In this document: one piece after another, positions 1-64,000 of the stretch
Numbering within the stretch: position 1 is the first letter of the stretch
Layout: each line of letters starts with the position of its first letter
Program-made: the position numbers and the translations under genes
The notes under the pieces: model-generated
Told to the model about the DNA's origin: nothing
Seen by the model: the letters and a program-made list of their open reading frames with translations, nothing else
Databases searched by the model: none
DNA from: an uncultured Clostridia bacterium
GTDB taxonomy: Bacteria > Bacillota > Clostridia > Oscillospirales > Acutalibacteraceae
Reading direction: 5' to 3'
Length of the DNA: 64,000 bases
NCBI GenBank assembly: GCA_947625485.1
Contig: CANQOP010000002.1
Coordinates: 81,269 to 145,268, forward strand

Positions 1-1840
1 CGCCGATGAACATTTCATAAAGCCGCATAGTATCTGCGCCGTACTCTTCGACAATATCGTCGGGATTAACGACATTACCTCGGGACTTGGACATTTTTTC
101 GCCGTTTTCGCCGAGAATCATACCGTGACTTGTGCGTTTTGCGTACGGCTCAGGGGTAGGAACAACTCCTAAATCATACAAGAACTTATGCCAGAATCGG
201 CTGTAGAGCAAGTGAAGCGTCGTGTGCTCCATACCGCCGTTATACCAATCAACGGGAGACCAGTATTCGAGAGCCTCTTTTGAGGCTAAAGCCTCGTTGT
301 TATGCGGGTCCATATATCTGAGGAAATACCACGAGGAGCCTGCCCACTGCGGCATTGTGTCCGTCTCTCTTAAAGCCTTTCCGCCGCAGCACGGACAAGT
401 AGTATTTATCCAGTCGGTCATTTTAGCGAGCGGAGATTCGCCCGTATCGGTAGGCTCGTAAGAATCAACCATAGGAAGCTTGAGGGGAAGCTCGCTTTCG
501 GGAATCGGAACAAAACCGCATTTCTCGCAGTGAACAATTGGGATAGGTTCGCCCCAGTAGCGCTGGCGCGAGAAAACCCAGTCGCGCAGCTTATAGTTCA
601 CCTTTGCTCTGCCTATACCCTGCTCGGTAAGCCACTCAATCATTTTAGCCTTAGCGTCCTCTACGGACAGACCGTTAAGGAAGCCTGAATTTGTAAGTAT
701 ACCCGAAGCGCAGTCCGTAAACGCCTCTTTCTGGGCATCTTTTCCGCCTTTTACTACCTCGATAATTGGAAGATTAAATTTTTTGGCGAATTCCCAGTCA
801 CGCGTATCGTGAGCAGGAACAGCCATAATTGCGCCCGTACCGTAAGAAACGAGTACATAGTCGGATACAAAAATCGGGATTTTAGTATTATTTACAGGGT
901 TTATCGCCTCAACGCCATTTAAACGGATACCCGTTTTATCCTTAGCGACTTCCGTCCGCTCAAAGTCTGACTTTTTTGACGCCTCAATCTGATAAGCCCT
1001 TACTTCTTCAATGTTTTCAAGCTTATCCGACCATTTCTCAATGAGCGGATGCTCAGGAGAAATAACCATATATGTAGCGCCGAAAAGAGTGTCACAGCGT
1101 GTTGTGTAAACGGTGAGTTTATCGCCAGTTGTAGCGGTAAAATCTACCTCCGCGCCAGTTGAACGTCCTATCCAGTTTTTCTGCTGAGCTTTTACTCTGG
1201 GCGGATAATTAACTAAATCAAGGTCGTTTATAAGTCTGTCTGCATAAGCCGTGATTTTAAGCATCCACTGCGACTTAACCTTGTGGATAACCTCGCTTCC
1301 GCACCGCTCGCAAACTCCGTTTACAACTTCTTCGTTAGCGAGTACGCATTTACAGGAGGTGCACCAGTTAACATTCATTTCTTTCTTATAAGCCAGACCC
1401 TTCTTGAAAAGCTGAAGGAAAATCCACTGGGTCCACTTGTAGTAATCGGGGTCAGTCGTATTTATTTCCCTGCTCCAATCAAACGAAATGCCGAGAGACT
1501 GAATTTGCTTTTTAAAACGCTCAATATTTTGCTTTGTAACAATTTCAGGGTGAATATGATTTTTTATAGCATAGTTTTCTGTCGGCAAACCGAAGGCGTC
1601 CCATCCGATAGGATAAAGAACATTGTACCCCTGTAGTCTCCTCTTGCGTGCTACCGTATCAAGGGCTGTATAAGGTCGGGGATGTCCGACGTGCAGACCC
1701 TGACCTGACGGATAAGGAAACTCAATAAGAGCGTAGAACTTCTCTTTTGCAGTGTCCTCGCTTGCGTGGAACACCCCTTTATCCTCCCATATTTTCTGCC
1801 ATTTAGCTTCAACTTTTTTGTGGTCGTACCTCAAAATCAT
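1..1840 (-). CDS. leuS: Leucyl-tRNA synthetase, 3' part outside window
   Basis: Minus-strand frame open from ATG at 1838-1840 ([20 protein letters not shown]...) to the window edge; class I synthetase N-terminus. Confidence 0.93.
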
Positions 1841-1848
1841 AACCTCCG

Positions 1849-2202
1849 TTAATCTACTATATCGGTCAAATCTATTTCCCTGCCGTCCTGCCATAGTCGT
1901 TCAAGGTCATAGAAATTTCTCGCTTCATCATTAAAAACGTTTACAATTATATCAACGTAATCAAGCAAAATCCAACTGTCGGAACGATGTCCCTCAATAT
2001 GATGCACGGGAATACCGATTTGGTCAAGCTGATACTCCACCTCGTCGGCGAGAGCTTTAACCTGTGTACTGCTGCGGCCTGTAGCGATAACCATATAATC
2101 CGCAAGCACGGTTACATCATTAATCTCAATCACTTTTATATCCTGCGCCAGTTTGTCGCTTAGCACCTGCGCAATTTTAATAGCCTGTTCGTAAGTTGTC
2201 AT
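1849..2202 (-). CDS. rsfS: Ribosome silencing factor RsfS/Iojap family
   Basis: 117 aa ORF with [22 protein letters not shown] motif; adjacent to yqeK/nadD. Confidence 0.93.
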
Positions 2203-2205
2203 ATT

Positions 2206-2793
2206 TTAATTTCCCTTTTTCTTTAAATTAATCAATATATCATTATAGCAATCAACTGCGTTGCTATGTATCGGAAGTTCTCTTCTGCTCAAATCTTTTA
2301 TCGTAAATTTAAGCGCATAAAGCATTGCGCTATTCAAATCCTCAAACGCCTTTTTTCGCATAACATCTACATCGGGATAATCACGCTCCGCGCTGATAAA
2401 GTCGGCAGTGAAAATTACCTTTTCAAGAAGCGACATTCCCGCGCGACCCGTGGTGTGGTACCTCACGGAATTAATAATATCTTCGTCGTCAATACCGAGT
2501 TCGTTTTGAATATAGACGCTGCCTGCTATCGCGTGCCAAAGCTTTGAAGAATTTTGCTCAACGGCGTCAAGTATTATACCACCGTCTGCTATAATTTGCA
2601 ACATTTCATCTTTTTCAATTTCCTTGCAACAGTCGTGCAATATACCTGCAATTTTAGCCTTTTCTTCGTCTGCGCCGTAAACCTTAGCAAGCCTTACCGC
2701 GGACTCTGATACGTTTACGCTGTGTATATAGCGTCTCTCACCCATTCTACCCTTTATAAGCGAGAGATACTCACTCTTATCCAAAAAAATCAC
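2206..2793 (-). CDS. yqeK: HD-domain phosphohydrolase, YqeK family
   Basis: 195 aa; HSVNVSESAVRLA and HDCCKE HD motifs; overlaps nadD. Confidence 0.9.
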   Translation of the reverse strand: MIFLDKSEYLSLIKGRMGERRYIHSVNVSESAVRLAKVYGADEEKAKIAGILHDCCKEIEKDEMLQIIADGGIILDAVEQNSSKLWHAIAGSVYIQNELGIDDEDIINSVRYHTTGRAGMSLLEKVIFTADFISAERDYPDVDVMRKKAFEDLNSAMLYALKFTIKDLSRRELPIHSNAVDCYNDILINLKKKGN

Positions 2794-3386
2794 GTCCCAT
2801 ATAAATGACAGTTTTTAATATATTCAATAACCTTTGGAGCAAGAAGATTGTCAACTGTTTCTTTATTTTTAAGCCTTCTTCTTATCAGTGTAGAGCTAAC
2901 TTCCATAACCTTATGAGACATAACAAAACAGTTACAGCCTATTTTCTTTAAATTTTCACAATGAACCGAAATGTCATTTCTTTCGCAGTCTCTCGGAACA
3001 ACGATAACCGACGCGGATTCAAAAATATCCTGAGGATTTTTCCAGTTTTGAAGTGTAAGAAACATATCCTCTCCGACAATCATAAACAATTGATCATTAG
3101 GATATATTTCTTTAAGAGAATTTAAAGTTAAATATGTGTAACTATCGCCTTTTCTTTTAATCTCCATATCGGATACTTGTATATTATCCGTATTTTCAAA
3201 GGACAGCCTGCACATCTCAAATCTGTGTTCAGAATCTGCGAACTCCGAATTATCCTTAAGCGGAGTTTGATAAGTAGGCATTATTATAACCTTGTCAAGC
3301 TTAAACTCATTTATAACATCGCTTACGAGCTTGACGTGTCCCAGATGGACAGGGTTAAAGCTGCCGCCGAAAAGAGCTATTCTCAT
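2790..3386 (-). CDS. nadD: Nicotinate-nucleotide adenylyltransferase
   Basis: GGSFNPVHLGHVKLV nucleotidyltransferase motif, SSTLIRRR C-terminal motif. Confidence 0.95.
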   Translation of the reverse strand: MRIALFGGSFNPVHLGHVKLVSDVINEFKLDKVIIMPTYQTPLKDNSEFADSEHRFEMCRLSFENTDNIQVSDMEIKRKGDSYTYLTLNSLKEIYPNDQLFMIVGEDMFLTLQNWKNPQDIFESASVIVVPRDCERNDISVHCENLKKIGCNCFVMSHKVMEVSSTLIRRRLKNKETVDNLLAPKVIEYIKNCHLYGT

Positions 3387-3685
3387 TTCTTTGTTTTAGG
3401 CAGCTTAATAACCGGCTCATCGGGATTAGGTCGATATAAAACAAATTTAGAGCCGATTACCTGAACTACATCCGCGTTTATGCTGTCCGCAATTTCGTTT
3501 GAAGCCTCTCGAGGAGTAATCGGACTGCTCTCAAGGCATTTGCCTTTTATAATCTCTCGTGCTGTGAGCGCGTCGTCAGCCTGTTTTATAATTTCGTTCG
3601 ACATTCCGCCCTTACCGATGTAGACTATCGTATCTATAGTATTTGCAATACCTCTTAAAAAAGCTCTCTGTTTACTTGTAAGCAT
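3383..3685 (-). CDS. yhbY: YhbY-family RNA-binding (CRM domain) protein
   Basis: 100 aa; LTSKQRAFLRGIAN...YIGKGGMS...GSKFVLYRP. Confidence 0.92.
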   Translation of the reverse strand: MLTSKQRAFLRGIANTIDTIVYIGKGGMSNEIIKQADDALTAREIIKGKCLESSPITPREASNEIADSINADVVQVIGSKFVLYRPNPDEPVIKLPKTKK

Positions 3686-4280
3686 TATTTTCCTCCAAAT
3701 ACTTTGTAAGCTCTGACTGCAACATTCTAAGCGAATTTCCGCGGTGGCTTACTTTATCCTTTTCCTCAGGCGTGAAATCTCCGAACGACCGTCCTTCATA
3801 GAGAAAAATCGGGTCGTACCCGAAACCGCCGTTTCCCGATGGTTCAAGCGCAATTTCTCCAAAGCATTTTCCCTCGACCTGAATTTTATCACCGTTCGGG
3901 AAAACACAGGTGATAGCCGAAACATAGTGAGCTCCGCGTTTTTCCCGCTCAACATCTCTGAGTTTTTCGAGAATAAGAGCGTTTTTTTCTTCGTCTGTTG
4001 AACTCTCTCCTGCAAAACGAGCGGAATATATTCCCGGTGCGCCGTTAAGAGCATCTATGCAAATTCCCGAATCGTCCGCAATTGCAGGCAGTCCCGTTTT
4101 TCGGCAGGCTGCGTCAGCTTTAAGAAAAGAGTTTTCAGTAAAAGTAGTGCCGTTTTCTTCGACGTCGTCGAGAATTATACCCTCTTGCTTAGCGGTAACC
4201 GCCTCTATGCCCAGAGGTTTAAGAATACGCTCAAGCTCTATCAATTTTTTGGGATTATTAGTAGCAATTATGAACTTCAT
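3672..4280 (-). CDS. rdgB: Non-canonical purine NTP pyrophosphatase (RdgB/HAM1)
   Basis: MKFIIATNNPKK...ADDSGICIDALNGAPGIYSARFAG...GYDPIF. Start placed at internal ATG (4280) rather than the ORF-track 4358. Confidence 0.93.
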   Translation of the reverse strand: MKFIIATNNPKKLIELERILKPLGIEAVTAKQEGIILDDVEENGTTFTENSFLKADAACRKTGLPAIADDSGICIDALNGAPGIYSARFAGESSTDEEKNALILEKLRDVEREKRGAHYVSAITCVFPNGDKIQVEGKCFGEIALEPSGNGGFGYDPIFLYEGRSFGDFTPEEKDKVSHRGNSLRMLQSELTKYLEENNAYK

Positions 4281-4296
4281 AATAACCTCTTTTTTA

Positions 4297-5208
4297 TCAA
4301 CTGAAATCAAATAAGGCTTTGGAGAAATCGTCAGGGTCAAATGGCTGTAAGTCGTCAATCTGCTCGCCTACACCTATAAACTTAACGGGCACATCAAGAG
4401 AATTCTTTATAGCAAGTACGATACCGCCCTTAGCAGTACCGTCAAGCTTTGTAAGCACTATGCCTGTTATACCTGTTGCCTCTTTAAAATGCTCAACCTG
4501 CGATACAGCATTCTGTCCCGTTGTAGCGTCGAGAACAAGCAGGATTTCTTTATCCGCGTCAGGCAGCTCGCGGTCAATAATTCTGTTAATCTTTGCAAGC
4601 TCGTCCATAAGATGCTTTTTGTTGTGAAGTCTGCCTGCGGTGTCAGCTATAATGATGTCCGCTCCCCTCGCTTTTGCGGCGGAAATTGCGTCGAATACAA
4701 CAGCCGCAGGGTCCGAGCCTTCATTCTGCTTTATGATTTCACAACCGCTTCTTTCAGCCCAAATATTCAGTTGGTCTATAGCGGCGGCACGGAATGTGTC
4801 GGCAGCGGCGAGAAGAACCTTTTTGCCTTCGTTTTTAAAACGGTTCGCCATTTTACCAATTGTAGTAGTTTTACCGACTCCGTTAACGCCGATAACAAGA
4901 ATAACGGACGGCTTAGTATTGAGGTTAAGCTCCTGTCCGCCTTTGAGCATTTCGCTTACTACTTCTTCGAGAAGAACGCGTATCTGTTCGGGGTCGGTTG
5001 TGCCTGTTTCTTTAACTCTTTTCCTAAGCTTGTCGCAGATTTCCTCGGCGGTTGTCATTCCGACATCACCCATTACAAGAAGCTCCTCAAGCTCCTCAAA
5101 AAGCTCCTCGTCAATCTTAGTAAAAGATTTGAGCATTGAGTCAATCTGTCCGATAACACTTTCTCTTGTTTTCTTTAAGCCTTGTTTTATTTTACTGAAT
5201 AATCCCAT
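4297..5208 (-). CDS. ftsY: Signal recognition particle receptor FtsY
   Basis: [52 protein letters not shown]. Confidence 0.97.
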
Positions 5209-5223
5209 TTAAATCATTCCTTT

Positions 5224-8200
5224 TTATAATCCGAGTTTCTCCGAAACCTCGCTTGCTCTAAGCTCGAGCAATTTGGAAACGCCCTCGTCCTGCATAGTAA
5301 CGCCGTAGAGCACGTCAGCCTCTTCCATTGTTCCGCGTCTGTGCGTTATAAGTATGAACTGAGTTTTTTGAGTAAGATTGCGCACATACTGAGCAAACCT
5401 GTCTACATTCACCTCGTCAAGCGCCGCCTCAATCTCGTCCATCACGCAGAACGGAGCAGGTCTTACCTTCATAATCGCAAAGTAGAGAGCAATCGCGACA
5501 AGCGCTTTCTCGCCTCCCGAAAGAGCTTCAAGATGAACTACGATTTTGCCCGGCGGGTGAACGATAATATCAATTCCGCTTGTTAGTATATCCTCCGGGT
5601 CTGTAAGAGCGAGCGACGCTGTACCGCCTCCGAAAAGCTCCTTAAAGGTGTATGTAAAATTGCGGTTAATCTGCTCAAAGCTAACGATAAACTCTTCCTG
5701 CATCTGCTTTGTAAGGCCTTTGATGAGCTTTTCAATTTCTTTCTTTGATTTCTCGACATCATCAACCTGAGCGCTGATAAATTCGTATCTTTCGGAAACT
5801 TCCTTGTATTCTTCAATAGCGCTTACATTGACCGTGCCGAGCGCCCTTATTTTTCCCTTCAAAGCGTTAAGTCTGCTTTGAGCCTCGGAAATGCTTTCTA
5901 ACCTGACAGCACTCTCTTCCGCTTCTTTTTTTGTGAGCTGATATTCCTCCCACAGCTTTGAGATGATGTTATCATACTCCTTCTTTAGGTTAATTCTGCG
6001 CTCCTCGAGTCTGGCAAGCTCTCTGCCGGAAATTTCTCTTTCGTTATTTTTTTCACGTTCGAGATTTCTTAGCTCTGCGCTGCGTTTCTCAAAAGAATCC
6101 TTTTTTAAATTTAAATCTTCAATTTCTTTGTTTAATGAATTAACCTTAGAATTAAGAACATCAATATCCTTTTGGAGTTCTGAGATTCTCGTCTTTGTGT
6201 TACTGATAATATCGTTAAAACCCTCAATTTCATTATTTAACTGAGACTTTCGGTTATCTCTGCCCTCTTCGGTCGAAACAGCATAAGCTATTTCAGAATT
6301 ATAGGTTTCAATATCCTTTTTAGCGGTAACAATTTCCAACCTGATATTTTGCAACTGCTCGGACATTTCCTCGCGCCTTGCGGTGAGCTTTGAGCGGTTT
6401 CCGGTTATCTCTTCAAGCTGAGCCTCATACTGTGAGATAGACCAGTTAATATCATCAAGCTGCTCCTTGGCACGCTTCTCATCAATCTTATACTGTTCTA
6501 TTCTCTCCTTACAATTCTTAACTTCTTTCTCTGCACCGTCTATAGCCTGCTTCTGCGAATTTAAATCATTTTCGAGAGCTTTTGATTCGGTCAGGACTCT
6601 GACCCGCTCCTGCTGTGCTTTTGAAAGGTCGGCTCTTGTGCCGAGTATCTCTCCCTCAACAGAAGCATACTCCGTTACAGCTTTATCATACTCTACGGCT
6701 GCGTCCTCAGCTTTTTTATTTAATTCTTCAGCTTTAGCCTTGTTTTTAGCTATTTCAGACGCTCTTGAAAGAAGACCAGATTTTTTCCCGAATGAACCGC
6801 CCGTAAGCGAGCCTCCTGCGTTTACTACCTGACCGTCGAGAGTAACAACCTTAAATCGGTATCCGTATTTTTTAGCAATTACAGTAGCGGCATTTAAATC
6901 CTCCGCAACAACAATTCTTCCCAAAAGAGACTTGAGTATGCTTTCATATTCAGGTTTGCAGTCGCACAAATCGGAAGCTATTCCTATAAATCCGTAACAA
7001 TCGTCAAGACCGTTTTCATTAAGCGACTTTGGACGAATAGTATTCATAGGCAGGAAAGTTGCCCGACCGCCGTCTTTCTTTTTAAGAAATGCAATAGCGC
7101 TCTTTGCGTCCTGCTCGGTAGACGTGACAATATTCTGCATCGCCGAGCCGAGGGCAATTTCTATCGCAACAGTATACTCGGCAGGAACATTGATAATCCT
7201 TGAGACGGGTCCGTGGATACCTTTAAGCTGTCCTCTATTAGCAGCTTGCACCACGTTCTTAACCGAGTAGGAAAAGCCCTCAAGATTTCTCTCCAGATCC
7301 TCAAGCAGCTTAACTTTCCTCAAAACCTCTTGCGTATCCAGCATAAGATTATCTGCCTGAGTCTTAAGGTCATCGCGTTTTTTTTGTCTGGCGCTTAGCT
7401 TTAACTCCAGTCCCTTTATAGAATTTGACAGAGATTCGACCTCTTCGTTACATTTATCAATCTGCTTTTTATATTTTTCTGACATCTCGAGAGTTGTGTT
7501 ATACTGCTCAAGCCGCTGGGAATTCGTGCTTAAAATGCTCTCTATTCTCGCCTGTAGCTCCGTAACGGAGGTCACGCTCGTCATTTGTGTAACTCTCGCG
7601 TCGGCTGACTGAGAGGTAAGCTCCGAAAGCTTCGCGCTAAGAGTCTGGATTTTGTCTCCGCTCCTGCTGGAGTCAATGTTTACAATATTCAGCTTTTCAG
7701 AAGTTTCGTTATAAAGCTCTTGTTTTTCCTCAATAACAGCCTTGAGTTCTTTTATTTTAGCATGCTTTTCCTCAATACTTGTCAGAGCGTCCTCGGCGTC
7801 TGTATCAACCTTTTGAATCTCTTCCTCAAGACGTGTTATATTTTCTCTATTGTGAAGAATATCGTTTTCCGCAACCGACACGGAGCTTTTCTTAGAGCTT
7901 ATCTCGGCAATTATATCGTTAATATTGCTTCTGATGCTCTCTATATCGGCAGAGTATTCGCCGTTTTTTGCGTAAATACTCTCGATTTCCGCCTGAATAT
8001 CGTTGAGCGCCTTATCTGCCTCGTCGTGCTGTAAGCGGGAAATCGAAATTTTATCCTCTTCTTCTTTTAATACTTTATTGCTGTTATTTAGCGTATTAAC
8101 CCAAAGAGCAATTTCTATATCTTTCTTTTCCTCAGAATATTCGAGAAATTTTTCAGCTTTTTCGGACTGCTTTTTAAGAGGACCCACACGTTCCTCCAAC

Positions 8201-8790
8201 TCTGTGACAATATCACGAAGTCTGAGAAGATTGTCCTCCGTATGCTTTAACTGTCGTTCCGACTCAAGTTTTTTGTATCTGTAGCGCGAGATACCGGCGG
8301 CTTCCTCAAATATTTCTCTCCTGTCCTCACTTTTTGAGGAAACAATACTGTCAATCTTGCCCTGACTTATCATCGAATAACCGTCACGTCCGAGACCTGT
8401 GTCCATAAACAGTTCATTTATATCCTTGAGCCGAACCTGACTGCCGTTTATAAGATACTCGCTCTCTCCGCTTCGATAGTATCTTCTCGTTACAGAGACA
8501 TCATCGCCGTCGAAAGGCAAAAACCTATCATGGTTTTCAATGTTCATAGTTACCTCTGCATAACCGAGAGCTTTTCTGTCGTCTGTACCGTTAAAAACCA
8601 CGTCCTCCATACGAGAGCATCTGAGCGTTTTCGGAGACTGCTCACCGAGAACCCAGCGTATAGCATCTGTGATATTGCTCTTACCCGATCCGTTAGGTCC
8701 TACTACAGTGGTCATACCTGTGTCAAATGTTAATTTAGTTTTATCGGGAAATGTTTTAAAGCCCTGAATTTCGAGGGATTTTAACAGCAT
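5224..8790 (-). CDS. smc: Chromosome segregation protein SMC
   Basis: 1188 aa; Walker A GPNGSGKSNITDAIRWVLGEQ, coiled coils, hinge, LSGGEKALVAIALYFA, Walker B. Confidence 0.97.
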   Translation of the reverse strand: MLLKSLEIQGFKTFPDKTKLTFDTGMTTVVGPNGSGKSNITDAIRWVLGEQSPKTLRCSRMEDVVFNGTDDRKALGYAEVTMNIENHDRFLPFDGDDVSVTRRYYRSGESEYLINGSQVRLKDINELFMDTGLGRDGYSMISQGKIDSIVSSKSEDRREIFEEAAGISRYRYKKLESERQLKHTEDNLLRLRDIVTELEERVGPLKKQSEKAEKFLEYSEEKKDIEIALWVNTLNNSNKVLKEEEDKISISRLQHDEADKALNDIQAEIESIYAKNGEYSADIESIRSNINDIIAEISSKKSSVSVAENDILHNRENITRLEEEIQKVDTDAEDALTSIEEKHAKIKELKAVIEEKQELYNETSEKLNIVNIDSSRSGDKIQTLSAKLSELTSQSADARVTQMTSVTSVTELQARIESILSTNSQRLEQYNTTLEMSEKYKKQIDKCNEEVESLSNSIKGLELKLSARQKKRDDLKTQADNLMLDTQEVLRKVKLLEDLERNLEGFSYSVKNVVQAANRGQLKGIHGPVSRIINVPAEYTVAIEIALGSAMQNIVTSTEQDAKSAIAFLKKKDGGRATFLPMNTIRPKSLNENGLDDCYGFIGIASDLCDCKPEYESILKSLLGRIVVAEDLNAATVIAKKYGYRFKVVTLDGQVVNAGGSLTGGSFGKKSGLLSRASEIAKNKAKAEELNKKAEDAAVEYDKAVTEYASVEGEILGTRADLSKAQQERVRVLTESKALENDLNSQKQAIDGAEKEVKNCKERIEQYKIDEKRAKEQLDDINWSISQYEAQLEEITGNRSKLTARREEMSEQLQNIRLEIVTAKKDIETYNSEIAYAVSTEEGRDNRKSQLNNEIEGFNDIISNTKTRISELQKDIDVLNSKVNSLNKEIEDLNLKKDSFEKRSAELRNLEREKNNEREISGRELARLEERRINLKKEYDNIISKLWEEYQLTKKEAEESAVRLESISEAQSRLNALKGKIRALGTVNVSAIEEYKEVSERYEFISAQVDDVEKSKKEIEKLIKGLTKQMQEEFIVSFEQINRNFTYTFKELFGGGTASLALTDPEDILTSGIDIIVHPPGKIVVHLEALSGGEKALVAIALYFAIMKVRPAPFCVMDEIEAALDEVNVDRFAQYVRNLTQKTQFILITHRRGTMEEADVLYGVTMQDEGVSKLLELRASEVSEKLGL

Positions 8791-9783
8791 TTAATCACCC
8801 TTGTCCTTAATTTCAACCTCATATTTTCCGAGTGTTTCGTCCTTTTCGATAGTTACGTTATACCCAAGACTATTTAGTCTTCGGATATTTGTCTTATTCT
8901 GCCCTATTAATTTTGATACAGATTTAGGACTTACACATATTACAATATTTTTATTATCAGTCAGCTTGTTTTTAATATTTCTATAAAAAATTTCAGTCTC
9001 ACACAATTCCTTAAAAGCGGGGTGATAACCACACGAAATCTGATTTTTTATGAGGTCGTTACTGTAGTGGAGACCGACTCGTATCACGTTTATTCCGTTT
9101 TTTTCAAACAACGTCATAATATCGGCGCAAAGTCTGACTGACTGCTCTAAGGTATAAGTCTTATAAGCACCTCTCAAATATAAATCCGCAAGCTCCGTAT
9201 TTTTCATTACCACTGTCGGATAAATTCTAACGCACTCCGGCTTTAGCTTAACAAACTCCAAGGCAGTTTTCATATCGCTTTCGGCGGTTGCTTTATATAA
9301 TCCGGTCATCATCTGCAAGCCTAAATTAAATCCGTGTTTTTTTATTGTCTTTGCGGCGTTTCTCACATCATCGGAGGAATGTCCGCGATTATTCGCTTTT
9401 AGCACTTCATCGCTCATAGACTGCGCGCCAAGCTCAATGGTAGTTACTTTATAATTCTTTAAAAGATTTAAAACCTCATCATCAATATAATCGGGACGCG
9501 TAGATATTCGTATGCCCATAAATTTGTCTATATAAGACGTTGCAGCATTAAGCAGGGAGAGCATATACCCTCTGTCAATTGCTGTAAAGCTGCCGCCAAA
9601 AAAAGCAATCTCGGAATTATATGTATTTTCACCCAGATTATTTATTGCATTTTCAATGGTTTCCTTTACATCTTCTGCCGTCGGCTGATAAGCCTGTCCT
9701 GTTATCTCTTTCTGATTGCAGAAAGAACATTGATGAGGACAGCCGTTGTGCGGAATAAAAACAGCAACGTTATTGTGCTTAAT
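8791..9783 (-). CDS. Radical SAM protein (Elp3/MiaB/NifB-like), apparent AUU start
   Basis: Frame extends upstream of the ORF-track ATG to give (M)KHNNVAVFIPHNGCPHQCSFCNQKEITG...IAFFGGSFTAID before MLSLLNAA. The CxxxCxxC motif is present, but no ATG/GTG/TTG lies between the in-frame stop and the cluster; ATT at 9781-9783 overlaps the rnc stop. Confidence 0.85.
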   Translation of the reverse strand: MKHNNVAVFIPHNGCPHQCSFCNQKEITGQAYQPTAEDVKETIENAINNLGENTYNSEIAFFGGSFTAIDRGYMLSLLNAATSYIDKFMGIRISTRPDYIDDEVLNLLKNYKVTTIELGAQSMSDEVLKANNRGHSSDDVRNAAKTIKKHGFNLGLQMMTGLYKATAESDMKTALEFVKLKPECVRIYPTVVMKNTELADLYLRGAYKTYTLEQSVRLCADIMTLFEKNGINVIRVGLHYSNDLIKNQISCGYHPAFKELCETEIFYRNIKNKLTDNKNIVICVSPKSVSKLIGQNKTNIRRLNSLGYNVTIEKDETLGKYEVEIKDKGD

Positions 9784-10456
9784 AACCCATCAACTCCAAA
9801 GCCTCTCTTGCAGCATTTTGCTCAGCCTCTTTTTTGCTCCTGCCGCCGCCTTTTCCTATAACATTGCTGTTAAGGCGCACCTCAAAAACAAAGTGCTTAT
9901 CATGGTCGGGTCCACTCTCGGACACGAGGTTGTAGTAGAGCTTTTCTCCGGGATTTTTCTGAACAATCTCCTGCAAAGTAGTCTTATAATCCTTAAACGG
10001 CTTTTTGCTCTTGCTTTTAAGTTCGGGAACGATAAATCTGAGAATATGAGTTGCCGCGTGTTCTATTCCGCCGTCTAAGTATATCGCCGCGATAACCGCC
10101 TCGAAAGCGTCCGAAAGTATAGAAGGACGGTCTGCGCCGCCGCCGTTTTTCTCACCCTTGCTAAGATACAGGTAATCGCCGAGATTAATTTGTTTTGCAA
10201 ATTTATATAGTGCTTTTTCACACACGAGGGAGGCTCTTAGCTTTGTAAGTTCACCCTCGGGTAATTCAGGCAGGCTCTCAAAAATATAATCAGCTACAAC
10301 GATAGAAAGCACAGCGTCTCCCAAAAATTCAAGTCTCTCGTTGCATTTTATATTCTTATCCCTATGCTCGTTAGCGTAGGAGGAGTGAGTAAGAGCCTCC
10401 TGCAATAAAGCCTTTTTTTTAAATCTATAGTTAATAATATTTTCAAAATCTTTCAT
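9779..10456 (-). CDS. rnc: Ribonuclease III
   Basis: NERLEFLGDAVLS signature and C-terminal dsRBD (GKGGGRSKKEAEQNAAREAL). Confidence 0.97.
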   Translation of the reverse strand: MKDFENIINYRFKKKALLQEALTHSSYANEHRDKNIKCNERLEFLGDAVLSIVVADYIFESLPELPEGELTKLRASLVCEKALYKFAKQINLGDYLYLSKGEKNGGGADRPSILSDAFEAVIAAIYLDGGIEHAATHILRFIVPELKSKSKKPFKDYKTTLQEIVQKNPGEKLYYNLVSESGPDHDKHFVFEVRLNSNVIGKGGGRSKKEAEQNAAREALELMGY

Positions 10457-11443
10457 TTATTTCACTGCCTTAGCTATTTCCTCGACAACATTTGCGTCAA
10501 CATAGTTTTTTGTCAGTCTCAAAGCATTTTTAAAGGTTCTTGCTTTCGCGCTGCCGTGCGCCTTAAAAACAGGTTTTGCAGTACCCATAATCGGAGCACC
10601 GCCGTATTCGTTGTAATCAAACTCTTTAACTAATGTCTTTAAATCGCTAATAATTAAAGCAGCAGCCAGCTTATTTTTAGCGCTCTTTGAAAGCAGTTCC
10701 TTAACCTTACCCATAAGAGCTTTCGCAACTCCCTCATAGGTCTTGAGAACCATATTACCCGTAAAACCGTCAGACACAAAAACATCGCACGCACCGTACG
10801 GCAGGTCCCGCGCTTCTACATTTCCAACAAAATTGAGCTGAGAATCTTTAAGGAGTTCATACGCTTTATGCTGTAGTTCAAGTCCCTTGTGTTCCTCGGT
10901 TCCTACATTCGCAAGTCCTACTCTCGGGTTATTTATTCCCATAACCTTTTCCATATAAGCCGAACCCATTATAGCATACTGCAAAAGCATTTCAGGGCGC
11001 GACTCCAGATTAGCTCCCGCATCTACAAGCATAAAGCAACCGCCGTTAAAATGTGGCAAAACAGGCGCAAATCCGGGACGTTTAACGCCCTTGATTCTTT
11101 TAACGAGCAAAGTTCCGCCCACACACAGCGCGCCGCTGTTGCCGGCGCTCACAAACGCGTCTCCTTCGCCGTCAGCGAGCATTTTCATAGCTACAGTCAT
11201 AGAGCTGTCTGGCTTGCTTTTAAGAACGGACTGCGGGTCGTCGTCAGCCGAAATAACCTCGGTAGTATTTATAAGCAGCATTTTTGAAATATCTACGCCG
11301 TTTTCCTCAGCCGACTTTTTTACAATATTCTCACTGCCGACAAGAATAATATCGAGTCCGTATTCCTGCCTGGCCTCTTCGCACCCTTTTATTATTTCAA
11401 GCGGCGCGTTGTCTCCGCCCATTGCGTCTACAATTATTCTCAC
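10457..11443 (-). CDS. plsX: Phosphate acyltransferase PlsX
   Basis: MRIIVDAMGGDNAP...SAGNSGALCVGG...DGFTGNMVLKTYEG. Confidence 0.96.
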   Translation of the reverse strand: MRIIVDAMGGDNAPLEIIKGCEEARQEYGLDIILVGSENIVKKSAEENGVDISKMLLINTTEVISADDDPQSVLKSKPDSSMTVAMKMLADGEGDAFVSAGNSGALCVGGTLLVKRIKGVKRPGFAPVLPHFNGGCFMLVDAGANLESRPEMLLQYAIMGSAYMEKVMGINNPRVGLANVGTEEHKGLELQHKAYELLKDSQLNFVGNVEARDLPYGACDVFVSDGFTGNMVLKTYEGVAKALMGKVKELLSKSAKNKLAAALIISDLKTLVKEFDYNEYGGAPIMGTAKPVFKAHGSAKARTFKNALRLTKNYVDANVVEEIAKAVK

Positions 11444-12753
11444 AGCATCACGTCCTCTAAGTATTTATCCAAATCAGCAAGCGCCCTGTCAGCATAAGCC
11501 TCTCCGCGCAGTTTTTTGTCTCTCGGTCTGTTTTCAAGCTCGGGAAGTATTCCGAAATTAGCTCCCATCGGCTGAAAATCTTTCACCTTCTCGTCCGCGA
11601 TATATCTGCTGAGACTGCCGATAACTGTAGTATCGGGCAAAAGTACGGTATTCTCGCCTTTTAATGCTCTTTGCGCGTTTATTCCCGCGATTATTCCCGA
11701 CGAGGCGGACTCCATATATCCCTCAACTCCCGTGATTTGTCCTGCGAAAAAAATATTACCATTGATTTTTGTACTAAAATCGCTGTTTAAAACCTTCGGC
11801 GAATTGAGAAATGTATTTCTGTGCATTACTCCGTAACGCACAAATTCAGCGTTTTTGAGTGCAGGAATGAGACTGAAAACGCGCTTTTGCTCTCCAAACT
11901 TCAGGTTAGTCTGAAATCCGACAAGATTAAACATAGTCCCCTGCGAGTTCTCTTTGCGAAGCTGTAATACCGCCCAAGGTCTGTGACCTGTGCGCGGGTC
12001 TGTGAGTCCTACAGGCTTCATAGGTCCGAAACGAATAGTGTCGTGACCTCTCTGCGCCATAATCTCGATAGGCATACAGCCCTCGTACACTCTCGGGTCA
12101 CGAACATCAAAATCGTGCACGGGAGCTCGTTCTGCATTTACAAGAGCTTCATAGAAAATCTCGTATTCTTCCTTGTTCATAGGACAGTTGAGATAATCTG
12201 TCCCATCGCCCTTGCCGTAACGGGACTCAAAAAAGGCTATGTCCAAATCAACGCTGTCCAGTGTAACAATCGGAGCGGCCGCGTCATAGAAAGACATTGC
12301 GCTTCCGAACCTATCATATATCTTCTCGGCAAAACTGTCGGAAGTAAGCGGTCCTGTAGCGATTACAGTAATCCCATCTTCAGGAATTTCGGTGACTTCT
12401 TCGCTTATTATATCTATATTTTCATTATTTCTTATGACATCGGTTACATATTTCGAGAAAATCTCTCTGTCTACAGCGAGCGCGCCTCCCGCGGGTACTC
12501 TCGCTTTATCCGCGGCTTTAAGGAGTAATGAGTCGAGCCTTCGCATTTCCTCTTTCAAGAGTCCGGCGGCTGAGCTCACTCTATCCGCTTTAAAAGAATT
12601 GGAGCACACAAGCTCGCAAAATAAATCCGATTTATGTGCTGGACTCTTTTTTTGGGGCTTCATCTCATAAAGCTTTACTCTTATTCCACGCTTAGCAATC
12701 TGATACGCAGTCTCGCAGCCTGCGAGACCCGCGCCTATAACATTAATATGCAT
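11440..12753 (-). CDS. trmFO: tRNA (uracil-5-)-methyltransferase TrmFO
   Basis: INVIGAGLAGCETAYQIAKRG... CSNSFK...GPMKPVGLTDPRTG...GQITGVEGYMESASSG. Confidence 0.96.
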   Translation of the reverse strand: MHINVIGAGLAGCETAYQIAKRGIRVKLYEMKPQKKSPAHKSDLFCELVCSNSFKADRVSSAAGLLKEEMRRLDSLLLKAADKARVPAGGALAVDREIFSKYVTDVIRNNENIDIISEEVTEIPEDGITVIATGPLTSDSFAEKIYDRFGSAMSFYDAAAPIVTLDSVDLDIAFFESRYGKGDGTDYLNCPMNKEEYEIFYEALVNAERAPVHDFDVRDPRVYEGCMPIEIMAQRGHDTIRFGPMKPVGLTDPRTGHRPWAVLQLRKENSQGTMFNLVGFQTNLKFGEQKRVFSLIPALKNAEFVRYGVMHRNTFLNSPKVLNSDFSTKINGNIFFAGQITGVEGYMESASSGIIAGINAQRALKGENTVLLPDTTVIGSLSRYIADEKVKDFQPMGANFGILPELENRPRDKKLRGEAYADRALADLDKYLEDVML

Positions 12754-14828
12754 TAGCTTTTAACTGTCTTTTCATAGCCGCAATCCTTATTCTGACAGAA
12801 TAGCACCTGTTTTTTACCCTTCTTCTTGAACAAAATTTCACCGCACTGCGGGCAATACTCGTTTACAGGCTCATACCACGAAACAAAGTCGCACTTGGGA
12901 TAATTACTGCAACCGTAAAACACAGTTTTTCTCTTTGTAGTTTTAACTATAACATCGCCGTCGGAACATTTAGGGCACTTAACGCCGACCTTCTGAAAAT
13001 ACTTTTTTACATTTTTACACTCAGGATAGCCGGGGCAGGCAATAAACTTACCGAACCTGCCGACTTTTATAACCATATTTCTTCCGCAGTTTTCGCAGAT
13101 TATATCAGTTTTATCCTCTTCAAGCTGAATTTTTACTCCATCCATTTCGTTTTTGGCCTTGGAGAGAGTTTTGTCAAAATCTTTATAGAAATCGTCAATG
13201 AGAGTTTTCCACTCAACGTCGCCGTGTTCAACCGTATCCAAATCCTGCTCCATCTGAGCGGTAAACTTAACGTTTACAATTTTCGGAAAACGCTCCTTCA
13301 TCAGCTTTACCATAGCCTCTCCAAGCTCGGTTGGAACAAGAGTTTTGCTCTCTCGCTTGACGTACTCGCGGTTAGTAATTGTCGAAATTGTAGCGGCATA
13401 TGTTGAAGGTCTGCCTATACCGTGCTCCTCGAGCGCTCTGATAAGCGAAGCTTCTGTATAGCGCGGAGGCGCTTGGGTAAAGTGTTGATTAGGAACTATT
13501 TCCTTTTTGCGCACCGGCATACCCTTTTCAAGCTCAGGCAGTTCAGTAGTTTTCTCCTCCTCAACGTCTTTACTTTCCACATAAAGTGAAGTAAATCCGT
13601 CGAATGATACCCTGTATCCGGAAGCTTTAAAAACGTAGCCGTTACCTTCAATGTCTGCACGCGTAGTTTTCTGAACGCACTCGGACATCTGTGACGCGAC
13701 AAAACGCTTCCAAATAAGGTTGTAGAGCTTATACTGGTCGCTTGTAAGGTTGTGCTTTATACTGTCAGGCTCTAATGACGGCATAGACGGACGTATAGCC
13801 TCGTGTCCGTCCTGAGCATTGGAACGCGATTTAAAATATCTCGGCTTAGCAGGCAGATACTTTCCGCCGAAAGTCCTGCCTATATATTCGGTAACTTCCT
13901 CAATAGCTTGGTTGGATATTCTGAGAGAATCAGTACGCATATAAGTTATAAGACCTGTCGCTCCCATTCCGTCAATTTCAATTCCTTCATACAGTTCCTG
14001 TGCAACGCGCATAGTACGCCTCGACTGGAATCCGAGTTTTCTTGACGCCTCCTGTTGTAATGTAGACGTAATAAACGGAGGTGCGGGAGATTTTTTTCTA
14101 GTACCGTTCTTTACGCTCGTTACTGTATACTCCGCATTTTCAAGCTCTTTAAGAATTTTTTCCGCTTCTTCTTGGTTGCTTATTTTATCCTTTCCTAAAT
14201 ACAAGGTAGCATGAAAAGCTTTTCTTGAGCCCTTAGGAATAAATTTTGCGTCAATGCTCCAGTATTCTTCAGGCTTAAAGGCTCTTATCTCCTCCTCCCT
14301 GTCCACGATAATCCTGACCGCAACGGACTGAACTCTGCCCGCCGACATACCGCGCCTGATTTTCTGTGAAACAAAAGGACTTAGCTTATAACCTACAAGT
14401 CTGTCGAGCACACGGCGAGCCTGTTGGGCATTTACGAGATTTGTGTTTATACTTCTTGGCGAGCTCATACCGTTACTGACGCCTGTTTTTGTTATTTCGG
14501 TAAACTCTACTCGGTTCGCATCGTCAAGACTTAAACCGAGAATATACGCTAAATGCCAGGAAATAGCCTCGCCCTCACGGTCAGGGTCGGTCGCGAGGAA
14601 AACTTTATCCGAGTTTTCAGCATGCTTCTTTATATCCTTTACGAGCGACTCCTTGCCCTTAATTATTGTATAGTTCGGCTCGTAGTTATTTTTTATATCA
14701 ACACTAAGTCTTGCATTCGGAAGATCACGTACATGACCCATCGATGCAATAACATCGTAGTCTTTTCCTAAATATTTTTTAATTGTCTTAGCCTTTGCAG
14801 GCGACTCAACAATAACAAGATTTGACAT
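12753..14828 (-). CDS. topA: DNA topoisomerase I
   Basis: NLVIVESPAKAKTIKKYLG, TDPDREGEAISWH, YMRTDS, C-terminal Zn-finger repeats. Confidence 0.97.
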   Translation of the reverse strand: MSNLVIVESPAKAKTIKKYLGKDYDVIASMGHVRDLPNARLSVDIKNNYEPNYTIIKGKESLVKDIKKHAENSDKVFLATDPDREGEAISWHLAYILGLSLDDANRVEFTEITKTGVSNGMSSPRSINTNLVNAQQARRVLDRLVGYKLSPFVSQKIRRGMSAGRVQSVAVRIIVDREEEIRAFKPEEYWSIDAKFIPKGSRKAFHATLYLGKDKISNQEEAEKILKELENAEYTVTSVKNGTRKKSPAPPFITSTLQQEASRKLGFQSRRTMRVAQELYEGIEIDGMGATGLITYMRTDSLRISNQAIEEVTEYIGRTFGGKYLPAKPRYFKSRSNAQDGHEAIRPSMPSLEPDSIKHNLTSDQYKLYNLIWKRFVASQMSECVQKTTRADIEGNGYVFKASGYRVSFDGFTSLYVESKDVEEEKTTELPELEKGMPVRKKEIVPNQHFTQAPPRYTEASLIRALEEHGIGRPSTYAATISTITNREYVKRESKTLVPTELGEAMVKLMKERFPKIVNVKFTAQMEQDLDTVEHGDVEWKTLIDDFYKDFDKTLSKAKNEMDGVKIQLEEDKTDIICENCGRNMVIKVGRFGKFIACPGYPECKNVKKYFQKVGVKCPKCSDGDVIVKTTKRKTVFYGCSNYPKCDFVSWYEPVNEYCPQCGEILFKKKGKKQVLFCQNKDCGYEKTVKS

Positions 14829-14908
14829 TATTTTTTCATAACCTTTCCGTCCACATTATACATTTATAGTTACTGAAACCTTACCGTGGACAAATAAGGT
14901 TCGCGTAA

Positions 14909-16105
14909 TCAGACTAAAACATAGCCTCTGCCCTGAACCGATTTAATTAGCTTTTTGAGTTCCAGTACTGTAAGTACAGGCAGAATTTCATTTACAGGTA
15001 ATTTGGTTATTTCAGATATTTCGTCAATATACACAGGCTTATTGCCAATCGCATAATAAATATCGCTTTGCTCTTTAGTCAAATTAAGATTTTCTTTATG
15101 AACGGGTGCTTCCGTGATGTCCTTTGAACGTATACCGTAAACATCAATTGGTGCTTTTCCCTTCACGGGTACTACCTCAACGTAATCGTCATACGGAACG
15201 GAATCCGAGGATATTTCACTCGTCGCGTAGATGTTATCATATGCGTCCAATATATCCTTATAATCAGTGACAAGCTCTGCAATCCTATCTTTTATCAGCT
15301 TATTTGTACCGTCAAAACGCGAATCTATAGAACCTGCAAGAGCGAATATCTTCTTATTAATATCTTGCTCCAGTCCACATTCGACCGTAATCAGCGAGCC
15401 GCTCTTTTTCCCTGCCTCAATAACAAGAATACCGTCCGAAAGTGCGGAGATAATCCTGTTTCTCTGCGGAAAATGAAACGGAAACGGCTCAGTATCGGGC
15501 GGATACTCCGAGATAACAGCGCCCTTAAACGTTATATCTCTGCGTATGCGCTCGTTTTCTCTTAAGTAATCGTAATTAATTCCGCACCCCAGGACGCAAA
15601 TTGTCACCCCGTCAGCGGCAAGCGCGCCGACGTGCGATGACGTATCTATGCCCCGAGCGCCGCCGCTTATAATTGTAACTCCGTGCTTTGCAAGATTTTT
15701 CGCGAAGTCATACGCGGCGTTCATTCCATATACAGACGCACGTCTCGTTCCGACAATACCTACGGACATTCTTTCATCTATGTCCGGCATAAATCCCGAA
15801 ACATACAAAACGGCAGGAGGATCGTCTATAGAGTACAGACACTTTGGATACAAGCTGTCCTCTATTGTAATCATTTCATAACAGTAATGACTACACTTAC
15901 GGATAATTTCATCTGATACTGAAAGAGGGGTTTTACCAAGCTTTTCAATCTCATTATTGTTGAAAAGTCCCGACAGAATCCACTCAGATTCACCTCCGTA
16001 ATAAAAATCTTTTATACTGTCATAAATCTGAGTCAGCTGTTTTGCAGCCGGCGTACAATATCCGATTGCCTGAGTAAACCAAATCCAGTACTCTATGTTC
16101 TTCAT
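14909..16105 (-). CDS. dprA: DNA-processing protein DprA
   Basis: VGIVGTRRASVYG...SGGARGIDTSSHVGAL...EYPPDTEPFPFHFPQRNRIISALSDGILVIEAG. Confidence 0.94.
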   Translation of the reverse strand: MKNIEYWIWFTQAIGYCTPAAKQLTQIYDSIKDFYYGGESEWILSGLFNNNEIEKLGKTPLSVSDEIIRKCSHYCYEMITIEDSLYPKCLYSIDDPPAVLYVSGFMPDIDERMSVGIVGTRRASVYGMNAAYDFAKNLAKHGVTIISGGARGIDTSSHVGALAADGVTICVLGCGINYDYLRENERIRRDITFKGAVISEYPPDTEPFPFHFPQRNRIISALSDGILVIEAGKKSGSLITVECGLEQDINKKIFALAGSIDSRFDGTNKLIKDRIAELVTDYKDILDAYDNIYATSEISSDSVPYDDYVEVVPVKGKAPIDVYGIRSKDITEAPVHKENLNLTKEQSDIYYAIGNKPVYIDEISEITKLPVNEILPVLTVLELKKLIKSVQGRGYVLV

Positions 16106-16884
16106 TTTACAAGTTCCCAAATTATTATGCTCGCGGCAACAGCCGCATTCAGAGACTCGGCTCTGCCCTTCATCGGTATGGTAATCAAAGAGTCACAAGC
16201 CTCGACCGTAGACTTTTTCAGTCCGTTGCCTTCGTTTCCGACAGCTACGATACACGGAGTTTTAAATGTAATATCCGTTATATGATCGGCATTTCTGTCA
16301 ATGACAGACGCATATGATGTCAGCTCTTTATGCGACTTAATAAACTCTTCAATTGACTCAGTAATAATATACTCCAGTCTGAAGACTGCTCCCATACTTC
16401 CCCTTACAACCTTCGGAGAATATATATCACAGCAATCCTTGGACATAACAATACCATCAATCCCGACTGCCTCGGCGGTTCTTAGAATCGTTCCGAGGTT
16501 AGACGGGTCCTGAACGTTATCAAGAGCTAAAAATTTACTGTTGTCTTTTATTTTATCAAATAGAGTGCTTTTGTCAAGAGTTTTTATAACGCAAAGCATA
16601 CCCTGCGGAGACTTCGTATCTGATATATAACAGAAAAGCGAGTCGGAAACCACATAGAAACTATTTATATTTTTACTGATTTTATTAATTATATCACAAT
16701 GTTTTTCAAGTGCGTTTTCGTTTACAACCAAGGCGGTAATTTCGGCTTCAGATAAAAAAGCGTCTTCGCACAGTCTAAGTCCCTCAGCGACAAACTCTCC
16801 GCGTTCTCTGCGGTATTTCGAGTTTTTCAAAAGTTTTTTTAGGTGTTTTATAAAAGGATTATCTTTTGCAGTAATTTTAATCAT
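16102..16884 (-). CDS. TrmH/SpoU-family rRNA methyltransferase
   Basis: LDNVQDPSNLGTILRTAEAVGIDGI...GNEGNGL...IPMKGRAESLNAAVAASI. Confidence 0.93.
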   Translation of the reverse strand: MIKITAKDNPFIKHLKKLLKNSKYRRERGEFVAEGLRLCEDAFLSEAEITALVVNENALEKHCDIINKISKNINSFYVVSDSLFCYISDTKSPQGMLCVIKTLDKSTLFDKIKDNSKFLALDNVQDPSNLGTILRTAEAVGIDGIVMSKDCCDIYSPKVVRGSMGAVFRLEYIITESIEEFIKSHKELTSYASVIDRNADHITDITFKTPCIVAVGNEGNGLKKSTVEACDSLITIPMKGRAESLNAAVAASIIIWELVK

Positions 16885-16908
16885 AATACCACCGACAGAA
16901 ATAGCAAA

Positions 16909-16932
16909 TGCGTTTGGGTTATCCCAAACGCA
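16909..16932 (-). terminator. Hairpin downstream of rplT
   Basis: 10-bp perfect stem TGCGTTTGGG/CCCAAACGCA, 4-nt loop, moderately U-rich 3' side on the minus strand. Confidence 0.6.
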
Positions 16933-16944
16933 ATTACATTTTAA

Positions 16945-17298
16945 TTATTTTGCAGCCTTTGCCTGTTCTACAAGAGCAGTAAAAGCGGCAGGGTCGGAAA
17001 TAGCAATCTCGGATAACATCTTGCGGTTAAGTGTTACTCCTGCCTTCTTGAGTCCGTTCATAAATGTAGAATAGTTTACACCATTAGTTTTGCAGGCAGC
17101 AGAAATACGCGTAATCCAGAGACGACGGAAATCTCTTTTCTTCTGTTTACGGCCGATATATGCATAGTTACCTGACTTCATAACGGCCTGTTTAGCCATT
17201 TTAAAATGTCTTGATTTAGAACCGAAATAGCCCTTAGCGGCTTTTAAAACCTTTTTTCTTCTCTTGCGAGTAGCCATCGCACCTTTAACTCGTGCCAT
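16945..17298 (-). CDS. rplT: 50S ribosomal protein L20
   Basis: [29 protein letters not shown]. Confidence 0.98.
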
Positions 17299-17335
17299 TT
17301 TTAAATACCTCCGTTAATTCAATATCAAAGTAAGA

Positions 17336-17533
17336 TTATTTGTAAGGGATAAGTCTCTTGATCTGTGCCACGTTGGTCTTATCAGCACAAGTTGTCTGGC
17401 GGAGACCTCTTTTGCGTTTTCTTGTCTTTTTGTTAAGAATGTGGGATTTGTTAGCGTGCGCGCGAACAACCTTACCGTTCTTTGTGAGCTTAAAACGCTT
17501 TTTAGCTCCGCTGTGTGTCTTAATTTTTGGCAT
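17336..17533 (-). CDS. rpmI: 50S ribosomal protein L35
   Basis: [22 protein letters not shown]. Confidence 0.98.
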
Positions 17534-17556
17534 AATATTTATCCTCCTTAACTTTT

Positions 17557-18075
17557 TTACTTGTTTGGTTTAGGTGCAAGAAACATAAGCATATTGCGGC
17601 CTTCGAGCTTTGCAGGTTTGGAAATTACAGCATACTCCGCACATTCGTCGGAAAAACGCTTCATAATATCGTAACCGAACTCAGAATGACCCATCTCACG
17701 TCCGCGGAAACGGATAGATACTTTTACCTTATCGCCGTGCTTAATGAACTTAATAGCGTTATTAAGCTTGGTGTTAAAGTCGTGAGTGTCGATATTAAGG
17801 GAAAGACGAACTTCCTTTGTGTCGACAATCTTCTGATTCTTGCGGGCTTCTTTTTCACGCTTAGCCTGCTCAAATCTGTATTTACCGTAATCCATAATTT
17901 TGCACACAGGCGGTTTAGCCTGCGGGGCAACCTTAACGAGATCAAGATCGTCCTTAGCCGCCAGATCAAGCGCCTCTTTAGCCGACATAATACCGAGCTG
18001 TTCACCACTCGCGCTTATTACGCGCAGTTCGCTGTCCCGGATATCGTCGTTGATCTGAATGTCTTGCTTACTGAT
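17557..18075 (-). CDS. infC: Translation initiation factor IF-3, probable AUC start
   Basis: GGAGG SD followed 9 nt later by ATC AGT AAG CAA GAC ([20 protein letters not shown]); no ATG/GTG/TTG suitably placed. IF-3 motifs present. Confidence 0.93.
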
Positions 18076-18100
18076 AACAAAGCACCTCCATATAATTATG

Positions 18101-18132
18101 AAAATAAATGCGGACAGAAATCCGTCCGCATT
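18101..18132 (-). terminator. Hairpin in infC 5' leader (attenuator candidate)
   Basis: Minus strand AATGCGGAC-GGATTTCT-GTCCGCATT followed by TATTTT; 9-bp perfect stem just upstream of the infC SD. Confidence 0.7.
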
Positions 18133-18227
18133 ACAATACAAAATAACTAAAAAGCCTTGAGTATTGACCCGTGCAGACGACACCCCACAGGTGAAAGCAT
18201 TTCTGCTTTACTTTATTTTACCAGTTG
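18133..18227 (-). promoter_or_regulatory. infC-rpmI-rplT leader region
   Basis: About 95 nt untranslated region between promoter and hairpin with CACCTGTGGGGTGTCGTCTGCACGGGTCAATACTC; position fits autoregulatory L20/IF3 leaders. Family not verified. Confidence 0.55.
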
Positions 18228-18256
18228 ATTATATACCGACAAAATAATTTTGTCAA
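18228..18256 (-). promoter_or_regulatory. Consensus sigma-A promoter of infC operon
   Basis: Minus strand TTGACA-17 nt-TATAAT, exact consensus. Confidence 0.88.
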
Positions 18257-18260
18257 GTAT

Positions 18261-20039
18261 TTATTCTAAACATTTGTAAATTAATTCAGCTATTCTCTCG
18301 GTCGACCTACCGTCAAGGTCGTCAAAAAACATATTTCTGAACCGCTCAATCTTCTCAGTTTCAAAATCCTCGTTCTTTATAGCCTCAAGCAAAGCATAAA
18401 GAGATGTGCATATCTTACCGGGAATATAAAGCTTAAAATCGAAATAGAAGTCGCGGGACTTTATATATGACTGCAAATCATAAGCATAGAACAGCATAGG
18501 AATATTAAGAAGAGATGCCTCGAACACGAGCGATGAATAGTCGCTTATAACAATATCCGAAACAAAGAGCAAATCGTTAATTTCCGTACTCTCCGAGAGG
18601 TCGATAACTCTATCGCTGAACTCCTCGGGGATAGGATGCTTTTCCGTTATAAACGGGTGGTGCTTGATAATTACGGCATATTCCTCTCCGAGTGTTTCGC
18701 AGACCTCACGAACATCAAACAAATCCATAGGGTATCTTGCACTCGATTTAAGGTCGCCCCGAAATGTCGGAGCAAAAAGAATAATCTTTTTATCCTTTAA
18801 GTTAGGATAACTGTTGTAAAATTCTTTTGTGACTTTCTCTCGGTACGCATCGTCAAAGAAAATATCCGTTCTTGCGATACCCGTCGGAACAATATTATCG
18901 GTTGCTATACCGAATCCCTCAGAATGGCACTTTTTACAATATTCGGAGCTTACCGTAACATAGTCATAATTACGGTGCATTCTTGTCGCCTGAGGAGAAC
19001 CCTTCGGCTTACCTAGGCGAGAAAATCCGAACGTCTTAAATGCTCCGCACGCGTGCCAGAGTTGGATAAGCTTAGTTTCGGGCTTAAGGTCGATTAAGTG
19101 TATCTGCGGCGTGTACTCGTCAAGAATAATTACCTTACTTGTAGCGCACATCTCGGCAAATTCGTCAATATCCTTTCTGGTCATTTGCCTGAAAGTTTTT
19201 GTATTGAACATAAAATGTATGTCAAGGTTCTTATCGTCCTTGATTTTATTGTACACAAACTCAAAATTTCCCGAAAGCTCCTCTCGGCGCGTTGAGAAAA
19301 ATGTAATCTTGTTGGGCTGAACCTTGTGTCGTCTCTTATGTTTATATTTTTTACGAATAAGGTTCCTCTTATATCTCTCCATCGTAAAGCTTTCTTTGGA
19401 TACCACAGACATACGATGGACGACATATGAGACAAGTCGTATAAGTTTGTTTTCCGCCTGTATTTTATCCGGCATAGACGTATATCCGGTAAAAGTCAAA
19501 AGACCTTCCAACACAAATAGCGGTATTAAAAGCACAGAAAATACGCAGGCAAAAAATTTGAGAACACTGTTTAAAAGCTGAACAAAAGCCCTTTTTCTAT
19601 TCTCGCCCGCAAGCTTCTCGGGTTTAGAGGTGATAACATAGTGATTACCCCTAAACTTCAATTCAAAAAACTTCTCGTCCTGCTCAGCCTCAGACGGAGT
19701 AATATCCGCAGGAATCTTTTCCTCGTAAAAATCCGCAAAGCTAAGGTTTAAATACATATTAAACGGAAGCGCGTCTCCTCTTGTTTTCCAAAAAACATAA
19801 TCGAGACGGTAGGTATAAGTACCCGAAAACAGACATCTTCCGTCAATATACGTCAAATCACGCGATTTTATAACGAGCGGAATACGTCTGTCTTCCCTGC
19901 CGTTTTCAAAATACAGTATAACCTTTGGTGTGGAAAAAAATTTGGGATTAATTGAAGAATCAATAAATTCGCCTGAAATACTGATCGTCATTTTTTGCTT
20001 TTCCACTACAATACTGTTCACATTTATACTATATTGCAA
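18261..20039 (-). CDS. CDP-glycerol/CDP-ribitol glycerophosphotransferase-family protein (TagF/TagB-like)
   Basis: C-terminal QLWHACGAFKTFGFSR...FAPTFRG...ISDYSSLVFEASLLNIPMLFYAYD; N-terminal beta-rich region plus TM segment. Confidence 0.9.
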   Translation of the reverse strand: MQYSINVNSIVVEKQKMTISISGEFIDSSINPKFFSTPKVILYFENGREDRRIPLVIKSRDLTYIDGRCLFSGTYTYRLDYVFWKTRGDALPFNMYLNLSFADFYEEKIPADITPSEAEQDEKFFELKFRGNHYVITSKPEKLAGENRKRAFVQLLNSVLKFFACVFSVLLIPLFVLEGLLTFTGYTSMPDKIQAENKLIRLVSYVVHRMSVVSKESFTMERYKRNLIRKKYKHKRRHKVQPNKITFFSTRREELSGNFEFVYNKIKDDKNLDIHFMFNTKTFRQMTRKDIDEFAEMCATSKVIILDEYTPQIHLIDLKPETKLIQLWHACGAFKTFGFSRLGKPKGSPQATRMHRNYDYVTVSSEYCKKCHSEGFGIATDNIVPTGIARTDIFFDDAYREKVTKEFYNSYPNLKDKKIILFAPTFRGDLKSSARYPMDLFDVREVCETLGEEYAVIIKHHPFITEKHPIPEEFSDRVIDLSESTEINDLLFVSDIVISDYSSLVFEASLLNIPMLFYAYDLQSYIKSRDFYFDFKLYIPGKICTSLYALLEAIKNEDFETEKIERFRNMFFDDLDGRSTERIAELIYKCLE

Positions 20040-20052
20040 TCCTTATCCCCCA

Positions 20053-20718
20053 CTATTTAACTAAGGTATAAAATCTTTCTACGGCTTCTTCAAGCGGATA
20101 ATCTCTGCCGTAAACAGAAGATGAGCCTGCAACAAAAATATCGGCGCCTCTTTCACGCATTTCACCGCAGTGATCCCAACTGACGTGACCGTCAACCTCA
20201 ATTTTAATATCCATACAGGATTCATCAATTATTTTTTTCAGCTTTGAAAGTCTTTCCATACTGTTCGGAGCCATAGGCTGACCCGCAAAACCGGGATAAA
20301 CAGTCATAAGAAGAACGGCGTCTACCTCTGAAAGGTATTCTTTAACAGTATCAACAGGTGTGTCGGGACTTATTGCAATACAGGGATTAGCTCCTCTTTC
20401 TCTGATATTTTTTAAAACCAAGTGTGTATCATCACAAGCCTCGTAATGAACTGACACCATATCGCCATCGTCGATCTCCATAGCGTCAAAATACTGCTGA
20501 GGTTCAAACGCCATGATATGAATATCTCGCCTGATATTTTTCATCGGCTTTTTAAAATTCCTTATCATATTGGTATCGAATGTTATATTGGGCACAAATT
20601 TGTTGTCCATAAAATCTATGTGCAGATATTCGACTCCGAGCTTGTCGAGTTTTTCAATTTCGTCCGCAAGGTGCAGCAAATCGGCACACATTACGGAAGG
20701 TGATAATAAACCCCTCAT
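20053..20718 (-). CDS. Ribulose-phosphate 3-epimerase family protein
   Basis: LSPSVMCADLLHL...LHIDFMDNKFVPN...MTVYPGFAGQ...IEVDGHVSW. Confidence 0.9.
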   Translation of the reverse strand: MRGLLSPSVMCADLLHLADEIEKLDKLGVEYLHIDFMDNKFVPNITFDTNMIRNFKKPMKNIRRDIHIMAFEPQQYFDAMEIDDGDMVSVHYEACDDTHLVLKNIRERGANPCIAISPDTPVDTVKEYLSEVDAVLLMTVYPGFAGQPMAPNSMERLSKLKKIIDESCMDIKIEVDGHVSWDHCGEMRERGADIFVAGSSSVYGRDYPLEEAVERFYTLVK

Positions 20719-20729
20719 AGTTACCTCAA

Positions 20730-21782
20730 TCAGTCGTTTACGACCATTACCTTACTGTAAAATTCCGTGTTATTTTTCATTATTTCAAGACCCTCGTCCA
20801 TATTTTCAAGGGTAAATTTATGAGTGATAAGCGGAGCAACCTTAACAGCGCCCGACGCCATAGCGTCAACAACAATGCTCCAGTCGCTCTTCGGAGTGTT
20901 GTCATAGCGGGAATTCCATGTTCCGTATACAGAAAGCTGTTTCCTTAGAATCTGCCAGTAGGTGTTCTGGGGGAAAGTAAAATCTCCGTGGGGATTGCCT
21001 ACAAACACAACCTTACCGCCCGACGCGCAACTGTCAAGACAGTTTCCTGCTGTCACAGCAATACCGACAGCTTCAATTGCGACATCTGCGCCGTTTCCTC
21101 CTGTCTGCTCCATAACCCATTTTACAGGATCGCCTTTTGAGGCGTTAAAATAATCGTGAAACCCTAAGTTTTCGATAAATTCATAATTATTAAGGTCAGT
21201 ACCCACGAGAAGCACCTTTTTAGCGCCCCACGCTCTCGCCCACTGAGCTATAAGCATACCGATAGTACCGGGACCGTATATAACAACTGTATCGCCGATT
21301 TCTATATTTGCGCGTCTTAACGCGTGAAGGGCAACCGCCGTAGGCTCTGCCATAGCGGCCTCCTCATAGGACACATTATCGGCAATAGGTACGAGATTCC
21401 ATACCGGAACTCTTACATATTCTGCAAACGCGCCGTCCGAACGTGAGCCGAGATAATCGTAGCTCTTGCAGGTCTCAAACACACCCTTATTACAGCTTGT
21501 GCATTTTCTGCAGGGAATCAGTGGGAAAACCGCCGCACGCGTACCGATAAGACGCTCGTTTTCCTTGTTTGCAGCAGCAACTACCTTACCTGAAAATTCG
21601 TGACCGGGAATAGTTGGAAAATGGTATGTTCCGTTTACAAAAATCCTTGGTATATCCGAGCCGCAGATACCGCACGCCTTCACCTCAAGAAGAACTTCGT
21701 CGTCTTTAAGCTCCGGTATCGGATAATCTTCATATTTTAAATCGCCCACCGCGTGTAAAACGCGTGCTTTCATTGTATTCAC
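20730..21782 (-). CDS. Zn-dependent alcohol dehydrogenase family (polyol-phosphate dehydrogenase, TarJ-like)
   Basis: CGICGSDIPR...GHEFSGKV...C-x2-C-x2-C Zn site, Rossmann GPGTIGML. Confidence 0.85.
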   Translation of the reverse strand: MNTMKARVLHAVGDLKYEDYPIPELKDDEVLLEVKACGICGSDIPRIFVNGTYHFPTIPGHEFSGKVVAAANKENERLIGTRAAVFPLIPCRKCTSCNKGVFETCKSYDYLGSRSDGAFAEYVRVPVWNLVPIADNVSYEEAAMAEPTAVALHALRRANIEIGDTVVIYGPGTIGMLIAQWARAWGAKKVLLVGTDLNNYEFIENLGFHDYFNASKGDPVKWVMEQTGGNGADVAIEAVGIAVTAGNCLDSCASGGKVVFVGNPHGDFTFPQNTYWQILRKQLSVYGTWNSRYDNTPKSDWSIVVDAMASGAVKVAPLITHKFTLENMDEGLEIMKNNTEFYSKVMVVND

Positions 21783-21796
21783 AATAAAACCTCCAG

Positions 21797-22495
21797 TCAG
21801 TCGCTTTCGACTATCGTCTTAAACGTATCTAAATCCTCTATTGTTGTAATTTTAAAATTTCTTTCACTGCCCTCGACAAGTCTGATTTTCATACCGTGGC
21901 GGTATGCAATTTCACTGCTTCCTGCGGTATTGGCAATTTCCTCGTCAGAGGCAGAGTTATGTATATCAAGATATTTTCTGAAATCAAAGCTTTCGGGAGC
22001 TTGTCCTGCAAAAAGCTCTGAACGTTTTAAAAGTTTTTCTATATTTCTTCCGTTTGAACTCTGATAAATAGTATCCTTAACGGATATAACCGGCATAGCT
22101 CCGTCGTCCTCCGAAGCGCCGACAATACAATCGACAATAATTTTGTCGGACACCAAAGGGCGGGCCGCATCGTGAATTATACAAACCTTTGTATCAGGTG
22201 CGTTTTCTTCAGCACAGAGCAAACCGTTATAGATAGAATGCTGTCGTGTTCTTCCCGAAGGAGCGTAACCGCAAACCTTGTCAATACCGTACTTCCCTAC
22301 GTTTTCCTCAACATATGACTTCCATTCATCACTAACAACAATAACTATCTTATCAATGTTCTTATGCTTTTGGAAGATTTCAAGGCAGTACACAATAATC
22401 GGTTTTTCATTAACAACAAGGTACTGCTTCGGGCGGTCTACACCCATACGAGAGCCTACTCCGCCTGCAAGGATAACAGCAGTATTCATACGCAC
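21797..22495 (-). CDS. IspD/TarI-family cytidylyltransferase (likely D-ribitol-5-phosphate cytidylyltransferase from context)
   Basis: AVILAGGVGSRMGVDRPKQYL...IIHDAARPLVSD; neighbours are TarJ-like and TagF-like genes. Confidence 0.85.
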   Translation of the reverse strand: MRMNTAVILAGGVGSRMGVDRPKQYLVVNEKPIIVYCLEIFQKHKNIDKIVIVVSDEWKSYVEENVGKYGIDKVCGYAPSGRTRQHSIYNGLLCAEENAPDTKVCIIHDAARPLVSDKIIVDCIVGASEDDGAMPVISVKDTIYQSSNGRNIEKLLKRSELFAGQAPESFDFRKYLDIHNSASDEEIANTAGSSEIAYRHGMKIRLVEGSERNFKITTIEDLDTFKTIVESD

Positions 22496-22667
22496 CTCCG
22501 TGAATATTGAATATCAATGTATTTTAACATAACTATAGCGTAAAGTCAATTTGGGACACACTTCCTCTTTATTATTTACGCAAATTTTCATAATAAGTAT
22601 AAACTTTAATATTAATACTGTCAATTTTTGTAAAAAGACTGTAATATTTTTAAATATGTGCTTAAAG

Positions 22668-22696
22668 TTGCATTGACACTTACTTTATGATAAAAT
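22668..22696 (+). promoter_or_regulatory. Putative sigma-A promoter of CPBP gene
   Basis: TTGCAT-17 nt-TAAAAT upstream of AGGAAGTG SD. Confidence 0.55.
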
Positions 22697-22714
22697 TTAA
22701 CAGGAAGTGATTTG

Positions 22715-23641
22715 ATGAATTTAACTGAGAAAAAAAATCTAAGAAGAACCTGCAGCGGTATTGGATTTGCGGTGTTTGCAGCTGCGGCTCTGCTCTATAT
22801 AACATCCATTTTTATGAGCATAATCTCAAATGCTTTTAATATGAATCCGCTTAGTGCTACGCTTGAGCCTATAATAAGCTCTACCGCTTCTATTGTAAGC
22901 ATATTTATAGTAGGAATGTTATACTGCAAATTATCCTCATCAGATATGACAAAGCTCGTGCCAGTCTCACGTGTGCGTATGGGACTTCTGGTTCCTCTAA
23001 TTCTTATAATTCTTACTGTCTCGTTTGTTTCGAGCTATATGACAGATATTTTGCTTAACAATCTATCATTTATAGGTATAACCGACAAGTCCTCATTAAA
23101 TAGCGATTTCAGTAACGGCTACATTTTTATACTGCAAATAATAAGCGTTACAATTGTTCCTCCTCTCGTAGAAGAATTTTTATTCAGAGGCATTATATTA
23201 CATAAACTGCTTCCTTACGGCAGTACATTCGCAATTTTTGTTTCGTCAATACTCTTTGCACTGCTCCACGGAAACATCATTCAGATACCGTTTGCGTTTT
23301 TAGGCGCGCTTGCGATGGCATTCAGTGTGGTAAAGACCCATTCCCTCCTGCCGTCAATTATTGCTCATTTCTTCATAAACCTGGTAAGCGTATTATTAGA
23401 CACAGCAGACTATTACGGGGTATCCTCAGGTATTCAAAATACTTTTTACTTTATACTGCTTTTTGTTATCGTTCTGGGCGGTATTATGTCAGCCTTCTTT
23501 TTAAGCGAAAGAAAAGATTTTTTCAATATAAAGTCAAATGAATATAAATTCAAAGAGTGTATGGGAGCGTGTTTCAGCTCGGTGGGAATAATATTTTCAG
23601 GCATATCTTTGATTTTATTGACTGTAGTAAACACATTATGA
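22715..23641 (+). CDS. CPBP-family intramembrane metalloprotease
   Basis: Multi-TM; motifs PPLVEEFLFRGII, SILFALLHGN, IAHFFIN. Start set at ATG 22715 after SD. Confidence 0.9.
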   Translation: MNLTEKKNLRRTCSGIGFAVFAAAALLYITSIFMSIISNAFNMNPLSATLEPIISSTASIVSIFIVGMLYCKLSSSDMTKLVPVSRVRMGLLVPLILIILTVSFVSSYMTDILLNNLSFIGITDKSSLNSDFSNGYIFILQIISVTIVPPLVEEFLFRGIILHKLLPYGSTFAIFVSSILFALLHGNIIQIPFAFLGALAMAFSVVKTHSLLPSIIAHFFINLVSVLLDTADYYGVSSGIQNTFYFILLFVIVLGGIMSAFFLSERKDFFNIKSNEYKFKECMGACFSSVGIIFSGISLILLTVVNTL

Positions 23642-24090
23642 ATGAAAAATTTATGAGACTTGCCCTTGAGCAAGCTGAGATTGCTTACAACCTAAAAGAA
23701 GTGCCTATCGGGGCTGTAGTTGTGAAAAACGGCGAGGTCGTTTCCGCTGCGTACAACAGACGCGAAACAGGAAAAAACGCTCTTTATCACGCAGAAACCG
23801 AAGCGATATACAAGGCATGTAAAAATTTGGGCGGCTGGAGATTATGGGAGTGCGAGCTGTATGTTACCCTAGAGCCGTGCCCAATGTGTGCGGGTGCGAT
23901 AGTAAATGCGAGGATTCCGAAAGTTTATTTCGGAGCATATGATAAAAAAAACGGAGCGTGCAGTTCAAACTTAAATTTATTTAATATGCTAAATAATTTC
24001 CGTCCCGAATTTTCGGGAGGAATACTGGAAGAAGAATGCAGTGAATTAATTAAAAAATTTTTTAAAGAAATGCGTAATGCCGGCAAGTAA
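23638..24090 (+). CDS. tadA: tRNA adenosine(34) deaminase
   Basis: HAETEAIYKACK and EPCPMCAGAIV deaminase motifs; ATGA overlap with the upstream gene. Confidence 0.95.
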   Translation: MNEKFMRLALEQAEIAYNLKEVPIGAVVVKNGEVVSAAYNRRETGKNALYHAETEAIYKACKNLGGWRLWECELYVTLEPCPMCAGAIVNARIPKVYFGAYDKKNGACSSNLNLFNMLNNFRPEFSGGILEEECSELIKKFFKEMRNAGK

Positions 24091-24109
24091 CAGCTTGCCG
24101 GCATTTTTG
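24076..24109 (+). terminator. Intrinsic terminator overlapping tadA 3' end
   Basis: AATGCCGGCAAG-TAACAG-CTTGCCGGCATT + TTT; 12-bp perfect stem, tadA stop codon in the loop. Confidence 0.85.
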
Positions 24110-24124
24110 ATTTAACACCCGTAT

Positions 24125-25483
24125 TTAAAACTCGGTATTGTATATTTCCAAAGCTCTTTTTCTTAGTGTAACAGATTCATTGGTAATTTCCTCGTCAATA
24201 ACATTATCGAGTAAAAGTCTCAGGATTCGTCCGATTATCTTACCGTCCGTTATATTTAAATGAATAAGGTCAGAACCGTTTATTTTCAAGTCGCAAAGCG
24301 TGTAACATTCTCCGTTTCGTATAATTTCATCAAAGGTTTTTTCGCACAGCCTCATATTATACAGCTTACTTTCTCTCTTGTATCTGGACTGAGCGGCAAT
24401 ATCGGCATATTGTACCTTTATCAGCTTTCTGAAGTTATCCTCACCTATACTGTTGAGAACATGCTTAATTTGTTTTTTATTATCTGTAAACCTCACGTCG
24501 TGATACTCTATAAGCGTCACGGCATCCTCGATAAATTTAGCGGGGAGCTTTAATCTCTCGAGCACATTTTTGGCAAGCACAGCACTGAAATGATTATGCC
24601 CTTTAAAGTGGTCGCGACCATTTCTGTCCGTCCTGAGCGCCAAGGGTTTCCCTATATCATGCAATAGCATTACTGTTCTCAAAAGCGGTTCTGGCTCAAT
24701 TGCCGCTACAGCCGCGGTGGTGTGCTTCCACACAGTACGGTTGTGGTGCGGGGTATTTTGCTCACAGTCAAATGTTGCGACAATTTCAGGAAGAAAAACG
24801 GCGATAACATCTCTGTATCTTCTGAGCAGAAAGTTCACATTATCTCCGCACAGAAATTTAAGAAATTCGCTTGATATTCTCTCGACAGAAATTTTACTAA
24901 GTCCTAATTTATTTTTTAAAATCGAAGCTGATGTCTTATTTTCTATGCTAAAGCTGTACATGGACGCAAACCTAAGCGCTCTAAGTATTCTGAGCGCGTC
25001 CTCTGAAAACCTCACATCAGCGTTACCCACACATCTAAGCGCCTTATACTTTAAATCAGTTGCGCCGTTAAAAGGATCTATAAGACCTCTTTTATCGTTA
25101 TACGCCATAGCGTTAACGGTAAAATCACGTCTGGAGAGGTCTAGCTCAATTCTGTCCGTAAAGGTAACATTATCTGGGTGACGGCTGTCGCAATATTCGC
25201 CGTCAATTCTGTAGGTAGTAATTTCGTATGTTTCATCATCTATTACTACTCCGACAGTTCCGTGCTTTTCGCCTATAGTAACGAGCTGAAAGCCTTCAAA
25301 ACACCTTTTAATCTCGTCGGATTTAGCAGAGGTTGTTATATCCCAATCCTTAGGCTCAATTTCAAGTAAGCTGTCACGCACACAGCCGCCGACAACGAAA
25401 GCCTCACAACCGTTGCTTTCAAGCTTATTTATAATATAATTTACGTTTTTCGGGATTGTAATTTCCATAGTTTTCTCCGACAC
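24125..25483 (-). CDS. cca: CCA tRNA nucleotidyltransferase with HD domain
   Basis: VGGCVRDSLL...DWDITTSA...RRDFTVNAMAY...LLHDIGKPLA. Confidence 0.94.
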   Translation of the reverse strand: MSEKTMEITIPKNVNYIINKLESNGCEAFVVGGCVRDSLLEIEPKDWDITTSAKSDEIKRCFEGFQLVTIGEKHGTVGVVIDDETYEITTYRIDGEYCDSRHPDNVTFTDRIELDLSRRDFTVNAMAYNDKRGLIDPFNGATDLKYKALRCVGNADVRFSEDALRILRALRFASMYSFSIENKTSASILKNKLGLSKISVERISSEFLKFLCGDNVNFLLRRYRDVIAVFLPEIVATFDCEQNTPHHNRTVWKHTTAAVAAIEPEPLLRTVMLLHDIGKPLALRTDRNGRDHFKGHNHFSAVLAKNVLERLKLPAKFIEDAVTLIEYHDVRFTDNKKQIKHVLNSIGEDNFRKLIKVQYADIAAQSRYKRESKLYNMRLCEKTFDEIIRNGECYTLCDLKINGSDLIHLNITDGKIIGRILRLLLDNVIDEEITNESVTLRKRALEIYNTEF

Positions 25484-25542
25484 AGAATTATATATTATAT
25501 TGATTATAACATTAAAAACAAGCGGTTGGCAATGCCGGTCTC

Positions 25543-25959
25543 TTATAAATTCGACAAATATTCTGAAATTAAACCGTTATTTCCCTTTGACTGTCTTTTT
25601 AAGACAAAAATATACAGTATTTCTGCAGCGACAATTAATATGGGCGTGATAGCTGAGCTAAAAGAACCGTTTATAACTGCCATAACTATGCTTTCAACCG
25701 CAATTAAAAACAATATTAACAACAGTACAAATACATAGTTAGACATTCTGAAAGAGCCGCATATCCTTCCGCCTTCAAAATTTCCGTAAAAGCATTCTGA
25801 CATAAATCCCGAGTGCTTTCCAAAGTCGTCCTCAATGTATAAGTTAAGCTTATTTCCTTTTATACTGCCGCCGAGACGAAATCCGCTTTTGAGATATTTT
25901 TTATTTATATCATTTTTAACAATCTCTCTTGCGCCGTCCGTTTTAAGGTTAAAAATCAT
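25543..25959 (-). CDS. Hypothetical protein with two predicted TM segments
   Basis: 138 aa; hydrophobic VFVLLLILFLIAVESIVMAVI and ITPILIVAAEILYIFVL; follows P-type ATPase gene. Confidence 0.7.
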   Translation of the reverse strand: MIFNLKTDGAREIVKNDINKKYLKSGFRLGGSIKGNKLNLYIEDDFGKHSGFMSECFYGNFEGGRICGSFRMSNYVFVLLLILFLIAVESIVMAVINGSFSSAITPILIVAAEILYIFVLKRQSKGNNGLISEYLSNL

Positions 25960-25970
25960 TATTGTTCTCC

Positions 25971-28286
25971 TTACGATTTAATATATCTGCTGCTTACAGT
26001 GTATAAAATGTTATAAGCAATAATTGAAATTCCTGACAGTATTGAAAGTAAAATCAGAGCATAAGGCGATAACGAAACGATATTGAACAACTCGCCGAAA
26101 ACAAGTATACCTACAGACAGACCGCCTATAACGACCGCAATAAGCGCGCCTCTGAGTAGGTTTATTGGAATTGACAGTCTAATTACCATCATAACGCCTA
26201 TAAGAGAAGTAAGAATAACAGCCATTGTGGAAAACTCTTCGTAACTAAAGTTTTTCATAAAGAATAGAAGAGTCACTATATTTACCACAACCATAAGCGC
26301 GGCGCTCCACGCCCGAAGAATTACATTTTTTATAAACTTACCCTGAATCCTGTTTTTGTTAGGCTGCAAAGCAAGCACAAAGGACGGAAGTCCGATAGTA
26401 AACGCGCTTATAAGAGAAAGCTGTAACGGCTGAAAAGGATAATTTATATTAACAAATATGAATATAAATGCAAGAATAATCGAGTACAATGTCTTTACAA
26501 TAAAAAGTGAAGCACTGCGCTGTATATTATTTATGGAGCGTCTCCCCTCTGCCACGACCTTCGGCATAGAACCGAAATTGTTATCAATCAGGACAAGCTG
26601 AGAAATATTCTTAGCTGCGTCTGAACCCGACGCGATTGCAATACTGCAATCCGCCTCTTTAAGCGCGAGTACATCGTTCACTCCGTCTCCTGTCATAGCT
26701 ACGGTATGACCGTTAGCTTTAAGCGCCTGAACAAAGGAACGTTTCTGCTGAGGCGTAACCCTGCCGAAAACAGTATTTTCTTCAATAGCTTCTTTTAATT
26801 TTTCGTCAGTATCGAGTGTAGCAGCGTCTACGGATTTATCGGTATTCGGTATTCCTACGGAAGCCGCAATCCTCTCAGCCGTTTTATTATTGTCTCCGGA
26901 AATGACCTTTAACTGAACGCCCTGCTCCTTAAAAAAGTTAATGGTTTTTTCGGCGTTATCTCTGATTTTATCCTTTATTTTAATAAGGGCTAAGGGCTTT
27001 AGATTTTCGGGTAAGGTATTGTTATTCTTAAATTTTTCATCGCTTACTGCAAGTGTAACCACTCTGAACTCATCGGGAATTCTCTTAATTTTTTTAAATA
27101 TTTCTGTAAAAGAATTATCAAAAATACATTCCGCAGCTCCAAGCACATAAGCTCTGCTATCCTCAAGCTCAGCGCCTGACCATTTCTTTTCCGATGAGAA
27201 CGGAATTACCATTTCAGCCTTTAACGCACCGCAATTTATGTAACTGTCAATCGCGGCAATTGTCGAGTTATTATCCATTGAACTCTCTGCCAATGATTTC
27301 AGAACCTCGTCAACATAATCGGTATCGTTATCAAGATAATCAATATCGACAACCTCGAGCTCGCCTGTTGTTATCGTTCCGGTTTTATCCAGACAGAGTA
27401 CATCCACCCTCGCGAGAGTCTCAATACAGAACAACTGTTGGACAAGAACTTTGTGCCGTGCAAGCCTTATTACAGATACAGCGAGCACCGTACTTGTAAG
27501 TAAAATCAATCCCTCGGGTATCATACCTATAAGCGCGGCTACGGTACTTACAACCGCGTCATAAACGCTTATATGATTAAAGAAGTGCTGATTAACAAAT
27601 AGAGCAATACCCATCGGGAAAATCGCAATAGAACAAAATGTGATTATCTTTCCGAGAGTATTCATTATTTCGGAATTAATTTTCTTGGAATAAGACGCCT
27701 CCTGATGAAGTTTTGTCGCGTAGTTATCCTTTCCTATATGTATAACCTTGACATACACTTCTCCCGAGGAGACAAAACTGCCCGACATTAGATTGTCCCC
27801 AATATTTTTTTCTATCAGGTCGCTTTCTCCCGTCAACAAACTTTCATTTGCATAGCAAAATCCGTCGATTATCTCGCAATCGCAGGGAATTTGCATTCCG
27901 GAACGAAGAATAATAATATCGTCAATAACAATATTGTCAATAGAAATATTTTGAATTTCTCTGTTTCTAACAACGTTAACATTGCTTGATACGACGATTG
28001 AGAGCTTGTCCACGGCGCGCTTGGAACGGATTTCTTGAACAATACCGACGATAGTATTGCAAAAAACGACTCCCATAAAGAGCATATTCTTGTGCGAACC
28101 TACAATAAGAAGCAGTAACATAAGAAAAAGATTTAAAAGATTAAAAAGCGTTATTGTGTTGTCAAAAATAATTCGTTTAATTGATTTAGATTTCGATTGA
28201 GAATTTTTGTTGACAAGTCCCTTTTCGACTCTATCCTTAACCTCAGAGTCCGAAAGTCCGAGACTTATTACCTTATTTTTTTTCAT
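25971..28286 (-). CDS. HAD-IC P-type cation ATPase (Ca2+/CtpE-like)
   Basis: LLTGESD, MIPEGLILLTS (PEGL in M4), CLDKTGTITTGE, AMTGDGVNDVLALKEAD. Confidence 0.9.
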   Translation of the reverse strand: MKKNKVISLGLSDSEVKDRVEKGLVNKNSQSKSKSIKRIIFDNTITLFNLLNLFLMLLLLIVGSHKNMLFMGVVFCNTIVGIVQEIRSKRAVDKLSIVVSSNVNVVRNREIQNISIDNIVIDDIIILRSGMQIPCDCEIIDGFCYANESLLTGESDLIEKNIGDNLMSGSFVSSGEVYVKVIHIGKDNYATKLHQEASYSKKINSEIMNTLGKIITFCSIAIFPMGIALFVNQHFFNHISVYDAVVSTVAALIGMIPEGLILLTSTVLAVSVIRLARHKVLVQQLFCIETLARVDVLCLDKTGTITTGELEVVDIDYLDNDTDYVDEVLKSLAESSMDNNSTIAAIDSYINCGALKAEMVIPFSSEKKWSGAELEDSRAYVLGAAECIFDNSFTEIFKKIKRIPDEFRVVTLAVSDEKFKNNNTLPENLKPLALIKIKDKIRDNAEKTINFFKEQGVQLKVISGDNNKTAERIAASVGIPNTDKSVDAATLDTDEKLKEAIEENTVFGRVTPQQKRSFVQALKANGHTVAMTGDGVNDVLALKEADCSIAIASGSDAAKNISQLVLIDNNFGSMPKVVAEGRRSINNIQRSASLFIVKTLYSIILAFIFIFVNINYPFQPLQLSLISAFTIGLPSFVLALQPNKNRIQGKFIKNVILRAWSAALMVVVNIVTLLFFMKNFSYEEFSTMAVILTSLIGVMMVIRLSIPINLLRGALIAVVIGGLSVGILVFGELFNIVSLSPYALILLSILSGISIIAYNILYTVSSRYIKS

Positions 28287-28452
28287 AGCTACCTCAATAA
28301 ATGTCTTTATTGAAAAATTTTGAAAAAATCAACAAAGTATTTCGGTTAAATAAAATATTCTTAGCAAAATATTTTGCAGTACGATTTGTTTCCATACTAT
28401 TATACACCACCTTGTCAAAAAATAATAGAGCAAAATGAAAGGTGGTGAACAA

Positions 28453-29466
28453 ATGGCAAAAAATGTATCCAAAAAAAAATTAAAACTAATTTCTGTGGTG
28501 CTTGTTTTTATTTTCTTCTTATTTACAGCAATAATTCCCGCACAAGCTAAAACTGATAAGGTAATTATTGGCGGTGAATCCTTCGGTCTTAAACTTTATT
28601 GCAGGGGCGTAATGGTAACGCGGCTTGAAAGCTTTGAATGCGGAAATGCTTATGTATGCCCCGCGAAAAAGGCTGGAGTAGAAAAGGGAGATATAATTAC
28701 AAGCATAAACAACACAAAAGTAAAGAGCAACGAACAGGTAAACAACATTATCAAAAATTGCGAAGGCAATAAGCTCAGGCTAAGTATATTAAGAAACGAA
28801 GGTAAGCTTAATATCGAAATAATTCCTGAGCTTAATGATCAAGGTGAGTATTACGCAGGAATGTGGGTGCGCGACAGCTGCGCAGGAATCGGCACAATAA
28901 GCTACTACGACGCAGAAACCAAAACCTACGGAGCACTAGGTCACGGAATCTGTGATGTAGATACAGGAAGTCTGATGACTACGGACAGCGGCGAAATATT
29001 GAGCGCGTCTATTACAAGCATTACAAAGTCGAAAGATAACAGTATAGGAACACTCAACGGCTATTTTACCGACGACAGTATAGGCACAATAACCGACAAC
29101 ACACCTCTCGGTATTCACGGAAAATTAAATGCAATTCCTGAAAGCGGAAAAATGTATGACGTCGCCGAAAGCAATGAACTCAGAACCGGAAAAGCATATA
29201 TGTACTCAACTCTTGACGGTACAACACCCCAAAAATTTGAAGTAGAAATTATAAGTATATGCAATAACAACAGTAACACAAACAGAAATTTTATAATTAA
29301 GGTAACAGACAAAAACCTTCTTGAAAAAACAGGAGGTATTGTTCAAGGTATGAGCGGCAGTCCTATAGTACAAAACGAAAAGTTTGTGGGTGCTTTGACT
29401 CACGTCTTTCTGGAAAATTGTACCGAGGGCTACGGAATACTCGCCGAAAATATAATTTCAGACTAA
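28453..29466 (+). CDS. spoIVB: SpoIVB peptidase (S55)
   Basis: Signal/TM N-terminus, PDZ-like region, GALGHGICDVDTG and GMSGSPIVQNEKFVGALTHVF. Start ATG 28453 after AAAGGTGG. Confidence 0.94.
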   Translation: MAKNVSKKKLKLISVVLVFIFFLFTAIIPAQAKTDKVIIGGESFGLKLYCRGVMVTRLESFECGNAYVCPAKKAGVEKGDIITSINNTKVKSNEQVNNIIKNCEGNKLRLSILRNEGKLNIEIIPELNDQGEYYAGMWVRDSCAGIGTISYYDAETKTYGALGHGICDVDTGSLMTTDSGEILSASITSITKSKDNSIGTLNGYFTDDSIGTITDNTPLGIHGKLNAIPESGKMYDVAESNELRTGKAYMYSTLDGTTPQKFEVEIISICNNNSNTNRNFIIKVTDKNLLEKTGGIVQGMSGSPIVQNEKFVGALTHVFLENCTEGYGILAENIISD

Positions 29467-29471
29467 ATTTG

Positions 29472-29491
29472 CCCTACCGACTTCGGTAGGG
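29472..29491 (+). terminator. Short hairpin after spoIVB
   Basis: CCCTACCG-ACTT-CGGTAGGG followed by a weak T-rich stretch. Confidence 0.5.
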
Positions 29492-29628
29492 TTACATACT
29501 TCTGCAAATAAAGTCGATATTTTGTGTCGTATATTAATGCAATATACAATATATTGTGGTAATTTTTAGAAAAATGAAAACACAAAAAAATATTTTAATT
29601 AAAATTTAAAAAACTTTTTTGGAAACTA

Positions 29629-29657
29629 TTGCCAATTTTACCACTTTATGGTAAAAT
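29629..29657 (+). promoter_or_regulatory. Putative sigma-A promoter of spo0A with overlapping palindrome
   Basis: TTGCCA-17 nt-TAAAAT; perfect 9-bp inverted repeat ATTTTACCA-CTTTA-TGGTAAAAT at 29635-29657 covers spacer and -10. Confidence 0.7.
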
Positions 29658-29690
29658 ATTTTCACAAATTAATCTTATGGAGGAATACAA

Positions 29691-30458
29691 ATGAACGAAG
29701 CAATAAAACTGTTGATAACAGAAGATGCGTCAGGATTCAGCACAGATGACCTTAAAATATTCGACAGTTATAATATTGAACCTGAGTTTTGCAACAAGGA
29801 CGGCGAAGAACTGCTGCTCAAAATCTCAAATCAGAACCCCGACGTAGTACTGATGGATTTATTTATGACGAGGCTTGACTCACTCGGCGTTATGCGCTCA
29901 ATCAAGAAAAACGGCATAAAAGAACCTACTATAATTGTAACGGCGTCGTTTAACAGTCCTGCTCTTGAGCGTGAGATTATGAGCAACGGGGCAAGTTATT
30001 ACGCATTAAAGCCCTACAACATCACATCAATATGCGAGGATATTGTCTCTCTTGTACGCAAGGGAAAATCGGGAGGCAATACATATAACCCTTATAACAG
30101 TATTGGTATCGAAGTAAGAGTTACTGAAATTTTGCACGAAATCGGCGTTCCTGCTCATATAAAGGGTTATAACTATCTGAGAGACTCTATTATTATGTCT
30201 ATAGAAAAGCCGGATATTATAAACGCGGTTACAAAACAACTCTACCCTAACGTTGCAAAGAAATACGAAACAACTTCGTCGCGTGTTGAGAGAGCAATTA
30301 GACACGCCATTGAGGTCGCGTGGGATCGCGGCGACGTAGATGTGCTCAATTCTTACTTCGGTTATACTATTCACAACGGTCGCGGTAAGCCGACAAACAG
30401 CGAGTTTATCGCAATGATTTCCGACAAACTGAGATTACAGCTTAGAAACGCAAGCTAA
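29691..30458 (+). CDS. spo0A: Sporulation response regulator Spo0A
   Basis: Receiver ([10 protein letters not shown]) and Spo0A C-terminal domain ([21 protein letters not shown]). Confidence 0.97.
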
Positions 30459-30496
30459 AAGAACGGTCTGTTTATTGCAGACCGTTCTTTATTTTT
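30458..30496 (+). terminator. Intrinsic terminator after spo0A
   Basis: AAAGAACGGTCTG-TTTATTG-CAGACCGTTCTTT-ATTTTT. Confidence 0.9.
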
Positions 30497-30558
30497 ATTG
30501 ACTATTTTTTCCTGTTATGTTAAAATTTTGTTAGCTAATACTAACCAAGGTGGTTGTT

Positions 30559-33033
30559 ATGAAGGAACAAAAATTCAAAATAACCGGGATGACATGCTCC
30601 GCCTGTCAGATGCACGTTGAAAACGCTGTTAAAAAACTCAACGGAATAGAGTCAGCAAACGTCAATCTCCTCGCGAATACAATGGACGTCATCTTTGACG
30701 AAAGCAAACTCAATACAAAGGATATAATAAACGCCGTGAAAGCCGCAGGCTACGGAGCGAAGGAGTTTTCGCGTGAAGCCGAAAGTTATGATGAACCTGC
30801 GAATACTGCTAAGAAACAGCTAATATGGTCAGTTATTTTTCTCATTCCTCTTATGATTGTTGCTATGGGGCATATGATTGGTCTGCACATAGAACTGCTG
30901 GAGAATATGACGGTTCTGGGTATTTGTCAGCTTGTTTTTTTAATTCCTATCATCATACTGAACCGAAAATACTTTATAAACGGTTTTAAATCGCTTTTTA
31001 AGCTCAATCCCAATATGGACGCGCTTATTGCGCTGGGAGCGGGAATTTCTGTTCTCTACAGCCTATACAATTTTATTATTGCCGCGATAAATCAAATGTC
31101 TGTAATGCACGCTATGCATATGGGCGTTCACTACTACTTTGAGTCGGCGGGAATGATACTCACATTTATTTCTATAGGTAAATTTCTCGAAAGCAAGAGC
31201 AAGAGTAAAACTTCGTCCGCTATCAGTAACCTCGTGAAACTAACACCGAAAACCGCTATTATTGAAAAAGACGGAATTGAAGTAGAGACAGACACTAACA
31301 AAATCGTTGCAGGCGACACAGTTATATGCAAAAACGGTATGAGCATTCCTGTGGACGGGCGTATCATTGACGGAAATTGCAGTATTGACGAGTCGGCAAT
31401 CACGGGTGAAAGTATTCCCGTTGATAAGCATAACGGCGATAATGTAACGGGCGGCACGGTTATTACCTCGGGATATATTAAAATAGAAGCGGTTAATACA
31501 GGCGACGACACCACTCTGTCAAAAATTATAAAGCTCGTCGAAAACGCTACCTCGTCCAAAGCTCCTATTGCAAGAATTGCAGACAAGGTTGCGTCCGTGT
31601 TTGTCCCTGCTGTGATAGGTATTGCCGTTCTGACAACCATTATATGGCTTATTGTTGGGGCGGATGTCGGTAAGGCTATCTCCTTCGGAATAGCCGTTCT
31701 TGTTATCTCCTGTCCCTGCGCTCTCGGTCTAGCAACTCCTACAGCGATTATGGTAGGCACGGGCAAAGCGGCGCAGTACGGAATTCTTATTAAGTCCGCT
31801 TTGGCACTTGAAACTGCCAACAAGGTAAAAACGGTTGTGCTCGATAAAACGGGAACAATAACAAAGGGTACTCCGCAGGTCACGGACGTCCTCCCCTATA
31901 CTGACGAAAATGAGCTGCTCTCAATCGCATATTCAATTGAGAATAACTCAGAACACCCACTCGCCAAAGCCGTGGTAGACTTTGCAAAAAGCAAAAGCAT
32001 TGAACTTTTAAAGGCAGAAAATTTTAAGTCCTATACGGGCTCGGGTATTTCCGCGGAAATAAACCATACTGTTTATTACTCGGGTAACTATAGCTTTATT
32101 GAAAGTCTTGGAATAAATTTTGATAATAATTCTTTATCAGAATTATATAGCGACGGTAAAACTCCGTTAATTTTTGCTGATAATGACAAAGTAATAGGAG
32201 TTATCGCTGTAGCTGATACAATAAAAGAGACGAGCAAAAAGGCGATTTCCGCCCTTAACGGTATTGGTGTTGAAACTGTTATGCTCACTGGCGATAACAG
32301 ACAAACCGCAAATTCTATCCAAAGGCTTGCCGGCATAAAGACTGCTTATGCTCAGGTTCTGCCGCAGCAAAAAGAACAGGTTGTACGTCAATATAAAAAT
32401 GATGGCGCGGTTGCTATGGTAGGAGACGGAGTAAACGACTCCCCTGCCCTTGTGACGGCTGACGTTGGAATCGCAATCGGCGCCGGAACGGATATTGCTA
32501 TCGACTCCGCCGATATTGTCCTTATGAAAAGCGATCCGCTTGATATTGTTACGACTATCCAGCTCAGCCGCGCGGTACTGAAAAATATTAAAGAAAACTT
32601 ATTCTGGGCGTTTATTTACAATATTATCTGTATTCCGCTCGCCGCGGGAGCTTTCTACCACCTGCTCGGGTGGCAGCTCGAGCCGATGTTTGGCACAATC
32701 GCAATGAGCTTAAGCTCAATCTGCGTAGTATCCAACGCCCTTAGGCTGAGACGGTTCAAGCCGAAATCGGTAACATCCTATGCAAAACAAATAACAGACT
32801 ATGAGACTATTGTACTTGAAAAGGAGGTGTTTAATATGAAAACTGTTTCAATAGAAGGTATGATGTGCGAGCACTGCAAGTCAAGCGTAAAGTCCGCACT
32901 TGAAGCACTGACAGATAAACCCGTCAGCGTTGACCTTGAAAAAAATAATGCGACGATTGACGACTCGGTTGCGGACGACGCAATCCGTAAAGCAATTTCG
33001 GACGCAGGATATAAAGTAACGGAGATTCAATAA
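30559..33033 (+). CDS. copA: Copper-translocating P-type ATPase with N- and C-terminal HMA domains
   Basis: GMTCSACQ, SCPCALGLATP, DKTGTITKG, GDGVNDSPAL, C-terminal GMMCEHCK. Confidence 0.95.
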   Translation: MKEQKFKITGMTCSACQMHVENAVKKLNGIESANVNLLANTMDVIFDESKLNTKDIINAVKAAGYGAKEFSREAESYDEPANTAKKQLIWSVIFLIPLMIVAMGHMIGLHIELLENMTVLGICQLVFLIPIIILNRKYFINGFKSLFKLNPNMDALIALGAGISVLYSLYNFIIAAINQMSVMHAMHMGVHYYFESAGMILTFISIGKFLESKSKSKTSSAISNLVKLTPKTAIIEKDGIEVETDTNKIVAGDTVICKNGMSIPVDGRIIDGNCSIDESAITGESIPVDKHNGDNVTGGTVITSGYIKIEAVNTGDDTTLSKIIKLVENATSSKAPIARIADKVASVFVPAVIGIAVLTTIIWLIVGADVGKAISFGIAVLVISCPCALGLATPTAIMVGTGKAAQYGILIKSALALETANKVKTVVLDKTGTITKGTPQVTDVLPYTDENELLSIAYSIENNSEHPLAKAVVDFAKSKSIELLKAENFKSYTGSGISAEINHTVYYSGNYSFIESLGINFDNNSLSELYSDGKTPLIFADNDKVIGVIAVADTIKETSKKAISALNGIGVETVMLTGDNRQTANSIQRLAGIKTAYAQVLPQQKEQVVRQYKNDGAVAMVGDGVNDSPALVTADVGIAIGAGTDIAIDSADIVLMKSDPLDIVTTIQLSRAVLKNIKENLFWAFIYNIICIPLAAGAFYHLLGWQLEPMFGTIAMSLSSICVVSNALRLRRFKPKSVTSYAKQITDYETIVLEKEVFNMKTVSIEGMMCEHCKSSVKSALEALTDKPVSVDLEKNNATIDDSVADDAIRKAISDAGYKVTEIQ
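32836..33033 (+). CDS. Possible internally initiated CopZ-like HMA protein (in-frame within copA)
   Basis: AAGGAGGTG at 32821-32829, 8 nt from GGAGG to ATG 32836; MKTVSIEGMMCEHCKSSVKSALEAL...; same frame and stop as copA. Confidence 0.5.
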   Translation: MKTVSIEGMMCEHCKSSVKSALEALTDKPVSVDLEKNNATIDDSVADDAIRKAISDAGYKVTEIQ

Positions 33034-33111
33034 GAAAGAGTGAACACGCTTTTAAAATCTTATTGCGTATTCGTACTCTTAGCGCAATACCGCGCGAAAA
33101 ACACAAAATGC

Positions 33112-33146
33112 AAAGGGCAGTTCACTTAAAACTGCCCTTTTTCTTT
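33112..33146 (+). terminator. Intrinsic terminator after copA
   Basis: AAAGGGCAGTT-CACTTAA-AACTGCCCTTT-TTCTTTAT. Confidence 0.9.
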
Positions 33147-33182
33147 ATATGAAAATAATACATTCTGTTACCCACAATATCT

Positions 33183-34997
33183 TTAATTTTCTTTTTTTAT
33201 GTCATTTAGTCCCCCATATGGTAATTGTTTAATTTTATCAGTATTTTTATCAAAAACACTGTTGTCTATATCTTCATTGATCCTATATTCATATGGCTGG
33301 ATTCGGCGTATGAGCTCTCCGTTTTTACCATACGCGTCCAGAGATAAAAAGATACCGTTCTCCTTATCGACCAACGCTTTGTAGTTATATATATGATTAA
33401 AGCCGTTTGACGTCCCCTTTATAAAAAAGCATTCTCTGTCGAATTTATAAACTATCTTCTCAACCGTCCAATTATCAATATACGTCATTTTATGTGATAT
33501 AGCAAACATCTCGGACTTATACTGTGACGGAGCGCTGTATAAATTAAATATATCACATCTGCTGTACTGCACATACTCTTCTGCATCTTTATCGTACTTA
33601 TATCTTCTCATCGGGTCGATAAATTTAACAAAATCAAGTTTCTGATGCTCTCTGCCAAATTTTGTTATTTGAACAAATTCGTTTTCGTAGAGCTTTAAAA
33701 GCAATGTTTTATATCTTTGTTTCTGCGCTTTTGCTAAAATTTTCTTATCGCCTTTACTTTTTTTGTTATCTGCTCGGTCTCCGAAATCACAGTTGTAGTG
33801 CATTTCATTTTTCAGGAGAGTGTATGAGAACGGCGTTCCGTTACTGTCGAAGATAATTTCCTTGGCTCTGTGCTTGTCCGTATCAGCGCAGTATGTAACA
33901 TATTCTCCCTCTTCCAAACCTGATGAAATATCATATAAATAGAATGTTGACTGAATAGTTTTAAAGTAGTCGAGGGAGTTGTAAATTCGGTCAAGTATAT
34001 ACATTTTATTTGATTTTGAGTTTAAGTCTTTATCGGGATTAAAAGATACCTCTTTCCTCTTATCTTTATCATAAAATCCATTGGAATAAAACATTTTCAA
34101 AGCGTCAATCTTCTGAATCGTTTCCGAAGCTTTATTTGCCGTCGTATGTTTCACCGCTACGGTATGGTTATTCTTAGTATTTTGCGTTAGAAAATAAGTA
34201 ATTCCGCCCGCCGCTACGACAAACGCACTGCTTACCGCGACTGTTTTTACGAGCGCTGCGTACTTAACCGCGTTTACTGCCGCCTTAGAGGCAGTAACAA
34301 TACCTTTTTCGACCTGAGTTTTAAGAGCAAATACAGATTTTTCGGAGATTGTAAATTTACTCTTTTCCGCGTCATTTATAAGCGTGTACGATATATATGA
34401 CAGCGGCGCCGCCCCTCCAAGAAGATTTGCTTTCCCGTACTTTTCGAGTTCATTTTTAATCGCTTTGCGCGCTGTGTATAAGCGGCTTTTGACCGTTCCT
34501 TCCTTTACTTCAAGTACAGATGAGATTTCCTTAACGCTTAGCTGCTGATAATAGTACATAAGTACACATTCTCTTTGAATTTCGGGGAGCTTGCTGACAG
34601 CGTTACGAAGTATTTCGCACACTTCCTCAGTTTCAACACATTTCTCCGGGATAATCTGAATATCATTTTCTTCAAATTTATCGGTCAATTCTTCATTCTC
34701 ACGTTTATCAGCAAGTATATTTCTACAGTAATTTGCTGTTACGGTCTTAATCCATCCGAGAAAAGCCTTCGGATATTCAACAGACCTGAGATTGCTTAAA
34801 ACCTTAACATAAATATCTTGAACCGCATCTTTAGCCTTTTCTTCATTACAAAGCATACTCAGGCAGTAATAATACACATAATTTCCCGTTTCGCTGACAA
34901 TGTATTCTAGTGCTTTTTTGTCACCATTCTGAGCCTTTAAAACATTTCTTGCAAGTTTATTGTTGTTAATTTTAAATTGAGGCGTTTTGTCTCTCAT
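33183..34997 (-). CDS. ECF-type sigma-70 factor fused to TM segment and long C-terminal extracytoplasmic domain
   Basis: Sigma region 2 (AKDAVQDIYVKVLSNLRSVEYPKAFLGWIKTVTANYCRNIL), region 4 (LPEIQRECVLMYYYQQLSVKEISSVLEVKEGTVKSRLYTARKAI), TM VKTVAVSSAFVVAAGGITYFL, then about 340 aa. Confidence 0.88.
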   Translation of the reverse strand: MRDKTPQFKINNNKLARNVLKAQNGDKKALEYIVSETGNYVYYYCLSMLCNEEKAKDAVQDIYVKVLSNLRSVEYPKAFLGWIKTVTANYCRNILADKRENEELTDKFEENDIQIIPEKCVETEEVCEILRNAVSKLPEIQRECVLMYYYQQLSVKEISSVLEVKEGTVKSRLYTARKAIKNELEKYGKANLLGGAAPLSYISYTLINDAEKSKFTISEKSVFALKTQVEKGIVTASKAAVNAVKYAALVKTVAVSSAFVVAAGGITYFLTQNTKNNHTVAVKHTTANKASETIQKIDALKMFYSNGFYDKDKRKEVSFNPDKDLNSKSNKMYILDRIYNSLDYFKTIQSTFYLYDISSGLEEGEYVTYCADTDKHRAKEIIFDSNGTPFSYTLLKNEMHYNCDFGDRADNKKSKGDKKILAKAQKQRYKTLLLKLYENEFVQITKFGREHQKLDFVKFIDPMRRYKYDKDAEEYVQYSRCDIFNLYSAPSQYKSEMFAISHKMTYIDNWTVEKIVYKFDRECFFIKGTSNGFNHIYNYKALVDKENGIFLSLDAYGKNGELIRRIQPYEYRINEDIDNSVFDKNTDKIKQLPYGGLNDIKKEN

Positions 34998-35036
34998 AAT
35001 GAACCTCCTTATACGCGTTCATATAAAAAGACAATA

Positions 35037-35065
35037 AAAATAATAAATGGTTCATTTAATGTCAA
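35037..35065 (-). promoter_or_regulatory. Putative sigma-A-like promoter for the sigma-fusion gene
   Basis: Minus strand TTGACA-17 nt-TATTTT abutting the purD terminator. Confidence 0.6.
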
Positions 35066-35097
35066 AAAGGCTGCCTCAACGAGACAACCTTTTTATC
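35064..35097 (-). terminator. Intrinsic terminator after purD
   Basis: Minus strand AAAAAGGTTGTCTC-GTT-GAGGCAGCCTTTTT, two G-U pairs, U-tract. Confidence 0.8.
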
Positions 35098-35100
35098 ATA

Positions 35101-36366
35101 TTATTTTGTTCTGCCTATATCCTTGCGGAAGTGGGCTCCGTCAAAATGAATTTTATCAACTGCAGCATAAGCCTTTTTCAAAGCTTCGTCGAGTGTATCG
35201 GCTTTAGCAGTAACACCAAGTACCCGACCGCCGTTCGTGAGGAACTTACCGTTCTCGAGCTTTGTGCCTGCGTGATATACAACAGCGCCGCTTACAGAAC
35301 CGTTCTTATCAAGACCGCTGATCTCGATACCTTTCTTATACGCAAGCGGGTATCCGCCGCTCGCCATAACAATACAGGCAGTAGCTCCGTCATACCACTC
35401 GACGTCAATATCGGCAAGTTTCTCGTCAATAACAGCCTCGCATATATCGACCAAATCAGTCTTAAGCCGCGGAAGAACTACCTGAGCCTCCGGGTCGCCG
35501 AAGCGTGCGTTATATTCGATTACCTTCGGTCCGTTCGGAGTAATCATAAGTCCGAAGTAGAGACAACCCTTAAAAGGTCTGCCTTCCTTGCTCATAGCCT
35601 CAATCGTCGGAACAAAAATCGTGTCGTAACACTCCTTGGCAATTTCATCTGAATAGTACGGATTAGGACTTACCGTACCCATACCGCCCGTATTCAGACC
35701 CTCGTCGTTATCGTAGGCACGTTTATGGTCCTTTGAGCTCACCATAGGCTTGACAACCTTGCCGTCGGTAAACGCGAGAACACTGACCTCGGGTCCTGTG
35801 AGGAACTCCTCAATTACAATGTTATTACCGGAATCGCCAAACTGCTTGTCCTCCATAATGGACTTGATAGCCGCCTTTGCTTCGTCTATTGTCTGAGCAA
35901 TTATTACACCCTTTCCGAGTGCCAGACCGTCAGCTTTTACAACAACGGGAACGGTATTTTCTTTTTCAACATACTCCATAGCCTTCTTAGCGTCGTCAAA
36001 AACCTCATACTTCGCTGTGGGAATGTTGTATTTTTTCATAAGATTCTTTGAAAAGACCTTTGAAGCCTCGATTATAGCCGCGTTCTCATTAGGACCAAAA
36101 GCGCGTATTCCCGCATCGTTCATAGCGTCTACCATACCCGCGGCAAGCGGATCATCGGGAGCTACGAACACGAGGTCAATAGCCTTGTCCTTTGCAAACT
36201 TAACCATATTTTCTATGTCCATCGCGCCGATATTTACAGTTTCGGCATCTCTGGAAATACCGCCGTTACCTGGTGCGCAGTAGAGCTTTGTGCACTTAGG
36301 CGACTCTTTGAGCTTTTTTATCAAAGCGTGTTCTCTGCCGCCTGAGCCAACCATTAATATTTTCAT
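35101..36366 (-). CDS. purD: Phosphoribosylamine-glycine ligase
   Basis: MKILMVGSGGREHALIKKL...ADGLALGKGV...EYNARFGDPEAQ. Confidence 0.97.
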   Translation of the reverse strand: MKILMVGSGGREHALIKKLKESPKCTKLYCAPGNGGISRDAETVNIGAMDIENMVKFAKDKAIDLVFVAPDDPLAAGMVDAMNDAGIRAFGPNENAAIIEASKVFSKNLMKKYNIPTAKYEVFDDAKKAMEYVEKENTVPVVVKADGLALGKGVIIAQTIDEAKAAIKSIMEDKQFGDSGNNIVIEEFLTGPEVSVLAFTDGKVVKPMVSSKDHKRAYDNDEGLNTGGMGTVSPNPYYSDEIAKECYDTIFVPTIEAMSKEGRPFKGCLYFGLMITPNGPKVIEYNARFGDPEAQVVLPRLKTDLVDICEAVIDEKLADIDVEWYDGATACIVMASGGYPLAYKKGIEISGLDKNGSVSGAVVYHAGTKLENGKFLTNGGRVLGVTAKADTLDEALKKAYAAVDKIHFDGAHFRKDIGRTK

Positions 36367-36385
36367 ATTGTACCTCTGTATTAAA

Positions 36386-37564
36386 TTAGTGATGGAAAAG
36401 TCTTATTCCCGTGAACGCCATTGTCATATTGTACTTATCGCAGGTTTCAATTACATTGTCGTCCCGAATTGAGCCGCCGGGCTGAGCAACGTATTGAACG
36501 CCCGATTTCTTTGCGCGCTCAATGTTGTCGCCGAACGGGAAGAACGCGTCTGAGCCGAGGCTCACGCCGCTGTTCTTGGCAATCCATTCCTTCTTTTCCT
36601 CTGCGGTGAGGGGCTCGGGCTTAACCTTAAAGAGATTTTGCCAAGTGCCGTCTCTTAGGACATCATCATATTCGTCGGAAATATATACGTCAATCGTGTT
36701 GTCACGGTCGGGACGGCGGATATTATCAACAAACTGCAGTCCGAGCACCTTCGGGTGCTGTCTGAGCCACCAGATGTCAGCCTTATTGCCTGCAAGTCTT
36801 GTGCAGTGAACGCGCGACTGCTGACCTGCGCCTACGCCGATAGCCTGTCCGTCCTTAGCGTAACAAACGGAGTTGGACTGAGTGTATTTAAGAGTGATAA
36901 GAGCGATAAGAAGATCGCGCTTAGCTTCCTCAGGAAGTTCTTTATTAGCTGTAGGAATGTTTGAAGTAATCATTTCCTCGTCAATTTTGAGTTCATTTCT
37001 TCCCTGCTCAAATGTGATACCGAAAACGTCCTTGTGCTCGATCGGAGCAGGAACATAGTCAGGGTCAATTTTTACTACATTATAAGTGCCCTTGCGCTTC
37101 GTCTTTAGAACTTCAAGAGCCTCAGGAGTGTAATCGGGGGCGATAATACCGTCGCTTACTTCTCTCTGTAAAAGTTTAGCAGTTTGAACGTCACAAGTGT
37201 CCGAGAGCGCAACCCAGTCTCCGTATGAGGACATTCTGTCGGCGCCTCTCGCCTTAGCGTATGCGCTTGCAATCGGAGAAAGCTTTAAATCGTCAACAAA
37301 GTATATTTTTTTAAGTGTATCGGAAAGCTCTGTCGCAACAGCGGCGCCCGCAGGGCTTACGTGCTTGAATGACGCGGCGGCAGGAAGTCCCGTAGCGGCT
37401 TTCAGCTCACAAACAAGCTGCCATGAATTAAATGCGTCCAGGAAGTTTATATAACCGGGTTTACCGTTGAGAACTTCAATAGGTAAATCCGAACCGTCTT
37501 TCATAAAAACTCTTGACGGTTTCTGATTAGGGTTACAACCGTATTTTAAAGCTAGTTCGTTCAT
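36386..37564 (-). CDS. Stand-alone AICAR formyltransferase (PurH C-terminal-type domain)
   Basis: LKYGCNPNQKPSRVF...SFKHVSPAGAAVA...GAGQQSRVHCTRLAG...SDAFFPFGDNIERA; no N-terminal IMP cyclohydrolase domain. Confidence 0.92.
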   Translation of the reverse strand: MNELALKYGCNPNQKPSRVFMKDGSDLPIEVLNGKPGYINFLDAFNSWQLVCELKAATGLPAAASFKHVSPAGAAVATELSDTLKKIYFVDDLKLSPIASAYAKARGADRMSSYGDWVALSDTCDVQTAKLLQREVSDGIIAPDYTPEALEVLKTKRKGTYNVVKIDPDYVPAPIEHKDVFGITFEQGRNELKIDEEMITSNIPTANKELPEEAKRDLLIALITLKYTQSNSVCYAKDGQAIGVGAGQQSRVHCTRLAGNKADIWWLRQHPKVLGLQFVDNIRRPDRDNTIDVYISDEYDDVLRDGTWQNLFKVKPEPLTAEEKKEWIAKNSGVSLGSDAFFPFGDNIERAKKSGVQYVAQPGGSIRDDNVIETCDKYNMTMAFTGIRLFHH

Positions 37565-37578
37565 AATATTACCTCCGA

Positions 37579-38313
37579 TTATTTATTTTTGTTAATAATT
37601 CTTGAAGTCGCTTTGTTTGTAGCAATATCGATATATCTGACAAAAAGGCTTACCTTGTTATCACAATCAAGCGCGTTCCATATTTTCTCTGCAAACGTAT
37701 CAATGTCGTCGTTTCCTATCTCTACCAGAGTAGGTTCACCCTCAAAGCTCGGCAGCGGATTTCCGTCCTCCATATATGTATGAATATAATGGCCCTCACC
37801 CTGAATCGGGTGAGCATAGTCAAATGTGAATCTCTGACAGCATTTAGGATTGCCGTTAGCGCTCTTTAGAATTGACAAAGTATAAGAAACCTTTTCTCCT
37901 CTTGCGTCTTTCTCGGTGCGGCAGTTTACGATACCGCTGATACGTGGCGTATAGTTAGGAGCGTCAGGCTCGAACTCACGCGCGCTTAGACTCTGCTCGA
38001 AGGTTTTGCCGCATGACATAAGCGAGTGGATAGTATCGGTCTGGTCGCCGTTTGTTACAATTGTGCTCTCAGCGAGTGTTCTCACAGGAGAATAAATTAT
38101 AAGGCTCGGGTCTTCGAGCTTACTTTCGTCAAACGCTTTAGTTCGTATGCCGTCGCCGTCTTCTACAAAAACACGGTTACGGCTGTTGCTGCTGCGCCCC
38201 ATAATGAAATAAGCTATAACAGCGTTTGTACCGTCGGCCGTTCTTCCCAGAACTATCCCTCTTCCGGGGTAGCTTGTAGAAGAAATTTCCTTTTCAAGTG
38301 ATACAGGTTTCAT
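37579..38313 (-). CDS. PurO-like (archaeal-type) IMP cyclohydrolase
   Basis: SSTSYPGRGIVLGRTADGTNAVIAYFIMGRSSNSRNRVF...; located next to stand-alone AICARFT. Confidence 0.85.
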   Translation of the reverse strand: MKPVSLEKEISSTSYPGRGIVLGRTADGTNAVIAYFIMGRSSNSRNRVFVEDGDGIRTKAFDESKLEDPSLIIYSPVRTLAESTIVTNGDQTDTIHSLMSCGKTFEQSLSAREFEPDAPNYTPRISGIVNCRTEKDARGEKVSYTLSILKSANGNPKCCQRFTFDYAHPIQGEGHYIHTYMEDGNPLPSFEGEPTLVEIGNDDIDTFAEKIWNALDCDNKVSLFVRYIDIATNKATSRIINKNK

Positions 38314-38328
38314 TTTTACCGTCCTTTC

Positions 38329-38958
38329 TTACTCGCTTATAACAGCGATATTGCCTTTAACACTTATTTTATCCTCGCAGAACAGCGACACTGCCTCGGG
38401 CAGTATCTTCCATTCCGCCTGCTCCATAATCCTTTTTTGAAGTGTTTCCGGTGTATCCCCGTATTTCACCTCTACGGGCTTTTGAATTATAATCGGTCCG
38501 CCGTCGCACTCTTCATTCACGAAGTGAGCTGTTGCGCCGCTGATTTTCACGCCCTTTGCAAGCGCCGCCTCATGAACCCGAAGTCCGTAAAATCCCTCGC
38601 CGCAAAAGCTCGGAATAAGCGCGGGGTGAATATTAATGATTTTATTTTCAAAAGCGGAGATAACCTTATGTCCCAGAATAGTCATAAATCCCGCGAGTAC
38701 GACTAAATCTGCATTTTTACTCTCTAATAGTTTGGTTAAAGCCTCGTCATATTCGTCAAACTCATTAAAATCCCTGCGGCGGATAACGGCGGTATCTATG
38801 CCGTTAGCGGCTGCGCGTGTGAGAGCGTAAGCATTCGGGTTACTTGATATTACGCAGTTAATTTTGCCGTTTTTTATTATTCCCGATTTTTGAGCGTCGA
38901 TAAGAGCCTGAAGATTTGTACCTCCGCCCGATACGAGAACAACGATATTTTTCATCAT
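38329..38958 (-). CDS. purN: Phosphoribosylglycinamide formyltransferase
   Basis: [15 protein letters not shown]...LAGFMTILG...[13 protein letters not shown]. Confidence 0.95.
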
Positions 38959-39989
38959 TCTATGATTACTCCTTCGTCACCCTTGACCACTTCGCCGATA
39001 ACTACTGCATCTTCGCCGTTAGCCCTGAGCACGTCAAGCGCCTTGTCAACACAGTTTTTATCTACAGCGGCAATCATACCAATTCCCATATTAAAGGTGT
39101 TGAACATATCGTGCTCGGATATATCTCCGACTCTCTGCAAAACTTTGAAAATCGGCAACACGGGAACAGCGCTCTTATCAATTTTAGCGGTAAGACCGTC
39201 TTTCATCATACGCGGAATATTTTCATAAAAACCGCCACCCGTGATATGAGAAACAGCCTTGACTTCAACCTCTTTAATGAGAGCAAGGATTGGCTTTACA
39301 TATATCTTTGTCGGAGTCAACAGAGTTTCTCCGAGCGGTCTGTCAAGCTCGGGATATGTATTGTTAATCGTATTTTCGTCGATACCGAAAACCTTCCTCA
39401 CGAGAGAAAAGCCGTTTGAGTGAACTCCCGATGAGCGTAATCCGATAAGCACATCGCCATCGCACAGTTTACTTCCGTCTATAATACTCGGCTTGTCCAC
39501 TATACCAACGCAAAAACCCGCAACGTCGTACTCGTCTGTCGGATAAAAGCCCGGCATTTCGGCAGTTTCGCCGCCTACAAGAGCACAGCCCGACTGAATA
39601 CAGCCGTCAGCAATTCCCGAAACGATGTCGGCAATTTTTTCTGGTACGTTCTTGCCGCACGCAATATAATCAAGGAAGAATAAAGGCTGAGCGCCTCCGC
39701 ACACAACATCGTTTACGCACATTGCAACGGCGTCAATTCCGATTGTATTATGTTTATCCAAAAGGAAAGCAAGCTTGAGCTTTGTTCCCACGCCGTCTGT
39801 GCCCGAAACGAGCACAGGCTCCTTCATACCGCTTAGATTCGGCGCAAAAAGTCCGCCGAAACCGCCTATACCCGACACAACGCCGTCAATCTTCGTTCTC
39901 GCAACGTGGCTCTTCATAAGCTCAACCGCCTTATAACCTGCGGTTACATCAACGCCTGCCGCCTTATAACTTTCACTGAAACTCTTCAT
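38955..39989 (-). CDS. purM: Phosphoribosylformylglycinamidine cyclo-ligase
   Basis: [20 protein letters not shown]...[13 protein letters not shown]...[14 protein letters not shown]. Confidence 0.97.
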
Positions 39990-40000
39990 TCTTACCCCCG

Positions 40001-41446
40001 TTAAACTTTTTTGATTTTTACTGCAAATTTATCTTCATATATAATCTTAGGTACATCAGCGTTGTAATGACCGCTGAAACAACCGTCGCAAAGACCGATA
40101 TTACACCCCTCGGCTATACTGTGGAGACCCTTAATACTCAGAAAGCTGAGCGAATCCGCGCCGATTTCATTTCTCAGCTCATCTACCGAAAATCTGTTGG
40201 AAATCATATTTTCCGGAGAAGGAAGGTCAATTCCAAAATAGCAGGGATAAACAAATTCAGGCGAACTTATGCGCATATGAATTTCCTTCGCTCCAGCGTC
40301 TCTAAGCAGCTTTACGATATGTGCCGAGGTATTTCCTCGCACGATTGAGTCGTCTATAATTACAATTCTTTTGCCCTCAACAATGTTTTTAAGGACATTA
40401 AGCCGCATTTTCAGGAGCTTTTTCTTCTTATCATTACCTCCTGCGTCGGCGGTTCTGCCTATATATTTATTCTTAATAAATGCTGTAGCATATGTGATTC
40501 CCGACGCCTCGGCATATCCCTGAGCAGCGTCAAGTCCCGAATCAGGCACGCCGCAGACAATATCCGCTTCCACGGGATTTTCTTCATAAAGTAGCTTCCC
40601 CGCTCTTCGCCTTGCTATATTTACATTCACTCCGTCGACTACCGAATCGGGGCGAGCAAAATAAACGTACTCAAAGAGACAAAGAGAACTTGTTTTCTTC
40701 TTATCGCTGTGGTAGCTGTGGAAGCCTTTATCGTCTATAACAACGACCTCTCCCGGCTCAACGTCTCGAATAAACTCACCGCCTATGGAATCAATAGCAC
40801 AACTCTCTGAAGCGAGTACATAGCTGTTGTTAAGCTTTCCTATGCACAGCGGCTTAAAGCCGTGGGGATCGCGCACGCCGATAAGCTTTTTTGGTGCGCC
40901 TATAACAATTGAGTAAGCGCCCTTGAGAACTTCCATAGTTTTAAGAATCGCCTGCTCAATAGTATCGCACTCAATTCTTCTGGTAGCTATCATATAGCCG
41001 ATTATCTCGGCGTGAGAGTTGGACTGAAATATAGCGCCTCCGTGCTCAAGCTCGTTGCGTATTTCTGCAAAATTAGTGATTGCGCCGTTATTCGCTATAG
41101 CAAGCGAGCCGCATATGTAACGCATAACGAGCGGTTGAGTAGCCGCTCTGTCCAGATATGAGGTCGATGTATAACGAACGTGACCGACAGCCATTTCTCC
41201 CTGAGGAAGCTTTTTTAATGCTTTCTCGGTAAGCACGGTCGAAACGATTCCCAAATCCTTTAGTGTATAAGGCTCCTCGTCCTTTATAACCGTTATTCCG
41301 ACGCTCTCCTGACCTCTGTGTTGAAGTCCGTAGAGTCCGTCGTGAGTTACGGATACAATATCTATATCGTCATTGCGATATATTCCGAATACTCCGCACT
41401 CCTCATTCACTTTATCCAGACGTTTGTCGATAACTACACTTTTCAA
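40001..41446 (-). CDS. purF: Amidophosphoribosyltransferase paralog 1 (divergent)
   Basis: [29 protein letters not shown]; divergent [13 protein letters not shown] and PRTase loop. Confidence 0.9.
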
Positions 41447-41940
41447 AGCTCAGCAGCCTTTCTCTGAATATCAGCGTCTTTTTTTGCTACACCCTCCGCC
41501 ATTTCAGTTTTCATAGCCTCGAGTTTTTTGTCGAGAGTTTCATCGGAAAGAGCGAGCATTTGAATTGCCAAAATCGCCGCGTTTCCCGCGCCGTCAACAG
41601 CTACTGTAGAAACAGGTATACCCGTCGGCATCATAACAGTCGCAAGGAGAGCGTCCATACCGTCAAATGCCGCGGATTTAATTGGAATACCGATAACCGG
41701 CAGTGTCGTGTGTGCAGCGAGAACGCCCGCAAGGTGAGCAGCCATACCCGCCGCCGCAATAATAACGCCGAAACCGTTAGCCTTTGCATTCTTGGAAAAC
41801 TCAGCGGCAGCATCAGGAGTGCGATGAGCGCTCATAACGTGCACCTCATACGGTACGTCAAACTCCTTTAATTTAAGCACAGCCTTCTGTACAACCTTGA
41901 AATCGCTGTCAGAACCCATAATTACTGCAACTTTTTTCAT
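41443..41940 (-). CDS. purE: 5-(carboxyamino)imidazole ribonucleotide mutase
   Basis: [14 protein letters not shown]...VMSAHRTPD...[24 protein letters not shown]. Confidence 0.97.
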
Positions 41941-41975
41941 TGGAATTCTCCTTTATGTTATAAAATTACTCCTTT

Positions 41976-42004
41976 ATTATACTGAAAAAACATAAAATAT
42001 TCAA
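41976..42004 (-). promoter_or_regulatory. Putative sigma-A promoter of purE operon
   Basis: Minus strand TTGAAT-17 nt-TATAAT. Confidence 0.75.
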
Positions 42005-42120
42005 TAGAAAAGCGCTTTATTTCGAGATTTCATTATATAGTGTGATTAAAAAGCATTTTCTTAAAGAATTTTGTAAAACTTTGACAAGAAAGCCGGTATC
42101 AAAAAGAAGACAAATAAATA

Positions 42121-42143
42121 ACCGACTGTAAAATACAGTCGGT
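42121..42143 (-). terminator. Hairpin downstream of SPFH gene
   Basis: 9-bp stem ACCGACTGT/ACAGTCGGT, then TATTTATTTG on the minus strand. Confidence 0.7.
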
Positions 42144-42149
42144 CATATA

Positions 42150-43073
42150 TTATTTGCTGTCTGTTTTATTGTCGTCCTGCCAAAGAGCCTTAAGAGATGT
42201 CACATAACCCGCCATATTCTGAATATCTGAAGGAACGATAATCTTGGTAGCCTTACCGTCGGCAGCCTTAGCGAACGCCTCTAAGCTCTTGAGCGCAACT
42301 ACAGGGTCAGAAGGCGCGGCTTCGTTAAGCATTCTGATAGCGTCTGCGTTAGCTTTCTGAACCGCTAAAATAGCCTCTGCTTCACCTGCTGCTTCGCGGA
42401 TTTTCTGCTCTCTTACGGCGTCAGCCTTTAAAATTGCGGATTCCTTCATACCCTCTGCAACGAGTATCTGGCTCCTCTTTTCACCCTCGGCGTCAAGTAT
42501 GCGGGCACGTCTCTCGCGCTCTGCTTTCATCTGCTTTTCCATAGCGTCCTGAATCTCGCGCGGAGGCAGAATATTTTTAAGCTCTACGCGGATAACCTTA
42601 ATACCCCACGCATCCGTAGCCTCGTCAAGAATTATACGGATTTTATCATTGATAGTATCTCGAGACGTGAGAGTCGAGTCAAGCTCGAGGTCTCCTATAA
42701 TGTTACGCAGAGTAGTCGCTGTAAGATTTTCAATAGCCGAAAGCGGATTCTCTACACCGTAAGTATAGAGCTTCGGGTCGGTAATTTCAAAGTAAACAAC
42801 AGTGTCAATCTGCATTGTAACGTTGTCTCGCGTGATGACAGGCTGAGGCGGGAAATCAACAACTTGTTCTTTAAGCGATACTTTTTTTGAAATACGGTCA
42901 ATAAAAGGCATCTTTAAATGCAAACCCGTACCCCAAGTAGAATAATAAGCTCCGAGACGCTCAATAACAAACGCATGAGCCTGCGGAACAATTTTGATAT
43001 TTCTAACAATAATTATTAAAACAATAACAGCAATTATAATTAATGAAATAAAACCAATCGGAATATCCGGCAT
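42150..43073 (-). CDS. SPFH/Band-7 (QmcA-like) membrane protein
   Basis: N-terminal TM, VIERLGAYYSTWGTGLH...MEKQMKAERERRA...EGEKRSQILVAEG. Confidence 0.94.
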   Translation of the reverse strand: MPDIPIGFISLIIIAVIVLIIIVRNIKIVPQAHAFVIERLGAYYSTWGTGLHLKMPFIDRISKKVSLKEQVVDFPPQPVITRDNVTMQIDTVVYFEITDPKLYTYGVENPLSAIENLTATTLRNIIGDLELDSTLTSRDTINDKIRIILDEATDAWGIKVIRVELKNILPPREIQDAMEKQMKAERERRARILDAEGEKRSQILVAEGMKESAILKADAVREQKIREAAGEAEAILAVQKANADAIRMLNEAAPSDPVVALKSLEAFAKAADGKATKIIVPSDIQNMAGYVTSLKALWQDDNKTDSK

Positions 43074-43085
43074 ATTAACTCCTCC

Positions 43086-43520
43086 TTAAATTACTTTGAC
43101 TAAAAGCTTTACACCCTCAATAGAGCACACTTTTACATTAGCTCCTACCTTAATTTCGTTTCCGTCAACGCTCTTCGCGCTCCAGATTTTACCGTCAACA
43201 TTAACCTGTCCGACTCCGGTATGATTTAGTATATCCGAAGTAACAATTCCTACTCGGCCGATAAGGCGATCGGAGTTAGTAGGCTCCTTTTTATTGTTGA
43301 CATATTTTTTTACAAGCGGGCGCGTTGCGATAAGGCATATAAGCGACACTGCTATAAATACGACTGACTGAATAAGAATACTGTCGGTAAAGAAGCAGGT
43401 AACAGCAGCGCAAGCGCCGCCTATTACAAACCAAATCGACACAAGCTGGCTCGTCAGTCCTTCGCAAATAAGCATAAATACGGCGAAAATCAGCCATACA
43501 AATATAATATAGTCTTCCAT
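43086..43520 (-). CDS. NfeD-family protein
   Basis: 144 aa, TM helices and C-terminal OB-like LIGRVGIVTSDILNHTGVGQVNVDGKIWSAKS; pairs with SPFH gene. Confidence 0.88.
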   Translation of the reverse strand: MEDYIIFVWLIFAVFMLICEGLTSQLVSIWFVIGGACAAVTCFFTDSILIQSVVFIAVSLICLIATRPLVKKYVNNKKEPTNSDRLIGRVGIVTSDILNHTGVGQVNVDGKIWSAKSVDGNEIKVGANVKVCSIEGVKLLVKVI

Positions 43521-43646
43521 AATACCCTCCTTATCAACATAGAATATGATAGCACTTTAACGAAGCTAAGTCAATACGGAAAAAGTTGCATAAACGCTAT
43601 ACATTTTGTTTTTTTTATGCTAAAATATAAAAGAGGACGTGAGATT

Positions 43647-44258
43647 ATGTACGACAATGATGAACTTATAAATACATTTGACGAGGGTATAATTTACGGC
43701 GGAGTACGCTCCAAAAATGAGATACGAACTCTTATATGCTATCTGTACTCGTCTGTAAACAAGCCGATGGACAAGGAAACTGTTGTTGAAATAATCCAGA
43801 CGCGCGGACTTGCAAACTATTTTGAAACGAGCGCGTGTTTTGACGACCTTATTTTACATAATAACATAGAACTTGTAGACGAGGATAAAAAGCTTTACTT
43901 TGTAACTCCTAACGGAAAAATGGTTGCAGAACAGCTTGAGACCACGCTTGCAAGCTCCGTCAAGGATAAAGCGTACACCTGCGCTCTTGCTCTGCTTGAG
44001 CAGAGACGGATTGAGAAGGAAAACGCTGTCGCAATAACAAAAACCGATAAAGGCTTTAACGTTAACTGCCGAATATCGGGAGGAGACGTCGATTTGGTAT
44101 CAATAGACATATACGCACCCGACAACAAGCAAGCTAAAATTATTAAAAAAAATTTCCACAAAAACCCGGAACTGCTGTATAAGGTTATTATGGGTACTAT
44201 GACCAAGGACAAGCGAATGGTCGCGGAGTGTCTTGAAGAGATAAGAAGAGGTCACTAA
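43647..44258 (+). CDS. DUF4364-like protein
   Basis: MYDNDELINTFDEGIIYGGVRSKNEIRTLICYLYSSVNKPMDKETVVEIIQ; winged-helix-like N-terminus. Confidence 0.8.
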   Translation: MYDNDELINTFDEGIIYGGVRSKNEIRTLICYLYSSVNKPMDKETVVEIIQTRGLANYFETSACFDDLILHNNIELVDEDKKLYFVTPNGKMVAEQLETTLASSVKDKAYTCALALLEQRRIEKENAVAITKTDKGFNVNCRISGGDVDLVSIDIYAPDNKQAKIIKKNFHKNPELLYKVIMGTMTKDKRMVAECLEEIRRGH

Positions 44259-44524
44259 AAAAAGAGATTTAAGGTGAGCAGAGCCGTAACTCCCGGTATT
44301 CCTCCTATTGCAGAGACCATTACCGTCAGAAGACTGAAAGGCAGAAACACTCCTGTAAAACCGCTCGTAAATTCAACTGCCAGAAGCGTTAGAAAACCCG
44401 ATAAAAATGACAGAAAGGCTCGTCTTACGGGCCTTTTTTGTTTACCGATTTTGTGAATAATAATAAATATGATAAACGACCCTAAAAAAATGCCTGCGAT
44501 ATGATACCATTCCATTACGAACAC
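44255..44524 (-). CDS. BofA-like (pro-sigmaK processing inhibitor family) membrane protein
   Basis: 89 aa, two TM segments, C-terminal SAIGGIPGVTALLTLNLFF. Confidence 0.72.
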   Translation of the reverse strand: MFVMEWYHIAGIFLGSFIIFIIIHKIGKQKRPVRRAFLSFLSGFLTLLAVEFTSGFTGVFLPFSLLTVMVSAIGGIPGVTALLTLNLFF

Positions 44525-44541
44525 TTCCTGTTTAAAATAAA

Positions 44542-44570
44542 ATAGACCGTAGGACTTGCCTACGGTCTAT
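44542..44570 (-). terminator. Intrinsic terminator after secG
   Basis: 12-bp stem ATAGACCGTAGG/CCTACGGTCTAT followed on the minus strand by TTTATTTT. Confidence 0.88.
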
Positions 44571-44601
44571 AACTATGTCCGATATTGATATTTTAGAACA
44601 A

Positions 44602-44847
44602 TTACTTAAAGAATGCGATAACATTCAGCCCGATAACTACCAGAACAAACACAGCTGCGAAAACTTTCGTCCAACGCGCCAGGAACGCGTCAATCGAACG
44701 AGCCTTATTCTTTGAGAAGAATGTATCCGCACCGCCTGTTACAACGCCTACTCCCTGCTGGTTGCCTTCCTGAAGAATAATAACAACAATGATAGCGATT
44801 GACATAAGAATTAATAATGCGCCTAAAATAATTTCGAATACTCCCAT
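44602..44847 (-). CDS. secG: Preprotein translocase subunit SecG
   Basis: 81 aa; IIVVIILQEGNQQGVGVVTGGADTFFSKNKARSIDAFLARWTKVFA. Confidence 0.95.
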   Translation of the reverse strand: MGVFEIILGALLILMSIAIIVVIILQEGNQQGVGVVTGGADTFFSKNKARSIDAFLARWTKVFAAVFVLVVIGLNVIAFFK

Positions 44848-44932
44848 TTATATCGTCCTTTCGATATGCATTTCTGCATCAGATTTCAATAGCCATATTA
44901 TCATAACACATAAATTACCATTTTGCAAGTCT

Positions 44933-44975
44933 TTTTTTACTTTATAGGAAACGCAGTTTCCTATAAAGTAAAAAA
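44933..44975. repeat. 20-bp perfect inverted repeat, 3-nt loop
   Basis: TTTTTTACTTTATAGGAAAC-GCA-GTTTCCTATAAAGTAAAAAA. Confidence 0.9.
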
Positions 44976-45061
44976 TATTTATATTCTCCGCACAGTTTGT
45001 GTTCAGAGCAAAGTGCGATGAGTATAGAAGAGCGTGCAGGGCAAGCATTTCTAAAATCCTG

Positions 45062-47314
45062 TTAAATAATACTTAACTGCTCGCTTGTGTCCTCCGGTGA
45101 CGGTAAAGCACCGAGTGACGGCAGACTTTTTGTCCTGTAGCGTGAGGGTTTACTGAAGGTTCCCTCTTTATATTCTTTTATAGAATAAAGAATGTGACCT
45201 TTCTTTAGTTTCAGCACACTGACCCCCTGCGTTGAGCGCGAAGTTTTAAGATTTAATACTCCAGTGTGCAAAAGTAACATCCTGCCCGACGAAGAGCTTA
45301 CAATAAACTCCTTATCTTCGGAAGAGAATGCAATATCGCTAAGCGGGAACTTGTCGCAATACGCGTTAGCAAGCTTTTTTCGGTTTGTCTTAGTGGCGTA
45401 GGATTCAAGCGGTACCTTCGCAATTTTTCCGTTTTCAAAGCCAAAAAGCACAAATCCCTTATAGTCCTTTGTAGCAACCATCTTGACCGCTACCTCTCCC
45501 TCGTCCATTTGCAGCTTCGCGGGGATATAATCACCGAGCACGCTCGCCTTGGTGTCCTTAAACTCATATGCCTTGGACTTATAGCACTGACATTTATTAG
45601 TAAAAAACAGAAGGTCACAGTTATTCGTTATCTCAATAGATTCAGCTATTTCATCACCCTCCTTGAGCTTATGCTCGCCGCTCATACGGAGCGACTGTGG
45701 CGTGATTTTCTTGAAATAGCCTTCCTTAGTAAAGAAAAGATGAACAGGATAATCGGGAATTTCCTCTACTTCCTCAAAATCTTCAATTTCATCGTTATAA
45801 ATAATCTCGCACCTGCGGGGCTGACCGTACTTATCGGCAACCTCCTTTAACTCCTTAACGATTATTGTCTTTACTCTCGCCTTGCTGCTGAGAATTAACT
45901 CTAGTTCCTTAATATCCTTTTCAAGCTCTTCAATATCCTTTGTGCGCTTTAAAATATACTCGCGGTTGAGGTGGCGCAGTTTAATTTCTGCAACATACTC
46001 AGCCTGAATTTCGTCAATGCCGAAGCCTATCATAAGATTAGGCACGACCTCAGCCTCTTCGTCAGTTTCGCGAATAATTTTGATAGCTTTATCAATATCA
46101 AGCAGAATTTTCTCAAGACCTTTTAGAAGATGAAGTCTTTCTTTCTTTTTGTTCAGGTCAAAATAAGTCCTGCGGCGCACACATTCAATGCGAAACGCAA
46201 TCCACTCGTTTAAAAGCTCTTTTACTCCGAGCACCATCGGAACACCGCCGATAAGCACATTGAAGTTGCATGCGTAGCTATCCTCAAGCGGAGTCATTTT
46301 GTAAAGCTTCTTCATCAGCTTGTCCGGGTCTGTTCCGCGTTTTAGGTCTATAGTAATTTTCAGTCCGTCAAGACCCGTTTCATCTCTTATGTCGGAAATT
46401 TCCTTTACCTTACCGCTCTTTACAAGGTCGATTATTTTGTCGATAATCGACTCGCTGTTCGTGGAGTACGGAATACTGTATATATCTATACAGTTAGCTG
46501 ACTTATCATATTTATAAGTCGAGCGGAGCTTTATACTGCCGCGTCCAGTCTCGTAGACCTTTCTCATAACCTCTTCGTCAAAGATTATATATGAACCGCC
46601 GGGAAAATCCGGAGCGGGCATTGTGGACATAACGTCGTGGTCAGGGTCACGAATGAGAGCCGCGGTCGTCTCGCACACCTCTCTCAGGTTAAAAGGACAG
46701 ATATTTGAAGCCATACCTACGGCGATACCCGTGTTAGAGTTTATGAGAACGGACGGGAAAGTTGCGGGCAGAAGCGTCGGCTCTTTCATAGTGTTATCGT
46801 AGTTGTCTACGAAGTCAACCGTGTCTTTATCTATATCCTTAAAAAGCTCCGTGCAGAGCTTATCGAGCTTAGCCTCTGTATATCTTGATGCCGCCCACGC
46901 CATATCACGGCTGTAGAACTTACCGAAGTTACCCTTAGAGTCAACATAGGGGTACAAAAGCGCCTCATATCCGCGCGACAAGCGTACCATTGTATCGTAA
47001 ATTGCCGCGTCTCCGTGCGGATTGAGTTTCATAGTCGCGCCGACAATATTCGCCGATTTTGTGCGCGATCCTGTCAGAAGTCCCATTTTATACATAGTAT
47101 AAAGGAGTTTTCTGTGACTGGGCTTAAATCCGTCAATTTCGGGAATAGCGCGCGACATAATTAAACTCATAGCATACGGCATAAAGTTTTCTTGTACGGT
47201 CGAGACAATGTGCTGCTCCGCTACCTCTCCCGCACCCTCTATTACGCCGTTTACCGCAACTGCTTTTGAGGTTTTCGGGGTTGTCTTTTTCTTAGCCAAA
47301 TAATCACCTTCCAA
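45062..47314 (-). CDS. Type IIA DNA topoisomerase subunit A (GyrA/ParC-like)
   Basis: YAMSLIMSRAIPEIDGFKPSHRKLLYTMY...ASRYTEAKLDKL. Confidence 0.92.
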   Translation of the reverse strand: MEGDYLAKKKTTPKTSKAVAVNGVIEGAGEVAEQHIVSTVQENFMPYAMSLIMSRAIPEIDGFKPSHRKLLYTMYKMGLLTGSRTKSANIVGATMKLNPHGDAAIYDTMVRLSRGYEALLYPYVDSKGNFGKFYSRDMAWAASRYTEAKLDKLCTELFKDIDKDTVDFVDNYDNTMKEPTLLPATFPSVLINSNTGIAVGMASNICPFNLREVCETTAALIRDPDHDVMSTMPAPDFPGGSYIIFDEEVMRKVYETGRGSIKLRSTYKYDKSANCIDIYSIPYSTNSESIIDKIIDLVKSGKVKEISDIRDETGLDGLKITIDLKRGTDPDKLMKKLYKMTPLEDSYACNFNVLIGGVPMVLGVKELLNEWIAFRIECVRRRTYFDLNKKKERLHLLKGLEKILLDIDKAIKIIRETDEEAEVVPNLMIGFGIDEIQAEYVAEIKLRHLNREYILKRTKDIEELEKDIKELELILSSKARVKTIIVKELKEVADKYGQPRRCEIIYNDEIEDFEEVEEIPDYPVHLFFTKEGYFKKITPQSLRMSGEHKLKEGDEIAESIEITNNCDLLFFTNKCQCYKSKAYEFKDTKASVLGDYIPAKLQMDEGEVAVKMVATKDYKGFVLFGFENGKIAKVPLESYATKTNRKKLANAYCDKFPLSDIAFSSEDKEFIVSSSSGRMLLLHTGVLNLKTSRSTQGVSVLKLKKGHILYSIKEYKEGTFSKPSRYRTKSLPSLGALPSPEDTSEQLSII

Positions 47315-47335
47315 ATCGGGGTAACTTTAAATTGA

Positions 47336-49321
47336 TTAACTAACGTCGAGCTGATCAATATAGTCGGCTCCGTGGTCAACAATAAAATCTTTTCTTCCCT
47401 GCAGGTCATCGCCCAGCAGAGTATCGAATATCGCGGAGGTCTGCTCTACAGAGTCGGGCATAACCTTAATGAGTCTGCGCGTTGCAGGATTCATCGTCGT
47501 AAAGCTCATCATCTCGGGCTCGTTCTCACCAAGCCCCTTACTGCGCTGTATGGTGAATTTACTGTCGCCTATTTCTTTAATATATCTGTCTTTTTCTAGC
47601 TCGTCATAGGCAAAGTATACCTTATCTTTTGTCGTTATCTCGTACAGAGGAGACTCGGCAATAAATACTTTGCCCTCCTTAATAAGCGTAGGAGTAAGGC
47701 GGTAAAGCATTGTCAAAATAAGCGTTCTGATGTGGAAACCGTCAACATCCGCGTCTGTGCATATAATTACCTTATTCCAACGCAGGTTATTAATGTCAAA
47801 ATTCGAGAGATTTTTATTTGCTTTCGCCTTTACCTCAACTCCGCAGCCGAGAACCTTCAAAAGGTCTGTGATGATTTCGCTTTTAAAAATCTTTTCATAA
47901 TCGGCTTTAAGACAGTTAAGAATTTTTCCTCGAATCGGAATTATTGCCTGAAAATCAGGGTCTCTCGCCTGCTTGCAGGCGCCGAGAGCGGAGTCGCCCT
48001 CAACGATAAACACCTCTCGTTCGTTGACGTCTTTACTTCGGCAGTCTACAAATTTCGCGATTCTGTTTGTTATATCTATTTTGCCTGTAAGATTGTTTTT
48101 CAGGTTAAGTCTCGTTTTTTCAGCACTTTCTCTGCTGCGCTTATTTATAAGCACCTGATTAGCAATTTTCTCCGCTTCCAGCGGATTTTCTATAAAATAA
48201 ACCTCGAGGCTGTGGCGCAAAAACTCAGTCATAGCCTCCTGAATACCCTTATTCGTAATCGCCTTCTTAGTCTGGTTTTCATACGAGGTAACGCTCGAGA
48301 ACGAGGAAATACAAATTACAAGGCAGTCCTTTACATCGTCAAACTTGACCTTACTTTCGGTTTTATTGTATTTGTTATTGGTTTTAAGATAGTTATCTAT
48401 CATATATACAAACGCGTTACGCACGGCTTTTTCGGGCGCTCCGCCGTACTCGAGCCAACTCGAATTATGATAGTATTCCTCCTGAGCTATTTTATTGGAA
48501 AATGCGAGTGAAACACAAATCTTGCATTTATACTCGTCCTTGTCCGCTCGGTCACGAACCTTTCGCTCGGTTTCCCAATACTGAACGGCGGAAAGTCCGT
48601 CGTCACCTACTACCTCTTTGACGTGATCCTCAATGCCGTTTTCGTAGTTAAAGCTTGTAACGTCAAAGCTCCTGCCGTTCTGGTTTCTGAAAATAAACTC
48701 TACTCCCGCATTGACGATAGCCTGACGTTTCATAATATCCAGGAAATACTCAGGACTGACATCAATATCTGTGAAAACCTCAATATCCGGCTTCCAGTGA
48801 ATCTTTGTGCCGGTATCCTTACGGTTATAATCTTCCTTTTGAAGACCGCCGATATTCTCTCCGTGCTCAAAGTGCAGCGAATACTTATAGCCGTCGCGCT
48901 TAATCTCAACATCCATATACTCAGACGCGTATTGAGTCGAGCAAAGTCCGAGACCGTTCAGACCAAGCGAAAACTCATAGTTTTCTCCGCTGTTATTATT
49001 ATACTTACCGCCCGCGTACATCTCACAGAACAGCAGCTCCCAGTTCATTCTGTCCTCGTTTTTATTGTATCCTACAGGAATTCCTCTTCCGTGGTCCTCG
49101 ACTTCAAACGAGCCGTCGGAGTATCGTGTAACCTGGATAAGCCTGCCAAATCCCTCTCTCGCCTCGTCAATGGAATTGGAAAGAATTTCAAAAACCGAGT
49201 GCTGGCAGCCCTCTATACCGTCCGAGCCGAATATAACCGCAGGTCTTTTACGAACTCGGTCGGCTCCGCTAAGGGACGAGATACTGTCGTCGTTATATTC
49301 GTTTACTTTCTTCTTTGGCAC
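47336..49321 (-). CDS. Type IIA DNA topoisomerase subunit B (GyrB/ParE-like), divergent
   Basis: GHKL and TOPRIM motifs: VRKRPAVIFGSDG, FIVEGDSALGACKQARD, CTDADVDGFHIRTL, QRSKGLGENEPEMM. Confidence 0.92.
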   Translation of the reverse strand: MPKKKVNEYNDDSISSLSGADRVRKRPAVIFGSDGIEGCQHSVFEILSNSIDEAREGFGRLIQVTRYSDGSFEVEDHGRGIPVGYNKNEDRMNWELLFCEMYAGGKYNNNSGENYEFSLGLNGLGLCSTQYASEYMDVEIKRDGYKYSLHFEHGENIGGLQKEDYNRKDTGTKIHWKPDIEVFTDIDVSPEYFLDIMKRQAIVNAGVEFIFRNQNGRSFDVTSFNYENGIEDHVKEVVGDDGLSAVQYWETERKVRDRADKDEYKCKICVSLAFSNKIAQEEYYHNSSWLEYGGAPEKAVRNAFVYMIDNYLKTNNKYNKTESKVKFDDVKDCLVICISSFSSVTSYENQTKKAITNKGIQEAMTEFLRHSLEVYFIENPLEAEKIANQVLINKRSRESAEKTRLNLKNNLTGKIDITNRIAKFVDCRSKDVNEREVFIVEGDSALGACKQARDPDFQAIIPIRGKILNCLKADYEKIFKSEIITDLLKVLGCGVEVKAKANKNLSNFDINNLRWNKVIICTDADVDGFHIRTLILTMLYRLTPTLIKEGKVFIAESPLYEITTKDKVYFAYDELEKDRYIKEIGDSKFTIQRSKGLGENEPEMMSFTTMNPATRRLIKVMPDSVEQTSAIFDTLLGDDLQGRKDFIVDHGADYIDQLDVS

Positions 49322-51282
49322 TACTTTTCACCTCGTAGCTTTTTGATTTTATCTCTCAGATATGCCGCGTGCTCAAATTCAAGCAGCTTTGCCGCCGCGC
49401 GCATCTCGCGCGAAAGGCTCTTGATAAGCTCCTCGCGCTGCTGGCGCGACATCTGACGCATATTCTTAAATTCTTCGTCTTTATGGGTAGAAATTTCGAG
49501 AATTTCGCTGACCTTTTTAACTATTGTTTTCGGAGTTATGTTATGTTCGGTATTGTATTTCTGCTGTATTTCTCTGCGTCTTGTGGTCTCCGTAATTGCA
49601 TTCTTCATAGACGGAGTAACGCTGTCGGCGTACATAATTACCATACCCTCGGCGTTACGAGCTGCGCGTCCGACTATCTGTATAAGACTGCGCTCGCTTC
49701 TTAGAAAGCCCTCCTTGTCCGCGTCGAGAATAGCGACGAGCGAAACCTCGGGAATATCAAGACCCTCTCTGAGTAAGTTAATACCTACAAGCACGTCGAA
49801 CTCTCCGAGCCGCAGGTCGCGGATAATCTCCATACGCTCAACAGTATCAATATCGTGGTGCATATATTTAACCCTGATACCCATTTCAAGAAAATAGTTT
49901 GTAAGGTCCTCCGCCATTTTCTTTGTAAGGGTTGTAATGAGGGTGCGCTGTCCCTTTGCCACACGCGTATTTATCTCTGAAATCAGGTCGTCAAGCTGAC
50001 CTTCCGTCGGACGAACTGAAATCTCAGGGTCTAAAAGCCCTGTCGGACGGATAATCTGCTCCGCAATTACCGCGCTCTTTTCCTTTTCTATATCGCCCGG
50101 GGTTGCAGAAACAAAGCAAACCTGATTTATTCTATCATAAAATTCATCAAAATTAAGCGGACGATTGTCGTATGCTGACGGAAGTCTGAAACCGTAGTCG
50201 ATGAGACTTTTTTTGCGCGCGTGGTCACCTGCGTACATACCGCGAACCTGCGGAAGAGTAACGTGCGACTCATCAACAAAGAGAAGAAAATCGTCGGGAA
50301 AATAATTTAAAAGCGTATAAGGAGCCGAGCCGGGTTTTCTTCCCGACATAATTCTCGAGTAGTTTTCAATACCGCTGCAAAATCCCGTTTCCAGAAGCAT
50401 ATCTATATCGTAATTTGTGCGTTGTTCAATGCGTTGAGCTTCAAGCAGCTTGCCCTTTGACTGAAAATACTGTATCCTCTCCGCAAGCTCTCTGCGTATT
50501 TCCTCAACAGCCTCGAGCAGCTTGTCTCTTCCTACAATGTAGTGGGACGCGGGATAAATTGCCGCGTGACGGAGAGTTCCGAGCAATTCGCCCGTAAGCG
50601 GATTAATCTCGGAAATCCTGTCAATTTCATCTCCGAAAAATTCCACTCTTATAATTCTGTCGCTGGATGCCGCAGGGAAAATCTCAAGAGTATCTCCCCT
50701 GACGCGGAATTTGTTACGGATAAAATTCTCATCATTACGCTCGTACTGCAGCTCAACGAGCTTGCGTACCAGATCATTGCGGCTTTTCTCCATACCCGGG
50801 CGCAGGGAAATTACCATATTGCGGTAATCTATAGGGTCACCGAGACTGTATATACACGAAACGGACGCCACGATAATAACATCACGACGCTCCGAAAGCG
50901 CAAGAGTTGCGCTATGTCGGAGCTTGTCGATTTCATCATTTATAGAGCTGTCTTTTTCAATATAGGTATCAGTCGTCGGAACATAAGCCTCGGGCTGATA
51001 ATAGTCGTAATATGAAACAAAATACTCAACAGCGTTTTCAGGGAAAAACGACTGAAACTCAGAGCAGAGCTGAGCCGCGAGAGTTTTATTGTGAGCAAGG
51101 ACAAGGGTAGGCTTCTGTACCCTCTCGATGACATTTGCCATTGTAAATGTTTTACCCGAACCCGTTACGCCTAAAAGAGTCTGCTCGCGGTTTCCTTTTT
51201 TTATGCTTTCTACTATCTTATCTATCGCTTCGGGCTGGTCGCCCGTTGGTTTATAAGAAGAATGTAATTTAAATTCTCCCAT
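49321..51282 (-). CDS. uvrB: Excinuclease ABC subunit B
   Basis: [57 protein letters not shown]. Start set at [20 protein letters not shown]. Confidence 0.97.
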
Positions 51283-51296
51283 ATAATCTCCTATAA

Positions 51297-52004
51297 TTAC
51301 AATTCGGAATCTGCTATAAATATGCCCTGCTTCGCCCATCTGCTCTGTCGCAGCGAGACAGAATCGTCGTCTGAAACAATAATATGGTCAATAAGCTCAA
51401 CACCTACTACGCTCAACGCATTTGTGACAATCTTCGTCGCTCTCACATCGTCAAGTGACGGAAGCGAAAGTCCGCCGGGATGATTGTGTGCAATTACAGC
51501 GAACGTGGCGTCGTAGGTCATAGCGAGCTGGATAATTTTCCTTACGGGAACGTTGCTTTCCTTAACTGTCCCCTGCGATATTATTCCCGAGAAAACCTCT
51601 TTACTCTTACTGTCGAGCAAAAGAAGATACAAAACCTCGTTCGTTTTTCCTATAAACCTCGGCTCAAAATACTCGCATAGCTTGTTTATATCAATAACTT
51701 TCGATTTATTTTCTGTTTTGTCTATATGATAGCGCCGAGAAAACTCCGGAATAAGCTTTATAAGTCCGATTACATTGTCGGAATATCCGGAGGCTCTTAG
51801 TATCTGCGGTTTTGCATCAAACACAGCGGAAAGCGAGCCGTACTCTTCCAAAAGCTTATGTGCCAAAGGATTTGTATCCTTATACGGAATTGCGTAGAAC
51901 AAAATGTACTCAAGCGCCTGATGGTCGTTAAGGGCGTCAAGTCCCTCATCTATAAACTTTTTTCTAAGCCTTTCCCTGTGACCCTTGTGAACATTGTCAG
52001 ACAT
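51297..52004 (-). CDS. radC: RadC/JAB-domain protein
   Basis: [18 protein letters not shown]...[19 protein letters not shown]...[10 protein letters not shown]. Confidence 0.93.
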
Positions 52005-52034
52005 AGCGATTCACCCTGAAATACCTGAAATAAA

Positions 52035-52712
52035 TTATCCCTTTACACCGTACTGCACATAATATGCGTCTATAGCAGTCTTGAGCTTATCGTCAATAAT
52101 AACCTTTCCGTTGTATTCTTTATTATACAAATGCTCAACTACCTCAGCCATTGTTACGATAGCGGTAGTCTTTAATCCGTAATTTTCCTCAATCTCAGCA
52201 AGCGCGGATTTTTCGCCCTGACCTCTCTCCATACGGTCGACAGAAACTACAAGACCTATAGGATTAACATTACCCTGAGCCTTGATAATAGGGAGCGTTT
52301 CCTGAATGGAAGTGCCTGCGGTTGTAACGTCCTCAATAATCACGACCCTATCGCCGTCTGAAATCGGACTGCCAAGAAGTATACCTTTATCGCCGTGATC
52401 CTTAACTTCCTTACGGTTTGAGCAGTATTTTATATCTTTGCCGTATTTATCGGCTATAGCAATAGAGGCGGTTACGGAAAGCGGAATACCCTTGTACGCA
52501 GGTCCGAAAAGAACATCAAAATCAAGCCCGAACTTGTTGTTTATTGCCTCAGCATAGTACTCTCCGAGTCGTTTAAGCTGAGAACCTGTGCGGTAAAACC
52601 CTGTATTAACGAAAAACGGAGTCTTTCTGCCGCTTTTTGTAACAAAGTCACCGAATTTTAATACCTGACAATCCACCATAAACTCGATAAATTTCTGTTT
52701 GTACTTTTCCAT
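52035..52712 (-). CDS. pyrE: Orotate phosphoribosyltransferase
   Basis: LFGPAYKGIPLSV...VVIIEDVTTAGTSIQE. Confidence 0.96.
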   Translation of the reverse strand: MEKYKQKFIEFMVDCQVLKFGDFVTKSGRKTPFFVNTGFYRTGSQLKRLGEYYAEAINNKFGLDFDVLFGPAYKGIPLSVTASIAIADKYGKDIKYCSNRKEVKDHGDKGILLGSPISDGDRVVIIEDVTTAGTSIQETLPIIKAQGNVNPIGLVVSVDRMERGQGEKSALAEIEENYGLKTTAIVTMAEVVEHLYNKEYNGKVIIDDKLKTAIDAYYVQYGVKG

Positions 52713-52852
52713 AACTCTACCTCCATAGACATACTTATAATTTTACTTTTAAAATATATCACAATATTTTGTGGGTTGTAAAGAAATACAACACAACTGT
52801 AATCTAACTTTCTAATATAGAATTAAGAATTACAAAACATTTGTTTATTTAT

Positions 52853-52882
52853 AAAAAACGCGGCAGGAATTTCTCCCTGCCG
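52853..52882 (-). terminator. Terminator downstream of VOC gene remnant
   Basis: Minus strand CGGCAGG-GAGAAATT-CCTGCCG-CGTTTTTT. Confidence 0.8.
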
Positions 52883-52950
52883 ACGATTTATTTTTACAAT
52901 ATACAATATGTATAATTCACCTAATACTTAGGATTCAACTATCATAAAAT

Positions 52951-53305
52951 TTACGTATCAAAAGGTATATTAAACGAACCGATTTCAATCAAATTTTCCT
53001 CCGGGTCAACAATATAGCAAAGTTCTTTGCCCCAAAGTTCCGTAGTCGGTTCTAAAGCGGACGTTTCACCCTTGCCTATTGCATTTTAGTATTACTTATC
53101 AACCTCATCATATGTATCAACATAAAGATCAATTAAAAAAGTCCGTTTAATCCTTTATGTGCTCGTATTTTCGACTTGTCATTTTCTCGAAATTATATCT
53201 TTCATATAGAATTAACAATGTTTCGACTTTGAACAAATATACGTTTAGTATGTTTCCATTTTACAATATTTCAAAACCCAACACATCTCTGTAATAGCGA
53301 ATCAT
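52951..53305 (-). pseudogene. Decayed VOC/glyoxalase-fold gene
   Basis: Conceptual fragments MIRYYRDVLGFEIL*, NVYLFKVETLLILYERYNFEKMTSRKYEHIK, (frameshift) FLIDLYVDTYDEVDK*Y*NAIGKGETSALEPTTELWGKELCYIVDPEENLIEIGSFN. Confidence 0.8.
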
Positions 53306-53597
53306 TAAGCCATATTTATACAAACAATCCCATTCTGTCAAGTCTAATAATCTACCTACAGATTTTAAATCAATAAACATCCAAAATCTGTTGTTTATAC
53401 ATATTCAAATAATATTAATATATCTTATTCCCACTCGCTCCCTAAAAGCGTGACTTAAACAATTTTGTATGAGTCATTTTGCTCAGAGTATCGTGATTAT
53501 TCAGACTATCCATATATTATATAAACTATTAAAACTTTTGTTGTCAGAAATCTATTGTCCTAAAGCTTTCTTATATGGTTTTCTGATACTCCTTGCC

Positions 53598-54932
53598 TCA
53601 CGCTTTCAGCTGGTTCATCCATCCGCGGCGTTTAAAAACGACGAGGGAAACGGCAAAGCGTATGCACTCCTCCAGGGACAAAGTGAGATAGACCATGGGT
53701 ATGGGCCAGTGGAGCACAATAGCTGTGAGAAGACCCAAGGGGACACCGAAAAGCCAGGTGCCCATAAGGTCGATTGACATGACGTATGTTGTTTTTCCGC
53801 CGCTGCGCAGGATACCGCTGCCGATGATCATGTTAAGCACCTTGAATGGCATGACCGCGGCGTAGGCGGTGAGGATCTGAATCGTCATTTTCCTGATGCC
53901 AGCCTCCACCATGAAAATGCACACATACCAAGGGCTTATAAAGAAAATCACCACAGACAGCAGCAGGGAGCCCACCAAGCCATAGAGAAGGAGCATTTTT
54001 GCCTCCCGGTAGGCCATCTCCATGTCCCCGTCGCCAAGGCGTTTGCCGATGAGGATTGCCGCAGCTTGGCTCAGACCGCACAAAGCCCCGATTGCCAGGG
54101 ACTGCACGGGATTCGTCAGCGTCATGGCGGCGCTGGCGTCGATGCCCAGGTGCCCGTAAATGCCCGCGTACACGTTTTCACCCAGAACCCACATAAATTC
54201 ACTGACCAGGAGCGGCAGCAGCATGGAAAGATACTGACCCCAGGCAAAGGAGCCCGCTGTGGCGTTCTCCGCTCTCTCCCGGTATTTCAAATACATCACA
54301 AGGATAATCACAAAATATACAAGCTGAGAGATCAGCGTCGCCAGCGCCGCACCGGTTACGCCGAGAGCCGGCATGCCAAATCGCCCAAAGATCAGTATCC
54401 AGTTCAGTCCAGTGTTAGCAGCCGCCGATGCGATCCCGGCGTAGAGCGGAAGAGACGCTTTTTCCATGCACCGAAGGTGGGTGGACAGAATGGTGATCCC
54501 CGCCGCTGGAAAGAAGGTGCCGGACACGATAAACAGATACCGCCCAGCCACTTTCACAGTTCCTATGTCATCGATATAAAGACCCATGATCTGCTTTGGA
54601 GCAGCGACGCCGGCCATGGTGAACAGCGCGGCAAGGATAAGGCACACCCGCAGATTGAGGATCATGCTTCGGCGGGTCTCTGCGGTACTTTTCTGACCCA
54701 TGTACTGGGAAATCATGATCCCCGTCACAGCGCCCACAGCGGATACGACGACATTAAATATCCCCGTGAATTTCCCCGCTAGTCCCACCGCAGCCACCTC
54801 CACACCCCCAAGCTGGCCGATCATGACCTGATCCACCACGCCGAAGGACGCCTGGAGCATGGATTGCAGTGCAACGGGAATAGCCAGAGCACATACAGAA
54901 TGAAAAAAAGATTGCTCTTTTGACTTTATCAT
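53598..54932 (-). CDS. MATE-family efflux transporter
   Basis: ALAIPVALQSMLQASFGVVDQVMIGQLGGVEVAAVGLAGKF..., 12-TM hydrophobic pattern. Start at ATG overlapping the upstream small ORF stop. Confidence 0.93.
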   Translation of the reverse strand: MIKSKEQSFFHSVCALAIPVALQSMLQASFGVVDQVMIGQLGGVEVAAVGLAGKFTGIFNVVVSAVGAVTGIMISQYMGQKSTAETRRSMILNLRVCLILAALFTMAGVAAPKQIMGLYIDDIGTVKVAGRYLFIVSGTFFPAAGITILSTHLRCMEKASLPLYAGIASAAANTGLNWILIFGRFGMPALGVTGAALATLISQLVYFVIILVMYLKYRERAENATAGSFAWGQYLSMLLPLLVSEFMWVLGENVYAGIYGHLGIDASAAMTLTNPVQSLAIGALCGLSQAAAILIGKRLGDGDMEMAYREAKMLLLYGLVGSLLLSVVIFFISPWYVCIFMVEAGIRKMTIQILTAYAAVMPFKVLNMIIGSGILRSGGKTTYVMSIDLMGTWLFGVPLGLLTAIVLHWPIPMVYLTLSLEECIRFAVSLVVFKRRGWMNQLKA

Positions 54933-55105
54933 TTTCTGTTCTCCTCGATCCATCTGACTTCAAAATCCATCAGCTGCCTTTGGCGCATAAGGGTCACTGT
55001 CTCGTTTCCCAAAGCGGCTTTGGCGACAGGACAGCTCGCCTCGAAAGCCCCTATTGCTTTAAATGTGTCAAGAAGATCTTTTTTGAGTACGATTTTTCGT
55101 TCCAT
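54929..55105 (-). CDS. 58-aa hypothetical protein upstream of MATE gene
   Basis: MERKIVLKKDLLDTFKAIGAFEASCPVAKAALGNETVTLMRQRQLMDFEVRWIEENRK*; GGAGG SD; ATGA overlap with MATE start. Below the ORF-track length cutoff. Confidence 0.7.
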   Translation of the reverse strand: MERKIVLKKDLLDTFKAIGAFEASCPVAKAALGNETVTLMRQRQLMDFEVRWIEENRK

Positions 55106-55141
55106 TTCAACCTCCGTGTTTGTAAAAATTTCTCCATAAGT

Positions 55142-55172
55142 TCAGTATAAACTGACGGAGAAGTTTTTTCAA
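55142..55172 (-). promoter_or_regulatory. Putative promoter/operator of small-ORF-MATE operon
   Basis: Minus strand TTGAAA-17 nt-TATACT; palindrome TCAGT-TTAT-ACTGA (55142-55155) overlaps the -10. Confidence 0.7.
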
Positions 55173-55239
55173 AACTTAAATCCGTAAGTTGTGACAAAAA
55201 TGGAATGCTGTTTTTATGCAAAATGTCACAGAGATAACT

Positions 55240-56238
55240 TTAGCGGTTCCTTGTGCTGCCTCGAATCACGAGGGACGTGGAGAGGATAATGACCGGTTCC
55301 ACCGACTCACCGACCCGCATTTTTGCGATTGCGTCCAGTGCTGCCCTGGCACGTTCCGCGTTGTCTTGACGGACAGAGGTCAGAGACGGGTAAACCATAC
55401 CGCAAAGGGGAGTATCATCAAATCCGGCAACGGAGATCTCTCCTGGTATATCGACACCGCTGCTTTGCAAAAAATGGATGAGATCAACGGCGTAATAGTC
55501 CGATACGGCAAAAACAGCAGAGAAGCTCCTGATCTGCAGCAGCTTCTCTCGGTAAAAATCCATCCGCTCCGCCTTGATCATTGGGATCATCATAAACTCC
55601 GCGCCGCATCCGAAGCCCTCACGAAAACCCTTCCAGCGTTCTAAATCCATGTCGATATCGTTATCCGAGAGGCAAAGGGCGCGCTGATGCCCGCAAAGGC
55701 GGAAATATTCGCCCACCTGAAATCCCCCGTGCCAGTCGTCAATGTTCACGGCGCAAACGCGCTCCGCTGTGACGCCGCAAGCATCATAGACCGCAAAGGG
55801 TATGCGGACACTTTCCCGCAGGTGCTTGTAATCTGCACTGCAAAAGCCGATCAGCACCAGCCCCTCCAGGTTCCACATGGTGGCGAATGAGACAATCTCG
55901 TCTAGGTCGTTCACGGTTCTCACCATCATCTGAAATCCGCGTCTGGTCGTCTCCGCGATCAGTGCGTTGAGTGCGGAGGCGATAAAGGCGTCCTCCAGGA
56001 CGTGAGCCTCATATTTCTCGTGGGCATTAATGACCACCCCCACGATTTTCGCCGGATTCTCCGCCAGCAGCACCTCCGCCGCCCGGGGCAGATACCCTCG
56101 CTCCTCCAGGGTGCGGCGCACCCTGACAGCCGTTCGCTCCGACACCATGCCGGTCTTTCCGTGGAGCACATACGACACCGCCGCCGTACTGAGTCCCAGC
56201 TCCGAAGCAATATCTGAAAGCCGTACTTTTTCTTCCAT
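55240..56238 (-). CDS. LacI-family transcriptional regulator
   Basis: VRLSDIASELGLSTAAVSYVLHGKTGMVSERTAVRVRRTLEERGY HTH plus periplasmic-binding-like domain. Confidence 0.94.
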   Translation of the reverse strand: MEEKVRLSDIASELGLSTAAVSYVLHGKTGMVSERTAVRVRRTLEERGYLPRAAEVLLAENPAKIVGVVINAHEKYEAHVLEDAFIASALNALIAETTRRGFQMMVRTVNDLDEIVSFATMWNLEGLVLIGFCSADYKHLRESVRIPFAVYDACGVTAERVCAVNIDDWHGGFQVGEYFRLCGHQRALCLSDNDIDMDLERWKGFREGFGCGAEFMMIPMIKAERMDFYREKLLQIRSFSAVFAVSDYYAVDLIHFLQSSGVDIPGEISVAGFDDTPLCGMVYPSLTSVRQDNAERARAALDAIAKMRVGESVEPVIILSTSLVIRGSTRNR

Positions 56239-56311
56239 GTCACACCTCTCGACGGATACTTTTTTCGCTTTTTAGTCACGATTCTGTGGCGATTGATATT
56301 ATTTACCAACT

Positions 56312-56340
56312 ATTATACCATCCGAATTACCCTCTGACAA
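56312..56340 (-). promoter_or_regulatory. Putative sigma-A promoter of lacI-family gene
   Basis: Minus strand TTGTCA-17 nt-TATAAT. Confidence 0.8.
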
Positions 56341-56348
56341 GTATAAAT

Positions 56349-56378
56349 CAGGTGAGCGATCTAGTGACCGCCCACCTG
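56349..56378 (-). terminator. Hairpin downstream of decayed MFS gene
   Basis: Minus strand CAGGTGGGCGGTC-ACTA-GATCGCTCACCTG (13 bp, 2 G-U), then ATTTATA. Confidence 0.65.
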
Positions 56379-56392
56379 TGTCTTATGCAAAG

Positions 56393-56948
56393 ATGATTTC
56401 TGCGTTCACAATCTCAACCGCCACCGCCCAAATCAGTGTAAGCATCTTCCAGTTTGCTACGCCAAATACCGAAAAAGAGCGTCGAGTCCAAAATCACACC
56501 GACTGCGTCCAACAGTAAAAAGAGTGCAACAAGCTCATCATACCGTCTTTATTTTCAATGGGGCAGGCTTTAACAATAGGACTTATTAATACCTCAACAA
56601 GACCGCTTCCCATAGCATAGAGTACTACTGCAATCATAATTCCCAAAAACGGGACGGGAAGAAACTGCGGCAGAACCGCCATTAAAGCAAGTCCTGCCGC
56701 AAACAGCACCTGATATGATACTGCAAAAATGCAGTATCATATTTTATCGACAAATTTAGTGCCGCAAAATCAATCAGTAATTGTGTTAAATAGAACGTAA
56801 ATGGAATCAGCGTAATCTTTTCAAACCCAATTCCATAAGTATTCCTAAATGTTAAAAATAAGAGCGTGTGAAGTTAGCAGATATAGCTTGGGTGACAAAG
56901 CCGAAATAGAAGGCTACAAGAGCTTTTTTAGTTCTTTTGTCTGGTCAT
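56393..56948 (-). pseudogene. Decayed MFS transporter gene
   Basis: Fragments in alternating frames: TKKALVAFYFGFVTQAISANF, LFLTFRNTYGIGFEKITLIPFTFYLTQLLIDFAA, KFVDKI*YCIFAVSYQVLFAAGLALMAVLPQF...KDGMMSLLHSFYCW, VFGVANWKMLTLIWAVAVEIVNAEIIFA*. SD AAAGGAG before ATG 56948. Confidence 0.82.
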
Positions 56949-57015
56949 AACTACTCCTTTTGGGTTAATGTAATAATACGCCTAAATTGCATTATATCAT
57001 CATAGCCAAAGGACT

Positions 57016-58557
57016 TCATTCCCACTCAATTGTTCCGGGAGGCTTTGAGGTAATATCATACACAACGCGGTTGACGTTTTGGCATTCGTTTATGATACGG
57101 CTTGCAACTCGCGAGAGAATATCATAAGGAATACGAGCAAAGTCGGCGGTCATAAAGTCGTCGGTGGTTACGGCGCGGATTGCGATAAGGTGGTCGTAGG
57201 TTCTGTGGTCACCCATTACTCCTACAGTTTTAACATCGGGAAGAACAGCGAAAAACTGGCTGAGCTCGTGCTCAATACCGCTCTTTGAGATTTCATCGCG
57301 GAACACAGCGTCGGCGTCCTGGAGTACCCTTATTTTCTCCATTGTAATTTCGCCGATTATGCGAACGCCGAGTCCGGGACCCGGGAACGGCTGTCTCCAG
57401 ACGAGTTCCTTCGGAATACCGAGCAGCTCGCCCACCTTGCGGACCTCATCCTTAAAGAGGTCGCAAAGCGGCTCGACAACATCGTCAAACTTAATATCAT
57501 CGGGCATTTTAACCTTATTGTGATGTGTTTTAATCTTGTCGGCGTCGCCCTTTCCGCTTTCAATACAGTCAGGGTAGATTGTGCCCTGGGCAAAAAATCC
57601 GCCCTCTGCCTCTTCCCTGATTTTGTTCCAAAATACGTTATAGAACTCCGTACCGATAATTTTGCGTTTTTCTTCGGGATCTGTTATCCCTTTAAGCTTT
57701 TTAACAAACTCCTCGCCGCAGTTGACGCGCACAAATTTCATATCAAAAAGCGAGGTAAAGGTTTTCTCTACAAAATCGCCCTCGTCCTTGCGCATAAGTC
57801 CTTGGTCGACAAACACACAAGTTAGCTGATTTCCTACAGCTTTACTTAAAAGAGCTGCGGCAACAGAGGAATCTACGCCGCCCGAGAGACCCAACACGAC
57901 TTTTTTGTCTCCGATTTTCTCGCGAAGAGCCTTTGTTGTTGCTTCAATAAAGCCCTCCATTTTCCAGTCACCAGAACAGCCGCAGACGTCAAAAATAAAA
58001 TTCTTTAAAATCTGCTTTCCGTATTCGGTATGAGTTACCTCGGGGTGAAACTGAACGGCATAAATCTTTTCATCGGCGTTTTCCATAGCCGCGCAAGGGC
58101 AGTTATCGCTGTGAGCCGTTATTTTAAAGCCGCTTGGAACTACACTGATGTAGTCCGTGTGGCTCATCCACACAACACTATCGGGAACATTTTTGAAGAG
58201 CGCGCTGTTTTTCTTATCAACAGTCATTTCGATTTTACCGTATTCAGGCTTGTCGGCAGTCTCAACCTTGCCGTCACGCATCCAGGTAATAAGCTGGCTG
58301 CCGTAGCAGATGCCGAGCACGGGAATGCCAAGCTTCAAAATAGCTTTGTCGTAGTGAGGAGACTCCATATCATATACGGAGTTGGGGCCGCCCGTAAATA
58401 TAATACCCTTATAATTTTCTGCTTTTATCTCATCGAGATTTGCAGTATAAGGTTTAATTTCGGCATAAACATTATGGTCGCGGACTCTGCGTGCAATAAG
58501 CTGGTTGTACTGACCGCCAAAGTCAAGAACAAGAATTTTTTCCTTAACAGTGCTCAT
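57016..58557 (-). CDS. guaA: GMP synthase (glutamine-hydrolysing)
   Basis: GICYGSQLI, FHPEVTHTE, LGLSGGVDSSVAAAL, PFPGPGLGVRI, C-terminal PPGTIEWE. Confidence 0.98.
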   Translation of the reverse strand: MSTVKEKILVLDFGGQYNQLIARRVRDHNVYAEIKPYTANLDEIKAENYKGIIFTGGPNSVYDMESPHYDKAILKLGIPVLGICYGSQLITWMRDGKVETADKPEYGKIEMTVDKKNSALFKNVPDSVVWMSHTDYISVVPSGFKITAHSDNCPCAAMENADEKIYAVQFHPEVTHTEYGKQILKNFIFDVCGCSGDWKMEGFIEATTKALREKIGDKKVVLGLSGGVDSSVAAALLSKAVGNQLTCVFVDQGLMRKDEGDFVEKTFTSLFDMKFVRVNCGEEFVKKLKGITDPEEKRKIIGTEFYNVFWNKIREEAEGGFFAQGTIYPDCIESGKGDADKIKTHHNKVKMPDDIKFDDVVEPLCDLFKDEVRKVGELLGIPKELVWRQPFPGPGLGVRIIGEITMEKIRVLQDADAVFRDEISKSGIEHELSQFFAVLPDVKTVGVMGDHRTYDHLIAIRAVTTDDFMTADFARIPYDILSRVASRIINECQNVNRVVYDITSKPPGTIEWE

Positions 58558-58586
58558 ATTTTCGCATCCTTTCCTTTATCAGAAAA

Positions 58587-58617
58587 CACAAGCCTTTTCA
58601 TATCAGAAAAGGCGTGT
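58587..58617 (-). terminator. Hairpin between purA and guaA
   Basis: Minus strand ACACGCCTTTTC-TGATAT-GAAAAGGC-TTGTGTTTTC. Confidence 0.6.
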
Positions 58618-58625
58618 ATAAAAAT

Positions 58626-59903
58626 TTATCTGTAAATTATATCGTCTCTCGAAGGTCCGTTGCTTATCATACCGATATGAACACCGATTTCCTTTTCGGC
58701 AAATTCTATGTACTCACGGCACTCCTTAGGCAGATCCTCATACTTCTTAATTCCGCTTACATCGCACTTCCAGCCCTTTAAGGTTTTGAGTACGGGCTTA
58801 CATCTTTTGAGTTTGGTTGTGCTCGGGAAATAGTCTATAACTTCACCGTCAAGCTCATACGCAACGCATACGGGAATCTCGTCAAGATATCCGAGCGCGT
58901 CAATAACCGTGAAAGCAACTGTCGTAGCACCCTGCACCTGACAGCCGTAGCGGCTGGCAACGAGGTCAAGCCAGCCCATACGTCTTGGTCTGCCTGTGGT
59001 TGCGCCGTATTCGCCTCCGTCACCGCCGCGGTTACGGAGCTTTTCTGCCTCCTCACCGAAAATTTCGGAAACGAACTCACCTGCGCCTACTGCGCTTGAA
59101 TACGCCTTTACAACGGTTACAACCTCTTTAATCTCATACGGCGGAATACCTGCGCCTACCGCACCGTAGCCCGCAATAGTATTGGAAGAAGTTACCATAG
59201 GATAGATACCGAAGTCCGTATCCTTTAAAGAACCGAGCTGACCTTCGAGAAGAATATTTTTCCCCTCTCTTAAAGCCTTGCGAATAAACCTGAAAGCATC
59301 GCCTACATATGGTTCTAAAAGCTCCTTGTACTCCATTAACTTATCGAAAACCTCGTCAACGGTTATCTCTTCCTTGTTGTAAAGATTTCTGAGAGTGGCG
59401 TTCTTAATCTCGACAGCGTGAGCAATCTTTTCTTTCAGACTGTCCATATCGTCGTACAACTCGTTAATTTGAAAGCCTATTTTACTGTATTTATCTGAAT
59501 AGAACGGAGCAATTCCGCTCTTTGTAGAGCCGAAGGAATTCTTTCCGAGACGTTCTTCCTCGTAGCAGTCAAAGGCTACATGATAAGGCATAACAATCTG
59601 CGCTCTGTCTGATATAAGCACATTGGGCTTAGGCACTCCGCGGTCCTCAAGCTCTTTCATTTCCTTTACAAAATTTTCTACGCTAAATGCAACTCCGTTA
59701 CCGATAATATTAGTAATATTCTGATGAAACACACCGGACGGGAGCTGATGCAGCGCGAATTTTCCGTAATTATTTATGATAGTATGACCTGCGTTTGCGC
59801 CTCCCTGAAAGCGGATAACGACATCGCTGTTGTTTGCAAGAACATCGGTGATTTTACCCTTACCTTCGTCGCCCCAGTTAGCGCCTACTATAGCTTTAAC
59901 CAT
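58626..59903 (-). CDS. purA: Adenylosuccinate synthetase
   Basis: VGANWGDEGKGKITDVLA, FQGGANAGHTI, TTGRPRRMGWLDL. Confidence 0.98.
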   Translation of the reverse strand: MVKAIVGANWGDEGKGKITDVLANNSDVVIRFQGGANAGHTIINNYGKFALHQLPSGVFHQNITNIIGNGVAFSVENFVKEMKELEDRGVPKPNVLISDRAQIVMPYHVAFDCYEEERLGKNSFGSTKSGIAPFYSDKYSKIGFQINELYDDMDSLKEKIAHAVEIKNATLRNLYNKEEITVDEVFDKLMEYKELLEPYVGDAFRFIRKALREGKNILLEGQLGSLKDTDFGIYPMVTSSNTIAGYGAVGAGIPPYEIKEVVTVVKAYSSAVGAGEFVSEIFGEEAEKLRNRGGDGGEYGATTGRPRRMGWLDLVASRYGCQVQGATTVAFTVIDALGYLDEIPVCVAYELDGEVIDYFPSTTKLKRCKPVLKTLKGWKCDVSGIKKYEDLPKECREYIEFAEKEIGVHIGMISNGPSRDDIIYR

Positions 59904-59921
59904 TCGTATCTACTCCTTATC

Positions 59922-61358
59922 TTACACATTGATTTCGGGCTTTTCGTCCTTAATCTCGCTGTATTTTTCAAGCACGGGCTTAACCTCGTCATTAAGGAAG
60001 TCGATAGTCTGTTCCTTTGCTCTGCCCGTATACTTTTCGGGTCGGAGAAGATTCTCAAGCTCCTCTATGGTTACGCCAAACGCCTCGTCAGCGGCAATAC
60101 GCTCGAGGAGGTCGTTTTCTCCGCCCTCTTCCTTGACAACTCTCGAGGCTGCCATAGAATGCTGACGGATTTTCTCGTGAAGCTCCTGACGATCCGCGCC
60201 GCGCAGCTTTACAGCGTCCATCATAATATTTTCGGTAGCCATAAACGGAAGTTCCTTGCGCAGGCGTGACTCGATAACTTTCGGATAAACAACAAGACCG
60301 TCCGCAACGTTTGCGTAAAGGTCAAGTATACCGTCAATAGCGAGGAATGCCTCGGGAACACTGAGGCGCTTGTTAGCGCTGTCGTCAAGCGTGCGTTCGA
60401 ACCATTGTGTAGCGGTTGTGAAGTATCCGTTTAGAACATCTGCCATTACATAGCGCGAGAGTGAACCAATTCTCTCACTGCGCATCGGGTTGCGCTTATA
60501 TGCCATTGCGGAAGAACCGATCTGGTTCTTTTCAAAAGGCTCCTCAACCTCCTTGAGGTGCTGAAGCAAACGAATATCGTTAGAAAATTTCGCAGCTGAC
60601 TGTGCAATTCCCGCAAGGACATTAAGAAACTGCGAGTCAACCTTACGAGAGTAGGTCTGACCAGAAACAGCATAGCAACCCTTAAAGCCCATTTTCTCGG
60701 CAATCTTTTGGTCGAGAGCCTTGCACTTCTCATGATCGCCCTCAAACAACTCCAAAAAGCTCGCCTGAGTACCCGTCGTACCCTTTGAGCCGAGCAGCTT
60801 TGCCTTAGAAAGCTGATATTCAACATCCTCCAAATCTAAAAGAAGATCCTGAATCCAAAGAGTCGCCCTCTTACCTACTGTTGTCGGCTGAGCAGGCTGA
60901 AAATGCGTAAAAGCGAGCGTAGGCAAAGCCTTGTACTCGTCGGCAAATTTAGAAAGATTGCGTATAACGGTAATTATTTTATTACGGACTAACTTTAAAG
61001 CCTCTGTCATAATAATAAGGTCAGTGTTATCGCCTACATAGCACGAAGTAGCGCCGAGATGAATAATACCTTTAGCGTTAGGGCACTGCTGGCCGTAAGC
61101 GTAAACATGACTCATAACATCATGGCGGACAAGCTTTTCACGTTCCTGCGCGACCTCATAGTTAATATCGTCAGCATGAGCTTTCATCTCATCAATCTGC
61201 TCCTGCGTAATCGGCAGACCAAGCTCCATTTCGGACTCGGCAAGAGCAATCCAAAGCTTTCTCCACGTTTTAAATTTCATATCAGGAGAGAAAATATACT
61301 TCATCTCCTTGCTGGAATAACGAGCGGAAAGCGGGCTTTCGTAAACACTTTTATTCAT
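59922..61358 (-). CDS. purB: Adenylosuccinate lyase
   Basis: SPLSARYSSKEM...GSSAMAYKRNPMRSERI. Start at MNKSVYESP (61358). Confidence 0.97.
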   Translation of the reverse strand: MNKSVYESPLSARYSSKEMKYIFSPDMKFKTWRKLWIALAESEMELGLPITQEQIDEMKAHADDINYEVAQEREKLVRHDVMSHVYAYGQQCPNAKGIIHLGATSCYVGDNTDLIIMTEALKLVRNKIITVIRNLSKFADEYKALPTLAFTHFQPAQPTTVGKRATLWIQDLLLDLEDVEYQLSKAKLLGSKGTTGTQASFLELFEGDHEKCKALDQKIAEKMGFKGCYAVSGQTYSRKVDSQFLNVLAGIAQSAAKFSNDIRLLQHLKEVEEPFEKNQIGSSAMAYKRNPMRSERIGSLSRYVMADVLNGYFTTATQWFERTLDDSANKRLSVPEAFLAIDGILDLYANVADGLVVYPKVIESRLRKELPFMATENIMMDAVKLRGADRQELHEKIRQHSMAASRVVKEEGGENDLLERIAADEAFGVTIEELENLLRPEKYTGRAKEQTIDFLNDEVKPVLEKYSEIKDEKPEINV

Positions 61359-62833
61359 TACTCTTCCTCCTTTGAGGCACATTTTTCTTTATTATCAAAG
61401 TTCATACCGCCGCGTTCCTTGCCTTTTAAGGTAAGCCTGGTAACCGCCGCGGGATAATTACCTGAGAAACAGGCGTCACAATAGCCCGAGCACCTGCCGC
61501 CGAGCATTTCGTCAAGCGAGTCTGGTGGCAGATAACCGAGCGTGTCGGCGCCGCTGAGCTTACAAATTTCATCAATTGTATGATTAACTGCGATAAGCTC
61601 TCCCCGTGACGGAATATCCGTACCGTAATAGCAGGGCCACATAAAAGGCGGTGAACTTATGCGCATATGAACCTCCTTAGCGCCCGCACCCCTAAGCATA
61701 TTCGTAATGCGGTCTATAGTAGTACCCCTGACAATACTGTCGTCGATTACCACTACCCTCTTTCCCTTTATCATATCAATAATCGGATTGAGCTTGATTT
61801 TAACCGCGTTCATACGCTCGCTCTGGCTGGGCTTTATGAACGTTCTTCCAATGTAGCTGTTTTTCACGATACCCTTTTCGTAAGGAATACCCGACTCCTC
61901 GCTGTAGCCTATAGCGGCATCTATACCTGACTCGGGAACGCCTATTACTATATCGGCGTCAACGGGAAACTCCCTTGCAAGTATACGACCTGCCTGCTTT
62001 CTCGCCTCATAAACGCTTATACCGTCAATCATACTGTCAGTTCGTGCAAAGTAAATATATTCAAACACACAAAGCGATTTATTGCACTTTTTCTCCGGCA
62101 TAATACTTCTTACGCCGTCCTTGTCGACAATAACTATTTCCCCAGGCTCTACATCTCTAATAAACTCGGCTCCGCACGCATCAAGTGCAGAAGATTCGCT
62201 TGCAAACACATAGGAATTGTTGATTTTTCCCATACAAAGCGGACGGAATCCGTGTGGGTCACGTGCGGCAATCAGCTTTCTCGGGCTCATTACGAGCAAA
62301 GAATAAGCGCCCTCAAGCTTTTTGACACCCTCTACTACCGCATTTTCGACAGAGTCGCTGTGAAGTCTTTCTCTCGCAATAACATAGCATATTACTTCTG
62401 AGTCTATAGTCGTCTGGAAAATCGCTCCGCGCTGTTCAAGCTCCTTGCGTATTTCGACAGCATTTGTTAGATTTCCGTTATGAGCAACCGCGAGAGTACC
62501 CTTTACATAACGCATAACAAGCGGCTGTGCATTTTCAAGCACAGAGCCGCCTGCTGTGGAATAACGGACGTGGGAAACTGCCATCTGTCCGCTTAGTGAT
62601 TCGAGTATGGAATTGTTAAAAACCTCGGAAACAAGCCCCATATCCTTATGGTAGTTCATAACTCCTTCGTCGGATACAGCTATGCCGCAGCTCTCCTGTC
62701 CGCGGTGCTGTAGGGCTAAAAGACCGTTATAGCACGCGTAGGCAGGATTAACAGTGCCGTCGCTATAAATACCGAAAACTCCGCATTCCTCGTGGAGTCC
62801 CTCCATAGGAATATTATCAAAACTAAAATTCAA
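61358..62833 (-). CDS. purF: Amidophosphoribosyltransferase paralog 2 (canonical)
   Basis: [16 protein letters not shown]-like [41 protein letters not shown]. Confidence 0.96.
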   Translation of the reverse strand: MNFSFDNIPMEGLHEECGVFGIYSDGTVNPAYACYNGLLALQHRGQESCGIAVSDEGVMNYHKDMGLVSEVFNNSILESLSGQMAVSHVRYSTAGGSVLENAQPLVMRYVKGTLAVAHNGNLTNAVEIRKELEQRGAIFQTTIDSEVICYVIARERLHSDSVENAVVEGVKKLEGAYSLLVMSPRKLIAARDPHGFRPLCMGKINNSYVFASESSALDACGAEFIRDVEPGEIVIVDKDGVRSIMPEKKCNKSLCVFEYIYFARTDSMIDGISVYEARKQAGRILAREFPVDADIVIGVPESGIDAAIGYSEESGIPYEKGIVKNSYIGRTFIKPSQSERMNAVKIKLNPIIDMIKGKRVVVIDDSIVRGTTIDRITNMLRGAGAKEVHMRISSPPFMWPCYYGTDIPSRGELIAVNHTIDEICKLSGADTLGYLPPDSLDEMLGGRCSGYCDACFSGNYPAAVTRLTLKGKERGGMNFDNKEKCASKEEE

Positions 62834-62868
62834 GGGGGTTCACGCTCCGTAAAATTTATTCGTCCTTA

Positions 62869-63579
62869 TCAGTCTGCGAGACCTACGCGTTTCATCATCT
62901 CAGCGTAAGCGTCCTCTACGCCGCCCATATCGCGGCGGAAACGATCCTTGTCGAGCTTTTCCTGAGTATTAACGTCCCAGAAGCGGCAGGTATCAGGGGA
63001 AATTTCATCGGCAAGTAAAATCTCACCGTGGAAACGTCCGAACTCTATTTTGAAGTCTATAAGGTCAACATTTACGGACTTGAAAAATTCTACCATAACC
63101 TCGTTAATTTTGTATGCGTACTCGGAAATCCTGGCAATTTCCTCTTTAGTAGCAGCGCCGATAGCATAAATCTGGCTTTCGTTTATCATAGGGTCGCCTA
63201 GCGAGTCGTCTTTAAGGCAGAATTCGAGGGTAGGCTCGTTAAAGTCTGTGCCCTCCGGAATTCCGAAACGCTTTGAGAATGAGCCTGCCGCCTTATTGCG
63301 GATAATTACCTCAAGAGGAACAATATTAACCTTTTTGAGAACAGTCTCTCTGTCGCTAAGCTCCTCAACATAGTCGGTCGGGATACCCTTAGTCTCAAGA
63401 AGCTTGAACATAAAGTTGCTCATACGGTTGTTTACTACGCCCTTGCCTAAAATAGTACCTTTTTTCTCGCCGTTAAACGCTGTCGCGTCGTCCTTATAAG
63501 AAACGATGCAATAGTCATCGTTATCTGTAGCAAAAACCTTTTTAGCTTTACCTTCATACATCTGTTCTCTTTTTTCCAT
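62869..63579 (-). CDS. purC: SAICAR synthase
   Basis: MYEGKAKKVFATDN...DDATAFNGEKKG...LIDFKIEFGRF...LADEISPDTCRFWD. Start ATG 63579 after GGAGG. Confidence 0.97.
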   Translation of the reverse strand: MEKREQMYEGKAKKVFATDNDDYCIVSYKDDATAFNGEKKGTILGKGVVNNRMSNFMFKLLETKGIPTDYVEELSDRETVLKKVNIVPLEVIIRNKAAGSFSKRFGIPEGTDFNEPTLEFCLKDDSLGDPMINESQIYAIGAATKEEIARISEYAYKINEVMVEFFKSVNVDLIDFKIEFGRFHGEILLADEISPDTCRFWDVNTQEKLDKDRFRRDMGGVEDAYAEMMKRVGLAD

Positions 63580-63647
63580 CTTTAATTCCTCCAAAATTCT
63601 TTATAAATCCTAAAGTTTTTTAAAAACAAAAAAACTATCTGTATATC

Positions 63648-63676
63648 ATTATATAACAAAAGTATTGTGCAGACAA
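63648..63676 (-). promoter_or_regulatory. Putative sigma-A promoter of purC-F-B-A(-guaA) cluster
   Basis: Minus strand TTGTCT-17 nt-TATAAT. Confidence 0.78.
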
Positions 63677-63848
63677 TTATTTTAAAGAATTAAAATTTAT
63701 TTTTATATACTTTTATATAGTTATTTAAAAATACAGTCAATTGATGTAAATTATTGTAGCTTTTGACAAAAGAAAGAATTTAAAACCCGTACGCATCTTA
63801 ACTCACGCCTATTATTAATTCATTAAAACATTAAGAAAAAAATAAAAG

Positions 63849-63938
63849 CATCCGTTGGTCGATATCATTAAGATGGGCACATTAGGGTACTTTTTTATTA
63901 TAAAAACAAGGCACCCATTTGGACAATATCATTAAGAT
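63849..63938. repeat. Two imperfect direct repeats with ATATCATTAAGAT core
   Basis: CATCCGTTGGTCGATATCATTAAGAT (63849-63874) and CACCCATTTGGACAATATCATTAAGAT (63912-63938). Confidence 0.7.
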
Positions 63939-63960
63939 AATTTGCCAAGGGAGAAGAAAG

Positions 63961-63993
63961 AAACACACTTGCGATAAGCAGGTGTGTTTTTTC
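63961..63993 (+). terminator. Strong terminator-like hairpin at window end
   Basis: AAACACACTTGC-GATAA-GCAGGTGTGTTT-TTT; 12-bp stem with one G-U. Confidence 0.75.
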
Positions 63994-64000
63994 GTATAAA

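Follow-up and report, generated by a model that had tools for sequence, protein, structure and literature searches.

RseB, the stress sensor of the E. coli sigma-E pathway, is known from Gram-negatives, where it guards this pathway as a protein in its own right. In the window, by which we mean the whole stretch of 64,000 nucleotides that was analysed, and which comes from a gut bacterium of the Ruminococcus type, one gene encodes an ECF sigma factor that continues into a membrane helix and a large C-terminal domain. Our results indicated that this protein probably both senses the envelope and switches genes, and we hold with fair confidence that it is a membrane-tethered, self-regulating and envelope-responsive ECF sigma factor carrying an RseB-like sensor in cis on the same polypeptide.

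Architecture of the fusion gene and fold of its C-terminal domain

The gene (33183-34997, reverse strand) encodes 604 aa, and its ATG start is preceded by a good ribosome-binding site. Pfam placed ECF sigma region 2 at residues 35-99 (34701-34895, reverse strand; PF04542, Sigma70_r2, E 2.5e-7) and region 4 at residues 128-180 (34458-34616, reverse strand; PF08281, Sigma70_r4_2, 1.2e-16), both above cut-off, and the NCBIfam model TIGR02937 (sigma70-ECF) also matched the protein (4.5e-25). The Pfam and NCBIfam matches shown were to ECF families only, with no SigI-type or RsgI match. Sigma region 2 was found at 16 places in the genome, and the fusion gene was the only one of these lying within an ORF of more than 400 aa. 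Region 4 is followed by a predicted cytoplasmic linker of about 55 residues (191-244; 34266-34427, reverse strand), in which the alignments revealed a conserved PLSxISYSL segment directly after region 4. Pfam had no match in this linker, neither a recognisable anti-sigma domain in general nor a zinc-finger anti-sigma domain before the helix, and no FecR-type anti-sigma part was matched in the window protein. In the full-length AlphaFold2 model, residues 193-291, which cover the linker and the helix, had a pLDDT below 50, and we claim no contact between the sigma part and the linker. The single transmembrane helix (residues 245-268; 34194-34265, reverse strand) has a best 19-residue Kyte-Doolittle mean of 1.79, which is moderate rather than strong; it is preceded by a conserved Lys and has a small-residue pair near its end.

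The gene is flanked by a convergent copper ATPase gene, with which it shares a two-way terminator-like hairpin found by a consensus scan (33112-33140), and by purD, which lies upstream on the same strand; thus, there is no adjacent anti-sigma gene. The earlier note, made from the letters of the DNA, had described ECF regions 2 and 4, one hydrophobic helix and the lack of a separate anti-sigma gene next door, and all three descriptions held.

Two further observations concern this neighbourhood. The copper ATPase ORF (30550-33033, forward strand) closes with a second heavy-metal-binding domain, for which there is a strong ribosome-binding site of its own (AAGGAGGTG) together with an in-frame ATG near 32836, and a free CopZ-like protein may therefore be made from inside this ORF. 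Also near the sigma gene, on the opposite strand, are two ORFs that by eye resemble a spoIVB/spo0A sporulation pair (28435-30458, forward strand).

To reveal the nature of the C-terminal domain (residues 287-597; 33207-34139, reverse strand), residues 276-604 were modelled with AlphaFold2 from 18 homologs. The model had a pLDDT of 87 and a pTM of 0.85, residues 12-322 of the modelled segment were mostly confident, and about 30 residues followed the last strand. In a Foldseek search of the PDB, the first ten matches were all to E. coli RseB or P. aeruginosa MucB (E 4e-8 to 7e-7, probability 1.00), and LolA, LprG and LprF proteins came after them. The TM-scores to RseB/MucB were modest (0.35-0.45) and the identity was about 10%, and these matches are therefore evidence of a fold class. 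Sequence profiles pointed in the same direction. Eight of the 18 close homologs matched Pfam MucB_RseB (best 1.7e-5) and four matched LolA_like; in a wider homolog set, the best MucB_RseB value was 3.9e-7, and LolA_like was found in 5 of 17 members. A profile of the wide alignment (A3) matched only MucB/RseB among PDB sequences, weakly (E 0.05-0.4), and the profile of the narrow alignment (A1) gave a chance match only. The window protein itself, at a stretch matching the N-domain of MucB_RseB (residues 536-583; 33249-33392, reverse strand), scored 17.1 bits against a cut-off of 22.3 (E 0.0087). The separate C-terminal domain of RseB had no Pfam match at E values up to 10 among the 18 members. 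These findings support an RseB/LolA-like fold for the modelled domain. The fused form shows what characterises an RseB-like module acting in cis. It is nonetheless no RseB, because it falls below the Pfam cut-off, lacks the second domain and is not a separate protein.

The side of the membrane on which this domain lies was suggested by its relatives. Free-standing proteins consisting of the domain carry a signal peptide, most of them with a lipoprotein Cys motif (L028, L071, L072, L074-L079 and others), and the signal peptides of the lipoproteins align with the transmembrane helix of the fused proteins. Because the hydrophobic helix stands at the same place as these signal peptides, an extracytoplasmic location of the fused domain is supported. 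The earlier note had proposed an extracytoplasmic domain resembling LolA/RseB folds. Its location agrees with the lipoprotein homologs, and its fold was borne out by the structure search, in which the model best matched RseB/MucB, and by the profile matches of homologs; as regards profiles, the proposal stood for the homologs and failed at the cut-off for the window protein itself.

Proposed release from the membrane and known systems

In the reading we favour, the sigma2-sigma4 module would be held at the membrane, on its cytoplasmic side, by the linker and one helix, and the outside domain would act as a sensor whose ligand is most likely lipidic or linked to envelope damage. A stimulus would make the extracytoplasmic part sensitive to a site-1 protease; cleavage of the helix by a site-2 protease of the RseP/RasP type would follow and free the sigma module, which would switch on a small regulon together with its own promoter. 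The PLSxISYSL segment is a candidate for keeping the sigma factor inactive before release. We infer proteolytic release, ligand and target genes by analogy only. In MucB, lipids are sensed by way of the cavity of this fold, which exposes MucA to cleavage (PMC7400510), and IutY, the characterised membrane-fused ECF sigma factor, becomes active when Prc and RseP cleave it (PMC8999054). A gene for an M50 site-2 protease of the RseP type was found in the same genome (E 5e-62), and no site-1 protease was identified. A third system sharpens the question of what follows release. In RsgI systems, ClpXP degrades the fragment once the membrane protease has freed it (PMC12203970), yet here the freed fragment would be the sigma factor itself. 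Such a step would destroy the fused sigma, and therefore either the step is absent or the signal would be a pulse. Counting against the favoured reading are the moderate hydrophobicity of the helix, a linker without a recognisable anti-sigma domain, the modest TM-scores, the missing RseB C-terminal domain and the lack of an identified site-1 protease.

The same facts leave some room for control without proteolysis, in which a ligand or partner protein would shift the conformation of the linker and the sigma factor would bind RNA polymerase while still membrane-bound. Such a scheme would need no site-1 protease, the conserved segment after region 4 could gate sigma4, and soluble ECF41-type extensions act by contact and not by cleavage (PMC8999054). 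However, IutY, a membrane fusion, is activated by cleavage (PMC8999054), access to the chromosome would be restricted for a membrane-bound sigma factor, and the site-2 protease gene is present. We therefore regard this alternative as unlikely, although it is the best surviving of those considered.

Membrane-fused ECF sigmas are not new in themselves, those already known including ECF52, ECF48, ECF53, ECF36 and ECF243 (PMC8999054). ECF52 (Streptomyces SCO4117) likewise joins an ECF sigma, a transmembrane helix and an extracytoplasmic domain in one chain, and proteolytic release has been proposed and autoregulation predicted for it (PMC5826349). It differs in having a zinc-finger anti-sigma domain on the cytoplasmic side, a wall region rich in proline and a domain that binds carbohydrate, none of which was found in the window protein, and in being confined to Actinobacteria (PMC5826349). 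IutY of Pseudomonas putida (ECF243) is similarly a sigma fused to a membrane anti-sigma and activated through RseP intramembrane proteolysis (PMC8999054), whereas it belongs to FecI/FecR-type iron signalling with an outer-membrane receptor and has no RseB-like domain. The type member of ECF262 is a Ruminococcus albus protein, listed with an extension of unknown mechanism (PMC8999054); it is also a Ruminococcus ECF sigma with a regulatory extension. The genus-wide family of membrane-fused sigmas described below may belong to this group.

The outside domain has its closest counterparts in E. coli RseB and P. aeruginosa MucB of the sigma-E and AlgU pathways, which share the LolA-like beta half-barrel, lie outside the cytoplasmic membrane and work with an ECF sigma; MucB uses its cavity to sense lipid and shields MucA from cleavage (PMC7400510). 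Unlike the window protein, they are separate soluble periplasmic proteins of Gram-negatives with a second C-terminal domain and a separate anti-sigma target, whereas the window fold sits covalently on the sigma polypeptide, without the second domain, in a Gram-positive lineage. Among Gram-positives, RsgI/SigI of Clostridium thermocellum offers a single-pass regulator with an outside sensor and site-1 plus site-2 proteolysis (PMC12203970), and RsiV and RsiP of Bacillus are likewise single-pass regulators with outside sensor domains and site-1/site-2 release. In all three, however, sigma and anti-sigma are separate proteins and the outside domains are different. In a literature that was thin on subscription journals and did not contain the 2021 ECF classification, we came across no account of a sigma factor that carries an RseB-like domain. 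Thus, the ECF-transmembrane fusion is known, and the RseB-like module on the sigma polypeptide appears to be the new part.

The domain in other regulators and other sigma lineages

In four genomes, the same domain forms the C-terminus of single-pass proteins translationally coupled to separate ECF sigma genes (L114, L117, L121 and L122); in each case, the single-pass gene lies immediately downstream of the sigma gene, with stop and start overlapping or abutting. The recurrence of the domain in operons with ECF sigma genes is the strongest evidence for its place in sigma control, and from it we infer such a role for the fused domain, in agreement with the tie between the C-terminal half and sigma control that had been proposed for this gene.

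One of the four operons (L114, 4286-6680) lies in the window's own genome, which thus has a second, split ECF sigma with a single-pass anti-sigma-like protein ending in the same domain. This single-pass protein has a weak match to DUF4179 (0.0013), a family also mentioned in work on RsiV and RsiP, two anti-sigma factors of Bacillus.

A different regulatory setting was found in three further loci, in which the domain is a lipoprotein encoded 16-27 bases downstream of genes for a BlaI-type repressor (1e-18 to 4e-20) and an M56 peptidase of the BlaR1 type (8e-41 to 6e-46), the three genes forming an operon (L075, 5124-7906; L076, 6659-9357; L077, 8082-10894). Pfam found no penicillin-sensor domain in these peptidases, which have an acidic C-terminal tail ending in VFQWD; because of these two features, the RseB-like lipoprotein may be the sensor of the peptidase.

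There are also many unlinked lipoproteins or secreted proteins with the domain that have no regulator alongside, several of them adjoining pyruvate kinase and shikimate kinase genes, and the fold is common to the carriers LolA and LprG. LolA-fold proteins that carry lipids without any regulation, and the many free lipoprotein homologs, count against the favoured reading. They would fit a protein in which the domain is merely an anchored surface lipid carrier or cargo binder and the sigma factor is controlled otherwise, for example by autoregulated expression alone. This is improbable in our view, because the domain occurs in four translationally coupled operons with ECF sigma genes and in three with BlaI and M56 genes, and because the fusion has been retained in eight species under purifying selection. 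The domain is not widespread, being found in 14 of 398 genomes of the family and more rarely in the class (5 of 391).

The sigma part with its helix has a wider distribution than the fusion. Fourteen other ECF sigma proteins of the genus have a transmembrane helix and then different or unnamed C-terminal regions, none of which Pfam named confidently; we kept separate five long sigmas that belong to other families within the order, as no transmembrane helix clearly follows their sigma part. In most of the 14, the helix lies about 55-90 residues after region 4, at a position conserved with that of the window protein, and the Lys before it and the small-residue pair near its end are also found. 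One clade of the sigma tree (support 100/100) comprised all eight RseB-like fusions together with one other protein, L027. The sigma part of L027 is about 49% identical to that of the window protein and its C-terminal region is different, which counts against the favoured reading and indicates that the RseB-like domain is not essential to this sigma lineage. In L027 (7492-9012), the place of the domain is taken by a Pro/Thr-rich stretch and an end that by eye resembles a starch-binding (CBM26-type) module. The four split-operon sigmas were scattered in the tree, in which branches are long and many forks weak. Since the split sigmas are scattered and L027 falls within the fused clade, the domain appears to have joined several sigma lineages and to have been exchanged within one of them. 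A derivation of the fusion from the split sigma/anti-sigma operons found here is unsupported, as their sigmas lie away from the fused clade in this long-branched tree.

We tentatively suggest a broader reading, which may hold but which we do not put as high as the reading of the single protein. The RseB-like fold would be a portable envelope sensor of Gram-positive gut bacteria with three transcription outputs: in cis on a tethered ECF sigma, in trans on a single-pass anti-sigma-like protein, and as a lipoprotein beside a BlaI/BlaR1-like pair. The fused form would then combine the functions of RpoE, RseA and RseB in one self-regulating protein, its outside domain having been swapped between lineages. 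If the RseB fold does serve on a sigma polypeptide and on other one-pass Gram-positive regulators, envelope-sensing modules move between signalling systems. In addition, the fused form would allow sensing, tethering and activation to be tested together in a minimal system of one gene, the promoter of which is predicted.

Conservation and a promoter-like element

The fusion was found in 8 of 161 species genomes of the genus, namely that of the window species and seven more (G030, G065, G087, G161, G170, G173 and G177). The sigma parts of these seven are 55-59% identical to that of the window protein, and the C-terminal domains 29-35%. Pairwise dN/dS values were 0.09-0.14 for the sigma part, 0.06-0.24 for the linker and helix and 0.08-0.26 for the domain, suggesting that all parts of the fusion have evolved under purifying selection. 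Because seven further species carry the same gene with such values, it is neither a chance ORF nor a frameshift artefact. The sequences are MAG-derived and the fusion occurs in few genomes of the genus, as might be expected if the fused sigma were constitutively inactive or decaying or the fusion were an assembly artefact, but independent assemblies agree, every part is constrained, the promoter is conserved and the sole apparent break is a gap of N, which makes this very improbable.

A search of genome contigs with the full-length protein gave no match, and a search with the domain alignment matched named records, mostly uncultured Ruminococcus or Clostridia MAGs. The record with the apparent gene break, which proved to be an assembly gap of N, is L183 (DEKL01000109.1). 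It is titled Alphaproteobacteria bacterium UBA2723 and carries a Ruminococcus-type fused gene, and its MAG label therefore looks wrong.

Upstream of the window gene is a putative autoregulatory ECF-type promoter element, TGAACC-N15-TGTCT (35029-35054, reverse strand), the only match in the window, where 0.04 would be expected. The pattern TGAACC-N15/16-TGTCT was present in all eight fused genes, 54-174 bases upstream of the start, in upstream sequence that is otherwise divergent, and in none of about 470 other upstream regions of the loci. The scan covered 480 ORFs and gave 12 matches, all at fused genes, some of them in repeat records; in four genomes (G065, G161, G173 and G177), the element was the only match genome-wide. 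It resembles the -35 (GAAC) and -10 (GTC) elements of ECF promoters. An ECF-like element upstream of all eight fused genes and none of the others suggests positive autoregulation of the fused sigma genes. The earlier note had anticipated neither this signature nor the BlaI/BlaR1-like operons with the domain, nor the genus-wide family of sigma-transmembrane fusions with exchangeable C-terminal regions. In the window, a sigma-A-like promoter (TTGACA-N17-TATTTT) overlaps the element, and basal expression may therefore differ there. We claim no wider regulon from the pattern, the match frequency of which was little above that of a reversed control in most genomes. In two loci (L069 and L070), the stretch from the promoter-like element to the start of the sigma gene holds a short open frame, some 40 codons long, that seemingly overlaps this start; in a third (L026), the short upstream open frame looks disrupted.
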